Program-made: the position numbers and the translations under genes
Assembly (NCBI GenBank): GCA_029556545.1
Contig: JAKQEQ010000042.1
Coordinates: 144,729-208,728 of the forward strand
Reading direction: 5' to 3'
DNA length: 64,000 nt
DNA from: Candidatus Hydrogenedentota bacterium
GTDB taxonomy: Bacteria > Hydrogenedentota > Hydrogenedentia > Hydrogenedentales > JAGMZX01
Shown here: positions 1-64,000 of the stretch, in pieces
Layout of the letters: each line of letters begins with the position of its first letter
Position numbering within the stretch: the stretch's first letter is position 1
Notes under the pieces: generated by a model
Database searches by the model: none
The model's input: the letters and a program-made list of their open reading frames with translations, nothing else
What the model was told of the DNA's origin: nothing

Positions 1-1
1 T

Positions 2-523
2 CAGGCCGTTTGTTACGCGCGCATGGGCAAGGACATCGACCGGCCGCTCTGGAAGTGTCCCAGCGATTGGGAGGCGCTTGCGCGATTCTTCACCCCCTGG
101 TTCATCCTCAACCTTCTCCTGCTGCTCTTGTGGACGCTTCAAGGGGTCGTGGCGGCCCACGACAGCGCCGGTGGGGTCCTGCTGCTCGAATTCCTGATCA
201 TGCTGCTGTACGTGCTCTGCGTGCCCATAGGCGCCTGCATCGTGTACGGCGGCGGTCTGCAATGGCAGGCGCTCGGCTACCTGCTGTACCCGCTGGCAAA
301 ACAATTCTCTCTCGCCGTTATACCCATGCTCTTCGGGCTCATCGGTTTCACGCTTATCGGCTTGGTCTACGATCTCGTGCCGGGAATCGCGGGCATGCCC
401 TTGACGCCGGTGCTGCTCTCCGCGCCCTTGGCGCTACTGGACTGTCTGGCGTTCGCGGCCATGTGGCGCGTCTGCATGATCCAGCGGGACACACCGCCGG
501 ATGAAGACCTGGACTTCTTCTGA
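2..523 (+). CDS. Integral membrane protein, probably cut off at the 5' end
   Basis: The frame is open from the window edge to a stop at 521-523. The first ATG (position 23) has no Shine-Dalgarno sequence, so the true start probably lies outside the window. From that ATG the product is 166 residues. Hydrophobic stretches at about residues 20-45, 50-85, 93-120 and 127-150 suggest four or five membrane segments, and the tail is short and acidic (DTPPDEDLDFF). I do not recognise the family and cannot assign a function. It may be the last part of a larger multi-domain membrane protein. The larA-like gene follows 23 bases later on the same strand and may be co-transcribed. Confidence 0.6.
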   Translation, partial: QAVCYARMGKDIDRPLWKCPSDWEALARFFTPWFILNLLLLLLWTLQGVVAAHDSAGGVLLLEFLIMLLYVLCVPIGACIVYGGGLQWQALGYLLYPLAKQFSLAVIPMLFGLIGFTLIGLVYDLVPGIAGMPLTPVLLSAPLALLDCLAFAAMWRVCMIQRDTPPDEDLDFF

Positions 524-546
524 ACACGGAAAGGAACGTTCCGCCC

Positions 547-1830
547 GTGCGTATCGTGATGCCTTACGGCGACACCGAGCAGGAAACGGCCATAGCCTGG
601 GGCCGCTGCCTCGGGATACTCGACGTCGCAAACGCGCCACCGCTCGCGGATATCGCTCAGGCCACTCGGGAGGCGCTGCGCCGCCCGATCGGCATGGAGC
701 GTCCTGCGTTGGCGGGCGTCCGGCCCGGCGAGAAGATCGTAATCGTCGTCTCTGACGCTTTTCGGAAGACCGGGATTCACGAGATACTGCCGACTTTCCT
801 CGAGTCTCTCGCGGAAGCGGGCGCACGAGACGACGATATCGCATTCCTCGTCGCGACGGGTTCCCATCGCGCGCCGACGGCGGTCGAGCAGGGCCGGATT
901 CTCGGCGAGGCGGTGTACCGCCGTTTCCGCGCGCGCGCGTTTGTCCATGACCCGGTGGATACGGAAAACCTCGTCTACATGGGCCGGACCTCGCGCGGCA
1001 CGCCGGTCTCGCTGAACCGCAGACTCGTCGAGGCGGACCATGTCTTCGTTACGGGCACTGTGGTTCTGCATTATTTCGGGGGATTCGGCGGCGGACGCAA
1101 GTCCATCGTGCCCGGACTGGCCGGTATCGACACCATCGCGCATAATCACGCGCTCAACCTGCACCCGACGGAGGACCGGCTCAACCCGGCCGTGCGCATC
1201 GGCGTGCTGGACGGCAATCCCCTTGCCGAAGACATGATCGAGGCGGCGCGCATGTGCCGCGTCGATTGCATCATCAACACGGTGCTCAACCGGGACGGCG
1301 CGATTGCGGGCCTGTTTGTGGGAGAACTGGATGCCGCCCACCGCGCGGCGGCGGGCTTCGCGCGCGACCTGTACGCCGTGCAAATCAACGAGAAGGCCGA
1401 CCTCGTCGTCACGAGCGCGGGCAACGCCAAGAACTTCATCCAGAGCCACAAGGCGCTCTTCAACGGTTGCCAGGCCCTGAAACCCGGGGGGCGCATGGTC
1501 TTTCTGGCTGCAGCTCCAGAAGGGCTCGGCGGCAACAAGTTCATGCACTGGCTGGGCCTCGGCAGCCGGAGCGCCATCATCGCGGAGCTGCGCAAGAACG
1601 CCGAAATCAACGGCCAGACCGCGCTTTCGACCATCGAGAAGTCCATCATCACCACCTTTGTCACCGAACTCTCCGAAAACGAGGTGTCGCGTATGGGCGG
1701 GCGCAAGGCGTCCGACCTCGGGGAAGCCCTCGAACGCGTACGCGCGGACCTGGCCGCGGGCGGCGTCGCCGATCCCACGTACTACCTGATGCCGTCCGCT
1801 TCGTACACGGTCCCGACGCACGACGCCTGA
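547..1830 (+). CDS. larA: Lactate racemase (LarA) family protein
   Basis: This 427-residue protein belongs to the LarA family (DUF2088), nickel-pincer enzymes that racemise lactate or related 2-hydroxyacids. The family's key residues are visible: Asp70/Arg73 (SDAFRKT), His107 in ATGSHR, His175 and Lys185 in HYFGGFGGGRKSIVPG, and the HNH at 199-201. Lys185 corresponds to the lysine that tethers the pincer cofactor in Lactobacillus LarA. The start is GTG, with AAGGAA about ten bases upstream. The cofactor-building genes larB, larC and larE are not in the window, and substrate specificity varies in this family, so 'lactate' is an assumption. A promoter for the next operon begins 20 bases after the stop. 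Confidence 0.88.
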   Translation: MRIVMPYGDTEQETAIAWGRCLGILDVANAPPLADIAQATREALRRPIGMERPALAGVRPGEKIVIVVSDAFRKTGIHEILPTFLESLAEAGARDDDIAFLVATGSHRAPTAVEQGRILGEAVYRRFRARAFVHDPVDTENLVYMGRTSRGTPVSLNRRLVEADHVFVTGTVVLHYFGGFGGGRKSIVPGLAGIDTIAHNHALNLHPTEDRLNPAVRIGVLDGNPLAEDMIEAARMCRVDCIINTVLNRDGAIAGLFVGELDAAHRAAAGFARDLYAVQINEKADLVVTSAGNAKNFIQSHKALFNGCQALKPGGRMVFLAAAPEGLGGNKFMHWLGLGSRSAIIAELRKNAEINGQTALSTIEKSIITTFVTELSENEVSRMGGRKASDLGEALERVRADLAAGGVADPTYYLMPSASYTVPTHDA

Positions 1831-1850
1831 CGTTCATCGCAGCGAATTGT

Positions 1851-1880
1851 TTGACTGTTAACGAAACGGTCTGCTAGACT
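1851..1880 (+). promoter_or_regulatory. Sigma-70 type promoter of the yceD-rpmF-plsX-fabD operon
   Basis: TTGACT (1851-1856) and TAGACT (1875-1880) are separated by 18 bases. The predicted start of transcription, near 1887, lies about 30 bases before the yceD start codon. Confidence 0.6.
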
Positions 1881-1917
1881 TGCGCCGATTTATCCCCACG
1901 CCCCGAGGGCCGAAGCC

Positions 1918-2502
1918 TTGGATTCGCTCAAGATTCCCCTTAGCGCCATTACCGAGCACGGCGAGCCTTTTGACGCCGCCGCGCCCGTGGCCGGTTTGCG
2001 TCCCGAGGACGCGGCCGCGCTGCCCATGGCAAAGGTCCGCGTGGCGGGAACAGTCACGCGGGTCGGTGATCAGGTGTTGGTGAAGGCGCGTTTGCAGGGC
2101 GACTACGTGCATGCGTGCGACCGGTGTCTCGAGGAGGCGCGAATCCCCCTCGACATCGAGGTCTTGTGGTGCTACAGCGAATCCGCGCCCCAGCGCCCCG
2201 AGGCGAACGCCGATGGCGAGATCGAAATCTCGCCCGACGAACCGGACCTGCCCCGGCCGATCGTCGGCAATGACCTGGACCTGGCGCCGGCGGTGTGGGA
2301 GGAATTGGCCCTGGCGACGCCGCTGAAGTACGTGTGCAGCGAGACCTGCCGAGGCTTGTGCCCGCGCTGCGGCGCGAACTTGAACCAGGGCGCATGCGGT
2401 TGCGGGGTCGCCCACGACCATGAAGACGAAGACCGAAAGGCGTTCGCGAAACTCGCGGACCTGATTCAGGATACTATGGAAAAGCGTCCAACAGAGGAAT
2501 AA
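1918..2502 (+). CDS. yceD: YceD/DUF177 family protein
   Basis: This 194-residue DUF177 (YceD) protein sits directly upstream of rpmF, its classical position across bacteria; the family has been linked to 23S rRNA accumulation. It carries CDRC near residue 66 and a C-terminal cysteine cluster (CSETCRGLCPRCGANLN, then CGCG) that probably binds zinc. The start is TTG, placed about 31 bases after the predicted transcription start; no better in-frame ATG gives the conserved N-terminus. The stop is four bases before rpmF, so the two are probably translated together. The assignment rests on the cysteine motif and gene order. Confidence 0.88.
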   Translation: MDSLKIPLSAITEHGEPFDAAAPVAGLRPEDAAALPMAKVRVAGTVTRVGDQVLVKARLQGDYVHACDRCLEEARIPLDIEVLWCYSESAPQRPEANADGEIEISPDEPDLPRPIVGNDLDLAPAVWEELALATPLKYVCSETCRGLCPRCGANLNQGACGCGVAHDHEDEDRKAFAKLADLIQDTMEKRPTEE

Positions 2503-2506
2503 GTCC

Positions 2507-2689
2507 GTGCCGGTACCGAAAAGAAAAACCGCCAGTACAAAGCGCAACATGCGGCGCTCCCATCACGCGCTGCGCGCCCCCCATCTGACCGAATGCCCAA
2601 GCTGCGGCGAGAAAGTCCCGACGCACCGGGTCTGCCCGAAGTGCGGACACTACAAGGATCGCCTCGCCGTCGAGCAAGGCAAGGACTGA
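2507..2689 (+). CDS. rpmF: 50S ribosomal protein L32
   Basis: This 60-residue protein of the large ribosomal subunit has the usual basic N-terminus (PVPKRKTASTKRNMRRSHH) followed by a four-cysteine zinc ribbon: Cys30, Cys33, Cys43 and Cys46 (CPSC...CPKC). The length is normal. The start is GTG, four bases after the yceD stop, and plsX follows 32 bases later. The yceD-rpmF-plsX-fabD order is one of the best conserved links between ribosome and lipid synthesis genes. The intact zinc ribbon marks it as the zinc-binding (C+) form. Confidence 0.97.
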   Translation: MPVPKRKTASTKRNMRRSHHALRAPHLTECPSCGEKVPTHRVCPKCGHYKDRLAVEQGKD

Positions 2690-2721
2690 CCGCGGCGGCG
2701 TAGTCCGCTGGAGAACCTTAC

Positions 2722-3762
2722 GTGCGAATTGCCGTTGACGCCTTCGGCACCGACGGCGCTCCCGAAGTTGAAGTGGAAGGCGCGGTTCGTGCCAGCCTCG
2801 AAACCGAGGCGGAAATCATCCTTGTCGGCGACGCCGAGACGCTCGAAGAACGCATCAAGGCCCATCCGAAGCACGGCAACGTGCGCGTCGTCCACGCCGC
2901 CGAGCGCGTCACCATGGACGACTCGCCCGTCGTGGCCGTGCGACGCAAGAAGAACTCGTCCCTGTCGGTTGCGCTGCGTCTTGTGCGCGACGGCCACGCC
3001 AACGCGGCCGTGAGCGCGGGCAATACGGGCGCCGTCATGATCGCCGCGCGCACCATCGTCGGCCCGCTCAAGGGCGTGTCGCGCGCCGCAATCTGCCAGG
3101 CGCTGCCCACGGCGACCGGCAGCGTGGCGGTGCTCGACCTCGGGGCGAACGTGGGCTGCACCGCGCGTCACCTCTGCGAGTTCGCGGAAATGGGCATCGC
3201 CTACTCGCACCACGCGTTGGGCGTCGAGCGGCCGCGAGTCGGCCTGCTCAACATCGGCGAGGAGGCGCTCAAGGGAACGCAAGTCGCAAAGGAAGTCCAC
3301 CGCCAACTTAGCGCCGCGCCGCACGTGCATTTCATCGGCAACATCGAGCCGCGCGCTATTTACGCTGGCGAGGCCGACGTGGCCGTCTGCGACGGCTTGG
3401 TGGGGAACCTGTTCCTCAAGACGAGCGAAGCCGCGGGCTTGTTCCTGGGCAAGATGGTGCGCGAGCAGTTCGAGAGTTCGTCCATGAGTAAGATGGGCGC
3501 GATCCTCGCGCGCAAGGCGCTCAAGGCAATCAAGCAGCGTGTGGACCCGAACGAATATCCCGGCGCGCCCCTGCTCGGCGTGAACGGCATTGTCATCATT
3601 ATGCACGGCTCAGCCACGCCCGTCGGGGTGGCTAACGCGATCCGCGGGGCCTGCGTCGCCTTCGAGAACCGCCTGAACGAACACATCCGCGAGAATATCG
3701 AGGAACTCCGCAAGGTCGAGCGCGAGATGCGCCTGCAACTCGGGATTGCGCAACACGCATGA
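2722..3762 (+). CDS. plsX: Phosphate acyltransferase PlsX
   Basis: PlsX makes acyl-phosphate from acyl-ACP for the first step of phospholipid synthesis in the PlsX/PlsY route. The protein is 346 residues, the usual length, and begins MRIAVDAFGTDGAPEVEVEGA. The family segments SAGNTGA and LDLGANV are present, as is the late PLLGVNGIVIIMHG block. The start is GTG, with CTGGAGA about ten bases upstream. Its stop overlaps the fabD start (ATGA), so the two are translationally coupled. A PlsY partner is not in the window. Confidence 0.96.
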   Translation: MRIAVDAFGTDGAPEVEVEGAVRASLETEAEIILVGDAETLEERIKAHPKHGNVRVVHAAERVTMDDSPVVAVRRKKNSSLSVALRLVRDGHANAAVSAGNTGAVMIAARTIVGPLKGVSRAAICQALPTATGSVAVLDLGANVGCTARHLCEFAEMGIAYSHHALGVERPRVGLLNIGEEALKGTQVAKEVHRQLSAAPHVHFIGNIEPRAIYAGEADVAVCDGLVGNLFLKTSEAAGLFLGKMVREQFESSSMSKMGAILARKALKAIKQRVDPNEYPGAPLLGVNGIVIIMHGSATPVGVANAIRGACVAFENRLNEHIRENIEELRKVEREMRLQLGIAQHA

Positions 3763-4640
3763 GTTTCTTTCTTTTTCCCGGACAGGGTAGCCAGCGCCCC
3801 GGAATGGGCGCGGACTTCTTCGCGCGATCGGAAGCGGCCCGCGCGGTCTTTGACGAGGCTGCCGCCCTGCTCCCGCCCGGTTTCCCGGACTTGGTCTTCA
3901 CCGGGACTCAGGAGCAACTCAACGACACGCGCATCGCGCAGCCCGCTCTCCTTGTCGTCGAGGTGGCCATTGCGCGCCACCTCGATAGCCGCGGCGTGAC
4001 GCCCGCGGGATGCGCAGGGCACAGCCTCGGCGAAATTCCCGCGCTCGTGGTCGCGGGCGCGCTCCAACTCCCCCACGCCGTCACGCTGGTCCTCGAACGC
4101 GCGCGCGCCATGAGCGAAAATGTGCCCGAGGGCGGCATGGCCGCCGTGCTCGGCCTCGATGCGGACGCCATCGAAGCCGCCCTGCCCGAGGGCGCGCAAG
4201 TCGCAAACTACAACGGGCCCGCGCAAACCATAATTACGGGGGCGAGAGTCGCCCTCGAAGCGGCAGCCGCCCGACTGAAGGAGGCCGGCGCGAAACGCGT
4301 GATGCCGCTTCCGGTGTCCGGACCGTTTCATTCGGCGCTCATGCAAGCCGCCGTCGCGCGCCTGCGCGCCGTACTCGCCGATATGCCAATCGCGCCGCCG
4401 CGGCTACGCTTCGTCAGTTCCGTCAGCGGCCGCGACGAAACCGACCCCGAGCGCATCCGCCGCCTGCTTGCGGATCAAGTGGCCTGCCCGGTACGCTGGA
4501 CCGACGTTATGCGGTGTATCGGCCCGATACGCGCCATCGAGATTGGCCCCGGCGGCGTGCTCAAGGGACTGGCCAAGCGCATGAACGGCGCGCCCGAGGT
4601 AGCCGCCGCGAGCACCCTCGAGGAAGCGGACGGGATATAG
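3759..4640 (+). CDS. fabD: Malonyl-CoA:ACP transacylase
   Basis: FabD transfers malonyl groups from CoA to acyl carrier protein to feed fatty-acid elongation. The 293-residue protein shows GQGSQRPGMG at the N-terminus, the nucleophile Ser89 in GHSLGE, and the catalytic His in GPFHSALM. The start codon overlaps the plsX stop (ATGA). The usual downstream partner fabG follows after a gap of about 230 bases. An acpP gene, often next in this cluster, is not present here. Confidence 0.96.
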   Translation: MSFFLFPGQGSQRPGMGADFFARSEAARAVFDEAAALLPPGFPDLVFTGTQEQLNDTRIAQPALLVVEVAIARHLDSRGVTPAGCAGHSLGEIPALVVAGALQLPHAVTLVLERARAMSENVPEGGMAAVLGLDADAIEAALPEGAQVANYNGPAQTIITGARVALEAAAARLKEAGAKRVMPLPVSGPFHSALMQAAVARLRAVLADMPIAPPRLRFVSSVSGRDETDPERIRRLLADQVACPVRWTDVMRCIGPIRAIEIGPGGVLKGLAKRMNGAPEVAAASTLEEADGI

Positions 4641-4872
4641 CGCGCTTATCGGGGCGCCGGGCCATCCCGAGAACCGCCGAAAGGACGTAAAGGACCAAAG
4701 GGACGCAGAGGACGAGGACACAGCCAAGAGACCGGGAGGGCACGAGCGGCCAAGACGACGCCGGTTCCCAGGGCCGCGCCGCACGCCTCGCCGTCGGCTA
4801 CCCGCTTCGCGCGGCGCGTCCCTTGTGTCGCGGTTATCCCTTAGGTCCCTCGCTTCCCCAGGAGCCCCCATC
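4641..4872 (+). other. Intergenic stretch between fabD and fabG with short GGAC repeats
   Basis: This gap of 232 bases holds a degenerate run of AAAGGAC-like units (about 4678-4712, spaced 9-12 bases). No terminator or clear promoter is seen. The frame of fabG is open upstream to 4825, but the conserved start is the ATG at 4873. Confidence 0.4.
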
Positions 4873-5607
4873 ATGAACCGCTTCGACGGAAAAGTCACCC
4901 TGATCACCGGCGGCACGCGCGGCATCGGGCTTGCCTGCGCCCAACGCTTCGCCGCGGAAGGCGCCAGGGTCGCCCTGTGTGGCCGCGACCCCGAACGCGC
5001 CGCGCAGGCCGCCGCCGACATCGGCGACGGCGCCCGCGGCTACGCCTGCGACGTGGCCGATCCCGCCGCTGTGGACCGGCTTGTCGCCGCCGTGCGCGCC
5101 GACCTCGGTCCCGTAGCGATCCTTGTGAACAACGCGGGACTTACCCGCGACGGGCTCCTCGCCCGCATGAAGGACGACGATTGGGACGCCGTGCTCCGCG
5201 CGGACCTCACCGGCGCGTTTTACCTTTGCCGCGCCGTAGCGCGCGACATGCTGAAACAACGATACGGCCGCATCATCAATGTCGCGTCCGTCGTCGCGAT
5301 CCACGGCCAAGCCGGACAAACCAACTACTGCGCCGCCAAGGCCGGCCTCATCGGCTTCACGAAGGCTTACGCCCGCGAAGTGGCTTCCCGCAATATCACC
5401 GTCAACGCCGTTGCACCCGGCTTCATCCAGACGGAGATGACCGCGCACCTCGCGCCCGACGCGGTCAATGGCATCCTGGAGCAGATTCCCCTCCAACGCC
5501 TCGGCGCGCCCGAGGATGTCGCCAGCGCCGTCCTCTTCCTCGCGTCCGAAGACGCCGCCTACATCACCGGCGCGGTCCTTCCCATCGACGGCGGCCTCGG
5601 GATGTAG
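4873..5607 (+). CDS. fabG: 3-oxoacyl-[ACP] reductase
   Basis: FabG is the NADPH-dependent reductase of the fatty-acid elongation cycle, a short-chain dehydrogenase. From the ATG at 4873 the protein has 244 residues, the normal length. It shows the cofactor motif TGGTRGIG (residues 12-19), NNAG (86-89) and the Ser139-Tyr152-Lys156 catalytic set (NVAS...YCAAK), and ends in the family's ITGAVLPIDGGLGM. CAGGAG lies just upstream of this ATG. An upstream GTG (4825) is open in frame but adds residues not found in FabG. The xer gene ends 15 bases away on the opposite strand. Confidence 0.95.
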   Translation: MNRFDGKVTLITGGTRGIGLACAQRFAAEGARVALCGRDPERAAQAAADIGDGARGYACDVADPAAVDRLVAAVRADLGPVAILVNNAGLTRDGLLARMKDDDWDAVLRADLTGAFYLCRAVARDMLKQRYGRIINVASVVAIHGQAGQTNYCAAKAGLIGFTKAYAREVASRNITVNAVAPGFIQTEMTAHLAPDAVNGILEQIPLQRLGAPEDVASAVLFLASEDAAYITGAVLPIDGGLGM

Positions 5608-5622
5608 CCCGTAACGGACGTT

Positions 5623-6525
5623 TCACGCGCGGGGATGAAACCGCTTGTGGGCCTCGGTGAGCCGCTCGACACTGACGTGGGTATAGACCTGCGTGGTGCT
5701 GATGTCGGCGTGACCGAGCATCTCCTGCACGGCGCGTAAATCCGCCCCGTGATCGAGCAGGTGGGTGGCGAAGGAATGGCGCAGCATGTGCGGCGTGACG
5801 TTCTGCGTGATATTGGCGGCGCGCGCGTGGCGTTTCACGATCTTCCAGACCGTCGTGCGGCCCATGCGTCGCCCGCGCGACGAGAGAAACAAGGCGTCGT
5901 CGTGGACGGGACCCGCGTTACGCACCGCAAACCACGCACGCACGCGATCGATCGCGCGCCCCCCGAGCGGAACGAGGCGGACCTTCGCGCCTTTGCCGCG
6001 CACGCGGACCTGCGCCTCGTCGAGCGCGATGTCGCGCACCGCCAGATGCGCCAGTTCCGAGATGCGCAGGCCGCACGAATAGAACAGTTCCAGCAAAGCC
6101 GCGTCGCGCACGCCGTCGGGCAGCGTCGTATCCGGCGCGTCGAGCAGGCGCTCGACTTCGTCGCCGTTCAACACGTGCGGGAGGGCGCGCCGCAGCCGGG
6201 GCGTTTCGAGGTCCGCGGCGGGATCGAGACGCGCGATGCCCTCGTCCTTCAGGAATCGGTGGAAGCGGCGAATGGCGCTGAGGTGGCGCGTGACGGACCG
6301 CGCGGCCATGCCCCCGAGGCGCAGGCCGGTCAAGTGATCGAGGATGTCCTCCCGCAGCACGTCCTCATGCGTCTCGATGCCCAGTTCTTCGAGGTGGTCG
6401 ACATACTGCCGCAAGTCGCCGGCATAGGCGGCGAGGGTCCGGTCGGCCAAGCCGGCCTCGAAGACAATCATTTCGAGAAAGCGGTCCGACAGGGCGCGTA
6501 GCGCCTTAGGCTTCTTGTCCGCCAT
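5623..6525 (-). CDS. xerD: Tyrosine recombinase of the XerC/XerD family
   Basis: The 300-residue protein has the N-terminal SAM-like DNA-binding domain (about residues 10-95) and the catalytic domain with every active-site residue in place: Arg154 (GLRISEL), Lys178 (RGKGAK), His246 and Arg249 (HMLRHSFATH), His272 (LGHADISTTQ) and the nucleophile Tyr281. Length and spacing match chromosome-dimer-resolution XerD/XerC rather than a phage integrase, but a single gene cannot be labelled C or D with certainty. The start is the ATG at 6525, with CGGAGG upstream; the longer frame to 6579 lacks support. It stands alone, convergent with fabG. Confidence 0.9.
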   Translation of the reverse strand: MADKKPKALRALSDRFLEMIVFEAGLADRTLAAYAGDLRQYVDHLEELGIETHEDVLREDILDHLTGLRLGGMAARSVTRHLSAIRRFHRFLKDEGIARLDPAADLETPRLRRALPHVLNGDEVERLLDAPDTTLPDGVRDAALLELFYSCGLRISELAHLAVRDIALDEAQVRVRGKGAKVRLVPLGGRAIDRVRAWFAVRNAGPVHDDALFLSSRGRRMGRTTVWKIVKRHARAANITQNVTPHMLRHSFATHLLDHGADLRAVQEMLGHADISTTQVYTHVSVERLTEAHKRFHPRA

Positions 6526-6562
6526 CTCTGCGCCTCCGCGATTTTCCGCGCGAAGAGAACAA

Positions 6563-6593
6563 CAAGCCCCGGCGCACAAAGCACCGGGGCTTG
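6563..6593 (-). terminator. Rho-independent terminator of the ompA-like gene
   Basis: A perfect 10-bp stem (CAAGCCCCGG / CCGGGGCTTG) encloses an 11-base loop. Read on the minus strand it is followed by TTGTTCTCTT. It lies 44 bases after the ompA-like stop. Confidence 0.8.
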
Positions 6594-6636
6594 AACGCTA
6601 CTCGCGTATGCAGCGGCTTTGCGACGCCGCCAAGGC

Positions 6637-7272
6637 TCAGTTTACGACCGTGATCTGGAATTCGGCGCGCCGGTTCGACGCGCGCAGGGCCGGCGTGCTG
6701 TTGTCGTTCAGCGGCTCGGATTCGCCCTTGCTGACCGACTGGATGCGGCCCGCGTCGATGCCCTGCTGTACCATGTAGTTCTTCACCGCGTCCGCACGAC
6801 GCTGGCCCAGACCCATGTTGTAGGCGTCCGTGCCGATGTTGCAGCAGTGCCCGAGCACGACCACCGTGTCGCCCGGATACTGCTTCATCGCCTCAACCAG
6901 CCTGTTGATCTCGGCCTTGCCTTCCGCCTTCAACACGTTGCTGTCGAAGTCAAACAACACGTTGTTCATGAGGATAGCGGTGCGTACAGGCGCAGGCTCG
7001 GGCGCGGCCGGCGGCGGCACAACCTCGGCCGCGGGCGCGGGTGGCGTCCACATGCTGTAGACGATACCGCGGTTGCCCCAGAGTTCGCCGTCATCCGCGT
7101 TCGAGGCGGGGACCGTCGGCCACCACCAGTAACCGGGATGGACGTCGCACTTGTACGGCTCCGGCGTGGCGCCTGTATTGCCCCACCAGGACATGTCGTC
7201 CCACACCTTCGCGGCCTGCGCCGTGCCGGCGACCAGAGCAGCCATCAACGCCAACATGACTACCTTTTTCAT
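6637..7272 (-). CDS. OmpA-family peptidoglycan-binding outer membrane protein
   Basis: The 211-residue protein starts with a signal peptide (MKKVVMLALMAALVAGTAQA, cleavage after residue 20). A tryptophan-rich segment (residues 24-76, with WWG, YWWWP and SMW) and a proline/alanine linker (77-96) follow. Residues 100-211 form an OmpA C-terminal domain (VLFDFDSNVLKAEGKAEI...SNRRAEFQI). The domain has Arg159 of the diaminopimelate-binding pair, but the usual Asp is Cys144, within GHCCNIG. The start is the ATG at 7272, with AAGGAGAGA upstream. It has its own promoter (7354-7382) and terminator. It probably anchors the outer membrane to the wall, although the altered residue makes direct binding uncertain. 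Confidence 0.9.
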   Translation of the reverse strand: MKKVVMLALMAALVAGTAQAAKVWDDMSWWGNTGATPEPYKCDVHPGYWWWPTVPASNADDGELWGNRGIVYSMWTPPAPAAEVVPPPAAPEPAPVRTAILMNNVLFDFDSNVLKAEGKAEINRLVEAMKQYPGDTVVVLGHCCNIGTDAYNMGLGQRRADAVKNYMVQQGIDAGRIQSVSKGESEPLNDNSTPALRASNRRAEFQITVVN

Positions 7273-7353
7273 TTGCTGTCTCTCCTTCTGCACGTAACTG
7301 GTTATGCACCCACTCAGGCACGACGCCTGCTCCGACCAAGCGTCTATAAACTC

Positions 7354-7382
7354 ATTTAACCAAACTTACACGCTCATGTCAA
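7354..7382 (-). promoter_or_regulatory. Promoter of the ompA-like gene
   Basis: On the minus strand, TTGACA (7377-7382) and TTAAAT (7354-7359) are separated by 17 bases. Transcription would start near 7347, giving a leader of about 75 bases. Confidence 0.7.
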
Positions 7383-7518
7383 GAGTTTCTTCACCCTTAT
7401 CCCCTCCCCCAAAGAGCCGGGGGAGTGGCGCGCTCCATTTGGCACTGTCTAAGTCTATCACAAGCTCGCCCTTGGTGCAAGTCTCCAATACGGGCCAAAA
7501 ACGGCCCTTCCAGCCGGC

Positions 7519-7944
7519 TCAAGAGGCGCTCGCCAACCGCCGGCGCAGGTCGCCCAGCGCCCGCGCGATCTCCGGGGGCGGCGCGCCATCTATCGCCTTG
7601 CGCAGCTTCGGAATCGCGCCGCCGACCTTCTTCCCGGAGCGCACCGTCCCGAAAAGGTGCCGGCTCACCGTGGATTGACTGACGGACAACTGGTCCGCGA
7701 TGTCTTCCTGCGTCTTGCCGTCGATAAAGTACAACCGCAGTATCTCCCGCTGGCGGCCCGTCAATTTCGTGTCGATGAGGCCCCGGACCACCGGCGAGAC
7801 CGCGCGATAGAAGTCCTGCATCGCGTAACGCCGTTCCCGGTCCGTCTCCGTCTCGAACCAGAGCGCCGCGTGCGAAGCAAACCGGTCCAGGCGCGATGCA
7901 TCGAGTGACACTTCCCAGTACTCGGGGTTGAAGGCAGCCATCAT
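7519..7944 (-). CDS. Sigma-70 region 4-like helix-turn-helix protein
   Basis: A 141-residue protein. Residues 62-100 (LTGRQREILRLYFIDGKTQEDIADQLSVSQSTVSRHLFG) form a helix-turn-helix like region 4 of sigma factors or a related regulator. No region 2 is visible, so it is not a complete ECF sigma factor. The C-terminal part (GAIPKLRKAIDGAPPPEIARALGDL) is unfamiliar. The start is the first of two ATGs at 7944, with AAGGA upstream. It is a single gene between the ompA-like gene and a small-protein gene on the same strand. It probably acts in DNA binding or transcription control; the target is unknown. Confidence 0.65.
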   Translation of the reverse strand: MMAAFNPEYWEVSLDASRLDRFASHAALWFETETDRERRYAMQDFYRAVSPVVRGLIDTKLTGRQREILRLYFIDGKTQEDIADQLSVSQSTVSRHLFGTVRSGKKVGGAIPKLRKAIDGAPPPEIARALGDLRRRLASAS

Positions 7945-8040
7945 TCGTAATCCTTGTCTTCCGCGCGGCTAACGTAACGGACGCCGCGCTGTCCGAATCC
8001 TCTGCGGGCCCGCTGCAATCGGAAGGGCCCGGAAAACACA

Positions 8041-8075
8041 TCGCCGCAGGCTTGGCTGGGCCTTACCTGCGGCGA
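8041..8075 (-). terminator. Rho-independent terminator after the 39-residue gene
   Basis: A perfect 10-bp stem (TCGCCGCAGG / CCTGCGGCGA) has a 15-base loop. On the minus strand it is followed by TGTGTTTTCC. It begins 26 bases after the stop of the small gene. Confidence 0.8.
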
Positions 8076-8100
8076 TGAACCGTTGCGTATCAAACTTGCC

Positions 8101-8220
8101 TTAGTTCACGGCTTGCACCTCAGGAAGAGCGCCCCGCGCCGTAATGGCGTGCGTGGCCACCCGGCACGTAAAGCGGGTGCGCCACGTCGTCATGCGCTTT
8201 CGGTTGTATTGCGGGGCCAT
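8101..8220 (-). CDS. Small basic protein of 39 residues, family unknown
   Basis: The gene has the hallmarks of a real transcription unit. It has a TTGCAT-N17-TAGAAT promoter (8254-8282), a leader of about 27 bases with the ribosome site AGGAAG five bases before ATG, an uninterrupted 39-codon frame ending TAA, and a clean terminator. The product starts MAPQYNRKRMTTWRTRFTCR and is strongly basic (six Arg, two Lys against one Glu), with one Cys and no membrane segment. I recognise no family. Its charge suggests nucleic-acid or ribosome binding, which is only an inference. It lies divergently from the sigma-54-controlled histidine kinase gene. Confidence 0.65.
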   Translation of the reverse strand: MAPQYNRKRMTTWRTRFTCRVATHAITARGALPEVQAVN

Positions 8221-8253
8221 TGATCTTCCTTCTATCCGTCCAAAGGCGACCGT

Positions 8254-8282
8254 ATTCTATCAGGAGTTCCGCATCAATGCAA
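8254..8282 (-). promoter_or_regulatory. Promoter of the 39-residue gene
   Basis: On the minus strand, TTGCAT (8277-8282) and TAGAAT (8254-8259) are 17 bases apart, about 30 bases upstream of the start codon. Confidence 0.65.
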
Positions 8283-8343
8283 AAACATCCTCACGAGCTT
8301 ACGCGCCGCTATGCATACTTCTGTCGAGACGCCCACCTTCATT

Positions 8344-8364
8344 CCCTCTCCCCGAGGGAGAGGG
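8344..8364. repeat. Palindromic CCCTCTCC element, copy 1
   Basis: CCCTCTCC and GGAGAGGG flank a five-base loop. The 21 bases are the exact reverse complement of the copy at 51386-51406, and both lie in intergenic DNA. Confidence 0.7.
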
Positions 8365-8529
8365 TTAGGGTGAGGGTCGGGGAGAGAAGGAGCGTGAGGC
8401 GGAGGGCTGTACATTTATGAACGCCCATCCCGGCCATCGGGCACCCATGCACAAAAATGAACACTACCGACCATCTGCTGATATCGCATAAGTCATTCCA
8501 CGACAGTAACTTGCGTATATATCATCGTC

Positions 8530-8545
8530 TGGCACGACGGTTGCT
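8530..8545 (+). promoter_or_regulatory. Sigma-54 (RpoN) promoter of the REC-histidine kinase gene
   Basis: TGGCAC-GACGG-TTGCT matches the -24/-12 consensus at every position. The GG (8531-8532) and GC (8543-8544) elements are ten bases apart, as sigma-54 requires. Transcription would start near 8556, about 43 bases before the chosen start codon. An enhancer-binding activator would be needed; none is encoded nearby. The rest of 8221-8598 holds the divergent small-gene promoter, one palindromic repeat and no other gene. Confidence 0.8.
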
Positions 8546-8598
8546 TTTCCCTCTCTCGGCCCTCATCAGAAGCCATGGAAGTATCGGAAGGAACCAAG

Positions 8599-9747
8599 AT
8601 GGCCATGCTCGCAGAATCCGCGGCACGCAACTTCGAGGGGGCGCTGAATGGGGAATTTGTCATGGAGGGAGACCGCACGACCATTCTTGTCGTGGACGAC
8701 GAAAACGGTCCGCGGCAAGCCCTGCGTATGCTGCTCAAAGAGGAATACCGCGTATTGACGGCGGACGGGGTGGCCGCCGCCCTTGAAATCCTGGATCGGG
8801 AGTCGGTGGACCTCATCATTACGGATATCCGCATGCCCGATCGGTCCGGGATCGAGTTGCTGCGGCAGACGCGCGCGCGGTTCCCGGAGTGCGAGGTGAT
8901 CATCCTCACGGGCTACGGCCAGCTCGACACGGCGGTGCAGGCCATGGACTGCGGCGCGTTCGCGTACATGGAAAAACCTTTCGACAACAACCTCATGCTG
9001 GCGCGTGTGCGGGCGTGTCTTGCGAGACGGCGGGAACGGATCGAGCATCGCGCGCTCGAGGAACTGGCCTTCCAGGCCAATCGCTTCGAGACGCTTGGCC
9101 GGTTGGTCACGGGGACCATGCACGATCTCGGCACGCCGCTCTCGGTCATCGGCACCCACCTCGAAATGCTCTTGATGGACCCCGTCAAGTCGGATATCGA
9201 GACGCGCCTGAAGACCATGCGGGCACAGGTCGACCACTGCACCGACATCGTGCGCACGGCCATGAATTACCTGCGCCAAGCGCCCAGTAAGCGCGCGCCC
9301 TATTCACTGAATACCGTCGTCACGGCCTGCCTCGACGTCGCCCGTCCCATTCTAAGCAAACAAGGCATTCTGACGGAGCTATCCCTTGACCCGAACCTGC
9401 CCGCGTTGACGGGCGAAGTCGTCCTGGTGCGCCAGGCGGTGCTCAACCTCATCACGAACGCATGCCAGGCACTGCAAGGTTCGCCCACGCCTACGTGGAT
9501 TCGCGTGCGCACTTGGCGCGAATCGGACTCGGTGTATCTGTCAATCGAGGACAACGGACCGGGAATTCCCCAGGAGATTCGGTCCCGAGTGTTTGACGCC
9601 CTCTTCACGACCAAGGCCGAGCGGGGCACGGGCCTCGGGCTAGCCGTGGTCAAACACGTCATGGAGCACCAGGGCGGCGCCGTGACGCTACAAGATTCCG
9701 CGCCCGGCATCGGTGCACGCTTCGTCCTCCAGTTTCCGGTCTCCTGA
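8599..9747 (+). CDS. Receiver-histidine kinase fusion protein
   Basis: A cytoplasmic signal protein of 382 residues with reversed hybrid order. An N-terminal receiver domain (about 28-140; phospho-acceptor Asp76, TGYG and the Lys of MEKPF) is followed by a HisKA domain (His175 in MHDLGTPLSVI) and an ATPase domain (NLITNACQAL, DNGPGIP, GTGLGLAVVK). There is no membrane or input domain, so it probably receives phosphate from another kinase. The start is the ATG at 8599 because GGAAGGAA sits seven bases upstream; the ATG at 8575 lacks a site and the one at 8662 is an alternative. A sigma-54 promoter precedes it and a terminator follows. Confidence 0.9.
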   Translation: MAMLAESAARNFEGALNGEFVMEGDRTTILVVDDENGPRQALRMLLKEEYRVLTADGVAAALEILDRESVDLIITDIRMPDRSGIELLRQTRARFPECEVIILTGYGQLDTAVQAMDCGAFAYMEKPFDNNLMLARVRACLARRRERIEHRALEELAFQANRFETLGRLVTGTMHDLGTPLSVIGTHLEMLLMDPVKSDIETRLKTMRAQVDHCTDIVRTAMNYLRQAPSKRAPYSLNTVVTACLDVARPILSKQGILTELSLDPNLPALTGEVVLVRQAVLNLITNACQALQGSPTPTWIRVRTWRESDSVYLSIEDNGPGIPQEIRSRVFDALFTTKAERGTGLGLAVVKHVMEHQGGAVTLQDSAPGIGARFVLQFPVS

Positions 9748-9795
9748 CAACGTTCCACCAGGCGGCGGTAGCCTTTAGCCGTATCAGGGCAGGCC

Positions 9796-9837
9796 GGGCC
9801 GGCGCGCGAGGGAGAGGGGACTCCGGTGCGCCGGCCC
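9796..9837 (+). terminator. Terminator of the receiver-kinase gene
   Basis: A perfect 10-bp stem (GGGCCGGCGC / GCGCCGGCCC) with a 22-base loop is followed by GTGTCTTTCTTCTT. It lies 48 bases after the stop. Confidence 0.7.
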
Positions 9838-9889
9838 GTGTCTTTCTTCTTATCCGGCGCGATTCCCGGTCATGCGCGCGGCAGCGGCG

Positions 9890-9919
9890 TTGCGCGGTTC
9901 AGCCGCCAATTGCTATAAT
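9890..9919 (+). promoter_or_regulatory. Promoter of yebC-ruvC with an extended -10
   Basis: TTGCGC (9890-9895), an 18-base spacer ending in TGC, and a consensus TATAAT (9914-9919). It lies about 50 bases upstream of yebC. Confidence 0.7.
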
Positions 9920-9977
9920 GCGCGGAAGCTACTGTCATCCATACGTTTAGGAACGTCACGCCAGGAGCACGCACCTC

Positions 9978-10730
9978 ATGTCCGGTCATTCCAAGTGGAG
10001 CACCATCAAGCACAAGAAGGGCGCGCTGGACGCGAAGCGCGGGAAGATCTTCTCGAAACTGGCGAAGGAAATCTCCGTCGCCGCGCGGCTGGGCGGCGGC
10101 GATCCCGGCTTCAATCCGCGATTACGAACCGTGTTGCTCGCGGCGCGCGCCGCGAACATGCCCAGCGACAACATTGATCGCGCCGTCAAGAAGGGCACGG
10201 GCGAACTCGAAGGCACGACGTATGAAGAGGTGCGCTACGAAGCCTACGCCGGCGGAGGCGCGGCGTTGATCATCGACGTGCTCACGGACAACAAGAACCG
10301 CACCGTCGCCGAAATACGGCACATCCTCACGCGCCACAACGGCAGCATGGCCGAGTCAAACGCCGTCGCGTGGAACTTCGAGCAGAAGGGACTGATCAAC
10401 GTAGCGAAGGAAGGGCTGGATGAAGAGGCCATCTTCGAGAAGGCCATCGAGGCGGGCGCAGAAGACGTGGACACGGAAGGCGACCAGTACGAACTGACCA
10501 CCGCCCCGGGCGACCTCCACGCTGTGGTGACCGCGCTCGGCAAACTCGGCGTCGAAGTGGCCGAGGCGAAATTGACCATGCTCCCGAAGACCACCGTCAC
10601 CCTGGACACCAAGGCGGCCACCACGGTGCTGCGGCTCATGGAGGCCGTCGAGGACCACGACGACGTCCAGAACGTCTACTCGAACATCGACATCACGGAT
10701 GAGGCCATGGCCGCCGTCATGGCGGAGTAG
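9978..10730 (+). CDS. yebC: YebC/PmpR family protein (TACO1-like)
   Basis: This 250-residue member of the YebC family is unmistakable from its start (MSGHSKWSTIKHKKGALDAKRGK) and the block YEAYAGGGAALIIDVLTDNKNRT. Family members are reported as transcription regulators and, more recently, as factors that help ribosomes through difficult sequences. CAGGAG lies about 11 bases before the ATG. The stop is immediately followed by the ruvC ATG (TAGATG), a classical yebC-ruvC pairing that usually continues into ruvA and ruvB; here those are 4 kb away on the other strand. Confidence 0.96.
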   Translation: MSGHSKWSTIKHKKGALDAKRGKIFSKLAKEISVAARLGGGDPGFNPRLRTVLLAARAANMPSDNIDRAVKKGTGELEGTTYEEVRYEAYAGGGAALIIDVLTDNKNRTVAEIRHILTRHNGSMAESNAVAWNFEQKGLINVAKEGLDEEAIFEKAIEAGAEDVDTEGDQYELTTAPGDLHAVVTALGKLGVEVAEAKLTMLPKTTVTLDTKAATTVLRLMEAVEDHDDVQNVYSNIDITDEAMAAVMAE

Positions 10731-11222
10731 ATGCGCGCGCTCGGCTTCGATCCCGGCACGGCGACCACGGGCTACGGCGTCGTGGACGGAGACGCCAGCC
10801 GCCTGCGGCACGTGGCGCACGGGATAATCGCCACCCCCGCCGACGAACATTTCGCCCTGCGCCTGAAACGCATTCACGACGAAGCCCGCGAACTCATACG
10901 CGTTCATCGCCCAAATGTCGTCGTGGTCGAGCGCATCTATTTCAAGCAGAACGTGACCACGGGCATCGCGGTGGCGCAGGCGCGCGGCGTGCTCGCCCTG
11001 GCCGCCGTCGAGGCCGGATTGCCCGTCGCCGAATACAGCCCCACCGAGGTCAAGACCGCCATCGTCGGCTATGGCCGCGCGGAAAAGCGGCAGGTCCAGG
11101 AAATGATCAAGATACTGCTCAACCTCGACGCGCCGCCGAAGCCGGACGACGCCGCGGACGCGCTCGGCCTCGCCATCTGCCAGGTACAGGCCGGCGCGCT
11201 GCAATCCCGCCTGCGCGAGTAG
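10731..11222 (+). CDS. ruvC: Holliday junction endonuclease RuvC
   Basis: RuvC cuts Holliday junctions at the end of recombinational repair. The 163-residue protein shows the RNase-H-fold acidic residues: Asp7 (GFDPGTATTGYG), the Glu of VVVVERIYFKQN and the C-terminal pair in PDDAADALGLAI. Length is normal. It begins directly at the yebC stop, so translation is coupled. A stem-loop with one mismatch follows the stop before the convergent sugar isomerase gene. The partners ruvA and ruvB are in a separate operon in this window. Confidence 0.96.
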   Translation: MRALGFDPGTATTGYGVVDGDASRLRHVAHGIIATPADEHFALRLKRIHDEARELIRVHRPNVVVVERIYFKQNVTTGIAVAQARGVLALAAVEAGLPVAEYSPTEVKTAIVGYGRAEKRQVQEMIKILLNLDAPPKPDDAADALGLAICQVQAGALQSRLRE

Positions 11223-11228
11223 CAAGAA

Positions 11229-11254
11229 GGGGCCCGACCGCAGGGCCGGACCCC
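11229..11254. terminator. Possible terminator between ruvC and the convergent isomerase gene
   Basis: GGGGCCCG pairs with CGGACCCC (one mismatch) around a ten-base loop. There is no strong U tract, so it is a weak candidate. Confidence 0.35.
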
Positions 11255-11277
11255 TCCGAATCACACGAAGAAACCGC

Positions 11278-12243
11278 TTACGCCCACGTCATCGCACTGG
11301 GCTTCTCGAAGATCATCGTCTGCTTGAGGAACGCGACGGCCTTGGTCAGGCCCTCCCAACTCGACATCAGGCTGTCTTCGTGCTCGATGCTGATGGCGCC
11401 GTCGTAACCGACAAGACGCAGCGTCGAGAAGAAGTCCTTCCACCACTCGAGGCTGTGGCCGTAACCGACGGTCCGGAATATCCAGGACCGGTTCGCCTCA
11501 TCGCCGTAGTGCTTGGTGTCGAGGACGCCGTTGCGCGAAGCGTTCACCGGGTCGACGCGCGAGTCCTTCGCGTGCACGTGGAAGATGGCCTTGCCGCCGA
11601 TCAGTTTCACCGCCTCGCACGGGTCCATCCCCTGCCAGAACAGGTGGCTCGGGTCGAAATTCGCGCCGAGGTTGCTCCCGCACTCCTTGCGCAGCTTGAG
11701 CAGCGTCTCGGGGTTGTACACAACGAAGCCGGGGTGCATCTCGAAGGCCACGTTGACGCCGTGGTCCTTGGCGAACTTCGCCTGCTTCTTCCAGTACGGA
11801 ATCACCTTCTTCGCCCACTGCCACTCGAGCACCTCGAGGTAATCCGGCGGCCACGCGCACGTCACCCAGTTCGGCTTCGTCGCCTTGTCGCTTTCCCCGG
11901 GGCAGCCCGAAAAATCGATGACCGTCTTCACGCCCATCATCTCCGCGAGCCGGACCGTCTTCGTCTGCACTTCCTGGCTGCGTTTCGCGAAGGCCGCGTC
12001 GGGATGCAGGCAATTGCCGTGGCAGCTCAGCGCGCTGATCGTGAGACCCTCGCCCTTGAGCAACGCCAGCAAGGCGTCGCGTTTCGACTTCGACGCGAGC
12101 AGTTCCTCCAGCGGCGCGTGCGCGTCGCCGGGATAGTTGCCCGTGCCCAGTTCGACGCAATCCAGCCCGAGCGGCCGGACCAGTTCGAGCACGTCCTTGA
12201 GCGGCTTCTGGCTGAACATGACGGTAAGCAAACCCAGTTTCAT
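11278..12243 (-). CDS. Sugar phosphate isomerase/epimerase (xylose isomerase-like TIM barrel)
   Basis: The 321-residue protein has the AP-endonuclease-2/xylose-isomerase-like barrel. Likely metal ligands are seen in order: Glu in FEMHPG, Asp/His in NFDPSH, His in FHVHAKD and Glu in SIEHED. Such enzymes isomerise or epimerise sugars or inositols; the exact substrate cannot be read from sequence. The ATG at 12243 has AAGGAG upstream. It follows the Gfo/Idh oxidoreductase gene after 51 bases on the same strand. The pair recurs in many PVC-type genomes and probably forms one catabolic unit. Confidence 0.88.
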   Translation of the reverse strand: MKLGLLTVMFSQKPLKDVLELVRPLGLDCVELGTGNYPGDAHAPLEELLASKSKRDALLALLKGEGLTISALSCHGNCLHPDAAFAKRSQEVQTKTVRLAEMMGVKTVIDFSGCPGESDKATKPNWVTCAWPPDYLEVLEWQWAKKVIPYWKKQAKFAKDHGVNVAFEMHPGFVVYNPETLLKLRKECGSNLGANFDPSHLFWQGMDPCEAVKLIGGKAIFHVHAKDSRVDPVNASRNGVLDTKHYGDEANRSWIFRTVGYGHSLEWWKDFFSTLRLVGYDGAISIEHEDSLMSSWEGLTKAVAFLKQTMIFEKPSAMTWA

Positions 12244-12294
12244 GGTCCATTCTCCTTCTTCACGGCGCGTTGACTGGCATGCGCCGCTCCCGCG

Positions 12295-13461
12295 TTACTG
12301 CACCTTGACCCATTTCCTGTTCTTGGCGGCCCGCTCGACCGCGTCGAGCACCTTCTGGCACGCCACGGCGTCCGCGAAGGTCGGGAAATTGCCCTTCGCC
12401 TTATTCAGGCCGCAGAGAAACTCGTACAACTCATGGACGAACAGGTGTTCGTAGCCGATGATGTGGCCCGGCGGCCACCACGCATGCACGTAGGGATGGC
12501 CCATATCGCAGGCCTGCACCTTGCGGAAGCCCTGGAGCGTCGCCGGGTCCCCGCGGTCGAAATAGTGGAACACGTCCATCTCTTCCTGGTTCCACAACAC
12601 CGCGCCCTTGCTCCCGTAGATTTCGATGGCATTGTAATTGCGCCGGCCCGGCGCGAAGCGGGTCGCCTCGAACGTGGCCAGCGTGTTCGCGCCCTTGATC
12701 CGCCCGAGGAAGACGGCCGCGTCGTCCACGTCGACCGTGTCGTAGCGCTTCTTCTTCTGGCTGCCCTTCGCGCCCCACGCGCCCGTATCGCTGTCGGGCA
12801 CGACGCGCTGCTTGATGAACGTCTCCATCGCCGCGGCGACCTCGCTCACCTCGCCGACCAGGAAGTGGCACAGGTCGGTAATGTGCGCGCCGATGTCGCC
12901 CAGCGCGCCCGAACCCGTGCTCGCCTTCTTGAGCCGCCACACCATCGGAAAATCCGGGTCCACGATCCAGTCCTGCTGGTACGCGGCGCGGAAATGGAAG
13001 ATGTCGCCGAGCTGCTTCCGATCCATCATGCCCTTGATGGTCTGCACCGCGGGCGCGAAGCGATACGAGAAGCCGCACATATGCTTGACCCGCCCCTTCT
13101 GCGCGGCGGCGAGCATGTCCTTCGCCTCCTTCAGCGTGTTCGCGAGCGGCTTCTCGCAAACAATCGCCTTGCCGGCCTTGGCCGCCGCGACCGCGATCTG
13201 CGGGTGCAGGAAGTTCGGCGTACAGATATCGATGATATCGATGTCCGCCCGGTTCACGACCTCCTGCCAGTCCGTCGAGGCCTCCTGCCAGCCGTAACGC
13301 GCCGCGTTCTTCAGCACGTTCGGGTCCTTGTCACACATGACCTTCATGACCGGCTTGACGGGCGGGTCGAAGAACATGCCGACCTGACGCCAGCCGTTGC
13401 TGTGCGCCTTGCCCATGAACGAACCGCCGATCATTGCCACATTCACCGTTTTCTTCGCCAT
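12295..13461 (-). CDS. Gfo/Idh/MocA family oxidoreductase
   Basis: This cytoplasmic NAD(P)-dependent dehydrogenase has 388 residues. The Rossmann segment at the N-terminus reads NVAMIGGSFMGKAHSNGW, EKPLANTLKEA supplies the conserved EKP motif, and GDIGAHITDLCHF is the substrate-side block. Members oxidise or epimerise sugars, inositols or glycosides. No signal peptide is present, unlike the second family member at 58.8 kb. The ATG has GGAGGGAG upstream, and a strong TTGGCA-N17-TATAAT promoter precedes it. It is first in a two-gene unit with the sugar isomerase, which suggests joint work on one sugar substrate. Confidence 0.9.
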   Translation of the reverse strand: MAKKTVNVAMIGGSFMGKAHSNGWRQVGMFFDPPVKPVMKVMCDKDPNVLKNAARYGWQEASTDWQEVVNRADIDIIDICTPNFLHPQIAVAAAKAGKAIVCEKPLANTLKEAKDMLAAAQKGRVKHMCGFSYRFAPAVQTIKGMMDRKQLGDIFHFRAAYQQDWIVDPDFPMVWRLKKASTGSGALGDIGAHITDLCHFLVGEVSEVAAAMETFIKQRVVPDSDTGAWGAKGSQKKKRYDTVDVDDAAVFLGRIKGANTLATFEATRFAPGRRNYNAIEIYGSKGAVLWNQEEMDVFHYFDRGDPATLQGFRKVQACDMGHPYVHAWWPPGHIIGYEHLFVHELYEFLCGLNKAKGNFPTFADAVACQKVLDAVERAAKNRKWVKVQ

Positions 13462-13507
13462 GGCTCTCCCTCCTTAACAACGAAAAGGGTTGAAAAACTT
13501 GAACGCT

Positions 13508-13536
13508 ATTATAGGGCGCGCGCGCGGCCATGCCAA
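13508..13536 (-). promoter_or_regulatory. Promoter of the oxidoreductase-isomerase pair
   Basis: On the minus strand, TTGGCA (13531-13536) and consensus TATAAT (13508-13513) are separated by 17 bases, about 50 bases before the start codon. Confidence 0.75.
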
Positions 13537-13583
13537 GTGCGGCGAAGAACCGCCGGCGGCGGACCGTGCACCCGCGCCGCGAC

Positions 13584-14723
13584 TCAGCCCCGGTTCTCCT
13601 CCAGTTCCTGGTCGACCTTCCCCGCAAGCCACCGGTTGAACGCCACCACCAGCACGATCAGCGGCGCCCACACGTACACGTTCGCCCACGCGAGGAATCC
13701 CACCCGCAGGACCTCCGGTCCCAGCGTTCGAGACTCGGAAAGCAGCATGGTGGCGAGCCCGGCGACGTAGAACACGATCAGCATCAAGGCGAACTGCGCC
13801 GCCAGCTTCGCCTCGACATAGGACCGATAGCCACGCAGCCACATGACCCCCGCCACGAACAACAGCGCCATCGTAACCACACCGTAGATGATCCAGTCCT
13901 CGGGCGGGACCGCGCTCCCGTTCGAGCGCGCCCATAGCCAAAGCCACGCCAAGTGCGCCAGGAAGAAGACGCCCAGGCCGGCGACCGCCCACGTGATCCG
14001 CTTGACCGTCCACGACGGCTGCGATTCACCCGAGGCGGCCATCGTATCGCGGTGCGCGCGCGCCAGGCGCAGCCGGTGAATCGGCCCGAGCAGCGACGCC
14101 TGCTGCACGCTCCAGATGATGAGCAGGCTGCCGAGCCCCGTGGCCAGGAGCCGCGCCGTCTCAAGGGACGCGCCCCCGGGGAGCCCCAGCGGCGCCGGCG
14201 CGAACAGCAGCGCGAGACTCAGCACAAACATGCACACCGCGTTGATCCCGAAGAAGGCGTCGCGCGCCCACCACACGCCCGCCGTGCCGAGCAGCACGAG
14301 GCCCAGTCCCCATGGCCAGAAGAAATACCGCGGAAACAGCAGCAGCGCCGTGCCCAGGAGCACCAGCGCCACGCCATAGCGGCGTATTTCGCGCTCCTGT
14401 TCCACGCGCGGCTTCCGCGGCAGCCAGTCCAGCAATTGTTCAAGTTCGAGGAGCGGACACTTGAACGTGTGCGCCTTCAACCCCTCGACCACGACGAACG
14501 AGACCGTCCGTCCGTGAATAATGTCGTAACTGAAACGGATGTGCCGCGCAGCCTCGTCCCGCGGCAGCATCATCACCAGCCGCTCGTCGGGCGAGATCAA
14601 GGACATCACGTCGGCCTCCAGCGAGACCGTAAAAGCGTCCTTCGCATCCCCGTGAACGGGATGCAGGACCAGCGCCGCCAGCGGGGCCTCGGCCTCCGCG
14701 ACACTCATGGCCGCTTCGCTCAT
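13584..14723 (-). CDS. Multi-pass membrane protein with soluble N-terminal domain
   Basis: The 379-residue protein has a soluble N-terminal region (about 1-115). Hydrophobic segments follow, about eight by eye, beginning YGVALVLLGTALLLFP and ending NVYVWAPLIVLVVAFNRWLA, with a short acidic tail. I do not recognise the family. The start is the ATG at 14723 with AGGGAAG upstream; the frame is open to 14762 but without a ribosome site. It is a lone gene, divergent from the alkyltransferase-like gene. Its plan, a soluble head plus a membrane bundle, resembles the unknown membrane protein at 62.3 kb, but no sequence similarity is evident. Confidence 0.7.
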   Translation of the reverse strand: MSEAAMSVAEAEAPLAALVLHPVHGDAKDAFTVSLEADVMSLISPDERLVMMLPRDEAARHIRFSYDIIHGRTVSFVVVEGLKAHTFKCPLLELEQLLDWLPRKPRVEQEREIRRYGVALVLLGTALLLFPRYFFWPWGLGLVLLGTAGVWWARDAFFGINAVCMFVLSLALLFAPAPLGLPGGASLETARLLATGLGSLLIIWSVQQASLLGPIHRLRLARAHRDTMAASGESQPSWTVKRITWAVAGLGVFFLAHLAWLWLWARSNGSAVPPEDWIIYGVVTMALLFVAGVMWLRGYRSYVEAKLAAQFALMLIVFYVAGLATMLLSESRTLGPEVLRVGFLAWANVYVWAPLIVLVVAFNRWLAGKVDQELEENRG

Positions 14724-14787
14724 CTTCCCTGTCCCTCGCGTGCGCGAGCCCCCATGCCGCACATATTCGCGGCGCCCATACTAGCAC

Positions 14788-15162
14788 ATGCTACACTGGG
14801 GCGTGTCAAACTTTTACGAAGCCGTCTACCGCGTCGTCCGCGAGATTCCGCCGGGCCGCGTCATGACCTACGGCCAGATCGCGACCCTCCTCGGCTGTCC
14901 CCGCGCCGCCCGCGCCGTGGGCTACGCCATGCGCGCCAGCGGCCCCCGCAACGACGTGCCGTGGCACCGCGTGATCAACGGCCGCGGCGCAATCAGCGCC
15001 CGCGGCGAGGTCGAACGTCCCATCCTCCAGCGCCTGCTCCTCGAAGCCGAGGGCGTCCGCTTCGACGCGACCGAAACCTGCGACCTCGCCCGCTGCCGCT
15101 GGGAACCGCCCAACCCGGACGACTACCTCTTCCTGCCCGACCGCGACTGGCCCTTCGCGTAA
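14788..15162 (+). CDS. Alkyltransferase-like (ATL) protein, MGMT family
   Basis: This short (124-residue) MGMT/Ogt-like DNA-binding domain has the helix segment PPGRVMTYGQIATLLGCPRAARAVG. The active-site motif PCHRVI is changed to PWHRVI (Trp59), the signature of ATL proteins. ATLs bind O6-alkylguanine and hand it to nucleotide-excision repair instead of removing the alkyl group. The frame opens at ATG 14788, but TGCTACACT just inside it looks like an extended -10 box. The alternative GTG at 14803 would then sit at the transcription start. The product probably starts at one of these two codons. Confidence 0.85.
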   Translation: MLHWGVSNFYEAVYRVVREIPPGRVMTYGQIATLLGCPRAARAVGYAMRASGPRNDVPWHRVINGRGAISARGEVERPILQRLLLEAEGVRFDATETCDLARCRWEPPNPDDYLFLPDRDWPFA

Positions 15163-15360
15163 CCGCACCCTGCCACGGCTGCGCCGTTACCCGAGGCAAT
15201 CATTCCTCGTGGCCTTCTTGTTCGGCGCAGACACTCTTCGACCAACAAGCCGCGCCTTTTCCGTGCACGACCATTGCGCACACCCGGACTTCCCTGAATT
15301 CCCGGTTTCGCGGGAATCCAGATCGCTCGAGGCGTCGGCCCAACCGAAGCGGAAAGCGCC
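15163..15360. other. Convergent intergenic region between the ATL gene and ruvB
   Basis: It holds one hairpin (ATTCCCG at 15298-15304 with CGGGAAT at 15311-15317, a six-base loop) that could end either transcript. No gene is seen. Confidence 0.4.
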
Positions 15361-16383
15361 TCAGAACAGCTCGGGCGGTCCGGCGGGGGGCAGTTCGATG
15401 CCGAAGTGGCGGTAGGCGAGAGGGGTTGCGACGCGGCCCTGCGGGGTGCGCTTGAGGAAGCCGATCTGGATGAGGTACGGCTCGTGGACTTCTTCGAGGG
15501 TCTGGCGCTCTTCGCCGACGGCCACCGCGAGCGAGGATACGCCCACGGGCCCGCCGCTGAATTTGTCGATGACGGCCCGGATGATGGCGCGGTCCATGTC
15601 GTCGAGGCCGAGCGCGTCGATGCGCAGCATCTCGAGCGCGGCGTCGGCGGTCTCGCGCGTCACGACGCCGTCGCCCTTGACCTGCGCGTAGTCGCGCACG
15701 CGGCGCAGGAGGCGGTTGGCGATGCGGGCGGTGCCGCGGGATCGCGTGGCGACCTCGAGGGCGCCGTCGTCGTCGACCTCGACCTTGAGGATGCGCGCGG
15801 CGCGGATGACGATATACCGGAGTTCGGCGGGGGTGTAAAACTCGAAGCGGCAGGTGTCGCCGAAACGCGCGCGCAGCGGCGGCGTAAGCAGGCCCGCGCG
15901 GGTGGTCGCGCCGATCAACGTGAAGGGCTTGAGGCCGATCTTCATCGAGCGGGCCGTCGGCCCCTTGCCAAGCATGATATCGACCTCGAAATCCTCCATG
16001 GCGGAATAGAGGGTCTCCTCGACGGCATTGTTGAGCCGGTGGATTTCGTCGATGAAGAACACGTCGAATTCTTCGAGACTGGTCAAGATGGCGGACAAGT
16101 CGGCCTGGCGCTCGATAACGGGGCCGGTCGACTGCCGGATGTTGACGCCCATCTCGTTCGCGATGATCCGGGCGAGGGTCGTCTTGCCGAGTCCCGGCGG
16201 ACCGCTCAGGAGCAGGTGGTCGAGCGGTTCACCGCGTTGCCTGGCCGCCGCGATGGCGATCCGCAGCTTATCCTTGATCGGGTCCTGGCCGGGAAAATCC
16301 TCGAGACGTTGCGGGCGTATCTGCTCGTCGAACACCCGGTCGTCGTCGACCGGCCGCGGGCTGACGATTTCGCGCTCGGCCAT
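15361..16383 (-). CDS. ruvB: Holliday junction branch migration ATPase RuvB
   Basis: RuvB is the hexameric motor that drives branch migration together with RuvA. The 340-residue protein has Walker [10 protein letters not shown] (61-69), Walker B in [10 protein letters not shown], sensor 1 in LIGATTRAG, the arginine-finger region in PLRARFG and the C-terminal winged helix ([28 protein letters not shown]...TPLAYRHFG). Length is typical. It starts three bases after the ruvA stop and is the last gene of the smg-ruvA-ruvB unit. Confidence 0.97.
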
Positions 16384-16386
16384 GGG

Positions 16387-16992
16387 TCACGCCCTCGCCA
16401 TCGAGCGCAGCGCCGCGCGCACCAGTTCCTCGGGCGGCGCCTCGACGCCCAGTAGCTTGCGCGCGTGGGCCGCGGCCTTCTTCGCCTCCGTGGGCGTGCA
16501 ACCGAGCGAGATTAGCGCCTCGTACACGTCGTCGCCTTCGCCCGGCTCGGTTTCGGCGGCGGTTTCGCCGAGAATGGCGCTCAGTTCCGTGTCCTGGCCG
16601 AGTTTCGTCTTCATTTCGAGCAGGATGCGCTGGGCGAGCTTCTTGCCGACGCCGGGGACCTTGGTGAAGGCTTTCACGTCGTTCTCGAGGAGGGCGCGCC
16701 CGAACTCCGCCGGGGAAAGAAAGGACACCACCGCCAGGGCGACACGCGGGCCGACGCCGCTGATTTCGAGCAGGGTCGTGAAGAGGGAGCGCTCCTCCTC
16801 CTTGAGAAAGCCGTAAATCTGGAAGGCGTCCTCCCGGATATGGCAGTAGGTGAGCAGCTTCACTTCCTGGTGCTGCGCCAATTTGCGGTGGACGGTGTCG
16901 GGCACGAGGACGGCGTAGCCGACGCCGCCCACGTCGAGGGCGATGTAGTCAACCGCTTTGTGCTCGACCGTACCCCGGAGAAAGGCAAACAT
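16387..16992 (-). CDS. ruvA: Holliday junction DNA-binding protein RuvA
   Basis: RuvA is the tetrameric junction-binding partner of RuvB. From the ATG at 16992 the protein has 201 residues: the OB fold (MFAFLRGTVEHKAVDYIALDV), two helix-hairpin-helix motifs (LLEISGVGPRVAL and FTKVPGVGKKLAQRI) and the C-terminal RuvB-binding domain (YEALISLGCTPTEAKKA). The frame stays open far upstream to 17568, but that part is the complement of smg and is not part of the protein. ruvB follows after three bases. Confidence 0.96.
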   Translation of the reverse strand: MFAFLRGTVEHKAVDYIALDVGGVGYAVLVPDTVHRKLAQHQEVKLLTYCHIREDAFQIYGFLKEEERSLFTTLLEISGVGPRVALAVVSFLSPAEFGRALLENDVKAFTKVPGVGKKLAQRILLEMKTKLGQDTELSAILGETAAETEPGEGDDVYEALISLGCTPTEAKKAAAHARKLLGVEAPPEELVRAALRSMARA

Positions 16993-17093
16993 GGCGATGA
17001 TCCCCGAAAACGTTGTCCCGTGAACAAGACGGTATGGTACGGGAACGGCGGCTGCACATCCAAACGGACCCGAGGCGGGGTGGGCGCGAGGCG

Positions 17094-17552
17094 CTAATGG
17101 GCGGTCTTCTTGTTGCCCTCGAAGACGTCGTAGATGGTCTGCTGCGACTCGACGTCGCGCGAGCTGTAGACAAGCCAGGACAGGAGGTAATCGAGTTCGT
17201 CCATGCCCACTTCCGCCTCGAATTGGGAAAGGCGGTCCAGGAGCATTTCGCGTTCGTAGGGCTCGATAAGTCCGTAGAGTTCGAGGCGCGCCAGGGCGTC
17301 GCGCGCCTCGGGCGTGAGCTTGTAATCCTCGTAGGCGGTCAATTGGCGGACCGCGCCGGGGCCGCAGCTTCCGGCGTGACGCAACGCCTCGAAGCGGGGC
17401 CGGACCATCTTGAGCACCGCCTCGATATCGTGTTTGTTGTAACCTTGCCGCGCCAGCCAACTGCGCAGTCCGTGCGCGGTGGGCGCGGTGTCGGGATGTT
17501 GCTTTATACGTTCGATTATCAGGTCGACCAGCTCGGTCAGCGTAGTCTTCAT
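17094..17552 (-). CDS. smg: Smg/DUF494 family protein
   Basis: The 152-residue protein of the DUF494 (Smg) family begins KTTLTELVDLIIERIKQ and contains LRSWLARQGYNKHDIEAVLKMV. Its acidic, leucine-rich C-terminal half ends in a helix (MDELDYLLSWLVYSSRDVES) and a short basic tail. Smg proteins usually sit near topA/dprA or ruv genes; the function is unknown. The start is the ATG at 17552 with GGGAG upstream; upstream codons in the same frame lack support. It is the first gene of a unit with ruvA (101 bases downstream) and ruvB, driven by a near-consensus promoter at 17636-17664. Confidence 0.8.
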   Translation of the reverse strand: MKTTLTELVDLIIERIKQHPDTAPTAHGLRSWLARQGYNKHDIEAVLKMVRPRFEALRHAGSCGPGAVRQLTAYEDYKLTPEARDALARLELYGLIEPYEREMLLDRLSQFEAEVGMDELDYLLSWLVYSSRDVESQQTIYDVFEGNKKTAH

Positions 17553-17635
17553 GCAATTCTCCCGGCAAACGCCCGGTCGCCCATCAGCGGGGCGGCTGCC
17601 TGCCGCCCGCCCGCCCAAGCGTCCACCATGTCGTT

Positions 17636-17664
17636 ATTTTATTCCCGCCGGGCGGGTCTGTCAA
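17636..17664 (-). promoter_or_regulatory. Promoter of smg-ruvA-ruvB
   Basis: On the minus strand, TTGACA (17659-17664), a 17-base spacer and TAAAAT (17636-17641). The -35 box overlaps the stop of the upstream hydrolase gene. Confidence 0.75.
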
Positions 17665-18524
17665 CTTCCCGACGCCGCACCGGGCGCGGCCAGCCCCCCG
17701 AGCACGGTCTGGAGCCAGCCCAGGACTTGCAGCCGCGCCGCTTCCGAGGCCGCGAGGAGGTCCGTGCCGTGCGCCGCGCCGGGGTACAGCCGCAACTCGC
17801 AAAACCCGGCGGCCGTCTGCTTCAACGCCGTCGCGGCGGTCGCGGCGGCGCTGTCGTTCTCCGCTGCCACGATCAGCACGGGCCGGTCCCACAGCGCGCG
17901 CAGGTCCGCCGCGCTGTCAAAGCCCTTTTCATCGAGCGACGGGGAGACCAGGACCGCCGCCTGTATATCCGAATCCATGCGCATGTAGCGCAGGGCGAGC
18001 GCCGCCCCCAGCCCTTCTCCAAGCACGACAATATTGTCCGGGTCAGCCCCCGCTTCGAGAAGCGCCTCCTTTGTGGCTCGCGCGTCGGCCGCCGCCGCGA
18101 GCCATTGCTCATGGGAAAAGGCCCGATAATCCAGGGGTATTTCGCCGCGCCGCGCGCTCGCGCCGTGGCCGCGCACGTCGAAGGCGACGCAGTGATAGCC
18201 TTCCCCGCGCGCCGCAAGGGCAAAGGCACGCCAGGATTCGGCGCGCGCGCCGTAACGATGGACCAGGATCAGACCGGGGGGCGTTTCGCTCACCGCCGGA
18301 TACAAGACCGCCCCAAGTTGCACGCCGTCGCGCGTATGAAGCGTGAGCGCCCGCGATTCAGCGGTTACTTCCCTGGAATCCCCCTTCCCGCACCCCGTCG
18401 CGAACCAGCCGCCGCAACACAAGACGCACAGCCCCGCAACCACACAAAGTGCGCGCAACGGGACTGGCCGTTGGGGAGGGCGTGGGGACGACCCCGCGGG
18501 CCGCCCCCAAAACCGCATAATCAA
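17661..18524 (-). CDS. Alpha/beta-hydrolase-fold lipoprotein without the usual nucleophile
   Basis: The protein has 287 residues from TTG 18524 (285 from ATG 18518). A hydrophobic N-terminus ends in a lipobox-like FATGC (Cys45), so it is probably a lipoprotein outside the cytoplasmic membrane. An alpha/beta hydrolase domain follows (ILVHRYGARAESW, FDVRGHGAS, PVLIVAAENDS, YPGAAHGTDLL), with the acid and His motifs in place. The nucleophile elbow, normally GxSxG, reads GEGLG (169-173), so the Ser is Gly171. It may be a binding protein or use another residue. Its start overlaps the SCP2 gene stop, so the two are coupled. Confidence 0.78.
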   Translation of the reverse strand: MIMRFWGRPAGSSPRPPQRPVPLRALCVVAGLCVLCCGGWFATGCGKGDSREVTAESRALTLHTRDGVQLGAVLYPAVSETPPGLILVHRYGARAESWRAFALAARGEGYHCVAFDVRGHGASARRGEIPLDYRAFSHEQWLAAAADARATKEALLEAGADPDNIVVLGEGLGAALALRYMRMDSDIQAAVLVSPSLDEKGFDSAADLRALWDRPVLIVAAENDSAAATAATALKQTAAGFCELRLYPGAAHGTDLLAASEAARLQVLGWLQTVLGGLAAPGAASGS

Positions 18525-18847
18525 CCGAACGAGAAGACCGTGGCCAGTTTCATGGCCAGCGTCATGTCGCCCTGAATCTTCAGCTTGCCCGTCAGGAAAG
18601 CCGTCTGTCCGTTCAGCTTGCCCGACACGATGTCCAGCCAGTCCTGGGACGTGGCGGTCAGGGTGATGTTGGGCGACTCGGACTTGCCTTCGCCCACTTC
18701 GACCGTGTCGTTAGCGATTTTCACGTTCCATTCGCCGCCGCCGTCGCCGGTGATGTTGAATTGGAACACCTTCTCCATCCCAACGATTTTGTCCTTGTTC
18801 ACCTTGCTGGGCACTTCCGCGAAAAACCCTGCCACAGAATCAGCCAT
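18521..18847 (-). CDS. SCP2 sterol-binding-domain protein
   Basis: The 108-residue protein consists of one SCP2-like lipid-binding domain. It reads through VFQFNITGDGGGEWNVKI, ITLTATSQDWLDIVSGKLNGQTAFLTGKLKIQGDMTLAMKL, the classical carrier fold of the family. Such stand-alone domains bind acyl chains or other hydrophobic molecules. The start is the ATG at 18847 with AAGGAG upstream. It has a good promoter (18950-18978) and its stop overlaps the start of the lipoprotein hydrolase gene, so they form a two-gene unit perhaps concerned with lipid handling. Confidence 0.9.
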   Translation of the reverse strand: MADSVAGFFAEVPSKVNKDKIVGMEKVFQFNITGDGGGEWNVKIANDTVEVGEGKSESPNITLTATSQDWLDIVSGKLNGQTAFLTGKLKIQGDMTLAMKLATVFSFG

Positions 18848-18949
18848 GTCTCGTCTCCTTACTAATGTACGTTTCAGTTCACCCACAGAGAGCTACGACC
18901 CGGCTTATCGCCTTCGCATGCCCTCCCCTGACCACTCGGACGAACCCAG

Positions 18950-18978
18950 ACTCTAGCATACGCATCCGGCCCTGTCAA
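18950..18978 (-). promoter_or_regulatory. Promoter of the SCP2-hydrolase pair
   Basis: On the minus strand, TTGACA (18973-18978), a 17-base spacer ending in TGC, and TAGAGT (18950-18955). This is an extended -10 promoter. Confidence 0.7.
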
Positions 18979-19027
18979 AACGCGCCGGGCATGGCCCATG
19001 GCCCAGGATGCACGGGACGCCGGCCAT

Positions 19028-19036
19028 TGCTACAAT
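19028..19036 (+). promoter_or_regulatory. Possible extended -10 promoter of the HEAT/YbjN-like gene
   Basis: TGCTACAAT lies 22 bases before the start codon. No convincing -35 is visible, as is common for extended -10 promoters. Confidence 0.4.
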
Positions 19037-19058
19037 GCCGCCAGCAAGGAGTGGGGAC

Positions 19059-19691
19059 ATGGAATTCTCCCTGCGAGAAGCCGCCAAGACCCTGGCGGAC
19101 GCCAAGGCCGGGTGGGTGCATCGCCGCGACGCGGCAAACGCCCTCGGCGACATGGCGGCCCGCGCGCTCGCCGCGCTGCGGGATTGTGCGAGGGACGGCG
19201 ACGTGGACGTGCGCACGGCGGTGGCCCATGCCTTGGCGAAGGCCAAGGCGGGCTTCGCCGGCGTCGCCCCCCCGCCCGAGACCGGCTACACCCTCGAAGG
19301 GATCGCGCGCGCATGCGAACGAAGCGGCAAACGCACCGTGCGCGATGACAAGGACGGCTTCGCCATCGAGGTAAGCCTGAAGGACGGTCGGCGGCAAACG
19401 GTGTACCTGCGGTCGCTTGCGCGCGACGGCGACGAGACGTTGATCCGCTTGTACAGTTTTTGTGCGCGCGCGCCGGACGCAGAAGTCATCGCGTGGGCGA
19501 TGCGCGCCAACGCCCAGCTTGGCCACAGCGCGCTTGCCGTCGTTCCGGCGGAGGACGGGGAACGCTTGGCGCTTGTCCGGTGTTTTTCTCCAAAGGACGC
19601 CACACCGGATCGGGTGCGCGCCGCACTCAAGGAAATCGCGTATTACGGGGACTGGCTGGAACGGAAACTGACGGGAAGCGACGAGTTCTGA
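19059..19691 (+). CDS. HEAT-like repeat plus YbjN-like domain protein
   Basis: A 210-residue cytoplasmic protein. The N-terminal part (about 1-70; RRDAANALGDMAARALAALRDCARDGDVDVRTAVAHALAKAKAGF) looks like one or two HEAT repeats. Residues 80-205 resemble the YbjN/CesT-like chaperone fold (FAIEVSLKDGRRQTVYL, LIRLYSFCARAPDAEVIAWAMRANAQLGHSALAV). The function is unknown; YbjN-like domains often act in stress response or protein binding. The ATG at 19059 has AAGGAG upstream. It starts a unit with the pentapeptide protein (36 bases on) and a metallo-beta-lactamase hydrolase. Confidence 0.7.
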   Translation: MEFSLREAAKTLADAKAGWVHRRDAANALGDMAARALAALRDCARDGDVDVRTAVAHALAKAKAGFAGVAPPPETGYTLEGIARACERSGKRTVRDDKDGFAIEVSLKDGRRQTVYLRSLARDGDETLIRLYSFCARAPDAEVIAWAMRANAQLGHSALAVVPAEDGERLALVRCFSPKDATPDRVRAALKEIAYYGDWLERKLTGSDEF

Positions 19692-19727
19692 AGAATGCGA
19701 GGCCCCGTCGATCCGGAGGAAGACGAT

Positions 19728-20243
19728 ATGGCGGGTTCAAGGCCGATAGCGAACGTCGAGCGTATTACCTCGGCGGACCCCGGCGAGTGGAAGCCGGGCG
19801 TGCAACTGGCCGGGCGCAATCTCGACGGAGAAGACCTCGCCGGGAAGCGCCTCTCCGGCGCGAACCTCGAGCGCGCGCGCCTGCGCAGCGCCAACCTGCG
19901 CGGTACGTTCCTGGACGGCGCCAACCTGCGCGGGGCCGACCTCGAGGGCGCCGACCTCGAGCTCGCCGTGCTCGGCGGCGCGGACCTTTCCGGCGCGAGG
20001 CTGTGCGGCGCGAACCTCAAGCGCGCCAACCTCGTCGGCGCGCGAGGACACCAAGCGGACTTCACCGACGCCGACCTGTACTACTCCCGGCCCGGCAACG
20101 CGGACTTCCAGGACGCCGTCTTCCGCGGCGCCAACCTCCAGCGCGCCATCTTCCGGCGCGCCAACCTGCGTAACGCGGACTTCACCGGCGCGCACGGCCA
20201 GGCCAACTTCGAGAACGCGAACCTGGAAGGAAGCCGGCGATGA
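19728..20243 (+). CDS. Pentapeptide repeat protein
   Basis: The 171-residue protein is made almost entirely of A(D/N)LxG-type five-residue repeats from about residue 28 (VQLAGRNLDGEDLAGKRLSG...) to the end. This predicts a right-handed quadrilateral beta-helix of about six coils. One interruption (GARGHQ, near 106-111) breaks the register, after which Phe replaces Leu in several repeats (ADFTD, ADFQD, AIFRR). The start is the ATG at 19728 because GGAGGAAG lies just upstream; the ATG at 19695 is also in frame. Its stop overlaps the next gene (ATGA). Its role is unknown; some relatives mimic DNA to protect gyrase. Confidence 0.88.
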   Translation: MAGSRPIANVERITSADPGEWKPGVQLAGRNLDGEDLAGKRLSGANLERARLRSANLRGTFLDGANLRGADLEGADLELAVLGGADLSGARLCGANLKRANLVGARGHQADFTDADLYYSRPGNADFQDAVFRGANLQRAIFRRANLRNADFTGAHGQANFENANLEGSRR

Positions 20244-20800
20244 TCTTCGGGCATTTTCTCATCGACGTGAACGAGGCGAACGCCTTTGTGGTCGGCTGTG
20301 AGGAAACCCGCGACGCCGCGCTGGTCGACGTCGCCGACTTCGACCCGCGCATCGAAGCGTTCCTTGCGCGTCACGAACTGCACCTGACCACCGTCTTCAT
20401 CACGCACGATCACTACGACCATACCGGCGGCCTTCGCGAACTGCTGGCCAAGTACGACGCTACCGTCTATAGCGGCAAGGGCCATGCGGGAGGCCGCAAG
20501 ACGCGCGTGGCCCGCCATGGCGATACCCTGCGCATCGGCGACATCGAAGGCCGCGTCGTCGAGACGCCCGGTCACACCGAAGAAGGGATCAGCCTGATCC
20601 TCCCCGGTATGGTCTTTACGGGAGATGCGCTGTTCGCGGGCTCCGTCGGCGGGACGACCAACCCCCGCGACGCCCAGCGCCAAGTCCAGACTATTCGCGA
20701 GCACATTCTGACCCTTCCCGACGACTACGAAATCCATACCGGCCACGGCCCCTCGAGCACCGTTCGGATCGAGCGGACCCACAACCCGTTCTTCGTGTGA
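20240..20800 (+). CDS. Metallo-beta-lactamase-fold hydrolase (glyoxalase II-like)
   Basis: A 186-residue single-domain hydrolase with the dinuclear zinc motif THDHYDHTGG (residues 54-63), a later His in TPGHTEEG, the Asp in FTGDALFAG and the final His in IHTGHGPSS. This is the pattern of glyoxalase-II-like or persulfide-dioxygenase-like thioester/hydroperoxide enzymes. It is shorter than glyoxalase II (about 250) because the C-terminal substrate-binding helices are missing, so the substrate is open. Its ATG overlaps the pentapeptide gene stop, showing close coupling. Confidence 0.9.
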   Translation: MIFGHFLIDVNEANAFVVGCEETRDAALVDVADFDPRIEAFLARHELHLTTVFITHDHYDHTGGLRELLAKYDATVYSGKGHAGGRKTRVARHGDTLRIGDIEGRVVETPGHTEEGISLILPGMVFTGDALFAGSVGGTTNPRDAQRQVQTIREHILTLPDDYEIHTGHGPSSTVRIERTHNPFFV

Positions 20801-20845
20801 GGCGCGATCCATCAAAAGGGATCGCGCGGCCCGCGCAACTACCCG

Positions 20846-20875
20846 TTGATTGTCCCGAGTCTGGACAGGCATAAT
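20846..20875 (+). promoter_or_regulatory. Promoter of the epimerase-glycosyltransferase pair
   Basis: TTGATT (20846-20851), an 18-base spacer and CATAAT (20870-20875), about 32 bases before the GTG start. Confidence 0.6.
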
Positions 20876-20907
20876 GCCGTTCTTCCCGGAACTTTGGAGG
20901 CTTTTTC

Positions 20908-21942
20908 GTGGGCAAATGCGCGGTAATCGGCGGCGCGGGCTTCATCGGCTGCAACCTCGTCCGACGCCTTATGGCGGAAGACAAGGAGGTGCTGGTGGTG
21001 GACAACCTCTGCCGCAAGGGCGCGGAGGCGAACCTGCAATGGCTGCGCAGCAAGGGACGCATCACCTTTGTCGCGGCGGACATCCGCGACGCGCACGCCA
21101 TGGAAGCCTTGTTTACCGACTACGGCGAGATCGACGCGGCGGTACACCTGGCGGGCCAGGTCGCCGTGACCACCTCCGTCGCGAACCCGCGCGAGGATTT
21201 CGAGGTCAACGCCGCCGGCACCTTCAATGTCCTCGAGGGCATCCGGCTCTCGAAACAGCGCCCGCTCCTCATCTACGCCTCGACCAACAAGGTCTACGGC
21301 GGCATGGAGGAGATCGCGGTCGAGGAACGGGAAACGCGATACGGCTATCGGGACTATCCGCACGGCATCCCCGAGACGGCGCCGCTCGATTTCCATTCCC
21401 CCTACGGCTGCTCGAAAGGGGCCGCCGACCAGTACGTGCGCGATTACGCCCGCATCTACGAACTCCCGACGACGGTCTATCGGCAGTCCTGCATCTACGG
21501 CTACCGCCAGTTCGGGGTCGAGGACCAGGGCTGGGTCGCCTGGTTCGTCATCGCCGCCGTGCTCGGGCGGCCCATCACCATTTACGGGAACGGAAAACAG
21601 GTCCGCGACGTGCTCTTCGTCGACGACCTCGTCGAGGCGTACCTTGCCGCCATCGCGCGCCCGGAGACCGTGGCGGGCAAGATATTCAACGTCGGCGGCG
21701 GCCCCGAGAACACCATGTCCGTCTGGGCGGAATTCGGCCCCATGCTCGAAGAACTCATCGGCCGGCCCGTGAGCGTCGCCCACGGCGATTGGCGGCCCGG
21801 CGATCAGCCCGTATACATCAGCGACATACGCAAGATCGCCCGGGAACTCGGCTGGCAGCCGAAGATCGCCGTCCGCGACGGCGTGCAAAAGCTCTACGAA
21901 TGGGTCGCCGCACACCGAGACCTGTTCAAGATTCTGGGATAA
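20908..21942 (+). CDS. CDP-paratose 2-epimerase-like NAD-dependent sugar epimerase
   Basis: An extended short-chain dehydrogenase of 344 residues. It has the NAD motif GGAGFIG (8-14), STNKVYG with the catalytic Thr/Ser region, YGCSKGAADQYV with the Tyr-Lys pair, and RQSCIYGYRQFGVEDQGWVAWF. That last block is characteristic of the RfbE/TyvE CDP-paratose 2-epimerase branch. Family members make dideoxyhexoses for O-antigen. The other CDP-sugar genes are not adjacent, so a related NDP-sugar substrate remains possible. The start is GTG with TTGGAGG upstream. The glycosyltransferase gene follows after 51 bases. Confidence 0.85.
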   Translation: MGKCAVIGGAGFIGCNLVRRLMAEDKEVLVVDNLCRKGAEANLQWLRSKGRITFVAADIRDAHAMEALFTDYGEIDAAVHLAGQVAVTTSVANPREDFEVNAAGTFNVLEGIRLSKQRPLLIYASTNKVYGGMEEIAVEERETRYGYRDYPHGIPETAPLDFHSPYGCSKGAADQYVRDYARIYELPTTVYRQSCIYGYRQFGVEDQGWVAWFVIAAVLGRPITIYGNGKQVRDVLFVDDLVEAYLAAIARPETVAGKIFNVGGGPENTMSVWAEFGPMLEELIGRPVSVAHGDWRPGDQPVYISDIRKIARELGWQPKIAVRDGVQKLYEWVAAHRDLFKILG

Positions 21943-21993
21943 GGGCCGACGGCGAAGCAGGCTTTTCTTTCGAACCGGGGACAAACGAGGACT

Positions 21994-23136
21994 GTGCGCA
22001 ACGTATTGCTCATAACGAATGACTACCCTCCGTCCGTCGGCGGCATCGCGAACATCCTCCACCTGATCTGCGCCGCGCTGCCGCCCGATCGCGTGGCGGT
22101 GCTGGCGCAGGATGCGCCGGAGGCGGCGACATTCGACGCGCGGCAACCGTTCCGCACGTGGCGGGAACGGTACAGCCCCGGCGGGCTACGCGCGCTCCTC
22201 TCGACGTGTCGCTACCTCCGCCGGGTGCGCGAGATAGTACGCGAGACACAGCCGGGCCTGCTCTACTTCGACAAGCCGTGGCCGCTCGGCATGATTGGCC
22301 GGCTGCTGCGCCGTCGCGTCCCGTACGTGGTGCATACCTTCGGCAACGAGGTCCTCGAACCGCGCCACTGGGTCATCAAATGGGTCCGGGCATCCGTCCT
22401 GCGGAACGCGGAGCGCGTCATCGTGATCAGCAATTTCACGCGCGATCAGGTCGAGGCCGTCGGCGTGCCGCGCGAACGCACCGCCATGATCCGCCCGAAG
22501 GTCGATATCGCCCAATTCGACGTTCCCCTCGATGTCGAGGCGTTCAAGGCAAAGGAAGGACTGACGGGCAAGCGCGTGATCCTCACCGTCGGACGCCTGG
22601 TCGAGCGCAAAGGCATGGACCGCGTCATCGAGTCGCTGCCCGAAATCGCCCGCGCGTTTCCCGACGTCGTGTACGTCATCGTCGGCGAGGGAAACGATGA
22701 GGCGCGGCTGCGCGCATTGGCCGCCGGGCACGGCGTCGCCGACCGCGTCCTGTTCCCCGGCAACCGCGACGTCGTCGCGTTTTACCACGCCTGCGACGTG
22801 TTCGCCATGGTCTCGCGCCACATTGTCGAGCGGGGGGACGTCGAGGGCTTCGGCGTTGTGTATCTGGAAGCGAACGCCTGCCGGAAGCCCGCGGTCGGCG
22901 GAAACAGCGGCGGCGTGCCGGACGCCATTGTTAACGGCGAGACAGGCTTACTGGTCGATCCCGACGACGTATCCGCCCTTGCCGACGTGTTCAAGCGCCT
23001 GCTCGGCGACCCGGAACTGCGCCGTCGCCTCGGCGAGGCGGGTTACGCCCGCGTCCAGCGCGAATTTACCCTCGATAAGTACGCCGAAGAATTTGTCCGC
23101 CTCGTGCTCGATGCGCCCCCAGGAGACTCGGCCTGA
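21994..23136 (+). CDS. GT4-family glycosyltransferase
   Basis: A 380-residue GT-B-fold retaining glycosyltransferase. The N-terminal domain has the Gly-rich loop DYPPSVGGIANILH; the C-terminal domain has LTVGRLVERKGMDRVIESL and the nucleotide-sugar motif EGFGVVYLEANACRKPAVGGNSGGVPDAI. This is close to the PimB/WcaI-like branch and probably transfers a sugar onto a lipid-linked glycan or lipopolysaccharide on the cytoplasmic side. The start is GTG. It follows the CDP-paratose-epimerase-like gene, which may make its donor sugar. Confidence 0.88.
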   Translation: MRNVLLITNDYPPSVGGIANILHLICAALPPDRVAVLAQDAPEAATFDARQPFRTWRERYSPGGLRALLSTCRYLRRVREIVRETQPGLLYFDKPWPLGMIGRLLRRRVPYVVHTFGNEVLEPRHWVIKWVRASVLRNAERVIVISNFTRDQVEAVGVPRERTAMIRPKVDIAQFDVPLDVEAFKAKEGLTGKRVILTVGRLVERKGMDRVIESLPEIARAFPDVVYVIVGEGNDEARLRALAAGHGVADRVLFPGNRDVVAFYHACDVFAMVSRHIVERGDVEGFGVVYLEANACRKPAVGGNSGGVPDAIVNGETGLLVDPDDVSALADVFKRLLGDPELRRRLGEAGYARVQREFTLDKYAEEFVRLVLDAPPGDSA

Positions 23137-23174
23137 GCGCCCCGTTTCGTACTCGTACTGATGTTGCCCTGAGG

Positions 23175-23210
23175 ATGGACGAAATGGACAACATGGACGG
23201 TATGGACAGG
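23175..23210 (+). repeat. Four tandem 9-bp ATGGAC units
   Basis: ATGGAC recurs at 23175, 23184, 23193 and 23202 with exact 9-base spacing and varying last three bases. It lies in the short gap between two convergent genes and would read Met-Asp-X, but no ribosome site supports a gene. Confidence 0.6.
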
Positions 23211-23223
23211 CTCGGACCGCGCC

Positions 23224-24735
23224 TTACCCGCGAACGCGCCACGCGCAGACGGCCTCAATGAGATGCGCGGTGTCCGGCCGCGGCGGCTCGATCTGAATCT
23301 CGAGCCCCTGTTCCCGCGCCGCAGCCGTCGTCACCGGCCCAAGCGACGCAAAGACCGCGCCCCCGCGCAGCCGGGCCAACTGCGCGGCGTCGAGGAGGGA
23401 GGCGAAACAACCCACTGCCGCCGCGTTCGTGAACACGACGACCTCCGGCGCAAACGCGAGGAGCGCCTCGACCGCGTCGCGCGAGGTCTCCGCCGGGGCC
23501 TTGCGCCACCCCACGAGGTCCTCGACCGCCGCGCCACGCGCGCGCAAGGCCGCCGGCAGCGCGGACCGCGCCACGTCCGCGCGCGGCAGCAGCACGCGCT
23601 TGCCCGACAACGGGCCGCCCGCAGCCTCGAGGGCGGCGACCACGGCGTCCGCGCCGAAGTGCGCCGGGACCGCATCCGGTTCGAGGTACCGCCCGCGTAC
23701 CGCTTCGAGCACGCTCGGCGTCCCCGCGACGCATAACCGCGCCCCCGCCAGCGCGCGCGCGTCGCGCCCTGATCGGGCGAGCAGGTGGAAGAGCATGTCG
23801 ACCGCGTTAACGCTCATCAGGAGCACCCAGTCATACGCCGCAAGATCGACCTCGGGCGGCGCGTCCACGGCCTCGATACGGATCGCCGGAAACGCGAACA
23901 CGTCCGCGCCCAGGTCACGTAATCGCGCTTCGAGCGCGCCTGCGTGTTGCTCCGCGTGCGTCACCGCGACGCGCAGCCCGTGGAGCGGGCGCTTCTCGAA
24001 CCAGCGCAGGCGTTCGTGCAGCGCCGCCGCCGGGCCGACCACCACGAGGGCCGGCGTCTCGATACCCGCGCGGCGGCATTGCGCGCACAGGGTCTCGAGC
24101 GTGCCCGCGATCGTACGTTGCCGCGCGAAGGTCGCCCACTCGATAACCGCCGCCGGGGTGTCCGGCGCGCGCCCCGCGCGAATCAGCGCCTCGACAACGC
24201 GCGGGAGGCCCGCGACTCCCATGTAGACGACCTGCGTGCCCTCGAGCATCGTGTGCGCGACGTCCTCGAGCGGCGCGGCGTCGCCCGACGCCCCATGCGC
24301 GCTCAGGAACGTCACACTCGATGCCAGGCCCCGCTGCGTCACCGGGATGCCCGCATAGGCGGGCCCCGCCACGCCCGCCGTCACGCCGGGAACTACCTCG
24401 AACGGGACGCCCGCCGCGGCAAGCGCCGCGGCCTCCTCGCCGCCGCGCCCGAACACAAAGGGGTCGCCGCCTTTCAATCGCACCACGCACGCATGACGCC
24501 GCGCCTGCTCGATCAGGATACGATGGATATCCTCCTGCGGCAGGCTGTGCCGGTCGGCCTGCTTGCCCACGAATATGCGTTCGGCCCGCGCCGCCCGGCG
24601 CGGCAACTCGGGGGGTATCAGAGCGTCATAGATAACTACATCAGCGCACTCAAGCAACGCGCGGCCCCGCACCGTGATCAGACCCGGGTCCCCGGGCCCC
24701 GCGCCGACGAGATAGACTTTGCCGAATTCGCTCAT
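23224..24735 (-). CDS. cobA-hemD: CobA-HemD fusion: uroporphyrinogen-III methyltransferase/synthase
   Basis: A two-enzyme fusion of 503 residues. Residues 1-245 are the SAM-dependent uroporphyrinogen-III C-methyltransferase (YLVGAGPGDPGLITVRG, VVRLKGGDPFVFGRGGEE, VVPGVTAGVAGPAYAGIPVTQRG). Residues 250-503 are uroporphyrinogen-III synthase (LRVAVTHAEQHAGALEARLRDLGAD..., VVFTNAAAVGCFASLL, ASLGPVTTAAAREQGLE). The fusion makes uroporphyrinogen III and sends it to precorrin-2, the branch to sirohaem and cobalamin. The start is the ATG at 24735, although the frame is open to 24777. No other haem genes are adjacent, and it is convergent with the glycosyltransferase gene. Confidence 0.94.
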   Translation of the reverse strand: MSEFGKVYLVGAGPGDPGLITVRGRALLECADVVIYDALIPPELPRRAARAERIFVGKQADRHSLPQEDIHRILIEQARRHACVVRLKGGDPFVFGRGGEEAAALAAAGVPFEVVPGVTAGVAGPAYAGIPVTQRGLASSVTFLSAHGASGDAAPLEDVAHTMLEGTQVVYMGVAGLPRVVEALIRAGRAPDTPAAVIEWATFARQRTIAGTLETLCAQCRRAGIETPALVVVGPAAALHERLRWFEKRPLHGLRVAVTHAEQHAGALEARLRDLGADVFAFPAIRIEAVDAPPEVDLAAYDWVLLMSVNAVDMLFHLLARSGRDARALAGARLCVAGTPSVLEAVRGRYLEPDAVPAHFGADAVVAALEAAGGPLSGKRVLLPRADVARSALPAALRARGAAVEDLVGWRKAPAETSRDAVEALLAFAPEVVVFTNAAAVGCFASLLDAAQLARLRGGAVFASLGPVTTAAAREQGLEIQIEPPRPDTAHLIEAVCAWRVRG

Positions 24736-24826
24736 TGCCGCGTCTCGATACCACATCAGTCGCACCCATGGTAGCAACAGGAACGGCGGGCGCGCACCCT
24801 CTGTCCGTGGTTCCGTTCATAGTGCT

Positions 24827-24852
24827 GTTCGTAGTACAGGCTTCAGCCTGTC
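24827..24852 (+). repeat. Dispersed 26-bp hairpin repeat, copy 1
   Basis: It begins GTTCGTAGTACAGG and contains the inverted pair CAGGCT/AGCCTG. It matches the copy at 33808-33833 at 24 of 26 positions. Confidence 0.7.
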
Positions 24853-25016
24853 TTCCAATGTCGTGCAAACGCTCCAAAATGTTCGAAAAACTTTACTTGA
24901 TAAAATGATAAATTTATGATAATAGTGCTTTGTGTCAAGGGAGTACCCCTTGTTTCGTAACGAAGGTGTAGCGTTGCCAAACGAAGAAAAAGGGCTTCCC
25001 TTGTCTGCCCATAGGG

Positions 25017-25025
25017 TGCTATAAT
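25017..25025 (+). promoter_or_regulatory. Extended -10 promoter of the murC-ftsQ-ftsZ-pilT unit
   Basis: TGC is followed directly by a consensus TATAAT (25020-25025). Only weak -35 candidates lie 17-18 bases upstream. The leader would be about 33 bases. Confidence 0.65.
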
Positions 25026-25064
25026 GTTCGGAGCCACAACATATTGCGGTCCGGGGTGTGATAC

Positions 25065-26498
25065 GTGAACGGAAACAAGCGGAAAGTCCACTTCGTCGGC
25101 GTCGGCGGCATCGGCATGAGCGGTCTCGCCGAAATTCTGCTGAATCTCGGCTACGACGTGTCCGGCTCCGACCTCGCCGCCTCCGATATCACCGACCGCT
25201 TGCAGCAGTACGGACTGCGCTTCTTCGAGGGGCATCAGGCGTGCCACATCGGGGACGCGGGAATCCTCGTGGTGTCGGCGGCGGTGCGCGACGACAACGT
25301 CGAGGTCGTGGCGGCGCGTGATCGCGGCGTGCCCGTGATCCAACGCAGCGACCTGCTCGCTGACCTGATGCGGCTCAAGCCGGAGGCGGTGGCCGTGGGC
25401 GGCACGCACGGCAAGACCACGACCACGTCGATGATCAGCGCATTCCTTGACCGCGCGAACGTGGGCGCGACGAGCATCGTGGGCGGCATCCTCCATCGCA
25501 GCGGCACGAACGCGCGCTGGGGCGCGGGGGACTGCCTCGTCGCCGAGGCGGACGAACACGACGGCTCGTTCCTGCGACTGCACCCGACCATCGCCGTGGT
25601 CACGAGTATCGACGCAGAGCATCTCGAATACTTCGGCACACTGGACCGCATCAAGCACGCCTTCACGGACTTCTGCAACAGCGTGCCCTTCTACGGCTAC
25701 GCGATCCTGTGTCGCGACGATCCGAACGCGCGGGCCATCCTCGAAAACATCGAGAGTGTCTGTATTACCTACGGCCTCGATGACGGCGCTTCGCTGCAAG
25801 GGCGCGACGTGCGCCTGATCGTGCCGGACCCGCGCCGACCGAAGGTCGAGCAGTTGGACCGCGCGCGGCTGCGCTTCGAGGTGATCAGTCACGACGACCG
25901 GCTGCCCGCGGCGGGCCGCCTCGGCGAACTCGAAATAAACGCGCTCGGGCCGCACAACGTCCGCAACGCCCTCGGTGCGTGCGCGGTGGGACTGTGCCTT
26001 GGTATGCGCTTCGGCGTCATTGCGGACGGCTTGCGCCAGTTCGACGGCGTGCAACGGCGTCTCCAGGTACGGGGCCGCCACAATGGCGTCGTGGTGGTCG
26101 AGGATTACGCGCACCATCCCACGGAAATCGCGAGCACCCTCGAGGCCGTCCGCATGATCGAGCCCGGCCGCATCCTCTGCGTTTTTCAGCCGCACCTGTA
26201 CAGCCGGACCAAGTTCTTCTCCGACGAGTTCGCGCGCGTGCTCGCCTCGGCGGACCGCGCCATCGTCACGGATATCTATCCGTCGCGCGAGGAGCCCATG
26301 CCGGGTGTGGATGCGAGCCTGATCGTCGACGCGGCCCGGGAAGCGGGGGCGGCCCATGTCGAGCTGGTCAACGACATGCACGCTGTGCCCGAGCGCCTTG
26401 CGCCCGAATTACGGTCCGGCGACCTCGTGCTCGTGCTGGGCGCCGGCAACATCAACCGCATCTGCGAGCCTTTGCTCGAAGCGTTGAGGGCGCGCTGA
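25065..26498 (+). CDS. murC: UDP-N-acetylmuramate--L-alanine ligase
   Basis: MurC adds the first amino acid of the peptidoglycan stem peptide. The 477-residue protein has the N-terminal Rossmann loop FVGVGGIGMSGLAEIL, the ATP loop GGTHGKTTTTSM (112-123), EADEHDGSF, HNVRNALGACAVGL and the C-terminal block VVVEDYAHHPTEI. Length is typical. The start is GTG. It is the first gene of a compact division unit, and its stop overlaps the ftsQ start (TGATG). murB and ddl, often between murC and ftsQ, are absent here. Confidence 0.96.
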   Translation: MNGNKRKVHFVGVGGIGMSGLAEILLNLGYDVSGSDLAASDITDRLQQYGLRFFEGHQACHIGDAGILVVSAAVRDDNVEVVAARDRGVPVIQRSDLLADLMRLKPEAVAVGGTHGKTTTTSMISAFLDRANVGATSIVGGILHRSGTNARWGAGDCLVAEADEHDGSFLRLHPTIAVVTSIDAEHLEYFGTLDRIKHAFTDFCNSVPFYGYAILCRDDPNARAILENIESVCITYGLDDGASLQGRDVRLIVPDPRRPKVEQLDRARLRFEVISHDDRLPAAGRLGELEINALGPHNVRNALGACAVGLCLGMRFGVIADGLRQFDGVQRRLQVRGRHNGVVVVEDYAHHPTEIASTLEAVRMIEPGRILCVFQPHLYSRTKFFSDEFARVLASADRAIVTDIYPSREEPMPGVDASLIVDAAREAGAAHVELVNDMHAVPERLAPELRSGDLVLVLGAGNINRICEPLLEALRAR

Positions 26499-27283
26499 TG
26501 GTCCGTTCGCACCGGAGACACACCCCGCGGCGCCGCATTCGCCGCATGCGCTACCGCATTGTGCGGCGTCTCATCGAGGGGGCCATCGGACTTGCCGTCC
26601 TCCTTGCGCTGGGCCTGTTCGCCTACAGCTACGTGCGCGAGTCGCCTTTTCTCCGCGTACAATGGCTGCGCATAGAAGGTGCGCGCCGTGTCGATCCGCG
26701 AACCATCCGCGCCGTGGCCGGAATCACCGAGAAACACAACGTGCTCCTGCTCGACGTCGAGGCGGTGCGCGACCGCGTCGAACGTATCCCCTACGTCCGG
26801 CAATGCGTCGTCCGCCGGGTTTATCCCGATGTCGTGTTCATCCGCGTCGAGGAGCGCGAGCCGCTCGCGACGCTTATGGTCAACAACCGCCTATTCGAAA
26901 TCGACGCGGAGGGCGTCGTGCTCGAGGAAATCAGTGCGACGGCGCGCAAGACCGGCCCCTTCATCAGCAGCGTGCGCGGGCTCGGCTACGTGCAGGAGGG
27001 CGACTGGCTCACCCACCCGTCCCTGCTTGGGGCGCTCGACGTGTGGCGCGCCTTCAACAGCGTGCCCGTGTCGCGCGACGTGACCGTGTCCGAAATAGCC
27101 GCGCTGAGTCCGAACGAGATTCTCATGTACTGCAACGACTTCGACTTCGAAATCCGGTGGGGTCGCGCGGGCTCGGAGGAACAGGCCAAGCGGCTGGATA
27201 TATTCTGGCGCGTGAAAGGCAGCCGGATCGCGTGCAACGAATACATCGACCTGCGTTTCAACGGCGAGGTGGTCTGCCGCTGA
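26498..27283 (+). CDS. ftsQ: Cell division protein FtsQ (POTRA domain)
   Basis: FtsQ is the bitopic divisome protein that links early and late division proteins. From the ATG at 26498, overlapping the murC stop, it has 261 residues. A very basic cytoplasmic N-terminus (residues 1-28, about a dozen Arg) is followed by a single membrane helix (AIGLAVLLALGLFAYSYV), a POTRA domain (FLRVQWLRIEGARRVDPRTIRAVAGI...NVLLLDVEAVRDRVERIPYVRQCVVRRVYPDVVFIRVEEREPLA) and a beta domain. The frame is open much further upstream only because it lies over murC. ftsZ follows after about 165 bases, with no ftsA between. Confidence 0.9.
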   Translation: MVRSHRRHTPRRRIRRMRYRIVRRLIEGAIGLAVLLALGLFAYSYVRESPFLRVQWLRIEGARRVDPRTIRAVAGITEKHNVLLLDVEAVRDRVERIPYVRQCVVRRVYPDVVFIRVEEREPLATLMVNNRLFEIDAEGVVLEEISATARKTGPFISSVRGLGYVQEGDWLTHPSLLGALDVWRAFNSVPVSRDVTVSEIAALSPNEILMYCNDFDFEIRWGRAGSEEQAKRLDIFWRVKGSRIACNEYIDLRFNGEVVCR

Positions 27284-27346
27284 GGCAGGCCTGAAAACAG
27301 CGCCGTCCGTTCGGCCGGGCCGTCCCCGGTGGACGGACCGCGCGAA

Positions 27347-27376
27347 TTGTGCCGCATTCGTGACCGGTGGTAAGAT
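27347..27376 (+). promoter_or_regulatory. Possible internal promoter for ftsZ
   Basis: TTGTGC (27347-27352), an 18-base spacer and TAAGAT (27371-27376) lie in the ftsQ-ftsZ gap. Just upstream a GC-rich inverted pair (CCGTCC/GGACGG, about 27303-27336) could form a hairpin. Confidence 0.4.
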
Positions 27377-27449
27377 GAGGCGCGGTGGGGTTTCCGCGGC
27401 GAGTTCGGGCGAGTCTTCCCGGTCATGGGCGGACGCGATGAGGGAAACC

Positions 27450-28685
27450 ATGAGCAAGTTAACGGGCGCCACAGACGAGTTCCAGTCCTTTGATCAACGC
27501 GCGGTCATCAAGGTAATCGGTATAGGCGGCGGCGGCGGCAACGCCGTAAACCGGATGATCGACGCGGGATTGTCGGACGTCGAGTTCATCGCTATCAACA
27601 CGGACGCGCAAGCGCTCAAGCAATCCCGCGCGGCGACGCGCCTCCAGGTCGGGGCGCAAATCACCAACGGACTCGGCTCCGGCGCCATACCCGACATCGG
27701 CAAGCGCGCCGCGGAGGAAGACCGCGAGCGCATCCGCGAGGTCATCCGCGGCGCCGACATGGTCTTCCTGACCGTGGGGCTGGGCGGCGGCACGGGCACC
27801 GGCGCAAGCCCCATTATCGCCGAGGAAGCCGCCGAGGCCGGCGCGCTTACCGTCGCCATTGTCACGCTGCCCTTCAATTTCGAGAACCGCGAGCGCATGA
27901 ATAACGCCGTCGCCGGCCTGCGCGACCTGGAACAACACGTCGATTCGCTTATCGTCGTGCCGAACGACCGCGTGGCCGACCTCTGCCGCGACAATATCTC
28001 GCTGCTCGATGCCTTCCGCCGCGCGGACGAGGTGCTGCACAACGGCGTCCGCGCCGTCACCGAACTCATCACCGTCACGGGCCTCGTGAACGCGGACTTC
28101 AACGACGTGCGCACCATCATGCAGGCCAAGGGGCGCGCGCTCATGGGCATCGGCGTGGCCGAGGGCGACGGGCGCGCCATCCGCGCCGCCGAGGAGGCCA
28201 TCGTCAGCCCGCTGCTCGAGCAGTCCAACATCAACGGCGCGAAAGGCGTCCTGGTGAACGTGCGCGGCGGGTGCGACATGCGGATGCGCGAGGTCGAGGA
28301 GGCGGTCAACACCGTGAAAGACGCCGCCGATCCCAGCGCCAACATCATCGTCGGCGTCGTCGTAGACGACATCGAGCATCCCGAACTGCAAGTCACCGTC
28401 ATAGCCGCCGGCTTCCCGAGCCCCGCACACGTGGCGGAGCCGATGCCCGCTGCGACGCCAGCGCCGCCGCGCCCCGTCGAGGTCATCGCGCCCGCGCCAA
28501 AGCCGGCGCCCAAGCCCGAACCGATGCAGGCGCCGCTCGCGGAGCCGGCGGAACAGTATCTTTTCCCCGAGCAAGAGCCCGCGCCCCGCGAACCTCAGTT
28601 TTCGAGCGCGACGGAATCGGAAACGGACGAGGACTTCAGCATACCCGCGTTCCTGCGCAACCGAATGAAAAAGAGGTCGAAGTGA
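27450..28685 (+). CDS. ftsZ: Cell division GTPase FtsZ
   Basis: FtsZ is the tubulin-like protein that forms the division ring. From the ATG at 27450 (GAGGGAAACC upstream) it has 411 residues. It shows KVIGIGGGGGNAVNRM (21-36), the tubulin signature GGGTGTG (112-118) and the T7 loop NADFNDV. A proline/alanine-rich linker (about 330-390) follows, and the C-terminal peptide DFSIPAFLRNRMKKRSK normally binds FtsA/ZipA-type anchors. A longer frame to 27360 is open but unsupported. Its stop overlaps the pilT GTG. The intact C-terminal peptide shows a partner exists, although ftsA is not beside it. Confidence 0.97.
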   Translation: MSKLTGATDEFQSFDQRAVIKVIGIGGGGGNAVNRMIDAGLSDVEFIAINTDAQALKQSRAATRLQVGAQITNGLGSGAIPDIGKRAAEEDRERIREVIRGADMVFLTVGLGGGTGTGASPIIAEEAAEAGALTVAIVTLPFNFENRERMNNAVAGLRDLEQHVDSLIVVPNDRVADLCRDNISLLDAFRRADEVLHNGVRAVTELITVTGLVNADFNDVRTIMQAKGRALMGIGVAEGDGRAIRAAEEAIVSPLLEQSNINGAKGVLVNVRGGCDMRMREVEEAVNTVKDAADPSANIIVGVVVDDIEHPELQVTVIAAGFPSPAHVAEPMPAATPAPPRPVEVIAPAPKPAPKPEPMQAPLAEPAEQYLFPEQEPAPREPQFSSATESETDEDFSIPAFLRNRMKKRSK

Positions 28686-29782
28686 ATCAGTTATTTACGA
28701 AGCTGCTGCAGCGCGCCGTCCAGAAAGACGCCTCCGACATCCACCTCAAGACGGGAAGCCCCGCCTACTTTCGCGTGGACGGCCTGCTCGCGCCGCAGGA
28801 AGGCGAACCGCTCCACCGCGAGCATATCGACGCCATCCTTGACGAGTTGCTTTCGGAGGAGCAGAAGAAGTTCTTCGGCAAACGGGGGGAGATTGACCTC
28901 TCGTTCACTGAAAAAGGTGTGGGGCGCTTTCGCGTCAACGTGTTTCGCCAGCGCGGCAGTATCTCGATCGTCATGCGACGCATCAAGACGAAGATTCTCA
29001 ACTTCGAGCAACTGAACCTGCCTACGTCGGTCGAGAGTTTCGCCAAGATGCAGCGCGGCCTGGTCCTCATCACGGGTACGACCGGCAGCGGCAAGTCCAC
29101 CACCCTGGCCTCGATTATCGACTACATCAACGATCAGCGACGCTGCCACGTTGTCACCATTGAAGACCCCATCGAATACATTCACTACGACCGGCAGGCC
29201 GTGATCAACCAGCGCGAAATCACCATCGACACCCAGGATTTCTCGACCGCGCTGCGCTCCGTCATGCGCCAGGACCCCGACGTAATCCTTATCGGCGAGA
29301 TGCGCGACATCGAGACCTTCCAGGCCGCCATCAGCGCGTCTGAGACCGGCCATCTCGTGTTCAGCACGCTCCACACCACGAACGCCATGCAAACGGTGGA
29401 CCGGATCATCGACCTCTTTCCCTCGACGCAGCACGATCAGGTGCGGTCCCAACTCTCGATCAACCTGCGCGCCATGATGTGCATGCGCCTCCTGCCGCGC
29501 AAGGACGGCATCGGGCGCGTACCCATCTGCGAGGTCATGTTCAACACCCCCGCCGTGCGTAAGCTCATAAAGGAAAACCGCGTCGCCCAGATTACCCTTG
29601 CCATCCAGCAGGGCCGCGAGGCGGGCATGCAGACCTTCAACGACAGCCTGCACGACCTCGTGCGGCGCAATCTCGTCTCGCTCGACGTCGCCCTCGAAGC
29701 CTCGGACAATCCCGAGGAACTGCAAATGATGCTCCAGGGCATCCGCCTCAGCAGCACACGCGGCGGCATCCTCGGCGCGTAA
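28682..29782 (+). CDS. pilT: PilT-type retraction ATPase
   Basis: A hexameric secretion-superfamily ATPase that disassembles type IV pili. The 366-residue protein has the N-terminal domain (ASDIHLKTGSPAYFRVDG), Walker A GTTGSGKST (132-140), the Asp box, Walker B DVILIGEMRD, the His box (TGHLVFSTLHTTNA) and a C-terminal AVRKLIKENRVAQI that corresponds to PilT's AIRNLIRE motif. It therefore fits PilT better than PilB. The start is GTG, overlapping the ftsZ stop (GTGA); the frame upstream lies over ftsZ. No other pilus motor gene is nearby, so its coupling to ftsZ is unusual. Confidence 0.92.
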   Translation: MNQLFTKLLQRAVQKDASDIHLKTGSPAYFRVDGLLAPQEGEPLHREHIDAILDELLSEEQKKFFGKRGEIDLSFTEKGVGRFRVNVFRQRGSISIVMRRIKTKILNFEQLNLPTSVESFAKMQRGLVLITGTTGSGKSTTLASIIDYINDQRRCHVVTIEDPIEYIHYDRQAVINQREITIDTQDFSTALRSVMRQDPDVILIGEMRDIETFQAAISASETGHLVFSTLHTTNAMQTVDRIIDLFPSTQHDQVRSQLSINLRAMMCMRLLPRKDGIGRVPICEVMFNTPAVRKLIKENRVAQITLAIQQGREAGMQTFNDSLHDLVRRNLVSLDVALEASDNPEELQMMLQGIRLSSTRGGILGA

Positions 29783-29794
29783 GGGAACCTTGGC

Positions 29795-29830
29795 TCCGAT
29801 CGGTCCGATCCGTCCGATCCGTCCGATCAG
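29795..29830. repeat. Tandem 9-bp GTCCGATCC array, locus A (4 units)
   Basis: TCCGAT recurs at 29795, 29804, 29813 and 29822, a fixed 9-base period. The array lies in the gap between convergent pilT and recG. Confidence 0.8.
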
Positions 29831-29888
29831 TCGTCTTGCCCATCGGGGTTTCTTCTACGCTCCCCTCTCCCCAGCGCCGTCCCGACGC

Positions 29889-31940
29889 CTACCCCCGAAC
29901 CGCGAGGAAACGTCGCGCGGCCGCGGCCAGCGCCCGGTGTTCCGGGTCCTCGAGCCGGGGATCGCGTTCGAGCAGCGCCTGCGCGTCGCGCCGCGCCCGG
30001 TCCAGGAGCCGCGCGTCGCGGACAAGGTCCGCCACCCGCAAGTCGCTGAGCCCCGCCTGGCGCACGCCGTGGAACTCGCCAGGACCACGCAATTTCAGGT
30101 CCTCCTCCGCAATCGCGAAGCCGTCATTCGTCGCGCAAAGGGTTTCGAGGCGGCGGCGGCCATCTTCCGTCGTCGGCGCGCCGATCAGGAAGCAATGCGA
30201 TTGCTCGGGGCCGCGACCGACCCGCCCGCGCAATTGGTGCAGTTGCGTCAGCCCGAACTGCGGCGCGTCCTCGATGACCATCGTCGTTGCGTTTGCCACG
30301 TCGATTCCCACTTCAATCACCGTCGTGCTGAAGAGCACGTCCGTCTCTGCATTCTGGAACCGGCGCAACACCGTCTCCTTCTCGCTCGCGTCGAGCCGCC
30401 CGTGGAGCAGGTCCGTACGCAGCCCCGCGAACGGCCCGGTGGAGAGTTCCTCGAAGTGGCGGATGGCCCCGCGCAGTTCCCGCTGGTCCGATTCGTCGAC
30501 AAGGGGACAGATGATATAGGTTTGCCGGCCCGCCGCCGCTTGGCGCGCGATATACGCGTGAAGTTCAGGAATCTTCCCGGGCGGCACGCGGCGCGTCTTC
30601 ACGGGGCGTCGGCCCGGCGGCATCTCGTCAATGACCGTAATGTCCATGCCGCCGTAGACGGTGAGGGCCAGCGTGCGCGGGATGGGCGTGGCGGTCATGT
30701 GCAGCACGTCGGGCTCGTCACCCTTCTCGATGAGGCGCGCCCGCTGGAGGACGCCGAATCGGTGCTGCTCGTCGATAATCGCCAGGCCCAGCCGGTGGAA
30801 CGTCGTCTTCTCCTGCATGAGCGCGTGGGTGCCCACGATCACGTCGATCACGCCCGCCGCAACTTCCTTGCGCACGCGCGCGGCCCCTTTCATGGATCCG
30901 GTGAGCAGCCCGACGCGCAGCCCGAGCGGTTCGAGCGCGCGACGCAGGTGGAAGTAGTGTTGTTCCGCCAGCACCTCGGTCGGCGCCATCAGCGCCGACT
31001 GGTAGCCCCCATCCGCCGCCGCCGCAACCGCATGCAGCGCCACCACCGTCTTACCGCAGCCCACGTCGCCCTGCAACAGACGCAGCATCGGGCGCGGCGC
31101 GGCCATATCATCGAGAAGGTCCTTCACCGCCCGTGCCTGCGCCGGCGTCAGCGCGAAGGGCAACGACGCCCGCAGCCGCGAAAGGCACGGCCCGTCGCGT
31201 CCGTCCCACTTCACGTGGGCCGCGCGCCCTTCCGCCGCGCGGGCCGCCCGCTCCATCAGGATGCCCGCCTGCATCGCCAGCAGTTCCTCGTACACGAAGC
31301 GCGCGCGCGCGGCCTCCGCCGCCTCGAACGACTCGGGGAAATGGACATCCCGCACCGCGGCCTCCGCGCGGGGCAATCCATGCGCCGCGCGCAGCAATTC
31401 CGGCAGCGTCTCCTCGACGCACCCGTCGGCCTCGCGCAGCGCGGTGGCCACCCAGCGGCGCAGGGTCCGCTGCGTCACGTCCTCGGTCAGGCGATACACC
31501 GGCACAATGCGGCCCGTGTGGAGCAGGTCTTCTTCGTCGCCGGAGAGCGCCTCGTACTCGGGATTCTTCAGCGCGGGTCCCTGCCAGGTCTCGACTCTGC
31601 CGCTGAGCACGAGGCGCGTGCCCGGCGAGAACGCCCGCGCCAGGAAGCCGCGTCCGAAGAACGTGACGTTCATCTCGCCCGTGGCGTCGCGCACGCGCAG
31701 AACCGCCATGCTGAGCCGCCCCCGCAACCGCACGTGGCGCGCGGACACCACTTCCGCCGCAATCGTGACCTCCGCGCCCGGCTGCGCCTCTGCAACCGGC
31801 GTCATCCGGCGGCGGTCCTGGTAGGCGCGGGGCACGTGCAGGAGCAGGTCGCGCACCGTGCGCACCTCGAGGCGCGCCAATAACGCCGCCCGTTTCGGAC
31901 CGATGCCCGCCAACGTCTCTATGGGATCTTCCAACCGCAC
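29889..31940 (-). CDS. recG: ATP-dependent DNA helicase RecG
   Basis: RecG remodels stalled replication forks and junctions. The 683-residue protein is of usual length. An N-terminal helix-hairpin-helix and wedge OB domain (PIETLAGIGPKRAALLARL..., TIAAEVVSARHVRLRGRLSM) precede the superfamily-2 motor with Walker A GDVGCGKTVVA, the DEQH box IDEQHRFGV, TATPIPRTLALTVYG, VIEVGIDVANATTMVIEDAPQFGL and QLRGRVGRG. The C-terminal helical hook (DGFAIAEEDLKLRGPGEFHGVRQAGLSDL) is present. It is a single gene, preceded by 900 bases without a gene. Confidence 0.97.
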   Translation of the reverse strand: MRLEDPIETLAGIGPKRAALLARLEVRTVRDLLLHVPRAYQDRRRMTPVAEAQPGAEVTIAAEVVSARHVRLRGRLSMAVLRVRDATGEMNVTFFGRGFLARAFSPGTRLVLSGRVETWQGPALKNPEYEALSGDEEDLLHTGRIVPVYRLTEDVTQRTLRRWVATALREADGCVEETLPELLRAAHGLPRAEAAVRDVHFPESFEAAEAARARFVYEELLAMQAGILMERAARAAEGRAAHVKWDGRDGPCLSRLRASLPFALTPAQARAVKDLLDDMAAPRPMLRLLQGDVGCGKTVVALHAVAAAADGGYQSALMAPTEVLAEQHYFHLRRALEPLGLRVGLLTGSMKGAARVRKEVAAGVIDVIVGTHALMQEKTTFHRLGLAIIDEQHRFGVLQRARLIEKGDEPDVLHMTATPIPRTLALTVYGGMDITVIDEMPPGRRPVKTRRVPPGKIPELHAYIARQAAAGRQTYIICPLVDESDQRELRGAIRHFEELSTGPFAGLRTDLLHGRLDASEKETVLRRFQNAETDVLFSTTVIEVGIDVANATTMVIEDAPQFGLTQLHQLRGRVGRGPEQSHCFLIGAPTTEDGRRRLETLCATNDGFAIAEEDLKLRGPGEFHGVRQAGLSDLRVADLVRDARLLDRARRDAQALLERDPRLEDPEHRALAAAARRFLAVRG

Positions 31941-31997
31941 GCGGCCATACTATCACGCCGCCGCGCCCGCCTCAGTAGTCGTACCCAATAAGAGAAT

Positions 31998-32043
31998 CGC
32001 CAAGGCGCGCGTCCGTCGTCACGACACACGCGACGCCTTGGCG
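31998..32043. repeat. Long inverted repeat upstream of recG
   Basis: CGCCAAGGCG (31998-32007) pairs perfectly with CGCCTTGGCG (32034-32043); CGCGT/ACGCG extends the stem inside with a bulge. It lies 58 bases before the recG start. Confidence 0.55.
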
Positions 32044-32545
32044 TAAACGCCCCCATCAAAAGGCCCGCGCACACCCCGGATGCACCCGCGGTTTCGTCCC
32101 CCTGGCGGAGCGCAAACTCCGCTCCAATCCCAGCCTGGAGGCGCCGTCCCGGTCCGGGCGACGCGGCCTTTCATTTTCAATTCTTTCTACCCCGGGCCCT
32201 GTGGCCGGGTGCGACAACGACACGTTGCCGGTCGCGTTCACACCGGCGGCGGAGGCATCCCGTTTCGGAATAGGCGCCAGCCCGCGAAATCATCGCGATC
32301 GAGCAAGAGATGACCCCCTGGCCGCGGATTGCGCCTCTTCTCCGGGTTGGCATATCCTCCACAGTGTCGTGTCATGCCCGCCACAGGGCCTCCATTTGGG
32401 GTTGCTCGGCGATAGAGGGAGCAACATTGGTGCCAATACTCGCACCGTTACATCGCGATGCTCGTAATACCCTGCGCTGAAAGTGGTTGCACCAATTTGC
32501 CCAGGCGGGCTATTGTGAACCGACGTCCCCCCAACTTGCCCGAGA

Positions 32546-32582
32546 GTCCGAAAGCTGGACGTGCTTCGTCCAGATTTCGGAC
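32546..32582. repeat. Strong stem-loop of 15 base pairs
   Basis: GTCCGAAA (32546-32553) pairs with TTTCGGAC (32575-32582) and CTGGACG (32555-32561) with CGTCCAG (32567-32573). There is a single G/A mismatch between the two helices and a TGCTT loop. No U tract follows on either strand, so it does not look like a simple terminator. Confidence 0.65.
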
Positions 32583-32740
32583 ATATCGCCGCCCGGAGCA
32601 GACCTGGCACGTCGCAACAGGGGAGAGGGCTTGGCTAGGTGCACGTACCTGAAAACGGCGCGGATGAGATCGAATGGCAGTCACTTTCCTGATAGAGTAT
32701 GACATATGCGCTTCTTCTTGGGTTCTGAGAAAAATGCGGC

Positions 32741-32769
32741 TTGACATTTTCGGAGTTTTGTGCTTTATT
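32741..32769 (+). promoter_or_regulatory. Near-consensus promoter of the pseudopilin gene
   Basis: TTGACA (32741-32746), a 17-base AT-rich spacer and TTTATT (32764-32769). The leader of about 65 bases is pyrimidine-rich (CTCTTTATTCTTATTCTC). Confidence 0.75.
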
Positions 32770-32842
32770 TATGAGCGGAAGGGGTAGACTCTTTATTCTT
32801 ATTCTCTGTTCTTAGGCACAGGGGGGCGGGAGGAGTTATGTC

Positions 32843-33784
32843 ATGCGCGAGGTCCAGAGGGGTTTCACACTAATCGAATTGTTGGTGGTCATTGCCATTA
32901 TTGGCATCTTGGCCGCCATCCTGCTCCCGGCGCTGGCGCGCGCCCGCGAGGCCGCCCGCCGCGCCAGTTGCCAGAACAACCTCAAGGAGTTCGGCATCGT
33001 CTTCAAGATGTACGCGAACGAATCGAACGGCGAGCGCTACCCGACGATGAAACGGCGCGGCTCGACGTGGATGGCGGACGATCCTGGGGTCACTTTTGAG
33101 ATGAACTCTTGCGATGTGCCGAACGGCACCTCGTTCGTGCCGGATGTCCAGTCCCTCTATCCTGAGTATCTGACGGACCTCGAAATTCTCCAGTGCCCGT
33201 CGTCCCCGATGTTTACCCGGTACGACTGGCATTTCGGGGACAAGCCGGAAAATCCGGTGGACCCGTGCGCGACCACGAACGATTCCTATGTGTATCTGGG
33301 CTGGGCCGTTCTGGCGGAGCACGTCGAAGTGGCCGGGGCCAATCCGAACGTGAACCCGCCGGATACGGCGATCGACCCGTTGTTCCTACGGATGTTCGCG
33401 GACGCGAACACCTGGACCGGCGTCCTCTACGATAATTTCTTCGATGTGCCGAACGCTTTCGATGTGGACCTCTACTTCCAGACCCTCAACCCCGCCGCGC
33501 CGGAGTCGCCGATGTACCGTCTGCGCGAGGGCATCGAGCGGTTTCTGATCACGGATATCAACAACCCGGCGGCGGCCGCGCAGGCACAGAGCGTCGTGCC
33601 GATCATGTGGGACCGTTTCGCCCAGAACATTACACGCGACGGCTTCAACCACGTGCCGGGCGGGGCAAACGTGCTTTACTTGGACGGCCACGTGGATTAT
33701 CTGCGGTATCCGACCGTGCATCCGGTGACGCGGGCCTACGCCGCGGTTATTACCGACCTCTACAACGCGATGTACGGGGAGTAG
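32843..33784 (+). CDS. DUF1559-type pseudopilin (H-X9-DG protein)
   Basis: The 313-residue protein has a type IV pilin leader: basic MREVQRG, then [25 protein letters not shown], with prepilin peptidase cleavage expected after Gly7 and Glu5 of the mature protein present. The helix ends in [20 protein letters not shown], typical of the DUF1559/prepilin-like families abundant in Planctomycetes, Lentisphaerae and relatives. The C-terminus has the matching H-X9-DG block ([23 protein letters not shown]). GGAGGAG lies a few bases before the ATG. It is a single gene with a strong promoter, probably exported to the cell envelope and highly expressed. Confidence 0.9.
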
Positions 33785-33807
33785 GCCAGGATACTGTGTT
33801 CAAACAG

Positions 33808-33833
33808 GTTCGTAGTTCAGGCTTTAGCCTGTC
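33808..33833 (+). repeat. Dispersed 26-bp hairpin repeat, copy 2
   Basis: Matches the copy at 24827-24852 at 24 of 26 positions. Here it is followed at once by a second inverted segment (CCTGAGGACAGCCTGAAGG), and the whole may terminate the pseudopilin transcript. The rest of 33785-33985 holds nothing recognisable. Confidence 0.65.
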
Positions 33834-33985
33834 CTGAGGACAGCCTGAAGGGCGTGCTTCGTCCCTCACATTAATTCGTAATATTCGTGGTTGATCCCTT
33901 CCGCAAGCGTGCCTCGGCTTGATCCCCCGGGCGCGGACGGGTACATTCCCGACATGCCCGTGCTACCGCGGAAAGGGGAACGAAC

Positions 33986-35041
33986 ATGAGCCGAGAGGAC
34001 GGACAAACGCGGATCATCAACGCTATGGCGCCCATTCGCATCTGCGATTTGGGCGGGTGGACGGACACTTGGTTCGCCGGGACCGGCGCGGTCTTTAACA
34101 TCGGCGTGTATCCCTACGCCGAGGTGCAAATCTACGCGCGGGAAACGCCTCCGGGTCAAGACCGCGAGATCGCGATCCACGCGGAGAATTTCGGCGACCG
34201 CTATGTACTGGATCCCGGGCCCATCGAGTACGACCGGCATCCGCTGCTCGAGGCCTGCATTGACATCATGGAGATACCCGAAAACCTGTCCTTCGAGATC
34301 AACCTGTACTCGAGCGCGCCCGCCGGCTGCTCGACGGGCACCTCCGCGGCGGTGAGCGTGGCGCTGCTCGGCGCATTGGACCTGCTGAGCGCGGGGCGCA
34401 TGACGCCGCACGAGATCGCCGCCACCGCGCACCGGGTCGAGACGGAGAAACTCGGGCTGCAATGCGGCATCCAGGACCAGATTTGCTCGGCCTACGGGGG
34501 TATCTGCTTCATCGAGATGTTCGCGTATCCGCGGGCGTCCGTCTCGCAGATAGTCGTCGCGAACCGCATCTGGTGGGAACTCGAGCGGCGACTCGTCCTA
34601 GTGTACCTCGGGCGCACGCACGCATCGAGCGACGTCCACAAACAGGTGATCGCGGGCCTCGAAGCGCGCGACTCCGACAAGTCGGTCCTCGAACCGCTGC
34701 GCCGGGCCGCCCGCGACGGCAAGGATGCGGTCTACGCCGGGGATTTCCAAGCATTGGGCCGCGCCATGATCATGAACACGGAGGCGCAGGAACAGTTGCA
34801 CCCGGCGCTCGTTTCGGACGCGGCAAAGGCGGTCATCGAACTCGCGCGCGCGCACGACTGCGTCGGCTGGAAGGTCAACGGCGCGGGCGGCGAGGGCGGG
34901 TCGCTCACGATTCTCTGCGGCCCGGAGGGCGAGAAGAAACGGCGCTTCATCGAGGCGCTGCCGTCGCTCGACAAGCGGTTTCGCGTGATCTCGACGTACC
35001 TGTCGCGCACGGGGCTGCGCTGTTGGGAGACGGAGGCGTAA
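33986..35041 (+). CDS. GHMP-family sugar kinase (HddA/fucokinase-like)
   Basis: A GHMP kinase of 351 residues. Motif 1 reads APIRICDLGGWTDTWFA, the form found in D-glycero-D-manno-heptose 7-phosphate kinase and L-fucokinase. The ATP loop is SSAPAGCSTGTSAAVSVALLGAL. The C-terminal motif is VNGAGGEGGSLTILC. It phosphorylates a sugar, perhaps a heptose bound for lipopolysaccharide, but the substrate is not readable. GGGGAA lies six bases before the ATG. A HAD phosphatase gene follows about 150 bases on, and a kinase/phosphatase pair also occurs in heptose activation (HddA/GmhB), which is suggestive only. Confidence 0.86.
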   Translation: MSREDGQTRIINAMAPIRICDLGGWTDTWFAGTGAVFNIGVYPYAEVQIYARETPPGQDREIAIHAENFGDRYVLDPGPIEYDRHPLLEACIDIMEIPENLSFEINLYSSAPAGCSTGTSAAVSVALLGALDLLSAGRMTPHEIAATAHRVETEKLGLQCGIQDQICSAYGGICFIEMFAYPRASVSQIVVANRIWWELERRLVLVYLGRTHASSDVHKQVIAGLEARDSDKSVLEPLRRAARDGKDAVYAGDFQALGRAMIMNTEAQEQLHPALVSDAAKAVIELARAHDCVGWKVNGAGGEGGSLTILCGPEGEKKRRFIEALPSLDKRFRVISTYLSRTGLRCWETEA

Positions 35042-35087
35042 CCACGAATGAACGCGCATGAACACGAAGGAGGGAGGCTCGCACCCG

Positions 35088-35189
35088 ATGGGGGATAAGA
35101 CCCGCACTCGATCTGTCCGATCTGTCCGATCCGTCCGATCCGTCCGATCCGTCCGATCCGTCCGATTCGTCCGATCCGATGGGGGATAA
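35088..35189 (+). CDS. Repeat-encoded leader ORF of 33 codons upstream of the HAD gene
   Basis: A strong ribosome site (AGGAGGGAGG, 35069-35078) precedes ATG 35088. The frame runs MGDKTRTR, then SVR repeated by the 9-bp array, and stops at TAA 35187-35189, four bases before the GTG of the HAD gene. The 14 bases around its start (35085-35098) are duplicated at 35176-35189. Because each repeat unit is three codons, changes in copy number keep the frame open. It may be a translated leader that couples to the HAD gene or an accident of repeat expansion. Confidence 0.35.
   Translation: MGDKTRTRSVRSVRSVRSVRSVRSVRFVRSDGG
35111..35175. repeat. Tandem 9-bp GTCCGATCC array, locus B (7 units)
   Basis: TCCGAT recurs every 9 bases from 35116 to 35170 (seven times), with partial units at the left end. 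This is the longest of three arrays in the window and sits between a duplicated 14-bp segment (35085-35098 and 35176-35189). Confidence 0.85.
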
Positions 35190-35193
35190 CACC

Positions 35194-35844
35194 GTGCCGA
35201 CGATAAGCGCATATGTCTTCGATCTTGACGGCACGCTGATCGACTCGGAGATTCTATGGGTCGAGGCGGCGCACATGTTATTGCGCGATTACGGCTACGA
35301 CGTGTCCTTCGAGGAGGCGCTCCGCATTGTCTACGGTCGCGCATGGGAAAACATCTACACGCTTATCAAGGAAGAGTACCCGCGGCTCCGCATGCCCGTC
35401 GCGACGCTGCAACGCGAATTCGAGGAGCGTTTCGCGCCGCTGCGTGACAGCCGCGACATCCGCATCCGCGGCTCCGTCGCGTTGCTGAAGCGCCTGGCGA
35501 CGACACATCCCGTCGGCATCGTCTCCGGTTCCTACGTGAAGGACATCGCCCACGCGGTCGCCCTGCTGGGCATCGAGGACATCATCGCCTTTTACGTCGG
35601 CTTCGAACACGTGCCGGCGGGCAAGCCCGACCCCGCCTGTTATCGCATGGCCGCCGAGAAATTCGGGTTGCCGCCCGAGACCTGCTGCGCCTTCGAGGAT
35701 TCCACGCCGGGCATCCACGCGGCCAAGGACGCCGGGCTATACTGCGTGGCGCTGGCGCGTCCGGACCGGCCCGCGCAGGACGTCTCCCGCGCGGACCTCG
35801 TACTCGACGACCTCGCCAAGTTCACTCCCGAGCAGTTGGGATAG
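35194..35844 (+). CDS. HAD-superfamily phosphatase/phosphoglucomutase-like protein
   Basis: A HAD subfamily IA hydrolase of 216 residues from GTG 35194. It has motif I FDLDGTLIDSE, motif II in GIVSGSYVKDI, the Lys of PAGKPDP and motif III CCAFEDSTPGIHAAKDAG. An alpha-helical cap (about 20-90) is present. The FEDS-x-xG form is shared with beta-phosphoglucomutase and small sugar phosphatases. The ATG at 35179 is in frame but lies within the duplicated repeat; GGGGG is correctly spaced for the GTG. It sits behind the GHMP kinase gene and a repeat-encoded leader ORF that ends four bases before its start. Confidence 0.85.
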   Translation: MPTISAYVFDLDGTLIDSEILWVEAAHMLLRDYGYDVSFEEALRIVYGRAWENIYTLIKEEYPRLRMPVATLQREFEERFAPLRDSRDIRIRGSVALLKRLATTHPVGIVSGSYVKDIAHAVALLGIEDIIAFYVGFEHVPAGKPDPACYRMAAEKFGLPPETCCAFEDSTPGIHAAKDAGLYCVALARPDRPAQDVSRADLVLDDLAKFTPEQLG

Positions 35845-35864
35845 CCGGCGAAGGCCGTAGTTGC

Positions 35865-36575
35865 TCAGCCGCCCGCCACCGGGGGCAATAACAGCCGCGC
35901 GAGAGGCACTCCGCCCAGAATCAGGAGGATGAGGAAGAACCACATCGCAATGCCCCCGAAGGGGAACACCTCGTGGAAGAGCCGGACCTGGACGGTAATC
36001 ATGGGCAAACTGAGAATGTCGCGCAGTCCGAAGAACTCCCGCTTGCCGATGGCGACCCAGAACTTGCCCGGTTCGTTCTCGGGGTGGTACCCGACAAGGT
36101 AGTAGCGGCCCGGTGCTTCGAGAACGAGGTTCTTGTCGGGAAACTGCCACGAAGTGGTCCCGGTGAAGGGTTCGTAGAATTCATTAGGCTGCTCGCCCAA
36201 GGTCGTGAAGACATACGCGCCGTAACCTTCCGGGATGTCGAACGGGACCGGGGCTTCGGGAAGACCGGGGCCAACCAAGGCCATGGCCGGGCGATAGTTT
36301 TCGAGACGGGTTAGCTTCGGAAGCCCCATCTGGAGATAGAGCGGCGTGTTCGCGGCGACTTCGAAGGTCAGCCAGAGTTCCGGCTTACTCGCCGCGATCT
36401 CGTGATACGCCACCTGCGAGATGTCGACGTCCTCCGTCTCGATGGCGGTGTCGAGCGTGGTGGAGCCGCCGTTGACCACAATGGGCTTATGCGCCGCGGC
36501 CGGTATCGCCACCATAAGACAGAGGACGACGAGCGAAACGAGTAAGAGACGGTTCGAGCAATCCATGACCTGCAA
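35865..36575 (-). CDS. Secreted, C-terminally membrane-anchored protein of unknown function
   Basis: The 236-residue protein has a signal peptide (LLLVSLVVLCLMVAIPAAA, cleavage near residue 28). An extracytoplasmic domain of about 160 residues follows (starts HKPIVVNGGSTTLDTAIETEDVDISQVAYHEI; later RYYLVGYHPENEPGKFWVAIGKREFFG). A C-terminal helix (IAMWFFLILLILGGVPLARLLL) anchors it. The soluble part looks all-beta. I do not recognise the family. The gene lies three bases after the stop of the Rieske-like gene and is certainly co-transcribed. The next ATG (36566) is an alternative start. Confidence 0.75.
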   Translation of the reverse strand: MQVMDCSNRLLLVSLVVLCLMVAIPAAAHKPIVVNGGSTTLDTAIETEDVDISQVAYHEIAASKPELWLTFEVAANTPLYLQMGLPKLTRLENYRPAMALVGPGLPEAPVPFDIPEGYGAYVFTTLGEQPNEFYEPFTGTTSWQFPDKNLVLEAPGRYYLVGYHPENEPGKFWVAIGKREFFGLRDILSLPMITVQVRLFHEVFPFGGIAMWFFLILLILGGVPLARLLLPPVAGG

Positions 36576-36578
36576 CTC

Positions 36579-37004
36579 CTATTCGTGTGGGAGCCGTATG
36601 CGCAACGTATTGCCCTCGCGCTCGACCGGGAGCACGTGCAGTCCGCGCGTGGCGGGTCCGTTCAGCACACGGCCCGTAAAATCATAGCGTGATTTGCCGA
36701 CGCTGCAACACTGGAGCGTGTCCGATCCCGGCACAAGGTCCACGCGACGGCCCAAGTGCCCGCAACAGTTGTGCAGCGCGTGGAACTTGCGGTCTTCCCC
36801 ATGCACCACGAGCACGCGGACGGGCAGGTCCTTGCCTTCGAGCCGGACGGACGAACCGGGCGCGGCGATTTCCAGAGCGCCCTCAAGATCGACCGTGACA
36901 ATCCCGCGATCATACCGCCAACATGCCGGATCGCGCGGCGCGCGCGTGGCGGCAATCCCGAGAATACGCTGCCAGAACGACCGCCGTAGCGTCTTCCCTT
37001 CCAT
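36579..37004 (-). CDS. Rieske-fold protein with an altered cluster-binding site
   Basis: A 141-residue single-domain protein. The first cluster motif, C81-G-H83, follows the usual pattern. The second, normally C-x-x-H then GSRYD, reads C99-C100-S-V102-GKSRYDFTGRVLNGPATRGLHVLPVE, with the spacing of the first Cys kept but the His replaced by Val. The rest of the fold, including the GPAxxxL block, is typical of Rieske ferredoxins. It may bind a cluster differently or not at all. No signal peptide is obvious. GGAGGAAG lies before the ATG, and it is followed within three bases by the membrane-anchored secreted protein gene. Confidence 0.78.
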   Translation of the reverse strand: MEGKTLRRSFWQRILGIAATRAPRDPACWRYDRGIVTVDLEGALEIAAPGSSVRLEGKDLPVRVLVVHGEDRKFHALHNCCGHLGRRVDLVPGSDTLQCCSVGKSRYDFTGRVLNGPATRGLHVLPVEREGNTLRIRLPHE

Positions 37005-37027
37005 GCTTCCTCCCCACGAAGCGGCGT

Positions 37028-38899
37028 CTACTCGGAGGACTTGATCTTCATGTCCTTATCGATGCGGACGCCGTCCCGCTTCTCAAGCAACTTGCAGACC
37101 GCCAGACCGGTCTGCTCATCGAAACCGGTCACCTGTACGCGCGCGACGGGCCGCTGGCGATACGCAATGACGCGGCCCCCGGCCTCAATGGGCTCGCCCT
37201 CCTGCAATACGGTGAAGACCTGGTCCGCTTTCACGCCGTGCAGGGCCGTCAGGTTGGTCAGGATCGCGTTTTCATCGGCGGCGTCGGCGATCATGCCCCG
37301 GACTTCCTGGTCCCTGTAGAAGTGCGCCAATTCGTCGACAATGGCGCCCACCGGACCGAGGACTTTGCCGGGCGGCATATTGGCCTTGTAGTGGAGCACG
37401 ATTTCGCCGGTCTGCGTGTCGGTCACGCGGAGAAACACGAAGGGGTCGCTGTCGATCTGGTCAAAGTCGACGAACGACAGGTATCGCGCAATCTTGATCT
37501 TGCCGGGCGCGGCGGCGGTTTCCGGGTCGGCCAACGCGCTGAGCTGCTGTTCCTGCAGGATCAGATCGAGGTTCTCCCGCTCGACCACGGCGACGTTCAT
37601 CTGCCCGCGCAGTAAAGCGGCGATTTCATGGCGGACGGCCACGTCCGTGCCCGCGCGTGCGAAGAACACCGGCCGTCCCTGCCGCGGCCCGAGGAAGGAC
37701 ACGACCAGTGGCCGGGTGGTCCAGTCGTCCACCGGCTGGCCCTCGAGGCGCTTCGCGTACTCGGCGAGTTCCTTGATTTGTTGCTGGACCAGCTTGCCGC
37801 GTTCGACCTGCGTTGCCTCCTCGAGTTGGCGCAGCATGAGGCTGACGAGTTCGTCGTCACGAATACTTGCGGCGCGTTCAAGCGTCTCCTTCGCTTTCGC
37901 GACGTCGCCTTCAGCCTGATGTACCGTGCTCTCGTTGCTGAGCGCGATGACGTTATAGGGGTCCAGCGCGATCGCCTGCTCGTAGCGCGAGAGGGCGGCG
38001 CTGTTGTCGCCTTTTTCCTGGGCGACGCGTCCCTGCGCGTTCAGCGCCTCCGACTTCTGCCAATCGTCCGCGGGAAGCGTCGCCGCCTTGTCCGCCGCCG
38101 CCGCGGCGTCCTCGACCTTGCCCGCGTTCATCAGGGCCTGCGCCTTGACCGCCTGGGCATAGCCGTCGTCGGGGGCCTGATCGGCGATTTCCGCCGCCTT
38201 GTCATAGTCGCCCTGTTCGAGGGCCACGCGCGCCAGCCCGGCGTTCGATTGAATCTCGCCGAATTCCGCGACCGCCTCGTCCAGCTTGCCTTCCGACACG
38301 AGGATGTAGCCCTTGAGTTCCCGTGCGGCCTGCGGGTCCTCGCCCGCCGCCAAAGCATCGTCGACCACTGCCGCCGCTTCGGCTTTGCGCTTCTGGTAGA
38401 GGTTCTCCGCGACGCGCTTGAGGAAATCCGCGCTCGATGTACCGCCGCCGCGAATCACCTGCTCGACGGCGCGTTGCTCGTCCGGCGCCACAAACAACAC
38501 GAGCGGCGTCACGTCCACGTGCTTGATCCACGCTGCGTCGGCAATCTTCCCGCCGTCGATCACGTGATAATTGAGGTCCAGTTGCCGCGCGAAGGTCTTC
38601 AGGGCCTCCTCGTCCTCCTTGAAACCAAGCGCCGTAATGATCATTTTCTCCCGGCCGTACTTCATGTCCAGGAGCCGCAGTTTGAGCGCCAGTTCCTCGC
38701 CGGAAGCCGTATCGAAGAAGTAATAGATGGCGAGATATGGCTTCGCCTGCTCGATAAGCGTGCAGGTGTCCACGTCCTCGCCCCGAATGTCCACCGCCTT
38801 GATGCACGGCGCGGGCGCGCCCTTGGTGAACTGGGCATTCGCCGTCACGGAAACCGCGAGCGCCAAGGCCGCCGTCCCAACCGTCAAGAACCACCGCAT
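37028..38899 (-). CDS. Exported redoxin-TPR-CsgG-like multidomain protein
   Basis: An exported protein of 623 residues. A signal peptide (MRWFLTVGTAALALAVSVTANA) is followed by a thioredoxin-like domain (about 45-150) lacking a CxxC pair, then tetratricopeptide-type helices (about 165-400; for example LDEAVAEFGEIQSNAGLARVALEQGDYDKAAEIAD). A C-terminal domain (about 435-620) resembles CsgG/curli-secretion-type proteins (MNVAVVERENLDLILQEQQLSAL). It is probably periplasmic and may scaffold envelope assembly. The start is ATG 38899 with GGAGGA upstream. It lies in a minus-strand run with a membrane kinase and a protease upstream and the Rieske-like gene 23 bases downstream. Confidence 0.8.
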   Translation of the reverse strand: MRWFLTVGTAALALAVSVTANAQFTKGAPAPCIKAVDIRGEDVDTCTLIEQAKPYLAIYYFFDTASGEELALKLRLLDMKYGREKMIITALGFKEDEEALKTFARQLDLNYHVIDGGKIADAAWIKHVDVTPLVLFVAPDEQRAVEQVIRGGGTSSADFLKRVAENLYQKRKAEAAAVVDDALAAGEDPQAARELKGYILVSEGKLDEAVAEFGEIQSNAGLARVALEQGDYDKAAEIADQAPDDGYAQAVKAQALMNAGKVEDAAAAADKAATLPADDWQKSEALNAQGRVAQEKGDNSAALSRYEQAIALDPYNVIALSNESTVHQAEGDVAKAKETLERAASIRDDELVSLMLRQLEEATQVERGKLVQQQIKELAEYAKRLEGQPVDDWTTRPLVVSFLGPRQGRPVFFARAGTDVAVRHEIAALLRGQMNVAVVERENLDLILQEQQLSALADPETAAAPGKIKIARYLSFVDFDQIDSDPFVFLRVTDTQTGEIVLHYKANMPPGKVLGPVGAIVDELAHFYRDQEVRGMIADAADENAILTNLTALHGVKADQVFTVLQEGEPIEAGGRVIAYRQRPVARVQVTGFDEQTGLAVCKLLEKRDGVRIDKDMKIKSSE

Positions 38900-39064
38900 G
38901 TCACTGTCCTCCCCGAACGCTCTGTTGTTCTCTGCCTCGCATAAGACTCGCCGCCCGCGCACCCGCGCGCAGTGCGAATTTAGCACTATTATACCACCGT
39001 TCGGGCCGTGCGCGCAGGGCTGCGTGCCCTGCACCCCGCGCCCGTGGATTCTACAGCCTCACTG

Positions 39065-40672
39065 CTATTTCTTGGTGCTCACAAGTACGTCCAGCAAGGG
39101 GGCGATTTCGCCGGGTTCCGTGGCCTTGACAGGCCAGGGAACATCGAGCGTCGCCGGTTCGTCATCCCCTGGGATGGGAACTGTTACTCGAATCCAGACT
39201 TCCTCGACCGGCTCGGTGCACTCGACCCGGCCCACGTGGCGCACCGCACCCTGGCCAACCGTTCGTCTATCCTTGTCCAACAATTCGACCGTCGCGTTTG
39301 CTTCCTCGACAAGCCCCTTGCTGTACAGTTCTCCCACGTACCGGTGCGCGTCCTCCATGCCGAGACCTATGTATTGACCGAACAACTCGTCGTCATCGGT
39401 CTGATAGACCCCGATGCGCACCGCGGTCAGGTAGTTTTCAGGAGTAACGGCAGTGTCCCGCGGAGTGGACACCGGGGCGGTACCCGCATCCGCCGGCGTC
39501 GGCTGCGTGCCGCCGCCGCTGAGCGCGATGACCAATGCAACCACGAGCAGCGCCGCCGTCGCCGCGGCGACAATGTAATACAGACGCGGCGGCTTCGTCC
39601 AGAGAACGGCCGGAGGCGGCGCGGCGGCGACCGGCGGTCCGCCGGTTTCCGTATCGGGCGGGGGCGCGCCGGGTTTCGTCACGTCGAGAGCAGACGCCGA
39701 CACAACGGTGGCCTCGGCCGCCGGAGCCGCCGCCCGCGCGGTTCCCATCATGACCGTTGCGTCGTCCGTCGGGGCGGTGATGACCGTCTCCGCGCCCGCG
39801 CCGGGTTTCTCGAGCGCCAGAATGGCCGGATTGGGCTGCGGCTTGACGCTTTCGCGCAGCGCCGCCGCCATGGCGCGGCCGTCCTGGTACCGGTCGGCGG
39901 GACGTTTGCTCAGCGACTTGAGCAGCACGCGGCTGAGCGCCTCGGGGACGTTGAAGTTGAGTTCATGGGGCGGCACGGGGTCCGTCTTGATGACGTGGTG
40001 CATGACCGTGCTCAGGGCTTCGCCGGTAAACGGCTTCTCGCGCGTGATCAATTCATACAGCACGACGGCGACAGAAAAAAGGTCGGATCGCCCGTCGACT
40101 TTCTGGCCCATGAACTGCTCGGGACTCATGTAGAAGGGCGTGCCGATAAGCGCGCCTTCCTGGGTCAGCGTCGAGTCGGACATGTGGGCAATGCCGAAGT
40201 CCGCCACTTTAATCGGTCCATCAGGCGGGGTCATGATGTTCGCGGGTTTGATGTCGCGATGAATGACACCCCGGTCATGCGCGCTGGCCAGTGCTTCGCA
40301 GATGGCCGCGCCCATCTCGGCCGCCGCCTCGGGCGCCATGTGACGCCGCTCGTCGATCACGTTGCGCAGGTCGCCGCCTTCGAGGAATTCCATGGCGATA
40401 TACGCGATGCCGCTCTCCTCGGCGGCGTCATAGATGGTGATGATGTTCGGATGGTTCAGCGCGCCGGCGGCGCGCGCCTCGCGCAGGAAGCGTTCCATCA
40501 TTTCGTCGGCATGGGCGGACGATTCGAGGACGTCGCGGCGCGCCGTCTTGATCGCGACGCGACGCCCGATGTTCGGGTCGAGCCCTTCGTAGACGACGCC
40601 CATCGCGCCTTTGCCCAGTTCGCGGACAATCCGGTAGCGCCCCAGATGGTCCGGCATGTTCGTGGCGGACAC
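39065..40672 (-). CDS. Membrane-anchored Ser/Thr protein kinase (PknB type)
   Basis: A Hanks-type kinase of 535 residues. A catalytic domain (about 11-270) has GKGAMGVVYEG, VAIK, the catalytic loop HRDIKPANIM, DFG (VADFGIAHM) and the GTPFYMSPEQ activation segment, all canonical. A Pro/Ala-rich juxtamembrane linker (280-360), one membrane helix (YYIVAAATAALLVVALVIAL) and an extracytoplasmic domain of about 140 residues (EEVWIRVTVPIPGDDE...) follow. It should sense something outside and phosphorylate proteins inside. GTG 40672 is the likely start, with a second ATG five codons in. It starts 25 bases after the protease-TPR gene. Confidence 0.92.
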   Translation of the reverse strand: MSATNMPDHLGRYRIVRELGKGAMGVVYEGLDPNIGRRVAIKTARRDVLESSAHADEMMERFLREARAAGALNHPNIITIYDAAEESGIAYIAMEFLEGGDLRNVIDERRHMAPEAAAEMGAAICEALASAHDRGVIHRDIKPANIMTPPDGPIKVADFGIAHMSDSTLTQEGALIGTPFYMSPEQFMGQKVDGRSDLFSVAVVLYELITREKPFTGEALSTVMHHVIKTDPVPPHELNFNVPEALSRVLLKSLSKRPADRYQDGRAMAAALRESVKPQPNPAILALEKPGAGAETVITAPTDDATVMMGTARAAAPAAEATVVSASALDVTKPGAPPPDTETGGPPVAAAPPPAVLWTKPPRLYYIVAAATAALLVVALVIALSGGGTQPTPADAGTAPVSTPRDTAVTPENYLTAVRIGVYQTDDDELFGQYIGLGMEDAHRYVGELYSKGLVEEANATVELLDKDRRTVGQGAVRHVGRVECTEPVEEVWIRVTVPIPGDDEPATLDVPWPVKATEPGEIAPLLDVLVSTKK

Positions 40673-40697
40673 GTGCGTGATTCCCCTTGTCTGTGTG

Positions 40698-41960
40698 CTA
40701 TGGACTCTTCAGTTGCTCGATCCACGCCCGCACCCGCGCCGTGTCGTTCGCGGCGGGCGCGAGGGCGAGGTATTGCTCGAAGTGGCGAATGGCCTCCGCC
40801 GGGTTGTCCAGGGTCGTATACGCGAGCCCGAGATTGTAGTGGGCCGCGGCGTAGTCCGGCCGCAGCTTGAGCGCGGCCTGAAACGCGCGCGCCGCCTCCT
40901 CGCTCCGATTCATTTGCCGCAGCGTTTCACCGAGGTCGTTATGCGATTGTGCCTCGCTCGGCGCGAGTTCGAGCGCGGTCTGAAAGGCCCGGACCGCGTC
41001 CTCGAAACGCTGCTGCCGCAAGTATAACCGGCCAAGATTCCGTTGCACTTCGACGGCCTCCGGCTGCAACGCCCGCGCCTTCCCGTAGGCCGCCTCCGCG
41101 CCCGCGAAGTCGTCGCCCGCCGTGCGCGCCACGGCGAGGTTGAACCAGGCCATGTAAAACTCGGGCAGCAGCCGCACCGCCTCGTCGTAGGCCGCAATCT
41201 TCTCGTCGATGAAGTCGGCGCGGACCCCTCGATTATAGGCTTCGATGGCGCGCAAGTCGGCCTGGGTCGCGCCGCGCGCCGGCATGAGTTCGCCGCCCAC
41301 CTCGTCGGCGAGTTCCCGCGACTCGGGCAGGAGCCCGTGACGGCGGAGCATGGCGTAGGCGTTGTTCACCGGGTTGATGGCGGTAATCCAGTCTTCGTCC
41401 CGCAGCTTGCCGATGATCATGCCGACCAGCGCGCCGGTGCGATCGAATACGGGGCCGCCGCTCGAACCGGGCGCGGCGCGTAACGCCGCCTGGATCACGG
41501 GGTAATTCCGCAGCGTGCGGTTCGTATTCGAGACGGTGCCCGTCACCACCGAAAAATCGAGGCTGCGCGGCGCGGCAATCGACACGAGGTCCGCGCCGCT
41601 GCGCAGGGTCGCGGCGTCGCCTATCCGCGCGGCCTTAGGCAGGTGGACCGACGCGCGCAACAGGGCGATCTCGCGGGCGGAGTCGATCTCGACCACTTCG
41701 AGCGGCGCCGTGCGGCCGTCAAAGAACCGGGCCTCGATATTCTTGACACCCGTAATCTGGTGGGCCGTCGTGAGAATGTATCCATCCCCGCCGACACAAC
41801 ACCCGCTGCTCTGGACCTCCGCGCCCGTCTCCGCGCGCGCCCCGTAGAGGACAACCACGCAGGGCTTGTTGTGCTCGACGACGAATTCCGTGTCGATCGG
41901 CCACGCGGCAACGTGTCCAAAGTTCAGCAGGACGACAAGTCTCAAGACATTCATACGCAT
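40698..41960 (-). CDS. Trypsin-like protease with TPR domain
   Basis: A 420-residue protein with a probable signal peptide (residues 1-20). A trypsin/HtrA-like domain (about 25-220) has His67 in TTAHQI and Ser167 in PGSSGGP; the position of the catalytic Asp is Glu98 (REIALL), so activity is uncertain. No PDZ domain is seen. The C-terminal part (about 235-415) contains tetratricopeptide repeats (RNLGRLYLRQQRFEDAVRAFQTALELAPSEAQSHNDLGETLRQMN and following). It is probably exported, with the TPR part binding partners. It is the first gene of a minus-strand run that continues with the membrane kinase. Confidence 0.85.
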   Translation of the reverse strand: MRMNVLRLVVLLNFGHVAAWPIDTEFVVEHNKPCVVVLYGARAETGAEVQSSGCCVGGDGYILTTAHQITGVKNIEARFFDGRTAPLEVVEIDSAREIALLRASVHLPKAARIGDAATLRSGADLVSIAAPRSLDFSVVTGTVSNTNRTLRNYPVIQAALRAAPGSSGGPVFDRTGALVGMIIGKLRDEDWITAINPVNNAYAMLRRHGLLPESRELADEVGGELMPARGATQADLRAIEAYNRGVRADFIDEKIAAYDEAVRLLPEFYMAWFNLAVARTAGDDFAGAEAAYGKARALQPEAVEVQRNLGRLYLRQQRFEDAVRAFQTALELAPSEAQSHNDLGETLRQMNRSEEAARAFQAALKLRPDYAAAHYNLGLAYTTLDNPAEAIRHFEQYLALAPAANDTARVRAWIEQLKSP

Positions 41961-42047
41961 GACGATAGAATACCATGCCTCAGCGGTCCCGCTATCATAA
42001 GAAGCTGCGCCCGGTGAGTCAACGACGAGCCGCGGCGGCGGGCGCTC

Positions 42048-42076
42048 TTGGAATTTCGGCGCGCGCGCGTGCTATT
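42048..42076 (+). promoter_or_regulatory. Promoter of gatCAB
   Basis: TTGGAA (42048-42053), a 17-base spacer ending in TGC, and TATTCT (42071-42076). The start is predicted near 42083, about 39 bases before gatC. Confidence 0.7.
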
Positions 42077-42121
42077 CTGGTGTTCCCATCCAGGCACACA
42101 AGCGCGGGAACGGAGTTCCGC

Positions 42122-42424
42122 ATGAGCCAGATCACCGTAGAAGACGTGGAATACATTGCCGGGTTGGCCCAACTCGAGGTGGACGCGGCGACGAAGGCGC
42201 GGCTGACCGAGGAACTCGGGAAGATATTGGGCTATGTCGCGAAGTTGAACGAATTGGACACGCGCGACGTGCCGCCGATGATGCACGCCCTCGAAATGCG
42301 GAACGTCTTTCGCGAGGATGAGGCCGGCCCGTCGCTGCCGCGCGACCTGGCGTTGCGGGCCGCGCCGTCGCACGACGGACAGTACTTCATCGTGCCGCGC
42401 ATCCTCGATACGGACGAGGTATAG
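42122..42424 (+). CDS. gatC: Asp-tRNA(Asn)/Glu-tRNA(Gln) amidotransferase subunit C
   Basis: GatC is the small subunit that stabilises the GatAB amidotransferase, which makes Gln-tRNA(Gln) and/or Asn-tRNA(Asn) by transamidation. From ATG 42122 it has 100 residues and shows the family pattern [47 protein letters not shown] and the C-terminal [12 protein letters not shown] ribosome site (ACGGAG) lies upstream; the frame is open to 41975 but that part covers the promoter. gatA starts two bases after its stop. Confidence 0.95.
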
Positions 42425-42426
42425 GC

Positions 42427-43887
42427 ATGGCGTGGTACGGGAAGACGGCCCACGAACTGATCGAAGCCGTGTCTCAGCGGCAGGCAAGCGCCGTCGAAAT
42501 CGCCGAGAGTTATCTGGGCCGTATCGAGGCGGTCGAGCCGCGCGTGGACGCCTTTACCCAAGTCTGGCGGGATTCGGCGCTCGAACAGGCAGCGCGGGTG
42601 GACGCCCGCATCGCGCGGGGCGAAAACGCCGGGCCGCTCGCGGGCGTGCCGGTGGCGCTGAAGGAGCTGCTTTGCACGGTCGAGGGCGAGACGACGTGCG
42701 CCTCGCGCATCCTGGCGGGGTTCCGTAGTCCCTACGACGCGACCGCGGTCCAACGACTGAAGGCGGCGGGCGCGGTGCTGCTCGGCAAGCTCAACATGGA
42801 CGAGTTCGCGATGGGTTCGTCCACCGAGAACAGCGCGATTAAGCTGACGCGGAACCCGTGGAACCCCGAGTGCGTGCCGGGCGGATCGAGCGGCGGCTCA
42901 GCGGCGGCGGTGGCGGCGGACGAGTGCGCGTTCTCGTTGGGCAGCGATACGGGCGGATCGATCCGGCAGCCGGCGGCGCTGTGCGGCTGCGTCGGGATGA
43001 AGCCGACGTATGGGCGCGTGTCTCGATTCGGTCTGGTGGCGTTCGCGTCGTCGTTGGACCAGATCGGGCCGCTGACGAAGGACGTGCGGGACTGCGCGCT
43101 GGCGCTGAATGTCCTCTGCGGGCATGACCCGATGGACAGCACGTCGGCAGACGTGCCCGTGCCGGATTTCACGCGCGGGCTCGACGGCGACATGCGCGGC
43201 GTGCGCGTCGGCCTGCCCCGCGAGTTTTTCACGGACGCGCTCTCGGGCGAGGTGCGCGAGCACGTCGAGGCGACGGTGAAGGCGCTCGAGGCGCGGGGTG
43301 CGGAGTTGCGGGAAGTCTCGCTGCCCCATTCGGAATACGCCGTGGCCACGTATTACATCGTCTGCACCGCCGAGGCCAGCGCGAACCTGGCCCGGTTTGA
43401 CGGCGTACGCTACGGGTTCCGTCATCCCGAGGCAAAGACGATGCTGGACATGTACGTGATGAGTAAGACCGGCGGCTTCGGCCCGGAGGTCCAGCGGCGT
43501 ATCCTGCTCGGGACCTACGTGCTGTCGAGCGGGTACTACGATGCCTACTACCTGAAGGCGCAGCAAGTCCGCACGCTCATCAAGCGCGATTTCGACCGCG
43601 CCTTCGAGCAGGTGGACGTGATCGCGGGGCCGACCTCCCCCACGCCCGCGTTCCGATTCGGCGAGAAGACCGCCGACCCGCTGACCATGTACTTGAGCGA
43701 TATCTACACGATTTCGTGCAATCTCGCGGCGCTGCCGGGGCTGTCGTTGCCCTGCGGGCTCACCGCATCCGGGCTGCCCGTCGGATTGCAGTTGCTCGGA
43801 CGGCCCTTTGACGAGGAAATGCTGCTGCGCGTGGCGCACTGCTGCGAGCAGTTGCGGGGCGGCATCGGCAAGCCGCCGCTGGCATAA
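42427..43887 (+). CDS. gatA: Asp/Glu-tRNA amidotransferase subunit A
   Basis: GatA is the amidase that releases ammonia from glutamine. The 486-residue protein has the full amidase-signature triad: Lys79 (VALKELL), cis-Ser154 ([12 protein letters not shown]) and the nucleophile Ser178 ([12 protein letters not shown]). Length and the C-terminal block ([18 protein letters not shown]) are normal. It sits between gatC (two bases) and gatB (nine bases), so the three subunits are made together. Confidence 0.97.
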
Positions 43888-43896
43888 GGAACGGAT

Positions 43897-45330
43897 ATGG
43901 CGTACGAAGCCGTCATCGGCATGGAAGTGCACGTAGAGATCAACACCCGCTCGAAGGTGTTCTGCGCGTGCAGCACGGCCTTTGACGCGCCCCCGAACAC
44001 GAACGTCTGCCCCGTTTGTCTCGGCATGCCCGGCGTCCTGCCCGTGCTGAACCGCGAGATGGTCAACAAGACCGTCGCGGTCGGCCTCGCCTTGAACTGC
44101 CGCATTTCGCGGTGGTCGAAGATGGACCGGAAGAATTACTTCTACCCCGACCTCGCCAAGAATTACCAGATCAGCCAATACGACCTGCCCTTGTGTCAGG
44201 AAGGCTTCCTCGATATCGAAGTGGACGGCGCGACGCGGCGCATCGGCATCACGCGGGCGCACATGGAGGAAGACACGGCGCGGAACACGCACAGCATCGG
44301 CGGAGGCCAGAGCGGCGTGGATTTCAACCGCGCGGGCGTACCGCTGCTCGAAATCGTGACCGAGCCGGACCTGCGGAGCGCCGACGAGGTCTACGCCTAC
44401 CTGACGATGCTCAAGCAAATTCTGGAGTATCTCGATGCCAGCGACTGCAATATCGAGGAAGGCTCCCTGCGCGCGGAGGCGAACGTGAGCGTGCGGCCCG
44501 TAGGCGCGCAGACGCTCGGCGTGAAGACGGAAATCAAGAATGTCGCCTCGCTGCACGGGGTCACTAAGGCGGTCGAGTACGAGATTGCGCGGCACGTCCG
44601 GGTGCTAGACGAAGGCGGAACCATCACCCAAGAAACGCGCGGCTGGGACGCGGACCGGGGCCTAACCTTCTCGCAGCGGCAAAAGGAATCGGCCCACGAC
44701 TATCATTATTTCCCGGAGCCGGACCTCGCCCCGATTGTCGTGGACGAGGCGTGGGAGCAGCGCATCCGCGAGGGGCTGCCAGAATTGCCCGCCGCGCGCA
44801 GGAGCCGCTTCTCCGACCAGTACGGCCTCTCGACGTATGACGCGGCGATTCTGACGGCGACGCGCGCCATGGCGGACTATTTCGAGGCAACGGCAGCGTG
44901 CGGCGCGGACCCGAAGCAGGCGGCGAACTGGATCATGGGCGACCTCCAGGCCCTGCTCACGCTGTCGGCGATGGACATTCGTGCGTGTCCCGTGCAACCG
45001 GACGCGCTGGCCGGCATGATCGCGCTGATTGACGACGGCACGATCAGCGGAAAGATCGGGAAGGACGTGCTGGGCGAAATGTTCGCCACCGGGAAGACGG
45101 CCCGGGCGATCGTCGAGGCAAAGGGGCTGACCCAAATTTCGGACGCGGACGCGCTTCGGGCGGTGATTCTGGAGGTTATCGAGAAGAATCCGGCGCAAGT
45201 CGAACAGTACCGAAGCGGGAAAGAGAAGGTGCTGGGCTTTCTGGTGGGCCAGGTGATGCGCGCGACGCAGGGTAAGGCGAACCCGCGGCTCCTGAACGAC
45301 GTGCTGCTTGCCGAATTGCGTAAACCGTAG
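43897..45330 (+). CDS. gatB: Asp/Glu-tRNA amidotransferase subunit B
   Basis: GatB binds the misacylated tRNA and carries out its ATP-dependent activation and amidation. The 477-residue protein begins with the family signature YEAVIGMEVHVEINTRSKVFCACS, has CPVCLGMPGVLPVLN (zinc and active site), DLPLCQEGFLDIE and HMEEDTARN. The C-terminal YqeY-like tail domain (about 330-477) is present. It lies nine bases after gatA, and rsfS follows 18 bases after it. Confidence 0.97.
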   Translation: MAYEAVIGMEVHVEINTRSKVFCACSTAFDAPPNTNVCPVCLGMPGVLPVLNREMVNKTVAVGLALNCRISRWSKMDRKNYFYPDLAKNYQISQYDLPLCQEGFLDIEVDGATRRIGITRAHMEEDTARNTHSIGGGQSGVDFNRAGVPLLEIVTEPDLRSADEVYAYLTMLKQILEYLDASDCNIEEGSLRAEANVSVRPVGAQTLGVKTEIKNVASLHGVTKAVEYEIARHVRVLDEGGTITQETRGWDADRGLTFSQRQKESAHDYHYFPEPDLAPIVVDEAWEQRIREGLPELPAARRSRFSDQYGLSTYDAAILTATRAMADYFEATAACGADPKQAANWIMGDLQALLTLSAMDIRACPVQPDALAGMIALIDDGTISGKIGKDVLGEMFATGKTARAIVEAKGLTQISDADALRAVILEVIEKNPAQVEQYRSGKEKVLGFLVGQVMRATQGKANPRLLNDVLLAELRKP

Positions 45331-45348
45331 AGGTTAAGGACGGAACCA

Positions 45349-45726
45349 TTGCTGAAACGGATGACTCACGGCGCGGAAGCGCCCCATATCGCGAACACGC
45401 TGCGGATTGCGGCTTTGGCCGCGGAGAAGAAGGCGAAAGGTATTCGGGCATTCAACCTGCAAGGGCTGACGCTCATTGCGGACAGTTTCGTCCTCTGCAC
45501 GGCCACGAGCGAGCCGCAGATGAAGGCCGTGCGCAACGCGATCATCGAGGGCATGAAAAAGATCGGCGTGGCCCCGTTGCACGTCGAGGGCAATCACCGA
45601 AGCGACTGGCTCTTGCTTGATTACGGCGACATCATCGTGCATGTCTTTCGAGAGGAGGCGCGCGATTTCTATGATTTGGACGGGCTTTGGGGCGACGCGC
45701 CCGAGATCGCCCTCGGTTTGGAGTGA
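45349..45726 (+). CDS. rsfS: Ribosomal silencing factor RsfS
   Basis: RsfS binds ribosomal protein L14 and keeps the large subunit from joining when nutrients are low. The protein has 125 residues from TTG 45349. It shows LRIAALAAEKKAKGIRAFNLQGLTLIADSFVLCTATSEPQMKAVRNAI and EGNHRSDWLLLDYGDIIVHVFREEARDFYDLDGLWGDA, the full family pattern. AAGGAC lies about ten bases before the TTG; ATG 45361 is an alternative start. It follows gatB closely, which suggests one transcript for translation-related genes. Confidence 0.93.
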   Translation: MLKRMTHGAEAPHIANTLRIAALAAEKKAKGIRAFNLQGLTLIADSFVLCTATSEPQMKAVRNAIIEGMKKIGVAPLHVEGNHRSDWLLLDYGDIIVHVFREEARDFYDLDGLWGDAPEIALGLE

Positions 45727-45749
45727 CCCGGTGACACGGAGCGTCGGCG

Positions 45750-46592
45750 ATGCCTGAAGACATCTACACGCCTGATCGGCCAAAGCTGTATCACTACAAG
45801 CTCGACCGTATTCTCGGGCAGGGCGGCACCGGGCGCGTCTATCGGGGCATTGACACCAAGCGGGGGCAGGTGGTCGCCGTCAAACTGTTCCACGAGAACT
45901 TTTTCCGAAACCGGCTGCACCTTCGCGACTTGGTGCGGGGGGTAAAACGATTCAGGACGTTTAAACACGACAACGTGGTCCGCATATTCGACTTCATCGA
46001 CGGCCCGGAAGGCCGCTGCATGATCATGGAATACGTGGACGGGCCGAATCTGAAGTGGTATCTGACTAATCGGCCCTGGAACCTTCAGGAACGGCTGATT
46101 GTGGTCGCCCAGATGTGCAACGGTCTGCAATACCTTCATGACAACGGCTGCATCCACCACGACTTCAAGCCCGCCAATGTCCTGTTCACGCGCAAGGGTG
46201 TCGTCAAGGTGGCGGACTACTCGCTCTACGGCACGAGTGTATTCCTGGAATTTCTCGACGGCGGCGCGGTTGAACAGGTCACCCCCATGTTTGTGGCCCC
46301 GGAATTCCTGCGCAAGGAGCGAGTGACGGCCCGAAGCGATCAATACGCCCTCGGGATCACCATGTATATGATGTTTACGGACCGGCTGCCCTATCCCGTG
46401 GACAACCTCCAGCAACTGTACCAGTGCCACCTCCGCGTGGTTCCGATGCACCCCCACGAAGCGAATCCCCGCTGTCCCCAGGAACTTGGCGACATCATCA
46501 TGCGCCTCCTCGACAAGCAGGCCACGAACCGTTTCCGCGACTGCGACGAACTGCGCATCGTCCTTTCGGATATCGGCCGCAGCCGCATTTGA
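45750..46592 (+). CDS. Atypical protein kinase-like protein
   Basis: The 280-residue protein is only a kinase domain, with no membrane segment. The ATP loop GQGGTG (23-28) and Lys45 (VAVK) are intact. The catalytic loop reads HHDFKPANVLF (136-146; HRD changed to HHD, Asp138, Lys140 and Asn143 kept), and the metal-binding DFG is DYS (156-158). The activation segment (VAPEF) is present. The region where the helix-C Glu is expected reads RGVKRFRTFKH with no Glu. It may still bind ATP with low activity or act as a regulator. It starts 23 bases after rsfS and is followed by a terminator. Confidence 0.85.
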   Translation: MPEDIYTPDRPKLYHYKLDRILGQGGTGRVYRGIDTKRGQVVAVKLFHENFFRNRLHLRDLVRGVKRFRTFKHDNVVRIFDFIDGPEGRCMIMEYVDGPNLKWYLTNRPWNLQERLIVVAQMCNGLQYLHDNGCIHHDFKPANVLFTRKGVVKVADYSLYGTSVFLEFLDGGAVEQVTPMFVAPEFLRKERVTARSDQYALGITMYMMFTDRLPYPVDNLQQLYQCHLRVVPMHPHEANPRCPQELGDIIMRLLDKQATNRFRDCDELRIVLSDIGRSRI

Positions 46593-46611
46593 GCCGTGTC
46601 AAGACAGCACA

Positions 46612-46640
46612 AACCCGCATGACGTTCGTCCATGCGGGTT
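46612..46640. terminator. Bidirectional terminator between the kinase-like gene and the small-gene pair
   Basis: A perfect 10-bp stem (AACCCGCATG / CATGCGGGTT) with a nine-base loop sits between convergent genes. U-rich tails are weak on both sides. Confidence 0.6.
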
Positions 46641-46675
46641 CCTTACTCGCCACGAAAAACCGGCGCGGCGCGCGG

Positions 46676-46888
46676 TCAGATTTCGACGTTGACGTCCGTT
46701 CCCGTGTCCGTTCCGGTGTCCGTCGTGCCTTCACCGGTAGGTCCGGTCACCTTCCACGGCGCCTGACGCGGTACCAGCAACAGCCGGTCAATAATCTGTG
46801 TGGTGGCTTCGAGCTTGACGATATAGTTGGACGCCTGGGCCGCCCCACGCATCCGCGTCACCGCTTTGCAGTGCCATTCGCGTTTCAT
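46676..46888 (-). CDS. Small protein of 70 residues with an acidic repeat tail
   Basis: The N-terminal half is basic (MKREWHCKAVTRMRGAAQ). A central hydrophobic patch (ATTQIIDRLLLVPRQAPWKV) precedes a tail of Thr-Asp-Thr-Gly repeats (TTDTGTDTGTDVNVEI). There is no signal peptide and no family I recognise. AAGGAG lies a few bases before the ATG. It follows another small gene after 19 bases and shares its promoter. The opposite charge of its two ends may allow self-association, which is an inference only. Confidence 0.6.
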   Translation of the reverse strand: MKREWHCKAVTRMRGAAQASNYIVKLEATTQIIDRLLLVPRQAPWKVTGPTGEGTTDTGTDTGTDVNVEI

Positions 46889-46907
46889 GCTGCGCTCCTT
46901 GTGTGAC

Positions 46908-47039
46908 CTACGACGTCTTTTGGAACACGAATTCGACGGCCTGATCCGTCAAGTTGACCTTGAACGTCATCTTGGCCTCGAAATTCGGATTCGCCTGCGC
47001 TACATCCGGTTTACAGGAGACCGGCTTGATGTGCTTCAT
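46908..47039 (-). CDS. Small protein of 43 residues
   Basis: The ATG at 47039 is preceded by AAGGAGAGGAG (12 bases away), and the frame of 43 codons ends TAG. The product begins MKHIKPVSCKPDVAQANPN and continues with alternating hydrophobic residues (MTFKVNL, AVEFVFQ), suggesting a small beta hairpin. I recognise no family. It is the first of two small genes driven by the promoter at 47121-47149, in a gap between a convergent kinase-like gene and the end of the ABC-F gene. Confidence 0.55.
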   Translation of the reverse strand: MKHIKPVSCKPDVAQANPNFEAKMTFKVNLTDQAVEFVFQKTS

Positions 47040-47120
47040 CCGCGGAAACTCCTCTCCTTCCTGGACGTTCCTTGGCGCAACGCAACGCCGATGGCCGGCT
47101 TGCCGCGCTACTCCAGCCTT

Positions 47121-47149
47121 GTCATATCACTTACCAACCCATTTGTCAA
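47121..47149 (-). promoter_or_regulatory. Promoter of the two small genes
   Basis: On the minus strand, TTGACA (47144-47149), a 17-base spacer and TATGAC (47121-47126). A second consensus TATAAT lies just upstream (about 47151-47156) with TGGAAA 17 bases before it, so there may be tandem promoters. Confidence 0.6.
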
Positions 47150-47233
47150 CTATTATACCCGGATCACCTCCCGGTTTCCAGGAAAACCGGACGGCGCAAT
47201 CGCCCGCAAGAATACCCGGCTCCCGAGCGGACA

Positions 47234-49141
47234 TTACAGGTCTTCGAGGGTCTCCGCCAGGGTTTCCCACTCTTCGTACATGGCTTTCAAGTCCGCCCGG
47301 AGACCGTCGTATTCCTCCTTGAGGCGCTGGTTCGCCATGTAGTCCGCGGGGTCGGCGACGGCGAATTTGGCGTCGTAGCCGCTGACCAATTCCTCGAGGG
47401 ACTCGATGTCCGCCTCGAGTTGCTCCAGGCGACGGCGCTGCTTGCGGGATTCCCGCGCCCGTTCCTTGTCCGCTTCCCTGGTCCGGCGCGCTTTCTCCCG
47501 GATTCGGAGGACGTCTTCCGTGCGGGCGGGCTGAAGCGCGGCCGGCGCCGCAGTCTGTTGCTTCTCGTGATAGGCGGTGTAGTTGCCCAGGTGGACGGCG
47601 GCCCGGCCGCCATCGAGGACGATAAGCTTGTCAACGAGGCGGTCGATCAGCACGCGGTCATGCGAGATGAGCACGATCGCGCCGTCGAACTCGGCAAGCG
47701 CGGCTTCGAGCGCCTCGCGAGAGGCAATGTCGAGGTGATTGGTCGGCTCGTCGAGCAGGAGCAGGTTGACGTCGCTGAGCATGAGCCGGGCGAGGCAGAC
47801 GCGGGCGCGTTCGCCCCCGCTCAGGACGCTGACAGGCTTGAACACGTCCTCGCCGGTGAAGAGGAGCCTGCCGAGAAACGCGCGCGCGCGCGTGGGCGTC
47901 AGGTCGGGCCGCACGGCGAGGGTCTCGCCGAGGACGTCGCTTTCAGGGTTCAGCGTCTCGTGATGCTGGTCGTAGTACCCGACCGCAACCTTGTGCCCGA
48001 GGGTGACGCGGCCCTCGGCCCCGGCGAGACTTCCGCTCAACTGGCGCAGCAGCGTGGTCTTGCCGGACCCGTTCGGCCCGATGATGCCGACCCGCTCGCC
48101 GCGCCGGACCTCGAAGGAAAGGTCCTCATACAACCGCAAAGCGCCGTAGGCCATGCCAAGCCCTTCGGCGGCGAGCACGACCGCGCCGCTGCGGACGACT
48201 TCGCCGAGGTTGAACGCGGCGGCCTGCGCCTCGACGGCGGGAGCGTCGACCTTTTCCATCTTCTCGATGCGACGGATGCGGCTCTGCACCTGCTGCGCCT
48301 TGGTGGCCTTGTAGCGGAACCGCTCGATCCACGCCTCCTCCTTGCGGATCAGTTCCTGCTGTCGATCAAACGCCTTCTGCTGCTGCTCGCGGATAAGGGC
48401 CTTCTCGCGCACGTACGCGGCGTAGTTGCCGGGGAAACCGCGCGCGCCGCCGCCTTCGATCTCGACGATGCGGTCGACCGCGGTGTCGAGCAACCGCCGG
48501 TCGTGCGAGATAACCACCACGCTCTTGCCGCAGGTGCGCAGGTATTCTTCAAGCCACTCCCGGGCGCGCAGGTCGAGGTGGTTCTCCGGTTCGTCGAGGA
48601 GCAGCAGGTCCGCGTCTTGGAGGAGCACAAGGGCCAACATGAGGCGCGTGCGCTGCCCGCCGCTGAGGACGTGGAACGGGAGGTTGAAGTCTTCCGCGGC
48701 GAAGCCGAGGCCGTGGAGCACGCGCTTGATCCGGGCGCGGAACTCGTAACCGCCGCGGCGGGTAAACTCCTCCTGCGCGCGACTGTACCGCGCGAGGGCG
48801 TCGTCCCCGCCCGCAACGAGCGCTTCCTCGAGGGCCGTGAGTTCGGATTCGAGTATCAGCAGTTCCTGGAACGAATGGAGCACGGTCTCGAACACGGTCG
48901 TCTGCGGCGGCACATCGTGCAACTGCGCAAGACAGGCAATCCGCGCGCGCCGCATGCGCTCGACCACGCCGCCGTCCGGGGCCAGTTCGCCGGTGATGAT
49001 GCGAAACACGGTGGATTTGCCGGTCCCGTTGCGGCCGATGAGGCCGATACGCTCCCCTTCCTCGACGCGTAGCGAGAAGTCGTCGAGGATAAACTCGCCG
49101 CCGAAGGTCTTGCGTATGCTTTCGAGTCGGACGACACTCAT
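47234..49141 (-). CDS. ABC-F family ATPase (Uup/EttA type)
   Basis: The 635-residue protein has two fused ABC ATPase domains and no membrane part. The first has Walker A GRNGTGKST, signature LSGGQRTR and DEPENHLDL; the second has GPNGSGKTT, LSGGERAR and DEPTNHLDI. The ABC-F linker lies between them (about 240-320, EKALIREQQQKAFDRQQELIRKEEAWIERFR), and a basic coiled-coil tail (about 540-630) resembles Uup's. ABC-F proteins act on the ribosome, in translation rescue or antibiotic resistance. From ATG 49141 it follows the glycosyltransferase gene after four bases; the frame upstream to 49354 is not used. Confidence 0.93.
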   Translation of the reverse strand: MSVVRLESIRKTFGGEFILDDFSLRVEEGERIGLIGRNGTGKSTVFRIITGELAPDGGVVERMRRARIACLAQLHDVPPQTTVFETVLHSFQELLILESELTALEEALVAGGDDALARYSRAQEEFTRRGGYEFRARIKRVLHGLGFAAEDFNLPFHVLSGGQRTRLMLALVLLQDADLLLLDEPENHLDLRAREWLEEYLRTCGKSVVVISHDRRLLDTAVDRIVEIEGGGARGFPGNYAAYVREKALIREQQQKAFDRQQELIRKEEAWIERFRYKATKAQQVQSRIRRIEKMEKVDAPAVEAQAAAFNLGEVVRSGAVVLAAEGLGMAYGALRLYEDLSFEVRRGERVGIIGPNGSGKTTLLRQLSGSLAGAEGRVTLGHKVAVGYYDQHHETLNPESDVLGETLAVRPDLTPTRARAFLGRLLFTGEDVFKPVSVLSGGERARVCLARLMLSDVNLLLLDEPTNHLDIASREALEAALAEFDGAIVLISHDRVLIDRLVDKLIVLDGGRAAVHLGNYTAYHEKQQTAAPAALQPARTEDVLRIREKARRTREADKERARESRKQRRRLEQLEADIESLEELVSGYDAKFAVADPADYMANQRLKEEYDGLRADLKAMYEEWETLAETLEDL

Positions 49142-49145
49142 GGGG

Positions 49146-49922
49146 TCAGGATTCGGAAGACGACGCGGACCGCGCCCGGCGCTCGAGGTCCCACAGTTTC
49201 GCGTACTTCGTGAACACCGAGAACGCCGCGAGCCCGCAGAGCACCGCGCCGTGGACGCCATCGAGAAAGCCGCGGCGGACCACGTACATCTTGAAGAAGC
49301 GGAGCGCCGGGCGCAGCACGAGGTCCCAGAGATGCGCGCGCTTGCCCGCGTCATAGGCGTCCTGCGCGCCCCAGGTCGTGAACCGCTGCATCGTCGCGAA
49401 ATACTCGTCGAACGTCCGGTACGTGTCGTGGTACATCACCTCGTCGATGCGGCCCATCGCGCAGTCGACGACGACCTTCGAATGCACGCGCCGGTCCAGG
49501 TAACGCCCTTTGCGCGTGCGGAACAGCCGCACGTTGTAGTCCCGATGCCAGCCGCAATGCCGGATGAGCCTCCCGAAGAAATACGAGTGCCGGAGTATCT
49601 CATAGCCGTCGCGGCTCTCCGGGTCCTTGATAATCGCCTGGATGCGCCGGGCCAACTCGGGCGAGACCCACTCATCGGCGTCGAGCACCAGCGTCCATTC
49701 GCTCGCGATCCGCGGCAAGGCCCAGTTCCGCTGGTTCGCCGCGTTCAGGTACTCATGCACCACGACGTGATTCGAATACTCCCGCGCGACCTCGAGCGAC
49801 CCGTCATTCGTCTTCGGGTCCACCACGCAAAAAAGGTCGTCCGCCCAAAGCACGCTCTCCAGACACCGCGACAAGCGGTCTCCGGCGTTCGGCACCAGCG
49901 TCAAGACGGTAATCGTGCTCAC
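49146..49922 (-). CDS. Family 2 glycosyltransferase (WaaE/KdtX-like)
   Basis: A 258-residue GT-A glycosyltransferase. It begins TITVLTLVPNAGDRLSRCLESVLWADDLFCVVD, has NQRNWAL and the metal-binding LVLDADEWVSPEL. The C-terminal half (HWDL-type RPALRFFKMYVVRRGFLDGVHGAVLCGLAAFSVFTKYAKLWDLE) has a hydrophobic membrane-associating segment. This organisation matches the WaaE/KdtX-like core-lipopolysaccharide transferases. The likely sugar-nucleotide supplier wecB lies just upstream on the same strand, and the ABC-F gene starts four bases after its stop. The start is GTG. Confidence 0.88.
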   Translation of the reverse strand: MSTITVLTLVPNAGDRLSRCLESVLWADDLFCVVDPKTNDGSLEVAREYSNHVVVHEYLNAANQRNWALPRIASEWTLVLDADEWVSPELARRIQAIIKDPESRDGYEILRHSYFFGRLIRHCGWHRDYNVRLFRTRKGRYLDRRVHSKVVVDCAMGRIDEVMYHDTYRTFDEYFATMQRFTTWGAQDAYDAGKRAHLWDLVLRPALRFFKMYVVRRGFLDGVHGAVLCGLAAFSVFTKYAKLWDLERRARSASSSES

Positions 49923-49993
49923 GAGGGTTCTCTGGGTTGAAATCCGCGCCGCATTGTAATCTACCGCGACGGCGGCGAGCGAGTTCCCGCGCT

Positions 49994-50044
49994 CGTTCCC
50001 AAGTTGTACTTGGGAACGCGTTTTTCAATGGAAGCTGCGCTTCC
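49994..50044. repeat. Double-hairpin intergenic element
   Basis: CGTTCCCAAGT/ACTTGGGAACG form a perfect 11-bp stem with a three-base loop (49994-50018). GCGTTTTTC follows, then GGAAGC/GCTTCC (50030-50044). On the + strand the first part resembles a terminator, but no + strand gene ends there, so it looks more like a mobile palindromic repeat. Confidence 0.6.
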
Positions 50045-50082
50045 AACGGAGCCGTCCTGATCGCATAATCCACCGCGGCCGG

Positions 50083-51189
50083 TCATGCCAACGTCGCGAG
50101 GTGGTCCGCGATGCGGGGGGTGGCGCGGCCGTCGCCGTAGGGGTTGACGGCGGTCGCCATGGCGGCGTAGGCGGCGGGGTCGTCAAGGAGCCGTTGGGTC
50201 TCGCGGACGATGGTCTCGTAGTCCGAGCCGACGAGGCGCGCCGTCCCCGCTTCGACGGCTTCGGGGCGCTCCGTGACCTCGCGCATGACGAGCACGGGTT
50301 TGCCCAGAGACGGCGCCTCTTCCTGGATGCCGCCGGAGTCGGTGAGGACGATCGCGGCCTTCTTCATCAACTGGACGAAGGGCAGGTATTCGAGCGGTTC
50401 GATGCAGTGGACGCGCTCCCGTCCCTCGAGCATTTCGCGGGTCACGGCGCGGACGTTCGGGTTGGGATGGACGGGATAGACCACGTCGAGGTCGGCGTTG
50501 TCGCGGGCAAGGTCGCGCATGGCGCGGCACATTTCGCGGAACGGCGCGCCGAAGCTCTCGCGGCGGTGGGCGGTGACAAGGAGCAGCCGCCGTCCCTTGC
50601 CGAAAGTTTCGAGGCGGGGCTCGTCGAAGGCGTAGGGGCGCGCGGCCACGTCGAGCAGGGCGTCGATGACCGTGTTGCCGGTCACGAGGATATGATCGGC
50701 GGCGACGCGCTCGCGCAACAGGTTGTCCCGGGCGCGCGGCGTGGGCGCGTAGTGGTAATCGCATACGGCGTCGGTGAAGCGGCGGTTCATCTCCTCGGGG
50801 AAGGGCCGGTACTTGTCATAGGTGCGGAGGCCGGCCTCGACGTGCCCGACGCGGACGTGGAGGTAATACGCCGCGAGCGCCGCGGCAAAGGAGGTGCTCG
50901 TGTCGCCATGCACGAGGACCACATCGGGCCGGGCGCGCTCGATCACGCCCTTCATCCCCGTGAGGACGGCGCAAAACACGTCGAAAATGGACTGGTCCGG
51001 CCGCATGACGTCGAGGTCGTAGTGCACGGGCACGTCGAAGAGGCGGATAACCGGGTCGAGCAGGTCCCGGTGCTGGGCGCTGAGACATACTTCGACGCGG
51101 AACGGCGCGCCGCGCCGGACCAATTCGCGGACCACCGGGGCCATCTTGACGGCCTCGGGGCGGGTGCCTATGACGGCGAGGATGTTCAT
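50083..51189 (-). CDS. wecB: UDP-N-acetylglucosamine 2-epimerase (non-hydrolysing)
   Basis: WecB converts UDP-GlcNAc to UDP-ManNAc for surface polysaccharides. The 368-residue GT-B-like protein has IGTRPEAVKMAPV at the start, VHGDTSTSFAAALAAY, HVEAGLRTYDKYRPFPEEMNRR and LTDSGGIQEEAPSLGKPVLVMREVTERPE, all hallmark segments. Length is normal. It is followed by the glycosyltransferase gene 160 bases downstream on the same strand, so both probably contribute to an envelope glycan. Confidence 0.95.
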   Translation of the reverse strand: MNILAVIGTRPEAVKMAPVVRELVRRGAPFRVEVCLSAQHRDLLDPVIRLFDVPVHYDLDVMRPDQSIFDVFCAVLTGMKGVIERARPDVVLVHGDTSTSFAAALAAYYLHVRVGHVEAGLRTYDKYRPFPEEMNRRFTDAVCDYHYAPTPRARDNLLRERVAADHILVTGNTVIDALLDVAARPYAFDEPRLETFGKGRRLLLVTAHRRESFGAPFREMCRAMRDLARDNADLDVVYPVHPNPNVRAVTREMLEGRERVHCIEPLEYLPFVQLMKKAAIVLTDSGGIQEEAPSLGKPVLVMREVTERPEAVEAGTARLVGSDYETIVRETQRLLDDPAAYAAMATAVNPYGDGRATPRIADHLATLA

Positions 51190-51385
51190 CGGAAGCGCGC
51201 CTTCCTCCCCGAATCGGCGGTGAACAAGACACCGCGGTTCAGGCGCGGCGGATTATAGCCGCGGCGGCACGGCGAAGCCAAGACTGTCGTTGTGGCCGGT
51301 CTCCTGCGTGCCCACCGTAGCTTCAGCGAAGGCGGGACCGCGCCACCAAGACGACCGCGCCCCGCGCGTGGTCTCCAAGAACCAA

Positions 51386-51406
51386 CCCTCTCCCTCGGGG
51401 AGAGGG
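51386..51406. repeat. Palindromic CCCTCTCC element, copy 2
   Basis: Exact reverse complement of 8344-8364. A 20-base direct repeat of its left part (51382-51401) recurs at 51443-51462 across the 9-bp array. Confidence 0.7.
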
Positions 51407-51409
51407 GGC

Positions 51410-51440
51410 GATCCGTCCGATCCGTCCGATCCGTCCGATC
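51410..51440. repeat. Tandem 9-bp GTCCGATCC array, locus C (3 units)
   Basis: TCCGAT recurs at 51416, 51425 and 51434 with a partial unit on the left. It is the same unit as at 29795 and 35116. Confidence 0.8.
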
Positions 51441-51475
51441 CCCCAACCCTCTCCCTCGGGGAAACGGTACTCCGC

Positions 51476-51988
51476 CTACAGGCCGTTCGCGATGAAGTCT
51501 TCGAGGCGCTGCTGGATAATCGAGGCGGTGTTCTCGATGAGGTTGTCCGCGCCGGGCGTCAGCGCCTGAAGCCCCTGGAGGATATCCCGCGCCTCTTGAA
51601 TCCCCTGGGCAATGGCCCCGCCGATGAACGTCGCGAACTGCCGCCGGCCTTCCTCATCATCGGATAAGCCGTTGTTCTCGGCGTACTTCGAGAAGAAGCT
51701 GAGGGCAAAATTGACGATCCGGTCCGCCGTGGCCTCGGGCGAGGTGTCGATCACCGCCCCTTCCGGGATGCCCAGCGCCGCGCGCGCGTCATTGACCACG
51801 CCGCGCAACTGCTCATAAGCGCGCTCGCGTACGAGGTCCAGCACTTGGCCCGCCGACCGCGGCTTGCCGACGCTGAGGTTCAGGATATCGCTCGGGGTTT
51901 TGGGCCTCGACACATTCCCGGCCAAGACGGACCGGGCGGGGGCCGCGTTCATGCCCGCGGCGGGCAGGGATTGGAGGGCGCTCACCAT
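51476..51988 (-). CDS. DUF5610-like protein
   Basis: The 170-residue protein has a flexible N-terminus (about 1-50). A helical domain follows (TADRIVNFALSFFSKYAENNGLSDDEEGRRQFATFIGGAIAQGIQEARDILQGL) with the character of the DUF5610 family, whose function is unknown. The start is ATG 51988 with AAGGAC upstream; the frame is open to 52126 without support. It is cytoplasmic, with no signal or membrane segment. It lies divergently from the rpmH cluster, a place where dnaA is found in many bacteria. Confidence 0.65.
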   Translation of the reverse strand: MVSALQSLPAAGMNAAPARSVLAGNVSRPKTPSDILNLSVGKPRSAGQVLDLVRERAYEQLRGVVNDARAALGIPEGAVIDTSPEATADRIVNFALSFFSKYAENNGLSDDEEGRRQFATFIGGAIAQGIQEARDILQGLQALTPGADNLIENTASIIQQRLEDFIANGL

Positions 51989-52482
51989 GGCTCTGTCCTT
52001 CCATTCTTGGTTCGCACAAACACTTCCGTCGCTATCCGTGTATATCGACCGGGCTGGGCCGGACTTTAGCCCCCCGAACCCAGGCCGCCCGACAACGGAC
52101 ACACGAGCCCCTCCCCCGCGCCACATGTGATTTGTATCGATTTATATCAGTTCTTGGCTGTTTATAGAACAATGAATACCCACAGCGGACCATGGCGCCC
52201 ATTCGCGGATTCTTGGGGCGGTTTCCGACTAAATCGACAGACCCGGGAGCGGTGTAACGAGAAGAAGGATCGCGCGCGCGTCTTGGCGTCATTCGTCGTG
52301 CCTGGCGCGCTTGCCATTGGATATTTGACTCGCCCGGCGTAAATAGTGTAGATTAGCGCCGTTACGAATGGGCGCCTGGCCCGCCGCGCGCCTGTCATTC
52401 CGCTCGCGTGGGGTTATCGTGTTTAAGTTCCCCTCCATGGCGCGGCGGTGTCTTGTGTGGCTGAATTTGCGAGGAATGGGCA
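51989..52482. other. Divergent region upstream of the rpmH cluster
   Basis: These 494 bases contain the rpmH promoter and an AT-richer block (52130-52185). I see no DnaA-box cluster, so there is no sign of an origin despite the gene neighbourhood. The rnpA reading frame is open from 52368 onward. Confidence 0.4.
52325..52354 (+). promoter_or_regulatory. Promoter of the rpmH-rnpA-yidD-yidC-jag-mnmE cluster
   Basis: TTGACT (52325-52330), an 18-base spacer and TAGATT (52349-52354), nearly identical to the rpmF operon promoter. The leader of about 120 bases before rpmH is longer than elsewhere in the window. Confidence 0.65.
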
Positions 52483-52617
52483 GTGAAACGAACGTTGCAA
52501 GTATCGAACCGACGCCGGAAGCGCACGCATGGCTTCCGGGCGCGCATGGCCACGCCGGGCGGTCGCGAAGTGATCAGCCGCCGCCGGCAGAAGGGCCGCA
52601 AACGGTTGAGCGCATAA
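52483..52617 (+). CDS. rpmH: 50S ribosomal protein L34
   Basis: A 44-residue ribosomal protein starting at GTG. It reads [22 protein letters not shown], then [22 protein letters not shown], the complete L34 pattern of normal length. GAGGA lies about seven bases before the GTG. It begins the highly conserved rpmH-rnpA-yidD-yidC order. A long reading frame that runs into rnpA is open across the whole of this gene in another register. Confidence 0.95.
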
Positions 52618-52673
52618 TCGCGCGGCCGGGCCCGGTTGCCCGGTCGCGAAAACTGGAGGTTGATGAGCCTGTC

Positions 52674-53030
52674 TTGCCGGGCCGGAATGCGTTTCCGCAT
52701 CAAGCACGCCTCACGACGAAACGTGACTTCGACGCCGTCTTTCGCGACGGCCGGAAGGTGGCGGACCGCGCATTCGTGTGTTATGTGGCCCGGCGGGAAG
52801 GGCGGCAGTGCAGGCTAGGCGTCGCAGTGTCGCGCCGAGTGGGCCGCGCCGTGGTGCGTAATCGGATAAAGCGGTGCATCCGCGAATACTTTCGCACCCA
52901 TGCCCCGGAGTTCGTCGCCGCGCATGACGTGGTCGTCGTGGTCCGACCCGAGGCGGCCCCCTATCGCTACGCGCAATGTGCGGACGCTCTGGACCGGCTC
53001 CTCCGTCGAGGGGGACTTGTGCGTGGGTAG
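52674..53030 (+). CDS. rnpA: Ribonuclease P protein component
   Basis: RnpA is the protein subunit of the tRNA 5'-processing enzyme. From TTG 52674 it has 118 residues, the usual length. It shows [27 protein letters not shown] and the RNA-binding RNR block [27 protein letters not shown] lies about 14 bases upstream, a little far. The frame is open back to 52368, and an ATG at 52474 just before rpmH would give a 185-residue protein containing rpmH in another frame, as seen in Thermus. The short form is preferred. Its stop overlaps the likely yidD GTG. Confidence 0.88.
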
Positions 53031-53262
53031 GATGTTGATCGGGTTGATTCGGCAGTATCAACGGTTGCTTTCCCCGTGGCTGGGACGGAGTTGCCGGTTC
53101 TACCCGACCTGCTCGCAGTACGCCATCGAGGCGATCGAGACGCACGGTGTCCTCAAGGGAGTGGGACTCGCCGTCTGGCGAATCCTGCGCTGCCAGCCGT
53201 TCTGCAAGGGCGGGATCGATCCCGTGCCGCCGCGCCGACGCGCGGGCGGCCTCGGCGCCTAG
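53023..53262 (+). CDS. yidD: Membrane protein insertion efficiency factor YidD
   Basis: YidD helps YidC-dependent membrane insertion. From GTG 53023, overlapping the rnpA stop with GAGGGGG upstream, it has 79 residues; ATG 53032 is an alternative. The family pattern is complete: [62 protein letters not shown]. The protein is short, basic and amphipathic at its N-terminus. yidC follows about 30 bases later. Confidence 0.93.
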
Positions 53263-53291
53263 GCTCATCCGCGTTCGCGGAGTACGGAAGT

Positions 53292-55313
53292 TTGCTGGGA
53301 CAACAGAATGAAAGGCCCTTCGGCCTTTACGAACTGGCTGTCATCCTGATCGCGACCCTGGCGGTCGTGGCCTTCTCGTATTTTCTCGCGCCGCGCACGC
53401 CGCCGGAACAGGTTGCGGACCGGGAAGTCCCCCCCGTCTCGGCGCCGGTCGATACGCCGGAGCTCGCCGCCGCGTCTCCGCCGCCCGTCGTCGAGGAATC
53501 GCCGGATGCGCCCATCGCTCCCGTCGAGGAACCTGCCGTAGCCGCGCCCGCGCCTGAAAGTCCGAAGGTCCCTCCCCCGCCGCCGGCGGACCCCGCGGCA
53601 CTCGCGCAAACCATTACCCTCGAAAACAATCTGTTGCGCCTCGATTTCACGCCCGTGGGCGCGCGGCTCAAGCAGGCGGTCGTCCTCGTGGGCAAAACCG
53701 AGGCAGAGCACCCGCGCCTGGTGCCCGAGGACCCGGAAATCCTCGGCGACCCGCCTCTCTATCCCATGGGCCTTCTCGGACTGAAACTGGCAGACGACTG
53801 GCTAGGCGATGAACTCGACCACGCCCTGTGGGACGCCGACTTCGACCGCGCACGCCGCCGCGTAACCTTCACGTTCACGGAACCCGGCGTCGCCCGCGTG
53901 ATCAAGACCTTCACGCTGGCGCCGGACGACAGCTTCCTCGATGTCTCGGTCGGCTATGCGAATCTGAGCGACACGCCGCGGCGACTCGGGCTGGACACGC
54001 ACGTGCCCGCGTACACGCTGAACTGGACCCCCGCGCTCCACGCCGAGGAGAACGGCGGCATGGGTTTGGGGCAAAAAGAGGTTATCTGGCGCAAGGACGG
54101 CCAAAACGAACACCACGCGACTTCGAGCCTGAAGCCCCCGACGAGTGCGACAGGCTACTCCGTCGAGAAGGTCGTGCAGCCCGAATGGCTGGCAGTCAAG
54201 AGCGTGTATTTCCTCGTCGCCGCGCGCATCGAAGCCCCGCCCGACGCGGAGTGGCCGAAAGAGGCGTGGGGCTGGGTCGCGGGCGACCCGAAGCGTTACC
54301 GCTTGGGCATCGCGACGCCGCGCATGGAAGTCACCCCCGGCATCGAGGAGACGCGCGATTTCCGCTTCTACATGGGCCCGACGCACCTCGCCTCGCTCAA
54401 GCGGGCCGCCGCGCGGGGGTTCCCCGAACTCGATGAAGCACTCAAGTTCTTCACGATGTTCGGGTTTATGGACTGGTTCGCCAAGCTCCTGCTGAGCATG
54501 CTCAACTTCTTCCACGACAACCTCCACGCCAGCTACGGCATCGCTATCATCTTGCTGACGGTGGTCGTTCGCATCGTCATGTTCCCGCTCACCATCAAGA
54601 GCATGAAAAGCATGAAGAAGATGCAGTTGCTCGCGCCCGAGTTGGAGAAAATCAAGGAGGAGGTGGGCAAGGACAATCCGCAGGAGTTGCAGAAGCGCAC
54701 GATGGAGTTGTATCGGCAGTACGGCGTGAACCCGCTGGGCGGATGTTTTCCGATGCTGCTGCAGATGCCCGTCTTCATCGCGCTTTATCGCATGCTATGG
54801 AGCGCCTTCGAACTGCGGGGCACGTCGTTCCTCTGGATACACGATCTCTCGCGGGAGGATGCCCTGATTCAGTTGCCGTGGGACGTGCCGGTCATCTTCA
54901 CCACCATCAACGCCATCAACATCCTGCCGCTGCTCATGGCCGTTACCATGTACTTGAGCCAGAAGATGATGCCGACTTCGGGGCCGGTTCAGACCTCCCA
55001 GCAGAAGATGATGATGAACCTGATGCCCGTCATGTTCAGCGTCTTTTGCTACAAGGTCGCCGCCGGCCTGAACCTCTATATTTTAACCAGTACGCTCCTG
55101 GGTATTGCGCAGAGCTACGTCACCCGCATGGTGGCTGTGGAACTGACGCCCAAAGAGCTGGAAAAGAAACCGGCCGCCCGGAAACCGCAACACTTCTACG
55201 ACGCCGCACAGGCCCGTAAACGGCAAATGGCGAAGGAAATGCGCCGCGCCAAGAAGCAGCCGAAGGGCCGTAGCGACACCGCCGCGAAGCGGGACCCGAA
55301 AAGACGGCCATAA
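53292..55313 (+). CDS. yidC: Membrane protein insertase YidC
   Basis: YidC inserts and folds inner-membrane proteins with or without the Sec translocon. From TTG 53292 it has 673 residues. A first membrane helix (ELAVILIATLAVVAFSYFLA), a Pro/Ala-rich stretch, a large periplasmic P1 domain (about 90-375) and the conserved C-terminal five-helix core (LHASYGIAIILLTVVVRIVMFPLTIKSMKSMKKMQLL..., GGCFPMLLQMPVFIALYRML) are present. The basic tail (KKQPKGRSDTAAKRDPKRRP) would help ribosome binding. The P1 domain marks a Gram-negative-type YidC. Upstream codons of this frame overlap yidD. Confidence 0.94.
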   Translation: MLGQQNERPFGLYELAVILIATLAVVAFSYFLAPRTPPEQVADREVPPVSAPVDTPELAAASPPPVVEESPDAPIAPVEEPAVAAPAPESPKVPPPPPADPAALAQTITLENNLLRLDFTPVGARLKQAVVLVGKTEAEHPRLVPEDPEILGDPPLYPMGLLGLKLADDWLGDELDHALWDADFDRARRRVTFTFTEPGVARVIKTFTLAPDDSFLDVSVGYANLSDTPRRLGLDTHVPAYTLNWTPALHAEENGGMGLGQKEVIWRKDGQNEHHATSSLKPPTSATGYSVEKVVQPEWLAVKSVYFLVAARIEAPPDAEWPKEAWGWVAGDPKRYRLGIATPRMEVTPGIEETRDFRFYMGPTHLASLKRAAARGFPELDEALKFFTMFGFMDWFAKLLLSMLNFFHDNLHASYGIAIILLTVVVRIVMFPLTIKSMKSMKKMQLLAPELEKIKEEVGKDNPQELQKRTMELYRQYGVNPLGGCFPMLLQMPVFIALYRMLWSAFELRGTSFLWIHDLSREDALIQLPWDVPVIFTTINAINILPLLMAVTMYLSQKMMPTSGPVQTSQQKMMMNLMPVMFSVFCYKVAAGLNLYILTSTLLGIAQSYVTRMVAVELTPKELEKKPAARKPQHFYDAAQARKRQMAKEMRRAKKQPKGRSDTAAKRDPKRRP

Positions 55314-55377
55314 CCCCCGGGGCGCGGCGCGCCCCGAACAGTTCCGGGCCTGAAGCCCGGTGAGGAGACAGAGACCT

Positions 55378-56694
55378 ATGCCATCGGTCGAAACCAGCGC
55401 GAAAACGCGCAAAGACGCCATCCAACTCGCTCTCGAACAACTCGGCGTCGAAATGCACGAAGTCGATGAGATCGAAATGCTGGATGAAGGCAGCCGGGGC
55501 TTTCTCGGCATCGGCGCGCGGCCCGTCCGCGTCCGCGTCACGGCAAAACGCGGCAAACTCCGCCCCGCCTCCGACGAACGACATGCGGACCGCACGGACC
55601 GCCAGCCTCGCGGACCCCGCGATGATCGCGGTCGCGGCCCGCGGGAAGACCGGCGCGACGGAAACCAGCGCCGGGAACGCGTCGATCGCCAGCCGCGGCG
55701 AGACCGCGAAGAGCGTCCCGCGGCCGCGCAGCGCGACGATCGCCGCGGGGGACAGGATCGCGAAGGACGCCCCGCCGCGGAACAGCGGGACAGCCGCCAA
55801 GACGGCCATGGTCGCGACAACCGTCAAGGCGGGCGTGGCCGCGATAATCGCCAGGGCGGGCGCGGACGTGACGGTCGCCCGGGCGGGCGAGATCGTGACC
55901 ATCGGCAACGCGGACGTGACCGAGAAGACCGGCCTCGGGCCGATGCGCGGCCACAACCGCGCGCCGGGGCGGAAGCGCCAATCGAGGGCGACGTTTTCGA
56001 GGGAAAGGAGGCGTTCCAGGAAATCGAGGCGACTCCCCTCAGCGAAGACCAGGGGCGCGAGGCCGCCGCGCTGCTTCAGTCGATTGTCACCAAGATGGGG
56101 TTTGCCGCCGAAGTCGCGTTTCGCCGCGATCAGGACGAAGCGGCGCGGCTCGACGTGAAGACGGAGGACGGCGCGCTGCTCATCGGGCGCAAGGGCCGCA
56201 ACCTGCAGGCGATGCAGTACCTGATCAATCGCATCGTCGCCCGGGGCGACAAGAACGACGTCACCGAGCGCCTGGTTGTGGATATTGAAGGCTACGTGGA
56301 CCGGCGTCGCGAGTCCCTCGAGGCGCTGGCTCGGGACCTCGCCGCCCGCGCGAAGGAGCAGGGCCGCGACGTGCGCGTCAAGCCCCTGAGCCCGCAGGAG
56401 CGGCGGGTCATCCACCTCACACTGCAGGACGACCCCGACGTGCGTACGTTCAGCTTCGGCGACGCGCTGTATCGGCAACTCGTCATCAGCCCGAGGAACA
56501 AGCAGGCTTCGCAGTCGCGTGCGCCGCAGGAGGCCCACGCGGCGCACGGGGCGCACCCGTCGCGCGGCGGCGTGAAGCGGCGCGCCACGGGACGGCTCAT
56601 GCGGCCACGCCCCACGAACATGCGGCGGTCGAGCGCGCCGCAGGGGTCCACACCATCGGATTCCGGCGCCACCGGTGGCGACGCAAGCACATGA
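55378..56694 (+). CDS. jag: Jag/SpoIIIJ-associated RNA-binding protein (KhpB) with a long RG-rich linker
   Basis: KhpB/Jag binds RNA and is always near yidC. The 438-residue protein has the N-terminal Jag domain (residues 3-57, RKDAIQLALEQLGVEMHEVDEI...GFLGIGARPVRVRV), a KH domain (about 225-300, LIGRKGRNLQAMQYLINRIV) and an R3H domain (about 310-375). A C-terminal His/Ala-rich tail follows. Between the first two domains lie about 145 residues that are almost only Arg, Asp, Gly and Gln, with GRGRDNRQG repeated. The start is ATG 55378 with GAGGAG about ten bases upstream. The mnmE start overlaps its end by 20 bases. Confidence 0.93.
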   Translation: MPSVETSAKTRKDAIQLALEQLGVEMHEVDEIEMLDEGSRGFLGIGARPVRVRVTAKRGKLRPASDERHADRTDRQPRGPRDDRGRGPREDRRDGNQRRERVDRQPRRDREERPAAAQRDDRRGGQDREGRPAAEQRDSRQDGHGRDNRQGGRGRDNRQGGRGRDGRPGGRDRDHRQRGRDREDRPRADARPQPRAGAEAPIEGDVFEGKEAFQEIEATPLSEDQGREAAALLQSIVTKMGFAAEVAFRRDQDEAARLDVKTEDGALLIGRKGRNLQAMQYLINRIVARGDKNDVTERLVVDIEGYVDRRRESLEALARDLAARAKEQGRDVRVKPLSPQERRVIHLTLQDDPDVRTFSFGDALYRQLVISPRNKQASQSRAPQEAHAAHGAHPSRGGVKRRATGRLMRPRPTNMRRSSAPQGSTPSDSGATGGDAST

Positions 56695-58057
56695 GGACAC
56701 CATCGCCGCCATCGCTACTCCGCCCGGCGAAGGCGGCATCGGCATTGTCCGCCTGAGCGGCAGTCGAGCCCTCGAAGTCGCCGCGCGCGTGTTTCGCGCG
56801 TCAAGCGGGCGCGACCCGCGGACAACGAAGCGACGCATGTTGCACGGCCACGTCCATGACGCGGACGGCAACCGGCTCGATGAGGTGCTCGTACACGTCA
56901 TGCGCGCGCCCCATTCGTATACCCGCGAGGACATGGTCGAGATTAACGCCCACGGCGGCGCGGGGCCGCTCGCGGCAATTCTCGAGGCGTGCATCGCGGC
57001 GGGGGCGCGCCTGGCGCGGCCAGGCGAATTCACCCTGCGCGCGTTTCTTAATGGCCGCATCGATCTGGTGCAGGCGGAAGCCGTCATCGACCTGATCCGC
57101 GCGCGCACCCGCGACGCGCTGCTCGCGGCCAACGCCGCGGCGGGCGGGCGGCTCTCCCGCGAACTTCACGCCATGCGCGACCGTATTCGGCACGCGCTGG
57201 CGCACATCGAGGCGGCAGTCGATTTCCCCGAGGAAGACCTGCCGGACCTCGTCACGCCCGCCCTGCTCGAAGGGCTGCATCAGACCCTTCGGGACATGCG
57301 CGTGCTCCTCGAAACCGCCGACGCGGGCCGACTCGTGCGCGAGGGCGCGGTCGTGGCCATCGCGGGACGCCCCAACGTCGGCAAGTCGAGCCTGTTCAAC
57401 GCGCTCGTGCGCGACGCGCGCGCCATCGTCTCGGCCCACGCCGGCACCACGCGCGACCGCATCGAGGAATACATCACTGTTGCCGGCGTGCCCGTGCGCC
57501 TCGTGGACATGGCCGGACTGCGCGTAACGGAGGACGAGGTCGAGCGCATCGGCGTGGACCGCGCACGCGATGCGCTCCAGGCCGCCAACCTGGTCCTCTT
57601 CGTCACCGACGCCGCGCTGCCTGCGACGGAAGAGGACCGCGAGATCGCCCGCGACCTCGCCGCGCTCACGACGCCCGTGGTGCTCGTGCTGAACAAGGTC
57701 GATCTCGCGCCGGAGGTGAGCGCGCCGACGTTGGCGCCCGCGCCCGCGGGGGTGTGCCGCGTGTCCGCTCTGACCGGCGAAGGATTGCACGAACTTGAGG
57801 CCGTCCTGGGTCGCCTGCTTCTCGGCGGCGCGCATATCGCCGCGGACCAGGCCATGATCACGCGCCTCCACCAGAAGGACAGCCTGCGCCGGGCGGTCGA
57901 GGCGCTCGATCGTATGCTCGACGCCCCGGACCAGTCGCCCGAGTTTCTCGCCATCGACCTGCGCGAAGCCCTACACGCCCTCGGCGAGATCACCGGCGAA
58001 ACCACCCCCGAAGACCTGCTCGAAATCATCTTCTCGTCCTTCTGCATCGGCAAGTAG
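56675..58057 (+). CDS. mnmE: tRNA modification GTPase MnmE
   Basis: MnmE, with MnmG, modifies U34 of certain tRNAs. The 460-residue protein has the N-terminal folate-binding domain (TIAAIATPPGEGGIGIVRLSG, NAHGGAGPLAAILEA, ARPGEFTLRAFLNGRIDLVQAEAV) and the G domain (AGRPNVGKSSLFNAL, GTTRD, DMAGLR, LNKVD). It ends with the invariant C-terminal motif FCIGK. The start is GTG 56675, inside the end of jag, so it is translated by coupling. It closes the rpmH cluster in the canonical order. Confidence 0.96.
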   Translation: MATQAHEDTIAAIATPPGEGGIGIVRLSGSRALEVAARVFRASSGRDPRTTKRRMLHGHVHDADGNRLDEVLVHVMRAPHSYTREDMVEINAHGGAGPLAAILEACIAAGARLARPGEFTLRAFLNGRIDLVQAEAVIDLIRARTRDALLAANAAAGGRLSRELHAMRDRIRHALAHIEAAVDFPEEDLPDLVTPALLEGLHQTLRDMRVLLETADAGRLVREGAVVAIAGRPNVGKSSLFNALVRDARAIVSAHAGTTRDRIEEYITVAGVPVRLVDMAGLRVTEDEVERIGVDRARDALQAANLVLFVTDAALPATEEDREIARDLAALTTPVVLVLNKVDLAPEVSAPTLAPAPAGVCRVSALTGEGLHELEAVLGRLLLGGAHIAADQAMITRLHQKDSLRRAVEALDRMLDAPDQSPEFLAIDLREALHALGEITGETTPEDLLEIIFSSFCIGK

Positions 58058-58091
58058 GGCGCGCGTCGCCGGCGTGTGTTATGCTTCGCCC

Positions 58092-58742
58092 ATGTCACAC
58101 GTTGCACCGGATTCCATCATCCTTTTCGATTTCGACGGCGTCGTCGCGGACTCGCTCGATGTCTTCTTCAATGAATTTACGGCGGTCTGCGCGGACATGG
58201 GCTTTGACCGCCTTAACTCGCGCGAGACGTTCCTGCGGCTCTTCGAGACAAATCTGCTCGCGGGGCTCGTCAAAGCGGGGTTCCCCGTGTGGAAACTGAA
58301 GAAACTCGTCCGCGCGTTCGCGCCGCGCATCGCCGAAGCCAACGCGCGCGTGCCTCCCTTCGACGGCATGCCCGGCATCCTGAACCGTCTCGCGGCGCGG
58401 TTTCCGCTGTACTTCATCACGTCGAACACAAGCGCGGCCATCCTCGCCTTCACGGAGCACCACGCCATCGACGGGTTCCGCGACGTGCTCGGCGCGGACA
58501 AGGAGCCGAGCAAGGTGAAGAAAATCCGCCAAGTGCGCGCCGCGCATCCCGGTGCGGCCGCCTACTACGTGGGCGATACCAAGGGCGACATGATCGAAGC
58601 GCGCGAAGCGGGCGCAACCGCCGTGGCCGCCGCCTGGGGCTGGCATCCCGTCGAGAAACTGCGCGAGGGCGCGCCCGACGTCCTCCTGCGCGAACCGGCG
58701 GACCTGCTCGCCTTCTTCGGACTCGCCGCGGACGCCCCGTGA
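58092..58742 (+). CDS. HAD-superfamily phosphatase
   Basis: A HAD hydrolase of 216 residues. Motif I is LFDFDGVVADSLDVFF, motif II is FITSNTSAAI, the Lys is in KEPSKVKKI, and motif III is AYYVGDTKGDMIEAREAG. A helical cap lies at about 25-90. The pattern is close to phosphoglycolate phosphatases and related small-molecule phosphatases; the substrate is not readable. ATG 58092 is preferred over GTG 58074 because it gives the usual N-terminus, although no clear ribosome site is seen. It follows mnmE by 34 bases. Confidence 0.85.
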   Translation: MSHVAPDSIILFDFDGVVADSLDVFFNEFTAVCADMGFDRLNSRETFLRLFETNLLAGLVKAGFPVWKLKKLVRAFAPRIAEANARVPPFDGMPGILNRLAARFPLYFITSNTSAAILAFTEHHAIDGFRDVLGADKEPSKVKKIRQVRAAHPGAAAYYVGDTKGDMIEAREAGATAVAAAWGWHPVEKLREGAPDVLLREPADLLAFFGLAADAP

Positions 58743-58844
58743 CCAATTCGCGTTTGGCCGCGCGCCGCGCTACACTGTCACCAAGCCCCCTTTGTCTCGG
58801 GTCCAATGCCGGTTCAGAGGGGCGCAACTGAAGGAGAACGCAGT

Positions 58845-60170
58845 ATGTCCACGTCTTCCACGACTCCCCAAGCGGGCGAATCTTCTGGCGAGACGGTACA
58901 GTCCCCATTTTCCCGGCGCGATTTCCTGCGCAGCGCGGCGGCCGGCGCCGCGGCGGCGACCGCGTTCGGCATCCTGAATCCGGCGCGCGCGCAGGGCGGC
59001 GACGTATTGCGCGTGGGCCTCATCGGCTGCGGCGGGCGCGGCACGGGCGCGGCGCGCGAGGCGCTGCTCGCCGACCCGAATACGCAACTTGTCGCGGTGG
59101 CCGACGTGTTCGCGGACATGGCCGAGAACAGCGTGAAACGCCTGAAGACGGACCGCAAGATCGCCGACCGCGTCGTGGTGGACGACGGACACCGGTTCGT
59201 GGGGTTCGACGCCTATAAGGGCGTGATCGAGACGTGCGACGTGATTGTGCACGCGACACCGCCGGGCTTCCGCCCCCAACACCTGCGCGCGTGTGTCGAG
59301 GCGGGCAAACACGTGTTCACGGAGAAGCCCGTCGCCGTGGACGCGCCGGGCGTGCGATCGGTCATGGAGTCGTGCGCGATTGCCCGCGACAAGGGTCTCT
59401 GCGTGGTCTCGGGGCTCTGTTACCGGTACGAATTCGCGAAACAGGAGACCATCCAGCGCCTGCAGGACGGCGCCGTCGGCGATATCGTGGCGCTCCAGAC
59501 CACCTACAACACGGGCGGGTTGTGGCACAAGGGCCGCGAACCCGAATGGACCGAGATGGAGTATCAGCTTCGTAACTGGCTCTATTTCGACTGGCTCTCC
59601 GGCGACCACATCAACGAGCAGCACATCCACAGCCTCGACAAGATCATGTGGGTCCTGCGCGACCTTGCCCCGGCCAAGTGCACCGCGAGCGGCGGGCGCG
59701 CCCAGCGTACCGACCCGAAATACGGCAACATCTACGATCATTTCAACGGGGTCTACGAGTGGGCAAACGGCGTGCGCTGCTTCAACTCATGCCGCCAGTG
59801 GGAAAGCACCAGCACCGACGTCTCGGACTGGGTCTTCGGCACGAAGGGCGTCGCCAACATCCAGGATCACTACATCCGTACCTATGACGGCGTGGAATGG
59901 CGGCACGAGTCCAAGGGGCCGGACAACATGTACCAAAACGAGCACAACGCATTCCTAGCGGCCATTCGCAAGGGCGAGGCCCGTGTCGATGAGTACATGT
60001 GTTCGAGCACGCTCGCGGCGATCCTCTGCCGCATGTCCGCCTACACCGGCAAGACCATTACCTGGGAACAGGCCCTCAACTCGCAACTCGACCTCACCCC
60101 GAAAACCATCGACTGGGGCGACGTGCCCATGAACCCGCTCCCCGTCCCCGGACAGACCGAGTTCGTGTGA
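58845..60170 (+). CDS. Tat-exported Gfo/Idh/MocA family oxidoreductase
   Basis: The 441-residue protein has a twin-arginine signal (SRRDFLRSAAAGAAAATAFGILNPARAQ, residues about 25-52). It would therefore be exported folded with its NAD(P) cofactor. The oxidoreductase domain follows (VLRVGLIGCGGRGTGAAREALL, EKPVAVDAPGVR, HINEQHIHSLDKIMW). Secreted enzymes of this type attack glycosides in Planctomycetes and relatives by oxidising C3. AAGGAG precedes ATG 58845; the frame upstream to 58806 is unsupported. It is a single gene, followed 47 bases later by the restriction-modification pair, which differs sharply in base composition. Confidence 0.92.
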   Translation: MSTSSTTPQAGESSGETVQSPFSRRDFLRSAAAGAAAATAFGILNPARAQGGDVLRVGLIGCGGRGTGAAREALLADPNTQLVAVADVFADMAENSVKRLKTDRKIADRVVVDDGHRFVGFDAYKGVIETCDVIVHATPPGFRPQHLRACVEAGKHVFTEKPVAVDAPGVRSVMESCAIARDKGLCVVSGLCYRYEFAKQETIQRLQDGAVGDIVALQTTYNTGGLWHKGREPEWTEMEYQLRNWLYFDWLSGDHINEQHIHSLDKIMWVLRDLAPAKCTASGGRAQRTDPKYGNIYDHFNGVYEWANGVRCFNSCRQWESTSTDVSDWVFGTKGVANIQDHYIRTYDGVEWRHESKGPDNMYQNEHNAFLAAIRKGEARVDEYMCSSTLAAILCRMSAYTGKTITWEQALNSQLDLTPKTIDWGDVPMNPLPVPGQTEFV

Positions 60171-60217
60171 AGGAGCATCAGTAGACGGCAACTCATAAAC
60201 ACTGATGGAAGCACGAA

Positions 60218-61099
60218 ATGAACGAACCCAAACATCCCCTTGCGGAGGTCTTCGGCCATCTTACGATGGACCAATCGAACAGGGCCATTAGGTATCGCTC
60301 TCGTCGCCTTTGTCCGTTCAACAATAAAGTGCCAAACTGTACGAAAGACAAAGCGAAGAACCCGCTTGGCGTTTGTAGTCTGTTCCACCAAGGTAGGCCG
60401 ACCATAACATGCCCAATTCGTTTTCGCGAAGACTGGCTCATCACTGATGATGCCGCCACCTTCTTTTTTGGCAAGAACACTCACTGGAGTTCCTTGACAG
60501 AAGTCCGCCTGAACGACGCAAACGGGAGATCGGCAGGTAATATCGACGTCGTCTTAGTGGCCTATGACGACAAGGGGAAGGTCTTCGACTTCGGTGCACT
60601 CGAAGTGCAAGCTGTCTATATCTCCGGTAACGTGCGTGAGCCATTCGAGCACTACATGAGTAACCCAAGAGATCACGCATTGATGGATTGGTCCGATCAG
60701 CCGAATTACCCTCGTCCAGACTATCTTTCCTCATCTCGTAAGCGCCTTGCCCCGCAGTTGCTTTTCAAGGGCGGCATACTGCATTCCTGGCGAAAGAAAA
60801 CGGCTGTTGCTCTGAACAAGAGTTTCTTCGCTACCCTTCCGCCTCTAAGAACCGTGCCTAGAGCGAGGGCCGATATTGCGTGGCTAATCTACGATCTGCA
60901 ATTGATCCAGGAAGGAGAGCAGGAGAGGTTTAGACTGACGAAGATCGATGAAGTGTTCACCGCATTTCAACCGGCATTGCTCTCAATCACCAGCCCGGTG
61001 CCGGGAAACATAGATGATTTTGTGAGGCTACTTCAGGAAAAGCTTGACGAGCAACTTGAAAACCCGCCGGTCAACAAGAGCATTGAAAGGCCTTTCTGA
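60218..61099 (+). CDS. NotI-family restriction endonuclease
   Basis: The 293-residue protein is clearly related to NotI. It has the cysteine-rich PFNNKVPNCTKDKAKNPLGVC region with Cys32, Cys41, Cys53 and Cys65 (ITCPIRF), which in NotI binds iron. The nuclease site Asp110 (GNID), Glu129-x-Gln131 (LEVQ) has the D...ExQ form of NotI's PD-(D/E)xK fold. It is shorter than NotI (383). Base composition is near 50% GC, well below its surroundings, with AGA and ATA codons. The adenine methyltransferase gene starts two bases after its stop, so the two form a type II restriction-modification system acquired by transfer. Its recognition sequence is unknown. Confidence 0.87.
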   Translation: MNEPKHPLAEVFGHLTMDQSNRAIRYRSRRLCPFNNKVPNCTKDKAKNPLGVCSLFHQGRPTITCPIRFREDWLITDDAATFFFGKNTHWSSLTEVRLNDANGRSAGNIDVVLVAYDDKGKVFDFGALEVQAVYISGNVREPFEHYMSNPRDHALMDWSDQPNYPRPDYLSSSRKRLAPQLLFKGGILHSWRKKTAVALNKSFFATLPPLRTVPRARADIAWLIYDLQLIQEGEQERFRLTKIDEVFTAFQPALLSITSPVPGNIDDFVRLLQEKLDEQLENPPVNKSIERPF

Positions 61100-61101
61100 A
61101 G

Positions 61102-62121
61102 ATGTCATCCGCGAAGCAAGAGTTCTTATTCCCAGAGCACGAGTATACGACCAGACACGACTCGCCCAAACCCGTGAACGTTGCTTCGGTACCCCAGAGG
61201 AGTCCATTCAGATACCCAGGTGGCAAGACGTGGTTCGTGCCCACGTTTCGGAAGTGGATTGGGTCTATGCATCAGAGGCCGCGACTTCTTGTCGAACCTT
61301 TTGCGGGAGGGGGTATCATAAGCCTGACGGCATTGTTTGAGGACTTAGTTGACTCAGTCCTAATGATTGAACTTGACGAAGAAATTGCCGCTGTATGGCA
61401 GGCAGTCGTGCATGGGGACTCAAAATGGTTAGCAAGAAGAATTCTCAACTTCGAATTGACACGTGAAACCGTGCTCGACGCAGTGTCAGCGTGCGCTAAA
61501 TCAACAAGAGAACGCGCATTTCAAACCGTTTTGAAAAACCGGACTTTTCACGGAGGGATATTGGCCGATGGCGCCGGCTTGCTGAAATACGGAGAAAATG
61601 GAAAGGGAATACGCTCGCGATGGTATCCGGGGACATTGGCGAGAAGATTCGAAAACCTCGATGTCGTACGACCTCGGATAGAATTCCGTTGCGAGGATGG
61701 GTTGAGAGCGGTTCGTGAGTACGCTTCAGCTAGTGATGTGGTGTTTTTCATTGACCCGCCCTATACCGCGGGAGGAAAGAAGGCGGGCAGACGTCTTTAT
61801 CGTCATTGCGAAATCGACCATGAGGACCTCTTCTCGGCGTGCGAGGCCATCAGAGGCGATTTCATCCTGACGTATGATAATGCTGAAGAAGTGCGGGCTC
61901 TGGCGCGTCGTCACGAGTTTCAGATGCGCTTGATTCCGATGACCAATACGCATCATGCGAGAATGGAAGAACTTGTAATTGGAAAGAACCTCGCTTGGCT
62001 GGATGGACTACCCGCAGTCCGAGAGCCAAGAGGGCAATATGGGAAATCCAAGAGATCAACGAAGCGATCAAAGGCACAAGCGTATCGAAAGAAGAAGCCT
62101 ACGCCTAATACTCGCAAATAG
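61102..62121 (+). CDS. D12-class N6-adenine DNA methyltransferase
   Basis: A 339-residue Dam-like enzyme that protects the host site of the restriction pair. Motif X is FRYPGGK (36-42), motif I is VEPFAGGG (64-71), and motif IV is FIDPPYTAGG (217-226), the DPPY that marks N6-adenine (or N4-cytosine) methylation. The layout X-I-IV and the FxGxG form place it in the D12 class, so adenine is most likely. The C-terminal tail is very basic (KSKRSTKRSKAQAYRKKKPTPNTRK). GC content is low like its neighbour's. It begins two bases after the endonuclease stop. Confidence 0.92.
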   Translation: MSSAKQEFLFPEHEYTTRHDSPKPVNVASVPQRSPFRYPGGKTWFVPTFRKWIGSMHQRPRLLVEPFAGGGIISLTALFEDLVDSVLMIELDEEIAAVWQAVVHGDSKWLARRILNFELTRETVLDAVSACAKSTRERAFQTVLKNRTFHGGILADGAGLLKYGENGKGIRSRWYPGTLARRFENLDVVRPRIEFRCEDGLRAVREYASASDVVFFIDPPYTAGGKKAGRRLYRHCEIDHEDLFSACEAIRGDFILTYDNAEEVRALARRHEFQMRLIPMTNTHHARMEELVIGKNLAWLDGLPAVREPRGQYGKSKRSTKRSKAQAYRKKKPTPNTRK

Positions 62122-62313
62122 CGTCCTGCTCCGCTCACATCGGATCGCACAATCTCTCCTAACGTAAGGTTTGGAGTCCCACGAGAGCAGGATTAGGGTC
62201 TTGCGCCATCTGCCAAGACACACCGTCTCGCGGCGGCTTTCGATGCGGCAATTGTTCAGCACCCCCTCGCTGACGTTCTCAATGATGGCTTGTGGACGGC
62301 GGTTCCCAGCGTA
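62122..62313. other. Gap between the methyltransferase and the xxAxG-repeat gene
   Basis: These 192 bases show no gene, promoter or terminator that I can support. Base composition is intermediate, so this is probably the right edge of the transferred segment. Confidence 0.4.
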
Positions 62314-63240
62314 TCATTGTCTCAGGAGACTCCTCCAGGGCAGGGCAAGCCCGCCTTGGGTCCAGAGCCCGATGGCGAGGCCGCCGATGGCGTAGCCGCC
62401 TATGGCCATACCGCCGAGGGCAAGCCCCCCGACAGCGAGGCCGCCCATCGCGATGCCGCCGATTGCCGCGCCGCCCATGCTGACCACGCCGAGGGACACG
62501 CCGCCGGTCGTGACGCCGCCCACAGCGACGCCGCCCATCGCGATCACGCCCACGGCTGTGTCGCCGATGGCGATGAACCCGCGCGCCTTCCCGCGCAAGC
62601 CGTCGGGGCCCGGCCCCATCGCAACGACAATGAACGGCAGGCCGAACAGGGTCGCGGACGACCGGTAGCGTATGCCGCCGGTGTACGCCCGTGCGCCGCC
62701 CGCCGCGACCGCTTGCTCAGTCTCGCCGGAGCACACTTCGCGGATGATGCGTTCGAGCGCGCGTGCGGCGGGCCTGCGGTGCCCGGCGGCGAGTATCCAC
62801 GGCCAGAGCACGCCCCAGAACGCAATCATGCCGTAGAAAACGAGCGCGCCGCCGCTCGTCTTGACGAGGCCGGGATTCAGGAAGGCAAACACGACGTAGC
62901 CCGCGAGCAGGCACGCGCACAGTCCGCCGCACAGCAGCACGCAATACAGGAGCCAGCTCCAATACGTGAACCGGTACGCGATGGTCCGCTCGTCCATACG
63001 CTGGAGCGTCACCTCGTTCAACCCAATATTGATCGACGTCAGGAAGTCGTCCGCCCCGAAGTGAATCACGTGACGGCCCAGGCTGCGCACGCTGTACGCC
63101 GCGCGCCGCCGGTCGCCCGGCAAAAGCAACCCCCCATGCACGCGCGCGGCCATGCGCTCGACAAAGTCCTCCGGCGCATCCTCGACTTCGAGGATGCCGT
63201 CGCATTCGGGTATGAAGGCGCGCATGACCGGCGGCCTCAT
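62314..63240 (-). CDS. Membrane protein with fifteen tandem xxAxG pentapeptide repeats
   Basis: The 308-residue protein has a soluble N-terminal part (about 1-90), two hydrophobic segments (LLYCVLLCGGLCACLLAGYVVFAFL; ALVFYGMIAFWGVLWPWILA), a short loop and then residues 222-296. That last stretch is an unbroken run of fifteen five-residue units of form x-[hydrophobic]-A-[VILM]-G (GVAVG, GIAMG, GLALG, GMAIG...), with A, S or T at the third position. The period equals that of pentapeptide repeats but is uncharged. It ends LPWRSLLRQ. The start ATG overlaps the stop of the upstream gene (ATGA). I recognise no family; the frame is open further upstream but that is the neighbour's complement. Confidence 0.78.
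   Translation of the reverse strand: MRPPVMRAFIPECDGILEVEDAPEDFVERMAARVHGGLLLPGDRRRAAYSVRSLGRHVIHFGADDFLTSINIGLNEVTLQRMDERTIAYRFTYWSWLLYCVLLCGGLCACLLAGYVVFAFLNPGLVKTSGGALVFYGMIAFWGVLWPWILAAGHRRPAARALERIIREVCSGETEQAVAAGGARAYTGGIRYRSSATLFGLPFIVVAMGPGPDGLRGKARGFIAIGDTAVGVIAMGGVAVGGVTTGGVSLGVVSMGGAAIGGIAMGGLAVGGLALGGMAIGGYAIGGLAIGLWTQGGLALPWRSLLRQ
62338..62577 (-). repeat. Coding tandem repeat of 15-bp units (x-hydrophobic-A-hydrophobic-G)
   Basis: Sixteen units of 15 bases in register; fifteen encode peptides ending in Gly and the last ends in Pro. Codon choice varies between units, so the repeat is old at protein level rather than a fresh DNA duplication. Confidence 0.85.
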
Positions 63241-64000
63241 CGGCCTGATTCGCTTATGTCGAGGGCCGCCATCCGCTGTTCTTCGGCCATGCGGTACCGC
63301 TGACGGAACATGCGCCAGCCCATCGCGCCGAGCAGGAGCGCGATCGCGCCCAACAGCAGCGGCGGATAGGCGCGCCACATGGCCCCGCCACGCGCCAGAG
63401 TCGATCCGCCATATACGATTAAGGCGATGCCGACGGCCATGTACCCCCAAGCCGTACCCAGCACGAGGCCGCGCGCGCGGCCCTTGCCCGCCAACAACGC
63501 GCCCGCCGCGCCCCAGAGCCCGGAAAGGATGCCCAAGGCCGCCCCCGCCATACCCCACATCACCCCGAGACGCGCCGCAGCCATGCCCGAATCAAGAACA
63601 AGCGGCTTCTTCCAGAGCGAGAGGTTGCGCAGCGCGACCGTGCCCGTACCCTCGGCATAGATTCCAAGCCACACCTTCTCAGGCCGCTGTCCCGATTCGA
63701 GAAAGAAGGGCGCCGCGGATGCGCGGAACGCCGTTGTGGCGCGTACGTACTCTTGCAGTGACCGCGAGAAGTACCGCGGTTCTCCGGGAAAGGCGCACAC
63801 CATTTCGAGACTGCCGGCGCCGCGCAGGTCTTCACTCGCAATCTCCGCCCGGTATTCCAGCACACAGTTTTCGACATCGGACAAGGGAACCTCGTACAGC
63901 GGGAAAGACGTCGGCCCGGGCGCCGCAAACGTGATTCGGACCTCGCCGATGGCCGGGTCTACCTGGACGGCGGTTCCTTCGGGCAACTCATTCGAGAACG
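63237..64000 (-). CDS. Membrane protein of unknown function, cut off at the window edge
   Basis: The frame is open through the last base, so the start lies beyond the window; 253 residues or more are visible. The visible N-terminal half (about 1-130) is soluble and beta-rich (VRITFAAPGPTSFPLYEVPLSDVENCVLEYRAEIAS...), like a carbohydrate-binding or jelly-roll-like domain outside the membrane. The C-terminal half has four or so hydrophobic segments (VMWGMAGAALGILSGLWGAAGALLAG, GTAWGYMAVGIALIVYG, YPPLLLGAIALLLGAMGW). I do not recognise the family. It overlaps the xxAxG-repeat gene (ATGA), and the two are probably one functional unit. Confidence 0.65.
   Translation of the reverse strand, partial: FSNELPEGTAVQVDPAIGEVRITFAAPGPTSFPLYEVPLSDVENCVLEYRAEIASEDLRGAGSLEMVCAFPGEPRYFSRSLQEYVRATTAFRASAAPFFLESGQRPEKVWLGIYAEGTGTVALRNLSLWKKPLVLDSGMAAARLGVMWGMAGAALGILSGLWGAAGALLAGKGRARGLVLGTAWGYMAVGIALIVYGGSTLARGGAMWRAYPPLLLGAIALLLGAMGWRMFRQRYRMAEEQRMAALDISESGR

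Follow-up and report, generated by a model that had tools for sequence, protein, structure and literature searches.

A NotI-like nuclease gene (R) and the D12-class methylase gene (M) that follows it very probably form a complete Type II restriction-modification module, gained by horizontal transfer, in the window, the 64-kb stretch of DNA that we analyzed as a whole. R would act as a NotI-fold endonuclease of the PD-(D/E)xQ type, in which the Cys4 metal site has a structural role, and it presumably works as a homodimer that cleaves incoming, unmodified DNA at a short palindrome. M, an alpha-class amino-methyltransferase presumably co-transcribed with R, would modify the R site in host DNA. 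The system is ordinary in kind, a Type II restriction-modification pair using the NotI fold, and is a well-supported new member. Few relatives of NotI, a widely used rare cutter, have been characterized, and the pair belongs to a compact, widely transferred NotI-like family with linked methylases, some of them from thermophiles. Re-reading of the sequence at 60218-62121 gave the same coordinates and motifs as the initial annotation (Table 1).

Table 1. Features of the window (plain positions) and methylase-less NotI-like loci of Chlorobiaceae (positions within the named locus).
Feature	Position	Strand	Basis
R gene, NotI-family Type II restriction endonuclease, 293 aa	60218..61099	+	PF12183, AlphaFold2 fold, ends matching relatives
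M gene, D12/alpha-class DNA amino-methyltransferase, 339 aa; N6-adenine or N4-cytosine	61102..62121	+	PF02086, AF2, motifs
Cys4 metal-site region, R residues C32-C65 (iron site in NotI)	60311..60412	+	Conserved Cys
Predicted catalytic residues E95, D110, E129-x-Q131 of R	60500..60610	+	Alignment to NotI
DPPY catalytic motif IV of M, residues 218-221	61753..61764	+	Sequence
Low-GC acquired insert; right edge approximate	60171..62290	.	GC and comparison with G001
Methylase-less Chlorobiaceae locus	L074:7497-8834	+	
Methylase-less Chlorobiaceae locus	L074:9472-10554	-	
Further methylase-less Chlorobiaceae loci	L072, L075, L076, L078, L081, L085, L129-L136, L141, L143-L149		

R scores 208.5 bits against the NotI family model PF12183 (E=1.2e-61; curated cut-off 22). 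A single-sequence phmmer search of R against the PDB gave no match, and the R family profile matched NotI (3bvq/3c25) as the sole entry among the PDB sequences (E=2e-6). The AlphaFold2 model of R, built from 76 sequences, has a pLDDT of 85 and a pTM of 0.84, its least reliable part being the Cys loop near residues 35-45. Its only significant matches among solved structures are NotI 3c25 and 3bvq (E 4.8e-10 to 4e-9), with TM scores of 0.63-0.65 on the query (3c25_A, E=4.8e-10, TM 0.63). R and NotI share the fold, the E/D/ExQ active site and four conserved cysteines, although they are very distant, with ~14% identity over the fold alignment and lengths of 293 and 383 aa, respectively. The Cys region of R reads CPFNNKVPNC-TKDKAKNPLGVC-SLFHQGRPTITC and is aligned with that of NotI by the HMMER profile, although the second Cys is offset by two residues in this alignment; R may bind iron there. 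All 24 diverse relatives compared have C32, C41, C53, and C65 as well as E95, D110, E129, and Q131, and the four cysteines are kept in 75 of 76 close relatives. In the family-profile alignment, the four acidic and glutamine residues correspond to E145, D160, E182, and Q184 of NotI, in which Q replaces the usual active-site K (PMC4081073). The same E-D-E-Q set is conserved in all 58 nucleases adjoining a full-length methylase. The four-cysteine region and D...ExQ site of NotI, which the initial annotation had recognized in R, were thus borne out by PF12183, the fold, and the alignment, and the active-site residues can be aligned with those of NotI. The start and end of R are the same as in relatives 63-81% identical to it.

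M scores 36.6 bits against PF02086 (E=5e-9; cut-off 22), a weak D12 score that reflects the divergence of its subfamily. Against the 'dam' subfamily model TIGR00571, it reaches 35 bits where the cut-off is 115, and M is therefore no Dam ortholog. Its motifs are ordered RYPGGK, EPFAGGG, target region, and DPPY; RYPGGK, EPFxGGG, and DPPY (D218 P219 P220 Y221) are invariant in 58 relatives. The AF2 model of M has a pLDDT of 78.5 and is poor at the N-terminus, in a C-terminal stretch, and at residues 159-168. The model ranks M.CbeI of Caldicellulosiruptor bescii (7m6b) first by fold, followed by Dam, DpnM, and T4 Dam. Sequence comparison also places M.CbeI first: the M family profile matched only 7m6b among the PDB sequences (E=7e-9), with Dam not reaching 1e-3, and hhalign returned E=5e-11 with M.CbeI versus 2e-4 with E. 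coli Dam. M.CbeI is thus the closest solved relative by both sequence and fold, and like M it carries DPPY and is the partner of a Type II endonuclease (CbeI, which cuts GGCC), but its identity to M is low, about 18-23%. M does not group with unrelated phage Dam enzymes, since it shares 51-68% identity with other NotI-partner methylases and only 22-33% with those of phages. A DPPY methyltransferase of the D12 class next to R, as first described, is therefore confirmed, with 'D12' giving the enzyme class and not the base. The best PADLOC match of M was PD-Lambda-5_B (E=1e-38); this protein belongs to a defence system of prophages, which has been described as RM+Abi in compacted form (PMC9519451). 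We read this match as methylase kinship and not as evidence that M is part of the same system.

The two genes are separated by 2 nt and stand in a low-GC island. Both have a GC content of 0.51 versus 0.65 for the window, and their GC3 is 0.52-0.59 compared with 0.85 in the neighboring genes. The cassette is the sole stretch of such length with GC of 53% or less in the 64 kb. The upstream gene, of the Gfo/Idh/MocA type by sequence reading, ends at 60170, and R begins 47-48 nt beyond. The match to G001, a genome of the same genus, extends up to 60170 and then ends, which sets the left edge of the insert; neither R nor M was found in G001. We sought a clean empty site in G001, and the left edge was clear, but the right flank is non-syntenic, so such a site could not be demonstrated. 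On that right flank, the ORF at 62314-63558 (-), 414 aa, has a C-terminal part in which short G-rich repeats (AIGGIAMGGLAVGGLALGG...) follow one another.

With each species represented by one genome, the scan gave 175 relatives of R, and the best 80 of these (63-81% identical) were used. In 61 of the best 80, R adjoins an M ORF of full length (290 aa or more), and the remaining relatives are mostly at contig ends or have broken frames. The R-M spacing in 57 complete pairs ranges from -53 to +7 nt with a median of 1, and the pairwise distances of R and M are correlated (Mantel r=0.87, 0/999 permutations). Hosts of the best 80 include Planctomycetota, Thermodesulfobacteriota, Nitrospirota, Verrucomicrobiota, Chlorobiota, Omnitrophota, Elusimicrobiota, Deinococcota, Acidobacteriota, and the archaeal Methanothrix, among others. 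Close relatives also occur on plasmids and in viral contigs, and all four relatives from viral contigs have both R and M. In the phylum of the window, where 68 genomes were searched, the M family is found in the window's genome only, besides two weak matches of 25-34%, and other PF12183 matches are at most 47% identical to R. The pair is thus very probably a Type II restriction-modification unit that moves horizontally. The recent transfer that had been proposed from the low GC, the coupled genes, and the unrelated gene directly upstream agrees with the composition, the comparison with G001, and the distribution of relatives.

Several related loci have other arrangements. Intact-looking R genes stand without M at a few of them (L080, L087, and L073), so that, in assemblies at least, R can be found alone. 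At L080:219-1972 and L087:4246-6252, a NotI-like nuclease with an intact active site is followed by a HaeII-like endonuclease gene (PF09554) replacing the methylase, of which L087 retains just a 3' remnant. This arrangement is common to two phyla, and the two nucleases form one clade. In a genome of the same order as the window (G004, L115:4959-6636), a NotI-like nuclease 47% identical to R lacks a methylase, and the ORF after it is of the PLD type and weakly matches the NgoFVII endonuclease. The R-M pair itself was seen on two viral-classed contigs of 43-44 kb (L127:3757-5488 and L128:4001-5781), with R 58% and M 51-55% identical to those of the window.

The genes of the window might instead be decaying or domesticated and no longer serve restriction-modification. 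Such a fate seems to have befallen a sub-lineage in Chlorobiaceae. The methylase-less NotI-like genes of this group are monophyletic (100*) and nested with restriction-type genes of the same family. No methylase was found beside them, and the six host genomes hold none save one 25% match. Most copies have an N-terminal extension (169-272 aa), the group has S or N at R176, a position invariant in the 24-sequence NotI-family alignment, and catalytic residues are often changed (Q131H, E129D, E95D/A). The dN/dS values among the copies are 0.04-0.16, and the copies are therefore maintained under purifying selection. The copies often occur as adjacent convergent pairs. From these sequence features, the group looks like a restriction nuclease domesticated for DNA-binding or another role, that is, a lineage in which a restriction enzyme was apparently co-opted. 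It also provides an internal control for the full active sites of the 58 methylase-paired nucleases. The window has none of these marks: its frames are full-length, the catalytic and Cys residues are intact, the ends match those of relatives, and K175-R176 is retained. We thus consider decay or domestication of the window pair very improbable.

Public plasmid records already annotate a NotI-family gene beside a 'DNA adenine methylase', and we found no paper on a NotI-family nuclease paired with a D12 methylase in the literature searched. Thermus pTbrSNM4-1c, a Variovorax RA8 plasmid, Achromobacter pEST4011, and a 4-kb plasmid of Aeromonas veronii have the two-gene order of the window with methylases 51-57% identical to M; their nucleases are 66% (Thermus) or 28-32% (others) identical to R. 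The Variovorax and Aeromonas methylases are 51-53% identical to M while their nucleases are only ~30% identical to R. Other systems with nucleases of the same NotI family (pBN5 with Vsr, a Sedimenticola plasmid, Cronobacter pESA2, and Pseudomonas phage vB_Pae_U8) differ from the window in having a C5-cytosine methylase as guardian in place of the D12 enzyme. The nuclease of pBN5 (L094:2416-5227; C5 and Vsr) is 82% identical over its whole length to that of Variovorax (L096:2791-5025; D12), and the two group together in the tree (100*). They probably share one site, which would then contain C and be protectable by either methylase class. The swap is compatible with an A- and C-containing site protected by N6-adenine methylation or with a G+C-only site protected by N4-cytosine methylation. 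Where D12 and C5 partners are exchanged around nearly alike nucleases, the conserved part of a restriction system becomes visible.

The initial annotation took M for an adenine enzyme and concluded that the target contains A. This conclusion is not supported. M.CbeI is annotated as D12 adenine-specific and carries DPPY, yet it makes N4-methylcytosine in GGCC (PMC3425538, PMC8616854), and so does its homolog DmtB of Anabaena (PMC3425538). A D12/DPPY enzyme can thus have a target that need not contain A, and the chain from D12 to adenine to an A in the site is unsafe. The kinship of M and M.CbeI is distant (~20%), so the activity of M.CbeI does not demonstrate N4-cytosine methylation by M. The base modified by M is somewhat more likely to be adenine (at N6) than cytosine (at N4).

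We lean mildly toward the model of the initial annotation in its full form, in which M methylates adenine at N6 and the target contains A, which would give the NotI fold a new specificity. M belongs to the D12 family, Dam and DpnM are its next-best folds, and a site having both A and C would fit the C5/D12 partner swap. Against it, neither the class nor DPPY dictates base specificity (PMC3425538), and CAGCTG, the lone A-containing avoidance candidate, failed in hosts from other phyla. A somewhat less likely alternative is that M, like M.CbeI and DmtB, methylates cytosine at N4 and that the R site is G+C-only, NotI- or GGCC-like, with no adenine. It draws on M.CbeI as the sole solved structure matching the M family profile, ahead of E. 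coli Dam by hhalign and first by fold, on the N4-cytosine activity of that enzyme despite its D12-adenine annotation, and on the C5-cytosine methylase in one of the 82%-identical nuclease pair, which places a C in the site of the clade. The similarity to M.CbeI is only about 18-23%, however, and most characterized D12 enzymes are adenine-specific. We know of no motif that tells alpha-class N4-cytosine from N6-adenine enzymes. GGCC and GCGGCCGC are also depleted no more than other GC palindromes in host DNA. The broader proposal that the 'adenine-annotated' D12 methylases beside NotI-like nucleases across phyla are N4-cytosine enzymes guarding a G+C-only NotI-like site is more tentative still. 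If it held, the NotI fold would keep its site while swapping an N4-cytosine for a C5-cytosine guardian, and many 'DNA adenine methylase' annotations beside NotI-family genes would be wrong. The family offers a clear case in which to test whether the adenine-specific label of D12-class methylases is wrong. That NotI-like nucleases recognize more sites than known is plausible.

Site avoidance in host genomes did not reveal the target. GCGGCCGC, the NotI site, was not singled out by any avoidance signal; its O/E in pooled host DNA is 0.44, but other GC palindromes are just as low, and we rejected avoidance as an argument for it. We also set aside an apparent enrichment of GCGGCCGC over a reversed-pattern control in Chlorobiaceae genomes with the putatively domesticated gene: that control contains the depleted GCCGGC, and the counts against a Markov model were as expected (3 vs 3.0; 1 vs 0.8). 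For CAGCTG, 57 or fewer sites were present in 21 of 23 Chlorobiaceae genomes with an intact NotI-like gene versus 6 of 54 without (Fisher 1.5e-11, a value that ignores kinship and uses gene classes assigned in the present analysis). The window's genome has 162 CAGCTG sites versus 659 in its congener. In the window's phylum, however, many genomes that lack the gene are equally poor in CAGCTG, and 50 hosts from other phyla showed no general depletion (median 78 per Mb, with 8 of 50 under 25). CAGCTG is therefore not supported as the target, and its scarcity is likely a lineage effect or due to other R-M systems. CAGCTG is extremely rare in many genomes of Chlorobiaceae and of the window's phylum, with 9-50 sites per genome in many Chlorobiaceae, a rarity that the R-M pair does not explain.
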